Virus record (IMG/VR): IMGVR_UViG_3300002514_000142 | Span: 9,491-31,167 of that record | Direction: 5' to 3' (one strand) | DNA from: a virus | DNA: 21,677 nt | Program-made: the position numbers and the translations under genes | The notes under the pieces: model-generated | Told to the model about the DNA's origin: nothing | The model's input: the letters and a program-made list of their open reading frames with translations, nothing else | Database searches by the model: none | Shown: positions 1-21,677 of the stretch, piece after piece | Numbering within the stretch: the first letter of the stretch is position 1 | How the letters are laid out: the number at the start of each line of letters is the position of its first letter

Positions 1-1703
1 AAGAGGGATTAGAACGCCTCCGAATCAGTGATTTAATTGTGGGACATAACATTCAGGGTTTTGATATTCCCGCCATACAAAAGTTATATCCTAAGTGGAA
101 GCCAGAGGGTTTGGTAAGAGATACCTTGATACTTTCCCGCCTCGTTTGGTCTGATATTAAAGAAGAAGATTTTAAGAGACTGAACAGCGGTTTCCCAAAA
201 AACTTAGTAGGCGCTCACTCGTTGAAATCGTGGGGCTATCGTTTAGGGGAATATAAGGATGAATATAAGGGCGGTTTTGCGGAGTACAGTGATGAGATGC
301 TTGAGTATTGTATACAAGATACGAAAGTTACTGAAGCGCTGTGGAACGCTATCGCTGCCAAGGAGGGCTCTGCCGATTCCCAGATTTTAGAACATGAGTT
401 TGCTGCGATTATAGATCAGCAACAAAAGAATGGTTTTGCTTTTGATGTTAAGAAAGCCGTTGAGTTGTATGGTCAGTGGTCTCAAGAGCGAGAGGTGCTT
501 AAGAGGAAACTTATAGAAACCTTCCCGCCCTCTATCGAAGAGATGAAGACGCCTCAGTATTGGGAGGTTGTTGCTACGAACCCTGTTGAGGGGCGGTTGG
601 CTCTTCAGTACCCCACAAAGACGGCGGCTAAGAAAGCGGGACACAAGGACGCTGACATTCGCCGGGGACCTAACAAAACCAAGACTGTTCCGTTTAACCC
701 AGACAGCAGACACCAAATCGCTAAATGCTTAATTGATAAATATGGGTGGGAGCCTCAGGTGTTTACGCCCAGTGGACAGCCTCAGGTCGATGAGAGCATC
801 CTTAAAGCGCTTCCCTACGATGAGGCTAAGACCCTTGTAGACTACCTAACAAAAGCCAAACGGATTGCCCAGTTGGCTGAGGGCAAGGAGGCGTGGCTTA
901 AGTTAGAGGTAGATGGGCGTATCCACGGCTCAGTAAATACTAACGGCACTATCACGGGGCGGTGTAGTCACCGTCGCCCAAATGTTGGTCAGGTTCCGGC
1001 TGTCCATGCGAAGTATGGTAAAGAATGTCGTGAGTTATTCCATGCTCCAGAGGGGCGTTTACTGGTAGGTGTGGATGCAAGCGGCTTAGAATTACGCTGC
1101 CTTGCTCACTACTTAGCCACCTTTGATAACGGTAAATATATTGACATCATCCTTAATGGGGACGTGCATACGGCTAACCAAAAAGCCTCAGGTCTAAAAA
1201 CTAGAGATCAAGCCAAGACTTTTATTTACGCCTGGCTTTATGGCGCAGGGGCTCCCAAGATTGGAAGCATAGTTGGAGGTGGCGCTCGTGAAGGTCAACG
1301 CTTGATGACACGCTTTATGACGAAGATGCCCGCCTTAAAACTTCTTAAAGAAAAAATAGAAAAGGCACTTACACATAGAAACTATTTGGTAGGATTAGAT
1401 GGTAGGAGATTACCTATCCGTTCTAACCACTCAGCCCTTAACGCTTTGTTACAGAGCGCCGGAAGTATACTTATGAAACAAGCCACTATAGATGCTCATA
1501 AAGCCTTAGCGCGTGAAAATTTAGACGCTATTCAGGTGGCTCACATTCACGACGAGATACAATATGAAACAGGCGCTGACGTCGGGGATAAAGTTGGTCA
1601 GATAGTTGTGAAGGCTATTCAAGAGGCAGGGACGTCTTTTGGATTTAGATGCCCTCTAGATGGGGAATACAAGGTTGGCGCCAACTGGGCGGAGACGCAC
1701 TAA
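1..1703 (+). CDS. T7-type family A DNA polymerase, 5'-truncated by window edge
   Basis: Replicative DNA polymerase with a 3'-5' exonuclease domain, closely resembling T7 gp5. The reading frame is open from the first base (first full codon at 3), so the GTG at 39 is internal and the true start lies upstream; the first exonuclease motif is therefore missing. About 566 residues are visible. Counting from codon 39: an exo II-like segment (GHNIQGFD) at the start, an exo III-type Y-x3-D (YCIQD) near residue 90, polymerase motif A (VDASGLELR) near 345, motif B (R-x3-K-x7-YG, ending LYGAG) near 390, and motif C (HDE) near 504. All polymerase catalytic signatures are intact. T7 gp5 uses host thioredoxin as processivity factor; whether this one does cannot be judged by eye. 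The downstream nuclease gene starts 13 bases after the stop codon. Confidence 0.97.
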   Translation, partial: EGLERLRISDLIVGHNIQGFDIPAIQKLYPKWKPEGLVRDTLILSRLVWSDIKEEDFKRLNSGFPKNLVGAHSLKSWGYRLGEYKDEYKGGFAEYSDEMLEYCIQDTKVTEALWNAIAAKEGSADSQILEHEFAAIIDQQQKNGFAFDVKKAVELYGQWSQEREVLKRKLIETFPPSIEEMKTPQYWEVVATNPVEGRLALQYPTKTAAKKAGHKDADIRRGPNKTKTVPFNPDSRHQIAKCLIDKYGWEPQVFTPSGQPQVDESILKALPYDEAKTLVDYLTKAKRIAQLAEGKEAWLKLEVDGRIHGSVNTNGTITGRCSHRRPNVGQVPAVHAKYGKECRELFHAPEGRLLVGVDASGLELRCLAHYLATFDNGKYIDIILNGDVHTANQKASGLKTRDQAKTFIYAWLYGAGAPKIGSIVGGGAREGQRLMTRFMTKMPALKLLKEKIEKALTHRNYLVGLDGRRLPIRSNHSALNALLQSAGSILMKQATIDAHKALARENLDAIQVAHIHDEIQYETGADVGDKVGQIVVKAIQEAGTSFGFRCPLDGEYKVGANWAETH

Positions 1704-1716
1704 TGAAAGGACTCAT

Positions 1717-2109
1717 ATGCAGACAACGACGACAACCAAGGGAGCAGTATCTGAATATAGGTCTGCCGCTTGGTTTAGCGAACAAGGCTTTGAAATCTTC
1801 TGGACACCAAGCGGGGCGGGACCTTGTGATTTTATTGCAATTAGAGGGACAGAGAGTCAACGTGTGCAAGTTAAAACAGCCCACTGGTGTCAGCAAGGAG
1901 GCAGCCGATATTTACGAGGTCCAGTGCAGCCCCGCAAAGGACAGTATAAAGACGGAGATTATGATCTACTCGCCATCGTCTGTCCGGATAGAAGAGTCTG
2001 GATTATCCCCTATAAAGAAGTGCCTGAGACCTCTTACATTTATTTGGAACGCATTAACAAACACGGGGACACGAAAGAATATGGGTGGAAAAAATGTCAA
2101 GTGATTTAG
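1717..2109 (+). CDS. PD-(D/E)XK-fold endonuclease (possible Holliday-junction/endonuclease I role)
   Basis: Predicted small nuclease of 130 residues. The visible pattern is that of PD-(D/E)XK enzymes: an N-terminal helix with E13, a P-S-G-x(4)-D segment ending at D38, and Q51-V-K53, where Q replaces the usual acidic residue, as in some intron-encoded and Holliday-junction-type members. I chose the ATG at 1717 because GAAAGG lies six bases upstream; a longer frame from 1660 would sit inside the polymerase gene and adds only a basic, non-conserved leader. It lies between polymerase and exonuclease, where T7 has several small genes. In T7 the endonuclease that resolves branched DNA (gp3) lies further upstream and belongs to the same broad fold, so functional replacement is possible but inferred. 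The last 16 bases overlap the next gene. A restriction-like or homing role cannot be excluded. Confidence 0.75.
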   Translation: MQTTTTTKGAVSEYRSAAWFSEQGFEIFWTPSGAGPCDFIAIRGTESQRVQVKTAHWCQQGGSRYLRGPVQPRKGQYKDGDYDLLAIVCPDRRVWIIPYKEVPETSYIYLERINKHGDTKEYGWKKCQVI

Positions 2110-2318
2110 AGTATATACCAACGACTGATTTAATTGATGAACTTCAAAAAAGAATGGATTGTATAGTTATTGTGGGCTCTGCTAATAGAACCGAGAAGGA
2201 AGACTCATTACTGTTTGTAGGTAAGGGGAGTTTCCACGGTTGTTTGGGGCTATGTGAAGCCGCAAAACTCTTTGTGCTTTCCAGAGATGAGGGCGTGGGT
2301 GAAGATGACCATACATAA
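2094..2318 (+). CDS. Small conserved-looking phage protein of unknown function (74 aa)
   Basis: Not assigned to a family. It encodes 74 residues from the ATG at 2094 (a GTG at 2085 would add three), with a GGTGG stretch just upstream inside the nuclease gene. The N-terminal half reads T-T-D-L-I-D-E-L-Q-K-R-M-D, an amphipathic helix pattern that I recall in small proteins of T7-like and cyanophage replication modules. This is followed by a short beta-like core (CIVIVGSA, SLLFVGKG) and an acidic tail. There is no signal peptide or membrane segment. It overlaps the nuclease gene by 16 bases and the exonuclease gene by 14, so translation of the three is probably coupled. A regulatory or accessory role to the nuclease pair is a guess from position only. 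Confidence 0.6.
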   Translation: MSSDLEYIPTTDLIDELQKRMDCIVIVGSANRTEKEDSLLFVGKGSFHGCLGLCEAAKLFVLSRDEGVGEDDHT

Positions 2319-3027
2319 AATAATTATTGACGGTGATATAACCCTGTTTCAATCCTCTGCGGCTGTGGAAGAACCTATCCACTGGGGCGATGATTGGTAT
2401 ACATTACACGCTGACTTTAAGGCGGCTAGACAGTTATTCGACCTTGAGGTCCAGAAGTTCCAGAAACGTCTAGAGGTCGATGCGGTTGTTATTGCTTTAT
2501 CAGACCCTAACAATAACTGGCGTAGGGGCGTCCTCGATTCCTATAAAGCAAACCGGCGTGGGAACAGGAAGCCTGTGTGCTATGTCCCTCTCCGTGAATA
2601 TGTGGAGGACACCTATGAGTGCGTGTGTCACCCCACCCTTGAAGCCGATGATGTTTTAGGGCTCTTATCAGAAGAGGGCTGCTGCATCGTCAGTGACGAC
2701 AAGGACCTTAAGACTATACCCGGATGGCTATATGTCCCGCACACCGATGAACTTCACAATATTTCCTTAGATCAAGCCGACCTCCACCACCTTACACAAG
2801 CCCTCACAGGAGACGCTGTGGATGGCTACAAGGGGTGTCCAGGTGTTGGACCCGTGAAGGCGGGACGAATACTGGAAGAGGGAACGTGGGATGAGGTTGT
2901 GACGGCGTATGAGTCTGCCGGATTAAATGAAGAAGTTGCCCTGATACAAGCCCGTGTTGCTCGTATTTTAAGGGTAGGAGAATATGACACCATTAAAGGA
3001 GAAGTAGAATTATGGAATCCTCAATGA
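2305..3027 (+). CDS. 5'-3' exonuclease, T7 gp6-like (FEN/PIN-like family)
   Basis: Structure-specific 5'-3' exonuclease of 240 residues, expected to degrade host DNA, remove RNA primers and act in concatemer processing as T7 gp6 does. Acidic metal-site residues are recognisable in order: D9-G-D11 at the first strand, E113-A-D115-D116, D131-D132-K-D134, and D170-x-x-D173, followed by a helix-hairpin-helix-like G-C-P-G-V-G-P-V-K-A loop. An arch-like basic segment (S-Y-K-A-N-R-R) lies near residue 80. The C-terminus (ARILRVGEYDTI) also matches the end of gp6 as I recall it. I chose the ATG at 2305, directly preceding the conserved T-I-H-K-I-I-I-D-G-D; the in-frame ATG codons at 2254 and 2287 lie inside the previous gene. 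It overlaps the following gene by 16 bases. Confidence 0.95.
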   Translation: MTIHKIIIDGDITLFQSSAAVEEPIHWGDDWYTLHADFKAARQLFDLEVQKFQKRLEVDAVVIALSDPNNNWRRGVLDSYKANRRGNRKPVCYVPLREYVEDTYECVCHPTLEADDVLGLLSEEGCCIVSDDKDLKTIPGWLYVPHTDELHNISLDQADLHHLTQALTGDAVDGYKGCPGVGPVKAGRILEEGTWDEVVTAYESAGLNEEVALIQARVARILRVGEYDTIKGEVELWNPQ

Positions 3028-3344
3028 CACGAGAAGAATACTTTCAGTTTCATAAGCAGTTGTGTTTAGACGCTTTAGAACTTTCGATGCGAAAGAATCA
3101 CGATTATTCGGGCGGAGAAGATGGGAGCAACCCCTTCCAGAACTTTATGTTTGTTGAGTCGATGGGGATGGGTGTTTCCACAGAACAAGGTTTCTTGGTA
3201 CGTCTAGCCGATAAGATGAAAAGACTGAGCGGTTTCTGCAAGACAGGAACCTTTGAAGTTGAGGATGAGAATTTCCAAGATACTTGTGTAGACGTCATTA
3301 ATTACATCTGTTTACTTTCTGCGTATATGCGTTCTAAGGGCTAA
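3012..3344 (+). CDS. DUF1599 / MazG-like nucleotide-associated protein
   Basis: A 110-residue protein with the pattern of the DUF1599 family (also called nucleotide modification associated domain 1), related in fold to all-alpha NTP pyrophosphatases such as MazG and phage dCTPases. Visible signatures: K-N-H-D-Y-S-G-G at 28-35, N-P-F-x-N-F at 40-45, R-L-A-D-K-M-x-R-L at 64-72, and D-E-x(4)-D-T-C-x-D-x-x-N-Y at 85-98; the paired acidic residues are the likely metal site. The start at 3012 has AAGGAG ten bases upstream; an ATG at 3024 is an alternative. It overlaps the exonuclease by 16 bases. The plausible role is hydrolysis of a nucleotide to shape the dNTP pool or support modified bases. No base-modifying enzyme is seen in this window, so which nucleotide is involved is unknown. 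Confidence 0.75.
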   Translation: MESSMTREEYFQFHKQLCLDALELSMRKNHDYSGGEDGSNPFQNFMFVESMGMGVSTEQGFLVRLADKMKRLSGFCKTGTFEVEDENFQDTCVDVINYICLLSAYMRSKG

Positions 3345-3363
3345 AAACGAGGTATTGAATCTT

Positions 3364-3555
3364 ATGAATACAAACGAAACACCTCTCATCTCAAATGCAT
3401 TAGTAAAGAGTTTAGACGCAATGTTTCCTGATAGTTGTCCCCGGCTTGATGATAAGGACCGCATGGTGTGGTTCAAGGCAGGACAACGGGCAGTTGTTGA
3501 TTATCTCATTGAACAACATAAACGCCAAAACGAGACCATTTTAGGACAAAAATAA
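3364..3555 (+). CDS. Small conserved-looking phage protein of unknown function (63 aa)
   Basis: A 63-residue soluble protein I do not assign. It begins at the ATG at 3364 (a TTG at 3355 is in frame) with ACGAGG about eleven bases upstream. Its core reads L-D-A-M-F-P-D-x-C-P-R-L-D-D-K-D-R-M-V-W-F-K-A-G-Q, followed by R-A-V-V-D-Y-L, a pattern I recall from small proteins just upstream of the portal in marine T7-like podoviruses. This suggests it is a real, conserved gene, probably in the 6.5-7 region of a T7-style map. There is no membrane segment; the C-terminus is charged and Q-rich. It is spaced 19 bases from the previous gene and two from the next. Confidence 0.65.
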   Translation: MNTNETPLISNALVKSLDAMFPDSCPRLDDKDRMVWFKAGQRAVVDYLIEQHKRQNETILGQK

Positions 3556-3557
3556 TT

Positions 3558-3833
3558 ATGTGTGCGAATGCAGTCATGAAGAAAACAATGGTGGCGGTGC
3601 GGGGAATGATGCAGCCGAAGGCTCCACCACCACCACCACAGCCCGCCGCAATCCCCCCGCCTCCTCCGCCCCCTGCGGCTGCTACAGCACCCGCTTATGC
3701 GGAAAGGGCTGACAGGACCAACACGGACGAAGAAATACGCAATCGCACCGGCAGCGCCACAAACAAACGAAAGCGCGGCAAGTCGAGCCTACGGATTAGA
3801 CAATCCGGTGGTACTTCTTATCCTGGATATTAA
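3558..3833 (+). CDS. Proline-rich small virion protein, candidate T7 gp7.3 equivalent
   Basis: A 91-residue, low-complexity protein directly before the portal gene, the position of T7 gene 7.3. Residues 20-41 are largely proline and alanine (runs of five and seven prolines). The tail is basic and ends with G-S-A-T-N-K-R-K-R-G-K-S-S-L-R-I-R followed by Q-S-G-G. T7 gp7.3 is about the same length (99 residues), is also low-complexity in the middle, and ends with a similar basic K/R stretch, a K-S-L-S-V-A-R segment and a glycine-rich end. gp7.3 is a minor tail-associated virion protein that is ejected at infection. The match rests on position, length and the C-terminal pattern only. AGGA lies eleven bases upstream of the ATG. 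The stop codon is separated from the portal ATG by three bases. Confidence 0.6.
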   Translation: MCANAVMKKTMVAVRGMMQPKAPPPPPQPAAIPPPPPPPAAATAPAYAERADRTNTDEEIRNRTGSATNKRKRGKSSLRIRQSGGTSYPGY

Positions 3834-3836
3834 TCT

Positions 3837-5399
3837 ATGAATAAAACAACAGGTTCAGCAGAAGCCCTCTACACTAAACTATCGGGACAACGGTTCCCAT
3901 ATATTAAACGTGGTAGAGATGCTTCAGCCCTTACAATTCCCTCAATACTTCCGGCTGAAGGACATAATGGCGCTTCCGCCTTGCCGACCCCTTATCAATC
4001 CGTCGGCGCTCGCGGGGTTAATAACCTAGCCGCTGCCCTTTTATTGAGCCTGTTGCCCCCTAACAGCCCCTTCTTTCGTCTCGTTGTTGAAGAGTCTGCT
4101 ATGGCTGAAGTGACGGCACAAGCGAGTGGGGAGTCTATCAAGACAGAAATTGAAGCATCGCTTAGTAAAATAGAGCGTTCTGTAATGTCTGAGATCGAAA
4201 CAACCGCCGTCCGAGTACAATTATATGAAGCCCTGCGGCATCTTATTGTAACAGGGAACGTGCTTTTACATATGGTAGATGAGGGTGGAATGAGGGTTAT
4301 CCATCTAAATCGCTATGTTGTTAAGCGGGACCCTATGGGCGAAGCCCGACAAATAATCATCAAAGAATGTATCTCCCCAGATATGCTGCCTGATGCTGCT
4401 AAAGCGTTGGTGGCTTCTAATATCAACTCCCCTAAAGAAGATGGGGTTGATATGTATACCTGTATTAAGCGGGTTGGGGATAAGATAGAGGTTTATCAAG
4501 AGATATCAGGCAAGGTAGTCCCCGGCTCCTCTGGTAAATATGATATTGATAAGAGCCCCTATCTCGCCCTCCGTATGAACCGCACTGATGGTGAGGATTA
4601 CGGTAGAGGATATGTGGAACAATATATTGGCGACTTGAAATCACTTGAGAGCCTGATGATGTCCATCGTGGAAGCCTCGGCGGCTGCTGCGAAAGTATTA
4701 TTTTTAGTAGCACCTAACGGTGTTACCCGAAGCAGAGTATTAGCGGAGGCTCCCAATGGTGGTATTGTTGAAGGATCGGCACAAGACGTTTCGGTATTAC
4801 AACTTAACAAGGCGAACGATTTCAACATCGCATTTCAAACCGCATCGACGGTTTCTGATCGCTTGTCTTATGCGTTTCTATTAACAGATAACGCCATACG
4901 GAATGCTGACCGCGTTACGGCGGCAGAAGTGAGGCTAGTTACTCAATCTATTGAGCGGCAACTAGGCGGAATCTACAGCGTTCTGTCCCAAGAATTACAA
5001 CTACCTTTGGTGAAGCGTATCATGGACCACATGCGCCGTGAGAAGCGCTTACCAGAGATACCTTCTGACCTCGTGCGTCCGACCATCATAACTGGTGTAG
5101 ACGCTCTTGGTCGAGGGAACGACTTAAATAAGATGGACGAGTTCCTAGTTGGCGTGGCTCAACTACTCGGACCTGAAATCCTCGGACAATATGTTGATAT
5201 GAGAGAATACATGGATCGCCGTGCCTTAGCACTTGGGATCGAAACCGAAGGTCTCATACGCACCGAAGAGGAAATACAGGCAGAACAACAACAGCAAATG
5301 CTTCTACAAGCCGCTCAACAGTTTGGTCCACAGGTTATGGACTCCATGACTAAACAAACTGTTGAAGGCATGAAGCAAGAAGCACAGCAAGAAGCATAA
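3837..5399 (+). CDS. Portal protein (head-tail connector), T7 gp8-like
   Basis: The portal forms the ring at one capsid vertex through which DNA is packaged and ejected and on which the tail tube assembles. The protein has 520 residues (T7 gp8 has about 536). Diagnostic stretches are V-G-A-R-G-V-N-N-L-A at 56-65, the G-N-V-L-L segment near 140, the glycine and tyrosine-rich D-G-E-D-Y-G-R-G-Y-V-E-Q-Y-I-G-D-L motif near 255, and L-S-Q-E-L-Q-L-P-L-V near 384. The C-terminal 50 residues are rich in Q and M, as in the portal family. The start is the ATG at 3837, three bases after the previous stop, with almost no Shine-Dalgarno sequence, so re-initiation from the upstream gene is likely. Its stop codon is embedded in the ribosome binding site of the scaffold gene. 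Confidence 0.98.
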   Translation: MNKTTGSAEALYTKLSGQRFPYIKRGRDASALTIPSILPAEGHNGASALPTPYQSVGARGVNNLAAALLLSLLPPNSPFFRLVVEESAMAEVTAQASGESIKTEIEASLSKIERSVMSEIETTAVRVQLYEALRHLIVTGNVLLHMVDEGGMRVIHLNRYVVKRDPMGEARQIIIKECISPDMLPDAAKALVASNINSPKEDGVDMYTCIKRVGDKIEVYQEISGKVVPGSSGKYDIDKSPYLALRMNRTDGEDYGRGYVEQYIGDLKSLESLMMSIVEASAAAAKVLFLVAPNGVTRSRVLAEAPNGGIVEGSAQDVSVLQLNKANDFNIAFQTASTVSDRLSYAFLLTDNAIRNADRVTAAEVRLVTQSIERQLGGIYSVLSQELQLPLVKRIMDHMRREKRLPEIPSDLVRPTIITGVDALGRGNDLNKMDEFLVGVAQLLGPEILGQYVDMREYMDRRALALGIETEGLIRTEEEIQAEQQQQMLLQAAQQFGPQVMDSMTKQTVEGMKQEAQQEA

Positions 5400-5411
5400 A
5401 GGGACAATTTT

Positions 5412-6188
5412 ATGTCAGATAGTTTAGAAGTAAGTGCCGGTAACATCGGCGAAACCGGACCAGACGGACCTAATCAACCTATTTACGAAGGGTATGTGAA
5501 TGAGTCGGAAGCCTCGGCGGAAGAGCAAGGCGAACAAGTTGCCGAACAACTGGAGGTTCCGGACAAATTTATCATGGAAGATGGTTCCGTGGATGTGGAC
5601 GCGTTGGTCAAATCCTACGCAGAACTGGAAAGAGGATTATCTAACCCAGAAACTGCCGCAGAGACCTCGGAGACACAGCAAACAGAACCCCTCATTACAG
5701 AAGAACATACTGTCATCTATAATAAGGAACTTCAAGAAACTGGCGACCTCAGCGATGAATCTTACGCCAATATGGAGGCTCAAGGTATCCCTCGCCCTTT
5801 GGTTGAGCAGTATGTTCAGGGGCAGTTAGCACTTGCTGCACAACAAGAAGCCCAACTTCTAGAAGACGTTGGCGGTGCTGAAAACTATGGCGCTCTAACA
5901 GAGTGGGCGTCTGAGAACCTATCCGAATCAGAAATTGATGCCTACGACTCTATGGTAGAGACAGGCGATGCCGCACAAATACAGATGGCAATAGCAGGGC
6001 TTCACGCTCGCTATCAACAAGCCACAGGACGCCCCACATTACTTCAAGGTGAGACCGGTACTTCAGGTGCCTCTCAAGCATTCCGTAGTTGGGCAGAAGT
6101 GACTGAAGCGATGAAGAACCCTAAATACCAATCCGACCCCTCCTATCGTAAGGACATAGAAAGTCGGTTGGCTGTCTCTAACTTTTAG
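5412..6188 (+). CDS. Capsid assembly (scaffolding) protein, T7 gp9-like
   Basis: Scaffold proteins guide coat protein into a prohead and leave before DNA packaging. This 258-residue product is strongly acidic and Q/E-rich over its first 110 residues, as T7 gp9 is, and ends with the family's recognisable C-terminal helix pattern (F-R-S-W-A-E-V-T-E-A-M, then N-P-K-Y-x-x-D-x-x-Y-R-x-D-I-E). That region contacts the coat protein in related phages. The ribosome binding site AAAGGG at 5398-5403 overlaps the portal stop codon. The position between portal and capsid genes also fits, although here three small membrane or lipoprotein genes separate scaffold from capsid. Confidence 0.93.
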   Translation: MSDSLEVSAGNIGETGPDGPNQPIYEGYVNESEASAEEQGEQVAEQLEVPDKFIMEDGSVDVDALVKSYAELERGLSNPETAAETSETQQTEPLITEEHTVIYNKELQETGDLSDESYANMEAQGIPRPLVEQYVQGQLALAAQQEAQLLEDVGGAENYGALTEWASENLSESEIDAYDSMVETGDAAQIQMAIAGLHARYQQATGRPTLLQGETGTSGASQAFRSWAEVTEAMKNPKYQSDPSYRKDIESRLAVSNF

Positions 6189-6201
6189 ATAAAGGACTAA
6201 C

Positions 6202-6393
6202 ATGGAAAACAAACCCGGATATAAAACAACAGAATTTTGGATGAGCATGATTGCTATAGCCCTCGGTGCTGTAGTTGCTTCAGGAGCCATTGAAATTGAT
6301 GGCGCCTCTGCTCAAATCGTAGGTTTAGTTGAGTCAGCACTGGTTGCTCTAGGCTACACAGGCGCTCGCTTAACCTTGAAGAATAACGGCTGA
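6202..6393 (+). CDS. Small membrane protein, putative holin
   Basis: A 63-residue protein that starts with a charged K-P-G-Y-K-T-T-E-F-W segment, followed by a hydrophobic stretch (residues about 14-30, MSMIAIALGAVVASGA) and a second, weaker hydrophobic helix (about 37-53). This reads as one or two membrane segments with a basic C-terminus. The layout fits small phage holins, which form holes in the inner membrane and time lysis. The K-P-G-Y-K-T-T-E-F-W opening is one I recall in small proteins of phage structural modules. AAAGGA ends five bases before the ATG. The stop TGA shares its last base with the ATG of the next small ORF. The holin call is inferred from size, topology and the lipoprotein gene nearby; there is no catalytic motif to confirm it. 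Confidence 0.65.
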   Translation: MENKPGYKTTEFWMSMIAIALGAVVASGAIEIDGASAQIVGLVESALVALGYTGARLTLKNNG

Positions 6394-6566
6394 TGTTTCA
6401 AGCAATAACAGCCGCACTATACGCTTTATTCAAAGCAATAATACCTTTCACATGGGAACGACTTAATGAATCGACTACTGCAAAAGATGCTCCCCCTGTT
6501 CCTGCTAACGTCCGTAATCGTTGGCGTCTCAGGGTGCGAAAGCACAAGAGTCGTATTCGTTCCTGA
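6393..6566 (+). CDS. Overlapping 57-aa ORF, small basic membrane-associated protein candidate
   Basis: This frame begins with an ATG sharing its A with the stop of the holin-like gene (TGATG) and ends with TGA at 6564-6566. Its last 101 bases overlap the lipoprotein gene in a different frame. The predicted 57-residue protein has a hydrophobic or amphipathic N-terminus (residues 2-20), then a short acidic and proline-bearing linker (A-K-D-A-P-P-V-P), and a strongly basic C-terminus with nine R and three K in the last 17 residues. Stop-start overlap is typical of coupled translation, and without this gene there would be a 72-base gap in an otherwise gapless region. A lysis-related role (holin partner or spanin-like) is a guess from neighbours. 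It could be a chance ORF. Confidence 0.5.
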   Translation: MFQAITAALYALFKAIIPFTWERLNESTTAKDAPPVPANVRNRWRLRVRKHKSRIRS

Positions 6567-6717
6567 AGATGATGGTCTAGTAAGACTTGGTCCCGCTATG
6601 CGGGGTCACGTCTATTTTTGGAATGGTAACTCTTGGGAGTTATCAGCCAACAAGGTTCTGCTACCAGAAGGTTGGTATGCAGGGTCTATAGAGTCGCAAG
6701 ACGAAACTACAGAGTAG
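6466..6717 (+). CDS. Small lipoprotein (lysis-cassette associated candidate)
   Basis: An 83-residue protein with a clear lipoprotein signal: basic start (MNRLLQK), a hydrophobic core (PLFLLTSVIVGV) and a lipobox V-S-G-C, with C24 the predicted lipidated residue. The mature part of about 60 residues reads S-T-R-V-V-F-V-P near its start and L-P-E-G-W-Y near the end. I recall this pattern from small unassigned phage lipoproteins, but I know no function for it. It lacks the proline-rich make-up of Rz1 and is not an evident spanin. GGGAA lies seven bases upstream of the ATG. The gene starts inside the 57-residue ORF. It might act in lysis as an outer membrane partner or in superinfection exclusion; the sequence does not decide. 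Confidence 0.75.
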   Translation: MNRLLQKMLPLFLLTSVIVGVSGCESTRVVFVPEDDGLVRLGPAMRGHVYFWNGNSWELSANKVLLPEGWYAGSIESQDETTE

Positions 6718-6821
6718 GAGTCAGCCCACTGCGGTGGATAACTGATGGTCTGAAGTGTTGTAGAGATTGTGACAATCGTTTTTAACCTTTAACTTTAACA
6801 CCTTTCCAAAAGGAGCCAAAC
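6718..6821 (+). promoter_or_regulatory. Capsid gene leader with T7 gene 10-like 'epsilon' enhancer and strong RBS
   Basis: This is the largest non-coding gap in the window. It contains a weak CCAC/GTGG hairpin (6726-6737) and an inverted repeat GATTG-TGA-CAATC (6765-6777) followed by five T. Next comes the 9-mer TTAACTTTA at 6789-6797, and then AAAAGGAG ending seven bases before the capsid ATG. The 9-mer is identical to the 'epsilon' translational enhancer of the T7 gene 10 leader, also located shortly before the Shine-Dalgarno sequence of the capsid gene. A phage promoter is expected here by analogy with T7 phi10, but I cannot point to a consensus. The enhancer role is inferred. Confidence 0.5.
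6765..6783 (+). terminator. Weak inverted repeat with T-run, possible terminator or attenuator
   Basis: GATTG and CAATC form a perfect 5-bp stem with a TGA loop, followed by GTTTTT. The stem is short and AT-rich, so full termination is doubtful. It could act as a partial terminator before a capsid promoter, as an RNA-processing site, or be incidental. Confidence 0.25.
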
Positions 6822-7817
6822 ATGGCTATGGTAACTTCCCGTTCGGGACAGGCTAATGGAACAGGCGATCAGAATGCATTATTTCTAAAAAAGTTTGCCG
6901 GAGAAGTTCTCTCGGTATTTGAAGAAAATAACGTAATGATGCCTTTGCACACAGTCCGAACGATTGAAAGTGGAAAAAGCGCACAATTTCCTGCAATTAA
7001 AACAGCAAGTGCTACTTACCACACCCCCGGCGAATCACTGATCACAGATCAAGATGCCGGTTCTTCTGACTACTTGTCAAACATTAAGCACAACGAGATC
7101 GTTGTAACGATCAACGACCTCTTAGTAAGTTCTTGCTTCATTCCACGTATTGACGAGGCAAAAAATCACTATGATGTCAGAGGCGAATATACACGCCAAA
7201 TGGGCGCGGCGCTCGCAATAGAAGCCGATAAAACTCTTATCAACTACGGTCTTGTAGGCGCTCGCGCTGCTGCTGACCGCTTTGGTGGTACGGACTACAT
7301 CGGTTCTAAAATTGATATTGGGTCAGGACCTACCGGTACTGAACTTGTTGCCGGTATCGTTGATGCTGCTCAGACGTTGGACGAAAACGACATTCCTTCA
7401 ACTGATCGTTATTGCGTACTCACTCCTGCTAACTATTACAAGATGGTCGAAGAGAACAAAGATGCTATCAACCGTGACTACGGTAATGATGGTAATGGTT
7501 CTCTCGCTAGTGGTGTAGTTATGAGTGTTGCCGGTATCCGTATCTTCAAAAGCAATCACTTACCTACAGCAGATTGGGCGCCCGCAGCGGGTGACCTCGG
7601 TTCTGCTACAGCGGCTAGTTATGACTTTGTAGGTACAGCCGGTAGTGCAACAAACGCGCTAGTATTCCACCGCTCCGCACTTGCTACAGTTAAACTACTC
7701 GATCTCGCAGTAGAAACTGATTATCAAGTAGAGCGACAGGGTACACTTATGGTAGCGAAATACGCTATGGGTCATGACATTCTTCGCAACGAAGCGCTTG
7801 TCGAACTCGCAGTATAA
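6822..7817 (+). CDS. Major capsid protein, T7 gp10A-like
   Basis: Main shell protein of the head, 331 residues (T7 gp10A has about 345), expected to have the HK97 fold. Motifs shared with T7 gp10 are L-F-L-K-K-F-A-G-E-V-L near 22-32, S-G-K-S-A-Q-F-P at 50-57, H-Y-D-V-R-x-E-Y-T near 116, and H-R-S-A-L-A-T-V-K-L followed by the near-terminal A-K-Y-A-M-G-H near 311. The ribosome binding site is the strongest in the window (AAAAGGAG) and is preceded by an enhancer-like leader, and the gene is closed by a strong terminator; together these predict very high expression. I see no slippery site or extension frame like that giving T7 gp10B. Confidence 0.98.
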   Translation: MAMVTSRSGQANGTGDQNALFLKKFAGEVLSVFEENNVMMPLHTVRTIESGKSAQFPAIKTASATYHTPGESLITDQDAGSSDYLSNIKHNEIVVTINDLLVSSCFIPRIDEAKNHYDVRGEYTRQMGAALAIEADKTLINYGLVGARAAADRFGGTDYIGSKIDIGSGPTGTELVAGIVDAAQTLDENDIPSTDRYCVLTPANYYKMVEENKDAINRDYGNDGNGSLASGVVMSVAGIRIFKSNHLPTADWAPAAGDLGSATAASYDFVGTAGSATNALVFHRSALATVKLLDLAVETDYQVERQGTLMVAKYAMGHDILRNEALVELAV

Positions 7818-7828
7818 TTAGTCTTTCC

Positions 7829-7846
7829 TAGGCTAGTCCCTGCCTA
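7829..7846 (+). other. Small hairpin upstream of the main terminator
   Basis: TAGGC (7829-7833) pairs with GCCTA (7842-7846) around an eight-base loop, four bases before the main terminator stem. It may be part of the 3' end structure of the capsid transcript or a protective or processing element. There is no direct evidence of function. Confidence 0.3.
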
Positions 7847-7849
7847 TAC

Positions 7850-7884
7850 GGGGGTGGCGTTCTTCGGAGCGTCACTCCCTTTTT
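7850..7884 (+). terminator. Strong intrinsic terminator after the capsid gene (T-phi equivalent)
   Basis: Bases 7850-7862 pair with 7867-7879 in an uninterrupted 13-bp stem (ten Watson-Crick pairs and three G-U pairs) closed by a UUCG tetraloop with a C-G closing pair, followed by five T (7880-7884). This is a textbook rho-independent terminator. It occupies the position of T7 T-phi, directly after the major capsid gene and before tail tube A, so it should reduce transcription of tail and core genes relative to capsid. The 83-base gap also contains the AAAGGAA ribosome binding site of the next gene. Confidence 0.93.
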
Positions 7885-7900
7885 ATTAAAGGAAATTTAT

Positions 7901-8521
7901 ATGGGTCTTACAAGAACAACAGAACTAGAAGCAATTAATACCATGCTCAGTGTTATCGGTGAGGCACCTATAAACAGTCTTGACGCTTCGCAGCAAACCG
8001 CTGATGTGAGCATGGCAAAGAAATTATTAACAGAGGTATCCCGCGAAATACAGTCGGGTAGTTGGGATTTTAATAGGGAGTATGACGTTAGTTTAGTCCC
8101 CGATACCTCCAACAACATCACCATTGCTACTAACGTGGCGCGTATTGATGTTGAACCAGAGAACAGTACATCGTCAGGCACAAGCCCTATTCAATACATA
8201 CAGCGTGGCGAAAAACTGTATAACAAAACAGATAAAACATACACAATAACTGACACACTGAAATGCACTGTGACTTATATGTTGAGTTGGGAGGATTTAC
8301 CTCAAACAGCCCGACACTATATTATGATTAGAGCATCTCGTAAGTTTCAAGACAGGGTGGTTGGTAGTGAAAAGCATCACGGCTTTAACCAAATGGATGA
8401 GTACCAAGCCCTCGTTACCTTTAAGGATGCTGAGACAGATGGCGGCGACTTCTCAATCTTCGATAACTATGATGTTTACCGGGTCATTGATCGCGGCAAC
8501 GTCCGTGACAGGATATCTTAA
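7901..8521 (+). CDS. Tail tubular protein A, T7 gp11-like
   Basis: Adaptor ring between portal and nozzle, 206 residues (T7 gp11 has 196). The start T-E-L-E-A-I-N-T-M-L-S-V-I-G-E-A-P-I with the following V-S-M-A-K-K-L-L-x-E-V-S-R-E-I-Q-S segment is diagnostic of the family, as is W-x-F-N near residue 55. The C-terminal A-R-H-Y-I-M-I-R-A-S-R-K-F-Q-D-R stretch (near 140-155) also fits. AAAGGAA lies about seven bases upstream of the ATG. The stop TAA shares its last A with the ATG of tail tubular protein B, which suggests coupled synthesis of the two tube proteins. Confidence 0.96.
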   Translation: MGLTRTTELEAINTMLSVIGEAPINSLDASQQTADVSMAKKLLTEVSREIQSGSWDFNREYDVSLVPDTSNNITIATNVARIDVEPENSTSSGTSPIQYIQRGEKLYNKTDKTYTITDTLKCTVTYMLSWEDLPQTARHYIMIRASRKFQDRVVGSEKHHGFNQMDEYQALVTFKDAETDGGDFSIFDNYDVYRVIDRGNVRDRIS

Positions 8522-11004
8522 TGGCTTTAGTATCTAAAAGTATCTCCAATCTCATTGGCGGCGTAAGCCAACAACCGGACGCTGTTCGGTTTGATAACCA
8601 ATGTGACGCTCAGGACAATGCGTTCCCAAGCGTTCTTGATGGTTTAACCAAGCGCCAACCTACAGAGCATGTTGCAAACATAACAGGCGACTCCTCACCC
8701 CTTGATTTAACCAAGGATGCTGAGGACTTTTTTGTTCACACTATTAATAGGAGCGCAAGCAGTAGATACCTGGCGATACTGGAAGCAGACACCACCTCTT
8801 CAAACCTAAAGGTGGTTGATACAGATGGTACAGCAATTACAGTTACTGAAGCCACTACAGATGCTTTTGATTATTTACAAATCCACGCCGACAGTTCTCT
8901 AACCGCCGACACCGCTATTAGAGCCATTACAATCGCTGATTACACTTTTGTAGTTAATAGAACTAAGGTGGTTGAGATGGCTGCTGATGTGGTTACTGCT
9001 AGAAACCCAGAGGCGTTAGTCTTTGTTCGACAAGGTGCTTATGGTACTAACTATTCTTGGACGGTGGAACAAGACTCGGTTACTACTACAGACAACTACA
9101 CTACAAGTGATACCACTGCCTCGACAGTGAGTACCAAATATATTGCTGCTCAACTTATAACGACCCCTACGGGCTGTAACACCGTCACACAGTCCGGGAG
9201 TGTTCTCTGGATACAGAGTAGTGACACTACCGACTTTACTATAGATGGGTCGGATGGGATTGGGGACACCGGGCTTGCTGTGATTAAGGATGAGGTCCAA
9301 AGACTTACAGATCTTCCGACAGTAGCGCCGCACGGTTTCATAGTTAAGGTCGTGGGTGAAGCCACGGATACTCGTGATGATTATTATGTTAAGTTTGAAG
9401 CAGAGGATGAGACCTTCGGTAAAGGTGTGTGGAAGGAATCCACCCCTACTGGCATCACCTATAAGTTCGATGCTACCACAATGCCACACGTCCTTATTCG
9501 CAAGAATGCTACAGAGTTCTTATTTGCGGCTTGTGACGCTACAGACACTATCGGTCCTGATGCGGTGGCTAATGCTCTACTGCTCCCCGATTGGGGCGAA
9601 AGAAACTGTGGAGACGCAGAATCTAACAGTGATCCCACGTTTGTAACCAAGACAATCAACGATATTTTCTTATTCAAGAACCGTCTCGGTATCTTGGCTG
9701 ATGAGAACGTCATACTTAGTGAGTCGGCAGAGTTCTTTAACTTCTGGCGTACTACGGTCACCGCTGTGTTAGCGACTGATGCTATTGATATTGCTAGTAC
9801 ACATAGTACCGTCTCTATACTCACAGCCGCTATACCTTTCCACAAACAACTGGTTCTCTTCAGTGATCAGACTCAGTTCTTGTTAGGAAGTGCGGGCGCC
9901 TTATCACCTAACACAGTCACCATGACTAAGACAACTAACTACTCCTCCATTTCCCATATACGCCCCGTGACCACCGGACACTCCATATACTTCGGTTTTA
10001 ATAGAGGTGGTTATACAGGAATACGTCAATATTTCCTATCGGGGGATGCTGAGTCAATCTTTGATGCTGAGGATATCAGTGGACAAGTCCCTCAGTACAT
10101 CGAGGGAGACCTTAGAGACATGTCGGGCTCCTCTCACGAGGATATTCTGTTTGCGCTTACGAATGATAATCGAAACATGCTCTATGCTTACAAGTATTTT
10201 GATAGAGGCACTGAGAGGCTTCAGTCCTCTTGGTGCCGCTTCGTCTTTGCGGACGATGATGCGATTCTTGGTATAGAGTTTATAGATACAAGCCTTTATA
10301 TGGTGGTCAAGAGAACCGATGGGTTCTTCTTAGATAAACTTGAAATGGCTTCAGGATTGACAGATACGGGGTCTACTTATAGAACCCTGTTGGATAAGCG
10401 GTGCGACCAAAGCACAGCCACCCCTGTCTATGATATTGCCACCGATGAAACAACGATTACGTTGCCATATAAAGCCTATACGGCTTCTCCTATCGAGATG
10501 ATCACTAAGTCCGGGAGGCGTGTGACAATCAAGACACAGACCAATGCCTCCCCTACTATTGTTGTAGATGGGGACTTCTCCGCAACAGCGGCGGACACCA
10601 CCAATCGAACATACTTCATCGGTCAGAAATATGAAATGGTCTACACCTTCAGTGACGTTGTAATGAGAGAACCTAGCGACTTTGGTGGTCAGAATACGAT
10701 TGCTGAGGGCAGGGTACAGGTCCGTTACCTCACGCTTTCATATGCCTCAACAGGATACTTCTCGGTAGAAGTTACCCCCGACTATAGAGACAAAAGTACG
10801 CACCCGTTTACTGGTCGTATTTTAGGAGCGGGCAATAACTTAATAGGAAGCATTCCTTTAGATGATGGAAATTTCAAAGTACCTGTTTATTCTAAAGCAG
10901 ATCAGGTTACAATAGAATGTAAGAACGATACACCTCTCCCCTGCGCTATAAGCAGTGTTGAATTTGAGTTGTCATTAAATGCAAGAGCAAAACGATATTC
11001 TTAA
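8521..11004 (+). CDS. Tail tubular protein B (nozzle), T7 gp12-like
   Basis: Nozzle of the short tail, 827 residues (T7 gp12 has 794). Hallmarks are the N-terminal S-I-S-N-L-I-G-G-V-S-Q-Q-P-D with a following R-F segment (residues 7-24), A-D-Y-T-F-V-V-N-R near 145, the F-K-N-R-L-G-I-L-A-D-E-N-V-I-L-S-E-S stretch near 386, and a C-terminal beta-rich region ending with repeated S and A. Residues about 55-130 and 170-260 are rich in T, S and D, as in exposed beta-structures. The last 26 bases overlap the start of the next gene. No enzymatic motif is seen. Confidence 0.97.
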   Translation: MALVSKSISNLIGGVSQQPDAVRFDNQCDAQDNAFPSVLDGLTKRQPTEHVANITGDSSPLDLTKDAEDFFVHTINRSASSRYLAILEADTTSSNLKVVDTDGTAITVTEATTDAFDYLQIHADSSLTADTAIRAITIADYTFVVNRTKVVEMAADVVTARNPEALVFVRQGAYGTNYSWTVEQDSVTTTDNYTTSDTTASTVSTKYIAAQLITTPTGCNTVTQSGSVLWIQSSDTTDFTIDGSDGIGDTGLAVIKDEVQRLTDLPTVAPHGFIVKVVGEATDTRDDYYVKFEAEDETFGKGVWKESTPTGITYKFDATTMPHVLIRKNATEFLFAACDATDTIGPDAVANALLLPDWGERNCGDAESNSDPTFVTKTINDIFLFKNRLGILADENVILSESAEFFNFWRTTVTAVLATDAIDIASTHSTVSILTAAIPFHKQLVLFSDQTQFLLGSAGALSPNTVTMTKTTNYSSISHIRPVTTGHSIYFGFNRGGYTGIRQYFLSGDAESIFDAEDISGQVPQYIEGDLRDMSGSSHEDILFALTNDNRNMLYAYKYFDRGTERLQSSWCRFVFADDDAILGIEFIDTSLYMVVKRTDGFFLDKLEMASGLTDTGSTYRTLLDKRCDQSTATPVYDIATDETTITLPYKAYTASPIEMITKSGRRVTIKTQTNASPTIVVDGDFSATAADTTNRTYFIGQKYEMVYTFSDVVMREPSDFGGQNTIAEGRVQVRYLTLSYASTGYFSVEVTPDYRDKSTHPFTGRILGAGNNLIGSIPLDDGNFKVPVYSKADQVTIECKNDTPLPCAISSVEFELSLNARAKRYS

Positions 11005-11473
11005 ATTATTACCTTCCGGTATCCGATTTACTGAACCAGAAGATGTTGAGAAAATTTATAGAGACTTAAGACCGGAAGACCGAGCGGAGTGTATCGCAGG
11101 TCACGGCGACCCCCTAGAGTGCCTACAACGGGGCTATGAAAACTCTAAATATTGTTTTACCGGCTCTGTCAATGACAAGCCCTACATGATATTTGGTGTT
11201 GGTGAGGTTGAGGAACATGAGGGCGCCGGTGTAGTGTGGATGTTAGGAACAACCGCAATAAATGCCGAGGCTCGCTTTCATTTTCTAAAGCGTTCTAGGT
11301 TTTGTGTAGAGAACCTTTTACATAAAGATTTTCCGTTATTGTTTAATTGTGTGGATGCGAGAAATACCGTCCATATTAAATGGCTCAAGTGGTTAGGCTT
11401 TAAGTTTATTAACTTACACCTAAACTACGGAGTCGCAAAGTTACCTTTTTACGAATTTGTGAGGATAAAATAA
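10979..11473 (+). CDS. GNAT-fold-like virion morphogenesis protein, T7 gp13-like
   Basis: A 164-residue protein in the position of T7 gene 13, between tail tube B and the gp14-like gene. The C-terminal half reads D-A-R-N-T-V-H-I-K-W-L-K-W-L-G-F-K-F, equivalent to the N-T-x-H-I-x-x-L-K-x-x-G segment of T7 gp13 and typical of the last part of GNAT acetyltransferase folds. Upstream, V-G-E-V-E-E-H and V-V-W-M-L-G-T-T fit the central beta-strands. gp13 is needed for T7 particle morphogenesis; no acetylation activity is established for it, so acetyltransferase activity here is uncertain. The start lies 26 bases inside the tail tube B gene and no good Shine-Dalgarno sequence is visible, so coupling is likely. 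Confidence 0.8.
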   Translation: MQEQNDILKLLPSGIRFTEPEDVEKIYRDLRPEDRAECIAGHGDPLECLQRGYENSKYCFTGSVNDKPYMIFGVGEVEEHEGAGVVWMLGTTAINAEARFHFLKRSRFCVENLLHKDFPLLFNCVDARNTVHIKWLKWLGFKFINLHLNYGVAKLPFYEFVRIK

Positions 11474-11474
11474 T

Positions 11475-12233
11475 ATGTGTGATCCAGTATCGGCGGGGAT
11501 AGGTCTTGCAGTGGGTGGCGGCGTCATGGGCTACATGGGACAGAAGAAAGCCGCCAAGCAACAAAACGCCTACAACCAACAACAATACGCTCAGGAGATG
11601 GCATACAGAGCGGAGCAAGAAGCATACCAACTAGAGCAATATCTAGAGAACGCTGAAAGAGCCGCAGATGATGTTAGAAGAAACTACAAAGAGATTGATC
11701 AGCGCATCCAAGAAGAGGGTGTTGTGGCTGCTTTAGAGATAGAAGAGTTCTTCCGTCAAGGGCGCCAGATGCAATCCTCCGAACTCAGTGTCGCTGCTGA
11801 ACGTGGTGTAGAAGGGGCGACTGTAGATAACCTAATGGATAACATTAAGTATACCGAGTTGCGAGCCATATCAAACGTAAAACAAGAGCAACAGTGGCGT
11901 TTGAACCAATATGCCGCCATGAAAGAACAGGTCGAAGCACAAGGAGAAGCAAGAGTGGAATCAATGAACCCTCAGCCCCTACCGCTCCCCGCGTTACCAC
12001 AGCATCAATCAGGACCAGACCCCTTCGCCACGATGCTTAACATCGGTTCTCAAGCGTTGGGAGTCTATAACGCCTTCGCTTCCGCCCCTAACCCTGTCGC
12101 CGCCACTACCCCTCTCACTACCCCCATGAATTATCATAGAGGCAATCTGTGGAGTGGGGGCATATCACAAGGCTCCTTCGGTATGCTAGGCGGCTATCGC
12201 CCTTATTCCGTACAACCAAGTTGGGTAAATTAA
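11475..12233 (+). CDS. Internal virion protein, T7 gp14-like
   Basis: Internal core protein ejected into the host envelope at infection, where T7 gp14 forms the outer-membrane pore. The 252 residues (T7 gp14 has 196) begin M-C-D-P-V-S-A-G, with Cys2 as in T7 gp14. A glycine-rich hydrophobic segment follows (about 8-24), then a long Q/E/A-rich helical region (about 25-165) with A-A-E-R-G-V-E-G-A-T-V-D near 107, the counterpart of the short glycine-bearing turn in this family. The C-terminus is proline- and glycine-rich and probably disordered. GAGGA lies nine bases upstream of the ATG. It sits in the gp13-gp14-gp15-gp16 order of T7. Confidence 0.85.
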   Translation: MCDPVSAGIGLAVGGGVMGYMGQKKAAKQQNAYNQQQYAQEMAYRAEQEAYQLEQYLENAERAADDVRRNYKEIDQRIQEEGVVAALEIEEFFRQGRQMQSSELSVAAERGVEGATVDNLMDNIKYTELRAISNVKQEQQWRLNQYAAMKEQVEAQGEARVESMNPQPLPLPALPQHQSGPDPFATMLNIGSQALGVYNAFASAPNPVAATTPLTTPMNYHRGNLWSGGISQGSFGMLGGYRPYSVQPSWVN

Positions 12234-12236
12234 TCT

Positions 12237-14774
12237 ATGTCTAAAGAAATACAATCAAGACTACCTAACCCCCAACGCTCTCTAACAAGTCTTTACTCAC
12301 GTCCAAACGCTACAGGACCTCAAGCCCCGGCTCCACTAGCCCGCCCCTCCACAACAAACTCAGAGATACAAATAGGCGATGCTTTAATGAACCTTGTGCA
12401 ACCTGTGACGCAATATGGCGTCAAGAGGGAGCAACAAGAGATAGAGATGCTACAGCAGCAAGAAGCCCTCAAGATTGACAAGATGAACATTGAGGAGCAG
12501 AGAAACTATCTTGCTAAACTAGCCCGTGAAGCGGAGCAGTATGGCACCATTGCACGAGGCAGTAACTTCTTTCGTATTAAGTTTGCCCAAGAACACGCCG
12601 CCTCTCAGATCATGCAAAACTCTTATCAAGATGCTTTATCAAAGCAGATTAATAAGTTCTCTGATCCAATGGCGCCGCAGGATGATTCTGCTCAGTTCGC
12701 ACTAGATACCTTCCAAACCATGCAGTTCCCTGGCTTCTATGCACAAGTAAAAGCCACAGAGATGTATGAGAAGATGTCGTCCGATTTCCAAACGGAAGTT
12801 CGTAGGCGCAAGGGTGCGCGTATGGTTGCCCAGAACAAAACAGATTTAGCAGAGGCTACTTATTCTGCCATCCAAAATCACTATGAAAACCCTACAGATA
12901 ACTCTTTTGAAAGTGTTATAGAACGCATTGAAGAGACTTCTAATAGTTATTATAAGGTAGAGGGGACAGCGGGTCGTGAGATAATAACCAGTGGTCTTAG
13001 TAAATTCTTCCAGACTAATATCGCTCAAGCAGTAGCGACCGCAGATAAGGAGGGGTTGGCTAGGCTAGAAAAACTGTTTGTAAGAATGGAGACCGATGAA
13101 AATGGAGAACCTTACAAAGAAGGTCCTTTAGCCTTTGGAGACTCCCAAGTTGACGTGTTTGACTCTATAGATACCTTATTTAGTAAGGCGCACGAGACCA
13201 TTAAGAAAAGCACTAACACAGACATGAAAGAGCAAGAGGAAAGAGTAGGCGACGCCATTAGCAGTTATTTATATAACATTACAGACCCAGATGTCTTAGA
13301 AAATAGCGCTGCTCTTTCGCAAGACCTCCGTACATATCTTGAAGACCCAGAACGTATGAAAGCGTCGAACTATTCACAGGAAGCCCTACAAAATGTAATG
13401 GTAGGTGAGTTTGCTACAAGACTTGACCGCTACAGAACACCCTTCGTATCTGATAAAGAAGAAGAAGACCGAGCGTGGGGTTTTGTCAATAATGAAGCAA
13501 TGTCAGCAGACGCTCGTAAGGCTGTAATTGCTACCCTTGATATAGACGAAAGAACAAAGACACAGATGAACTCAGTTATAGACGGACAGTTATCTAAAGA
13601 TGTCAAAGCAGATGCTACGTTGCATACCGGCGCTAAGGTAGAACTTGGTAACGCGAATGCGTCGTTTGAGATGGTTGCTGCGGTGATTCAGGATGAAATG
13701 GGAAACAGCGATCCGATGGCAGCCTCCGAGGTCCTGCAAGACTTAAATACCTGGAGTATGGACAAAGCAAAAGAGCATCTAAAAGCAGCGGTAGGTAATG
13801 ATTCGGAACGGGTAAGTTCTGTAAGAGAGCATATAAACAGTATTAATGAAACTATAAAATCCATAGTCGTAACCGAGGGAATGGATACGGTTTTTGATCT
13901 CAATATAGCGAGAGAAGCCGGTCTTCCTGAATCAGTTATCGCTGAGTTGGCGGCGGTGAATAGGGCGAAAGCAGGGCGCCGTTTGCTTCAAGAAAGAGCA
14001 GATACCCCTATCAAAGATGAAGTAGATTCAGCCGGTCTTTGGGGAGGATGGGCATGGCATCGTCCTATCTTTGATTATGCTCCAGAACTTAATGACCTGG
14101 TGTCACAAGATATGTCTCAAAGAAACCGAATAAAAGCAAACCGCCTTGTTGGTTTAATGGCAGAAGATGCTCCTAAGAAGATAGGCGAGATACTTTCTTT
14201 GTCCCAATCCGGGGAAACGGTGGCGTGGGCGAGACCTGGTATCGCCCTCTCGCCAGGGCTGTCCAGTGTACAAACGACTAAAACAATCTCTCCAGAAGGT
14301 ATCCAAGTAACCTATAGACCAGGACTCTTGAGCCAAGAGGACGCTGTGACAGAAATTGACGAAGCAGCCACTCAAGAATTTGTACAAGCCATACGAATCA
14401 ACGGGCTTACTAACGCCCAAATGAGAAGTAAAAACATCTACGGTCTTGATCCCGAAGCGTTCCCAGAACTTACAGACCCCCATCGAACCTTAATGGTTCC
14501 TAGAGAAAACTTTAAGGACGCCTTCATACAAATAGGTGCAGTCAACACTACTGATATGGATCAAGAAACCTTGTTTAAGGAAGTGGAAGCCAAATATGGG
14601 TCTAACGGAATCATCGAAGGCTATAAAGCCTATGTAGACATGGTAGGCGAAAAGGACGCCATAGGGTTCGACTACTTCTTACAGACCACTCTAGAAGGTA
14701 TCGGACGCTATACACTTGAATACCCTGATACAAAAACATTCAGAGAATTTAATAAAGACTTAGGAACTAAATAA
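12237..14774 (+). CDS. Internal virion protein, T7 gp15-like
   Basis: Core protein expected to be ejected with gp14- and gp16-like proteins and to line the periplasmic channel. It has 845 residues against 747 in T7 gp15. The first 45 residues are proline- and asparagine-rich. Residues about 55-100 form a Q/E-rich likely coiled coil. The remainder is mainly helical by composition, without signal peptide, membrane segment or enzyme motif that I recognise. Assignment rests on position between gp14- and gp16-like genes, on size, and on the helical, charged make-up; sequence motifs are weak. The ATG follows the previous stop by three bases (TAATCTATG), the same junction as at the portal gene, with no evident Shine-Dalgarno sequence. 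Confidence 0.82.
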   Translation: MSKEIQSRLPNPQRSLTSLYSRPNATGPQAPAPLARPSTTNSEIQIGDALMNLVQPVTQYGVKREQQEIEMLQQQEALKIDKMNIEEQRNYLAKLAREAEQYGTIARGSNFFRIKFAQEHAASQIMQNSYQDALSKQINKFSDPMAPQDDSAQFALDTFQTMQFPGFYAQVKATEMYEKMSSDFQTEVRRRKGARMVAQNKTDLAEATYSAIQNHYENPTDNSFESVIERIEETSNSYYKVEGTAGREIITSGLSKFFQTNIAQAVATADKEGLARLEKLFVRMETDENGEPYKEGPLAFGDSQVDVFDSIDTLFSKAHETIKKSTNTDMKEQEERVGDAISSYLYNITDPDVLENSAALSQDLRTYLEDPERMKASNYSQEALQNVMVGEFATRLDRYRTPFVSDKEEEDRAWGFVNNEAMSADARKAVIATLDIDERTKTQMNSVIDGQLSKDVKADATLHTGAKVELGNANASFEMVAAVIQDEMGNSDPMAASEVLQDLNTWSMDKAKEHLKAAVGNDSERVSSVREHINSINETIKSIVVTEGMDTVFDLNIAREAGLPESVIAELAAVNRAKAGRRLLQERADTPIKDEVDSAGLWGGWAWHRPIFDYAPELNDLVSQDMSQRNRIKANRLVGLMAEDAPKKIGEILSLSQSGETVAWARPGIALSPGLSSVQTTKTISPEGIQVTYRPGLLSQEDAVTEIDEAATQEFVQAIRINGLTNAQMRSKNIYGLDPEAFPELTDPHRTLMVPRENFKDAFIQIGAVNTTDMDQETLFKEVEAKYGSNGIIEGYKAYVDMVGEKDAIGFDYFLQTTLEGIGRYTLEYPDTKTFREFNKDLGTK

Positions 14775-14784
14775 AGAGACCCTT

Positions 14785-17700
14785 ATGCAATTTAATTTTG
14801 AAAATAATATAGAAGGTGCCCAACAAGACCTCGGCTTCTGGGGAACCGCCGGAGACATTGCAGCCGCTCCCTTCAGGGGGCTCGCAGGAGCAGCCGAAGG
14901 TGTCTATGACCTAGCCGATTGGGTTCTTCAAGATTGGCTACCAGACGCTGAAGACAACTTCGGTCTTGGTCACTCTCAAACAATGGCGGGTGGTCTTGTT
15001 GAAGGCATGTCTCAGTTCCTAACTGGCTTTGTGCCGGGCATGGGGCTCGTAGGATGGGCAGGACGGGGCTTAGGCGTAGCCAGTAAGATGGGCAAAGGTG
15101 GTCAGATACTTAAAGCAGGAAGCGTCACAAGAGCAGCACAAGCAGCCACAGCAGCCGGGAAATTTAAGAAAGCAAAAGCAATCGAGTGGGGCGGTCAGTT
15201 TGGTAAGGCATCTATAGCCGGTGGCATCGCGGACATGACTGTCTTTGATGCTCACGAACAACGACTAAGTAACCTACTTCAGATGTACCCCTCTCTACAG
15301 AACCCAGTAAGTGAGTTCTTAGCAGCAGACCCTAACGACTCCGAAATGGAAGGTCGCCTTAAGAACTTCCTAGAAGGTGGTATCCTCGGCTTCGCTGTGG
15401 AACCCTTCGTCATGGGACTCAAGTCTATTAAGGCAGCAAGAAGTGCCAAGTCAGCCGGGGTAGACCCAGAGAAGGCTGTGAGCCTCGTCATGGGTGCTGA
15501 GAGACAACGTAAGGTTGAGTCTATCTTCCCACACCTTAGGGCTGAAGAAGCCACAGCAGCCGATGCTGTAGCCCGCTCAATGGGCTTTGATGTGCTTGAT
15601 GATTCCTTCCGCTTTGACCAAGGCGGTGACATTGGGACTACAGCACTCCGTCAGATGCCTGATGGAACTACAAAAGAAACACGCCTACTCGGCACATTCA
15701 CATCCAAACTTAATGATGTTCTTAGAGATATGTCGCAACGTAAGCAATCCGCTTCCCAACTGCGAGGCGCTCTCAAGAAACAGGGTGTTAAAGATGATGA
15801 GGTATATTGGTCAGGGCTTGATGATTATCTCAAGGAAAACCCCAAGGTTAATCTTGATGAGGCTATGGAATCTATAGGTAACATTAGGTTAGAAGAAGTA
15901 GCGAGGGGGGCTAACACTCCGAAAGAGGTAATACACGACCAATGGACTCTTCCCGGCGGAAGTGACCAAACCGAACTGTTGATTACTTGGGGTGGCGATC
16001 CGGCTAACTTCCGAGCCCGTAGTACTCCTGTGGTTCATAATCTGGATGCTACATCGGGTCTCTATGAGGATGGAATGCGATACAAAATAAAGACAGGAAC
16101 CGCGCTAGATGATCTGGACACGTTTGTATATGGAGCAACAAAAGAAGAAGCATTGGAAAAATGGAGAGCCCAAGACCAAGTAAAATTCAAAGAAAGCGGG
16201 CACTGGAGCGAAGCCAATGTTCTTGGGTGGACTCGGTTCAATACACGAAAGGGTCCCAAAGGCGAGAAGGTTCTCTTCATTGAGGAACTACAAAGCGATT
16301 GGCACCAACGAGGACGGCAATCCGGATATGCGGGGGATATTGAGGAAACTTGGGGCTTCCGATGGCACATAGAGGATACCGAGGCGCGAAGAGCGGCGAA
16401 CAACCCGGCTTATATTACTGTTGATGTTGATAGAAAACATGCTCCGTGGGATACTTTCCTTATACCTTCCTACAAAACAAAAGCAAACGCAGAAAAAGCC
16501 CTTAATAAAAAGTTTACACTTGATTCGTTTACTATACGTCCGCAAGCGTTTGATGGATCGATCCGGATAAATATTTTGGGCTCTGACGGCATGACTAGGT
16601 CACTATATTTTCCAGCAATTCCGCAATCGGCAGATGGATCGAGCCGGATAGATATTAGGGGCTCTGATGCTCTCCGAGTATCTGTAATGACCGACCGAGC
16701 CCAATTAACAAAGTGGTTCGGAGAAGATGCGGCTGACGACCTTATTGAAGGTTGGAGAGGTTGGTATACAAAGAGGGGGCTTGAAGATGATGTAGCCGTA
16801 GACTTCAAAAACAAAAAGCACGAGTTATTTGTATTTCCAGAAGACGTTCGGAAAGCCGGAGTCGCTAGGCGTACTACAGAACTCGGTAGTAACGATGGAC
16901 CTCCTCAGGCACCTTTCAAGAAAACATGGGACTCTCTTCTTATGAAGCGTATGATATCCCACGCTGTAGACAATGATTTTGATGCTATCGCATGGACTAC
17001 CGGAAAGCAACAATCAGATAGATGGGGCGGTCAAGAAGGTCTTGCGAAGTTCTACGACAATATACTTCCTAAAACAGCCAATAAGATTGGTAAGAAGTTT
17101 GGTGCTAGGGTTACTAAAGAGCCGCTTAAAAGAAATGAGAGTAATGTAACTTTGGTGGAGAAGGTGGAACTCAAAATTGAGCAGACGCAACCCTACATGA
17201 AACTCACTGCCGAACTAAAAGCATCCGTCAAAGAACGCGGTCAGCGACTCTTCCAAGACGAAGGCGTTGGACCCAAGGGTGCTGTAGACTTTGAAGCCGA
17301 TGGCAAAGCCGTCATCAACTTCTTTGAAGGCGCCGACGTCTCCACAGCAGTCCACGAAGTAGCCCACGTCGCTAGACGACGCTTATTCGATACTACCGTA
17401 GACCAAACAAACCGTCTCGGTATTGCTGATGCAGACATTCGCGTAGCCGAAGAGTGGTCAGGAGCAACACGTAATAAAGATGGTACTGCCAAGTGGTCTG
17501 TAGCCGCAGAAGAAAAGTTTGCCCGTGGTTTCGAGAAGTATCTCAAGACCGGTAAGGCACCTAACGATGCTCTGAAGGATATCTTCAGTAAGTTCGCAGG
17601 ATGGCTTAAGGGTATCTATGATCACGTAGCGGGCAACGCTGTAGATGATATTAAGATATCTCCAGAGATGAAGGAAGTCTTTGATAAACTTGTTAGCCGT

Positions 17701-20700
17701 GGCGACATTGATACCGTAAGGGTGCCGATGGAAGTCCCTGCTCCTAGAGCAGCGGCTGCTGTTGAGGCGCCCTCCGCAATCAAGGATTACCAAACACGAT
17801 TAGAAACTGAGCATGGTGCCGATTGGCAAGCCAACGCAAAGCCAGGACAACTGAGGCATCTTAAGAAACTAGAGTCTGCTGAAAATCGCACACTCTTCCA
17901 AAGCGGAGAGCCTGGGTATCGTAAAGGTGCTTCACCACCTCCTGAGGGAACAAGCAGAGGTCTTAACTTAGACAAGATGGCACACGGTGCTGAGGTTCGT
18001 GCAGCACTTGATGCTTTACCAGAAGACCTAAGAAACGCTGCCTACGAACATATCGACAGGGGTGGTCCACTACCTACGATTACTGATGCAGACGTTGTTG
18101 AACAAGGACAGTTCTGGGCAAGTGTTCTCGGTAGAGACGAAGACGCTACACAAGCAATGCTCCGCCAACACCTTCAAGAAGGCAGCGCCTGGATAGCCGC
18201 ACAACAAGCACTCCGTAATTGGGCAGACACGTTGGTGGGGGATGTCGTTGAGACACAGACGCGGCTTAAAAATGTAGGGGACACCCACGAAGACCTTGTT
18301 CACCTATTGATGCAATCCATCCAAGCAAAACAATTTATTGAAGCATCTAGATCAGGAGGCTCTTTAGCGGGCATGGGTCTACAACGCCAGAACAGAATGG
18401 CGGGGTGGGATACACGTCCCGGTGCTAAACCACGTCCCGAACCTACAAGTACAGGTACGGGTACAGGTACGGGTACAGGCGGCACTCCCCATAGCAAGGT
18501 AATGCCTGAGTCTATGTATCGAGGAGACAGTCCCGACGCAATACGGGTACGTGAGGAAATTATTAAGACCCACGGTGGAGGCTCTTTAGAAAAGGGCATT
18601 AAGAACATTAAGAAACTGGCGTCTGAGGTATCCTCTATTAAAGATAACCACGGAACTGGTGCGGCACTGAAGCACTTAGATGAACGTGCAAGAATGCCTC
18701 AGATGCTAGTGGAATACTGGATTAACTCCATTCTCTCCGGTCCACTCACTCACGCAGTCAACATGACATCAAACACTCTTAATACCTTGTTTATGCCCTT
18801 CGAGCAATTCATGGGCGATCTACTCACCTTAAAATGGGACAAGGCTTTTGGGGAAGACTTACAGATGTATGCTCATCTCGCCTCCTCATTACAGGATGCA
18901 ACCAAGGCAGCAGGGGCTGCTTGGAAGAACTGGGGAGATTCCCTAGATGTCATGGGTAAGATTGATGTTGATAACGTAGGTAGAGGAAGAGCCCTTTCCG
19001 CTAAGAATATGCCGCGTGTTGCTAACACGATTGGCGAAAGCGCTACCGATTGGATTGGTAAACAATTAAACCTTCCAAGCCGTCTCTTAATGGCGGAAGA
19101 TGCTTTCTTTAAGCACCTAAATTATAGAGCCACAGTAAAAGGCGGCTTAACTAAGGAAGGTATCAAAGCCGGGATGCGTGGTGCTGCATTAGATGCACAT
19201 GTTAAAACAAACTTCGATAAGATGATTAAGGACGGACAGTTCTATACTTATACTGGTATGCGTACTAAAGCAGAGGCAGAAGCCCGTGCTGCACACAGTA
19301 AGGTGGAAGATCTAGAAGAACGTACAAAACTTATCCAAAGTCATATTCTTAATTACATGGAAAAGAACTGGAATGATGACCACGGTGTCCTCGCTAAACA
19401 GGCTTTGGATTATGGACGAGAGATTACATACACTCAGTCATTAGATGACCCAGGACGTAACGCCGCTGTAAGAGCAGCCGGTGGGTTCAACAGGTGGGTG
19501 AATGATTACCCAATCCTGCGCCTCGTCTCCCCATTCGTTCGTACACCTACGAACCTTCTCGCATTCTATGTCAAAAGGAGCGTGGTGGGGTCTGGGTGGG
19601 ATGCCTTCAAACATATCGAGGGTGGTATTAAAACCCGCGAGATGCGCCGAGTCTCTAAAGAGATGGCGGAAGAGTTCGCTGATAAATCAAGTGATATCGT
19701 TGGAAGAGTAGCCACAGGTTCTATGTTGACCTTCGGCGCCATTATGGGCGTTCAGTCTGGCAACTTAACTGGTGGTGGACCTAAAGACCCTGAGAAGCGT
19801 CGCATGATGGAAGCCCAAGGTTGGCAACCATACAGTATCCGAGTTGGTGATGCCTGGTGGTCCTACAAACGCTTTGATCCCTTCGCTAACTTCCTCGGCG
19901 TAATAGCCGACATTGCTGAAGCCACCAACGAAGTGGATGGGGATGAGATGTCTATGATAGATACTATAACATCCCACGCCATCTTTGCTGCCTCCCGTAA
20001 CGTGATGAGTAAGTCATATCTAACAGGGCTTGCTAGAGTCGCTAACGTCCTCTCTCAACCAGAGAGATATGGTGAAAGTTATATGGAAGCAACCGTGTCA
20101 TCCTTTTTACCGATGTCCGGTCTCGCCTCCCAAACCTTCGGCAACGCTGAACACCAATTAGAAATCAGAGGCGTCCTTGATGCCATGAGGGCTAAGTATG
20201 GCTTAACCTCCGAAGACTCTAAGTTACTTGGTGTTATTCCTGTGGGAGATACGCGGATAGAAAGCAAGCGAAACGTCTTTGGTGAGAAGTTGGACAGACC
20301 ACAACCACTATACAACACACTACCAATACATCGGTCTGAGATTAAGGATGATAAGGTTCTTAAGGAACTGAGTAACATCAACGCTTCCTTTGGACCTCCT
20401 AAGAAAATACGGAATGGTATTAACACCGTGTTGTTTACTAATCGTTCCGGTCAGACATTCTATGACCGATGGCAAGAGAATCATGGTAAAGTAAGGCTGA
20501 GAGGGCGTACCTTGAAGCAAGCAGTCAGAGACCTTATGCGGTCTGCTGCCTACAACCGTTTATCCGAACAACCCTTTGAAGGCGATGAGTCACCCAGGGT
20601 TGGTGAGATACGGAAACTTATTCGCAAATATCGTAATGCAGCATATAGCACCACACTTCGGGAGTTTCCTGAAGTTGATCGCCAAGACCGCCGCAACACA

Positions 20701-20757
20701 CAAATCGACATCTATCGTAAATCTGGAAGAGATATCCAGGGTCTTCTGGAATATTAA
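14785..20757 (+). CDS. Giant internal virion protein, gp16-like 'polyvalent' protein with metallopeptidase domain
   Basis: The 1990-residue product sits in the T7 gp16 position (1318 residues in T7). Domains by eye: an N-terminal helical and hydrophobic region (1-225) with L-A-A-D-P-N-D near 175-182; a Q-L-R-G-A-L-K-K-Q-G-V segment (about 325-335) common in polyvalent proteins; an E-L-Q-S-D-W-H module (501-507) completed by A-W-T-T-G-K-Q-Q near 735, of unknown function; and an HExxH metallopeptidase-like domain (H857-E858-x-x-H861, candidate third ligand E909 or E910). Next come a Thr-Gly linker (1223-1232) and a conserved C-terminal part with Y-W-I-N-S-I-L-S-G-P near 1310, F-V-R-T-P-T-N-L-L near 1584 and W-W-S-Y-K-R-F-D-P near 1692. 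No SLT transglycosylase signature is visible, unlike T7 gp16. It is presumably packaged in the core and ejected. The ribosome binding site is weak (AAAGAG). Confidence 0.9.
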   Translation: MQFNFENNIEGAQQDLGFWGTAGDIAAAPFRGLAGAAEGVYDLADWVLQDWLPDAEDNFGLGHSQTMAGGLVEGMSQFLTGFVPGMGLVGWAGRGLGVASKMGKGGQILKAGSVTRAAQAATAAGKFKKAKAIEWGGQFGKASIAGGIADMTVFDAHEQRLSNLLQMYPSLQNPVSEFLAADPNDSEMEGRLKNFLEGGILGFAVEPFVMGLKSIKAARSAKSAGVDPEKAVSLVMGAERQRKVESIFPHLRAEEATAADAVARSMGFDVLDDSFRFDQGGDIGTTALRQMPDGTTKETRLLGTFTSKLNDVLRDMSQRKQSASQLRGALKKQGVKDDEVYWSGLDDYLKENPKVNLDEAMESIGNIRLEEVARGANTPKEVIHDQWTLPGGSDQTELLITWGGDPANFRARSTPVVHNLDATSGLYEDGMRYKIKTGTALDDLDTFVYGATKEEALEKWRAQDQVKFKESGHWSEANVLGWTRFNTRKGPKGEKVLFIEELQSDWHQRGRQSGYAGDIEETWGFRWHIEDTEARRAANNPAYITVDVDRKHAPWDTFLIPSYKTKANAEKALNKKFTLDSFTIRPQAFDGSIRINILGSDGMTRSLYFPAIPQSADGSSRIDIRGSDALRVSVMTDRAQLTKWFGEDAADDLIEGWRGWYTKRGLEDDVAVDFKNKKHELFVFPEDVRKAGVARRTTELGSNDGPPQAPFKKTWDSLLMKRMISHAVDNDFDAIAWTTGKQQSDRWGGQEGLAKFYDNILPKTANKIGKKFGARVTKEPLKRNESNVTLVEKVELKIEQTQPYMKLTAELKASVKERGQRLFQDEGVGPKGAVDFEADGKAVINFFEGADVSTAVHEVAHVARRRLFDTTVDQTNRLGIADADIRVAEEWSGATRNKDGTAKWSVAAEEKFARGFEKYLKTGKAPNDALKDIFSKFAGWLKGIYDHVAGNAVDDIKISPEMKEVFDKLVSRGDIDTVRVPMEVPAPRAAAAVEAPSAIKDYQTRLETEHGADWQANAKPGQLRHLKKLESAENRTLFQSGEPGYRKGASPPPEGTSRGLNLDKMAHGAEVRAALDALPEDLRNAAYEHIDRGGPLPTITDADVVEQGQFWASVLGRDEDATQAMLRQHLQEGSAWIAAQQALRNWADTLVGDVVETQTRLKNVGDTHEDLVHLLMQSIQAKQFIEASRSGGSLAGMGLQRQNRMAGWDTRPGAKPRPEPTSTGTGTGTGTGGTPHSKVMPESMYRGDSPDAIRVREEIIKTHGGGSLEKGIKNIKKLASEVSSIKDNHGTGAALKHLDERARMPQMLVEYWINSILSGPLTHAVNMTSNTLNTLFMPFEQFMGDLLTLKWDKAFGEDLQMYAHLASSLQDATKAAGAAWKNWGDSLDVMGKIDVDNVGRGRALSAKNMPRVANTIGESATDWIGKQLNLPSRLLMAEDAFFKHLNYRATVKGGLTKEGIKAGMRGAALDAHVKTNFDKMIKDGQFYTYTGMRTKAEAEARAAHSKVEDLEERTKLIQSHILNYMEKNWNDDHGVLAKQALDYGREITYTQSLDDPGRNAAVRAAGGFNRWVNDYPILRLVSPFVRTPTNLLAFYVKRSVVGSGWDAFKHIEGGIKTREMRRVSKEMAEEFADKSSDIVGRVATGSMLTFGAIMGVQSGNLTGGGPKDPEKRRMMEAQGWQPYSIRVGDAWWSYKRFDPFANFLGVIADIAEATNEVDGDEMSMIDTITSHAIFAASRNVMSKSYLTGLARVANVLSQPERYGESYMEATVSSFLPMSGLASQTFGNAEHQLEIRGVLDAMRAKYGLTSEDSKLLGVIPVGDTRIESKRNVFGEKLDRPQPLYNTLPIHRSEIKDDKVLKELSNINASFGPPKKIRNGINTVLFTNRSGQTFYDRWQENHGKVRLRGRTLKQAVRDLMRSAAYNRLSEQPFEGDESPRVGEIRKLIRKYRNAAYSTTLREFPEVDRQDRRNTQIDIYRKSGRDIQGLLEY
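16540..16670 (+). repeat. In-frame duplication within the gp16-like gene (two copies 81 bases apart)
   Basis: Bases 16540-16589 and 16621-16670 match at about 40 of 50 positions, with an offset of exactly 81 bases (27 codons). Both copies encode a P-Q-x-x-D-G-S-x-R-I-x-I-x-G-S-D motif. It looks like an old tandem duplication of a beta-strand unit inside the insertion that splits the E-L-Q-S-D-W-H module. Confidence 0.85.
18451..18480 (+). repeat. Thr-Gly coding microsatellite
   Basis: Two and a half copies of a 12-base unit (acaggtacgggt) encode five Thr-Gly pairs at residues 1223-1232 of the gp16-like protein. It lies between the middle region and the conserved C-terminal part and probably acts as a flexible linker. 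Because six-base units keep the frame, length changes would be tolerated. Confidence 0.85.
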
Positions 20758-20769
20758 AAGAGGTAATTC

Positions 20770-21677
20770 ATGGCTATTACATACATTGTTTATGAAACAA
20801 CAGGGTCTACCGCAGACTTTGCATTTTCTTTCCCCTATATCAGCACATCGCATGTGAAAGTATCAGTAGATGGTACTGATCTAAGCACGGATGATTATAC
20901 GGTGGTTGAGTCTCCATCTACTAAGATAACTTGCTCACCCGCTATCGCTTCCGGAAAGTTTGTCAAGGTCTATCGAGAGACCCCAGGACGTGCAGCAGGA
21001 GCCGAAGACTTACTTGTGGACTTCCAAGACGGCTCTGTACTTTCAGAAGCCGATCTCGATGCTGTCTGCCAACAACTTCTCTACCTGTCTCAAGAAGCAG
21101 AAGAGAATGCAACATCAAGCCTCTCCATTGATTATGATGACAACTACACAGCCGGTGAGCGTCGTATTAAAGAACTTAGCGGCACAGTATCTGGAGACCG
21201 AGATGCGGCTACTAAAGAGTATGTAGATGGTAAAACATTGTACGCCGGAGCCACGTCCTTACCCCAGATGTGGGCAAAGGTCGGCAGCGATTTTACAGGA
21301 ACAACCGGCGACTGCACGGTTACCCTGACTGATCCTGCGCCGAGCGGCGATAATGATAACTTATATGTGGTGGCTTTCAATGGAGATACTCAGACACCAA
21401 CAACCGACTTCGCCATATCAGGCAGCACATTCACGCTGAAGATGGGCGCAGTTACACTAGACGCCGCTGATAAAGTAACCATCATTAACTTTGGTGTCGC
21501 CCGTCAATACATTAAGCAACCAATCACTGGTGATGCGGTTGGGGATGTATCTTTAACGGTAAAAGAAATTACCGATCAGACAGCCGATCTTCAACAGTGG
21601 CAGGACACCTCAGGCGCCGCACTTGCAAAGGTTGCTGTAGATGGTGATGCAACTTTTGTTGATATTAATGCAACAGG
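20770..21677 (+). CDS. Tail fibre protein, T7 gp17-like N-terminus, 3'-truncated by window edge
   Basis: Host-recognition fibre; 302 complete codons are visible and the frame is still open at the window end. The N-terminus matches the T7 gp17 tail-attachment domain: Y-E-T-T-G-S-T-A-D-F-A-F-S-F-P-Y near 8-23, V-K-V-Y-R-E-T near 67-73, V-D-F-Q-D-G-S-V-L near 83-91 and G-E-R-R-I-K-E-L-S near 130-138, followed by D-R-D-A-A-T-K-E-Y-V. Residues from about 165 to 255 form a beta-rich module (V-V-A-F-N-G, then I-I-N-F-G) of a kind common in fibre shafts. The last visible part (Q-W-Q-D-T-S-G-A-A-L) resembles a shaft repeat. AGAGGT lies upstream of the ATG at 20770. The receptor-binding tip is outside the window. 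Confidence 0.93.
   Translation, partial: MAITYIVYETTGSTADFAFSFPYISTSHVKVSVDGTDLSTDDYTVVESPSTKITCSPAIASGKFVKVYRETPGRAAGAEDLLVDFQDGSVLSEADLDAVCQQLLYLSQEAEENATSSLSIDYDDNYTAGERRIKELSGTVSGDRDAATKEYVDGKTLYAGATSLPQMWAKVGSDFTGTTGDCTVTLTDPAPSGDNDNLYVVAFNGDTQTPTTDFAISGSTFTLKMGAVTLDAADKVTIINFGVARQYIKQPITGDAVGDVSLTVKEITDQTADLQQWQDTSGAALAKVAVDGDATFVDINAT

Follow-up and report, generated by a model that had tools for sequence, protein, structure and literature searches.

A gluzincin-like metallopeptidase domain predicted in a cargo slot of a T7 gp16-like internal virion protein

Zincin-like metallopeptidase (MPTase) domains of polyvalent proteins were predicted for phages in 2017, with a core that runs from a helix through three strands to the HExxH helix and a helix with a glutamate, and with HExxxH as an additional variant (Iyer 2017, PMC5512222). 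The glutamate helix of gluzincins follows the motif (E,H)xx(A,F,T,S,G), as given for ArdC, Spartan and IrrE, and in ArdC the related metallopeptidase domain is dispensable for the function that was tested. The main text of Iyer 2017 (PMC5512222) does not contain the terms gp16, BPP-1 or internal virion, and a search confined largely to openly available papers returned no account of a slot for metallopeptidases in internal virion proteins of the T7 type. Here, we describe a domain that is of this known kind, the polyvalent-protein MPTase, in a T7-type protein in which its interchangeable insertion position appears to be a new detail.

The window, by which we mean the whole stretch of 21,677 nucleotides that was analysed, is part of a 31,167-base IMG/VR virus record and encodes a gp16-like protein of 1,990 aa (Table 1). 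A tail fibre gene lies downstream of the gp16-like gene, which gives the T7 order 13-14-15-16-17, and the 845-aa protein at the gp15 position had no PHROG or Pfam match. The N- and C-terminal backbone parts match internal virion protein D of pelagiphage HTVC011P, roseophage CRP-227 and Desulfovibrio phage ProddE, whose homologues are 1,230-1,303 aa long and have no HExxH, and the 1,990-aa protein as such matches phrog_6651 (internal virion protein, E 1e-56). Since a profile of the C-terminal backbone detected no similarity to a single T7 gp16 sequence, the term gp16-like is taken from gene order and annotated relatives, and these bear out the original prediction of a gp16-like internal virion protein as the carrier. 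Judging from the same two lines of evidence we are fairly confident that the protein would be ejected into the host. Searches of Pfam, NCBIfam and PDB sequences returned nothing for the whole protein, and no N-terminal transglycosylase was matched by Pfam or NCBIfam anywhere in it. The accessory cargo at aa 241-800, which likewise had no Pfam match, combines its FIEELQSDWHQ motif with a GLAKFYDNILPK stretch, and parts of it recur in giant phage proteins (L026, L058, L070, L092, L093 and others). It is possibly GNAT-like, an assignment that we did not adopt because it goes back to just weak hits in proteins of two distant relatives. Elsewhere in the window, an ORF at 1660-2109 resembles PD-(D/E)XK endonucleases (PF11645, E 9e-5, below cut-off) and overlaps a further ORF that is read in another frame, and an 83-aa protein encoded at 6466-6717, ahead of the major capsid gene, has a lipobox-like VSGC close to its N-terminus and no Pfam match, and is possibly a lipoprotein.

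Table 1 Features of the window discussed in the text (aa numbering is that of the 1,990-aa protein)
Feature	Position	Strand	Basis or remark
gp13-like protein	10979-11473	+	PF11090 T7 Gp13, E 3e-4, below cut-off; phrog_308 internal virion protein, E 2e-37
gp14-like internal virion protein	11475-12233	+	PF24072 T7_gp14, E 7e-24, above cut-off
gp15-position protein, 845 aa	12237-14774	+	position between gp14-like and gp16-like genes
gp16-like ORF	14785-20757	+	1,990 aa, inserted cargo
N-terminal backbone, aa 1-240	14785-15504	+	52% identical to matching part of L104; common to HTVC011P, CRP-227, ProddE
Accessory cargo, aa 241-800	15505-17184	+	contains FIEELQSDWHQ
Metallopeptidase-like domain, aa 809-971	17209-17697	+	AF2 model, phrog_9880 match, tblastn
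HEVAH, aa 857-861	17353-17367	+	predicted metal-binding His pair and catalytic Glu; model helix 63-78
E910-K-F-A913 (ExxA)	17512-17523	+	predicted third ligand, glutamate helix; model helix 117-132
Y945, invariant tyrosine	17617-17619	+	95/95 relatives
C-terminal backbone, aa 1124-1990	18154-20757	+	47% identical to L104 331-1192

Positions 17341-17535 (+), to which the original prediction had assigned a zinc metallopeptidase-like domain, are in frame with the gp16-like protein and encode its residues 853-917, which read STAVHEVAHVARRRL...WSVAAEEKFARGFE. HEVAH at 857-861, the sole HExxH of the protein, and AEEKFARGFE at 908-917 lie exactly where that prediction had placed them, and the interval falls inside the domain, which at about aa 809-971 is larger than had been proposed. 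Three glutamates (E909, E910 and E917) stand in the stretch E909-E-K-F-A-R-G-F-E917. E910-K-F-A913 fits the gluzincin motif (E,H)xx(A,F,T,S,G), and because it is E910 that this motif fits, E917 is probably not a ligand; the third metal ligand is thus likely to be E910.

No Pfam or NCBIfam family matches the domain, and its profile gave only chance-level matches against the PDB, while phrog_9880, to which no function is assigned, matches aa 785-971 at E 9e-24. By tblastn the domain matches 44 phage records, including Bordetella phage BPP-1 (Bbp10), and in the records that were opened it is found within a giant protein of ~1,970-4,000 aa in the structural gene cluster, in several of them encoded directly downstream of a lysozyme gene. 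Caulobacter phage Jess A, which grows on C. vibrioides CB15, is another carrier of the domain. This family of giant phage proteins (L006-L019) has been deposited under names that contradict one another (lysin, lysis protein, methyltransferase, coil containing protein and crystallin beta/gamma motif protein), and domain content backs none of them. The domain is also present in bacterial genome contigs (at least 116 matches), where the copies are probably prophage-derived; a contig of the Rickettsia endosymbiont of Bradysia coprophila (L205) is one that carries it. The genome scan used alignment A1, alignment A2 being too divergent.

An AlphaFold2 (AF2) model of aa 790-1000, built from a 70-sequence alignment, has a mean pLDDT of 81, with most core blocks above 88, and predicts the order helix 20-29, strands 32-36, 41-47 and 53-57, helix 63-78 and helix 117-132 (model numbering). 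HExxH corresponds to model residues 68-72 and E910 to model residue 121, so both histidines share one predicted helix and E910 sits on a following one, the arrangement for which the original prediction had wanted a structural model. Predicted viral structures in BFVD matched at E 6e-10 under the names polyvalent or ‘crystallin beta/gamma’ protein. Foldseek found no PDB match at E<=0.001 for the domain model, an absence that is not evidence of a new fold. A second-look structural comparison returned oligoendopeptidase F as its best, weak match (Z 4.2), followed by ERAP1 (Z 2.8), the HExxH oxygenase domain 8s5f (Z 2.7) and IRAP (Z 2.1). The domain might accordingly be read as an HExxH oxygenase of the Fe(II)/alpha-ketoglutarate type instead of a peptidase, given that 8s5f is among the weak matches and that the N4 authors name another HExxH enzyme class for C1. 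However, M3 and M1 peptidases stand in the same list, in which all Z are too low to decide, and the core order and ExxA are gluzincin features, and we consider an oxygenase very improbable. Motif, invariance and predicted fold order agree with the original prediction of a polyvalent-protein type of zinc-metallopeptidase-like domain, and a metallopeptidase-type site is very probably present.

Taken alone, HExxH is weak evidence, because shuffling the 1,990-aa protein produces one in 4% of the copies (~1 in 25), a frequency that speaks for a chance HExxH without any site. Conservation settles what the motif count cannot. H857, E858, H861, E910, G923 and Y945 are invariant in 95 aligned relatives, A913 is kept in 94/95 and E917 in 93/95; a lack of conservation in homologues, named in the original prediction as grounds for rejecting it, was not seen (H857, H861 and E910 invariant, n = 95). 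HExxxH replaces HExxH in 8/80 IMG/VR relatives. The relatives had been collected partly through a pattern around E910, and because that selection shaped part of the set, the count was redone on the 32 alignment rows without the pattern: H857, E858, H861, E910, Y919, G923 and Y945 are invariant also in 32/32 of these. Between the window and L003, the domain shows 8 synonymous changes and 1 nonsynonymous change (dN/dS 0.035), compared with a dN/dS of 0.66 for the accessory cargo, which is fast evolving, and 0.16 for the C-terminal backbone, values that point to strong purifying selection on the metallopeptidase-like domain. We take the motif to be real because it is conserved across relatives: invariance in 95 of them at ~30% identity refutes a chance motif, to which, with the low dN/dS and the coherent predicted fold also against it, we give practically no weight.

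The place of the domain in the protein is best seen against L104, a protein of 1,192 aa without HExxH and a closer relative than those of HTVC011P, CRP-227 and ProddE. Its residues 5-220 align with residues 1-232 of the window protein and its residues 331-1192 with residues 1124-1990, so that ~890 aa in the window protein stand where L104 has ~110. L103 (1,503 aa) is collinear with L104 save for a ~292-aa insert at the same slot, which holds another HExxH. We gathered 80 backbone relatives, 46 of which are complete and form 25 clusters at 60% identity. The added module is absent in 13/46 of the complete relatives and present in 33/46, and 32 of the 33 (32/46 complete) have an HExxH domain between the backbone parts, as against a mean of 0.2 and a maximum of 3 in shuffles; no HExxH occurs in 41,365 aa of backbone. 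Presence follows the spacing of the backbone parts, with none in the 13 proteins that have 245-498 aa between them, exactly one HExxH in 16/16 proteins with 546-664 aa, and one or two in 16/17 with a longer spacing. The HExxH domain is often the sole insertion and appears to be so in 16/16 of the smallest-insert proteins. L125 is the one backbone relative that has a large cargo but no HExxH; in its LYHQTDGH stretch, the LYHQT part would be reminiscent of ADP-ribosyltransferases and ART-PolyVal domains.

By motif and context at least four HExxH classes occupy the slot: class A (the window), class B (HExWH...DE[YWF]xAE), class C (HE[IM]LH...LDEFL) and class D (HE[SG]TH). Classes B, C and D are found together in one 14-member cluster of close relatives, and presence itself differs within one cluster, in which L104 has none and L105 has HEIWH. 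With hhalign, class A gives 39-85% against class B, depending on the alignment, and 58% against class C, mainly the strand-plus-HExxH part being aligned, and no alignment with class D. Because these alignments cover mainly that part and none exists for D, we do not claim common descent of classes A-D. The AF2 model of class B is poor (mean pLDDT 57); its second-look list consists mainly of zincins (anthrax lethal factor, PPEP-1/Zmp1 and IrrE, all Z <=5, the alignment to anthrax toxin lying partly over a non-catalytic part) and lends mild support to a zincin. A relocated class A or B domain was not found elsewhere in the available fragments of eight cargo-less relatives, whose records may be incomplete. 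At or near cargo-less backbone genes, L168 and L169 have ORFs that a class D profile matches weakly (E 1e-4 to 9e-4) and that have no HExxH, possibly degenerate copies.

We propose that aa 809-971 are a metallopeptidase domain of gluzincin type that belongs with the MPTases of polyvalent proteins. In it, a metal ion, probably zinc, would be coordinated by H857, H861 and E910, and water would be activated by E858. The domain sits as inserted cargo in a putative T7-gp16-like ejection protein, with which it probably enters the host alongside the first DNA; its most likely action there would be to cleave at least one host protein soon after infection begins. An injected gluzincin-type cargo protease that cuts host proteins is the explanation that we rate best and towards which we lean slightly, with metal, catalysis, ejection and target as the parts that we infer; whether a host-directed protease is the main role we regard as evenly balanced. 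Because the insert is often the metallopeptidase alone, is exchanged between classes and is missing from close relatives, we see it as an accessory effector and not as a part of the ejection machine, and the comparison of relatives speaks more for an accessory protease that is injected and works in the host than for one that the core must have for its processing. Processing of core proteins as a necessary function, an option in the original prediction, has lost ground because this protein lacks such a domain in close relatives, whose sequenced fragments did not yield one elsewhere either.

As a rival reading, the domain may be a self-processing protease that cleaves the polypeptide carrying it, or the core proteins next to it, either ahead of packaging or once inside the host, and so frees aa 241-800. 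Iyer 2017 (PMC5512222) proposes self-processing for polyvalent MPTases, with the processed P1 DdrB as an example, and in the window the domain sits between the accessory module and the C-terminal backbone. However, there is little else to release in the 16/16 smallest-insert proteins that seem to have the metallopeptidase alone, 13 complete relatives carry no such domain in this protein and none turned up in their available fragments, and the virion RNA polymerase of N4, which includes the HExxH domain C1, is packaged unprocessed (Iyer 2017, PMC5512222) and has been purified and studied at full length. We therefore regard self-processing as doubtful overall, and as possible in proteins of several modules such as that of the window. 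The unprocessed N4 polymerase and the dispensable site of ArdC also warn against assuming activity. A metal-binding or scaffold domain without peptidase activity, serving packaging or DNA contact, would agree with ArdC E229A, which retains antirestriction function; it is an improbable reading, given that the catalytic base E858, not needed by a purely structural domain, is kept in 95/95 relatives and that relatives without the domain exist.

If the reading as an injected host-directed protease is correct, the protease is delivered before any phage gene is read. The host protein that it targets would then matter enough for several protease classes to be directed against it. We suggest, tentatively, that the gp16-like protein in a large group of T7-type phages from the environment has a dedicated cargo slot whose content, if there is any, is nearly always a metallopeptidase, of at least four classes swapped among close relatives, and that injection of a host-directed protease may be a general, fast-evolving strategy. 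The pairs that differ in presence or class, such as L104 without and L105 with the insert, are natural controls with which the role of polyvalent metallopeptidases becomes testable.

Among known systems, ArdC of plasmid R388 shares the HExxH and (E,H)xx(A..) gluzincin site and is also a mobile-element protein, but it is a small conjugation protein with an ssDNA-binding domain, and a sequence match to it was not recovered. C1 of the N4 virion RNA polymerase (residues 2124-2375) is also an HExxH domain of a giant protein, which in N4 is ejected, and the residues that lead into its motif (G..F...TIYL...S.ETLIHELVH) are similar. The profile of the N4 polymerase family is matched at this region by classes C and D of sibling proteins, whereas the class A match is marginal (4% hhalign probability against one N4 sequence), and the carrier in N4 is an RNA polymerase. 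The phrog_9880 proteins such as BPP-1 Bbp10 have the same domain at ~30% identity and with the same invariant residues and are also giant proteins in a structural gene cluster, although they have no detectable similarity to the backbone of the window protein and BPP-1 has Pfam LPD22 and PBECR1, both absent from it. With the polyvalent MPTase (Iyer 2017, PMC5512222) the domain shares, in the predicted model, a helix and a three-stranded sheet that precede the HExxH helix on its N-terminal side, HExxH on the predicted first C-terminal helix, the conserved glutamate on the second (here E910, 95/95), the HExxxH variant, and a giant multidomain carrier beside virion genes, here 1,990 aa in a gp13-gp17-like order. 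What sets the present locus apart is its carrier, an internal virion protein of the T7-gp16 type that has a defined slot for inserts.
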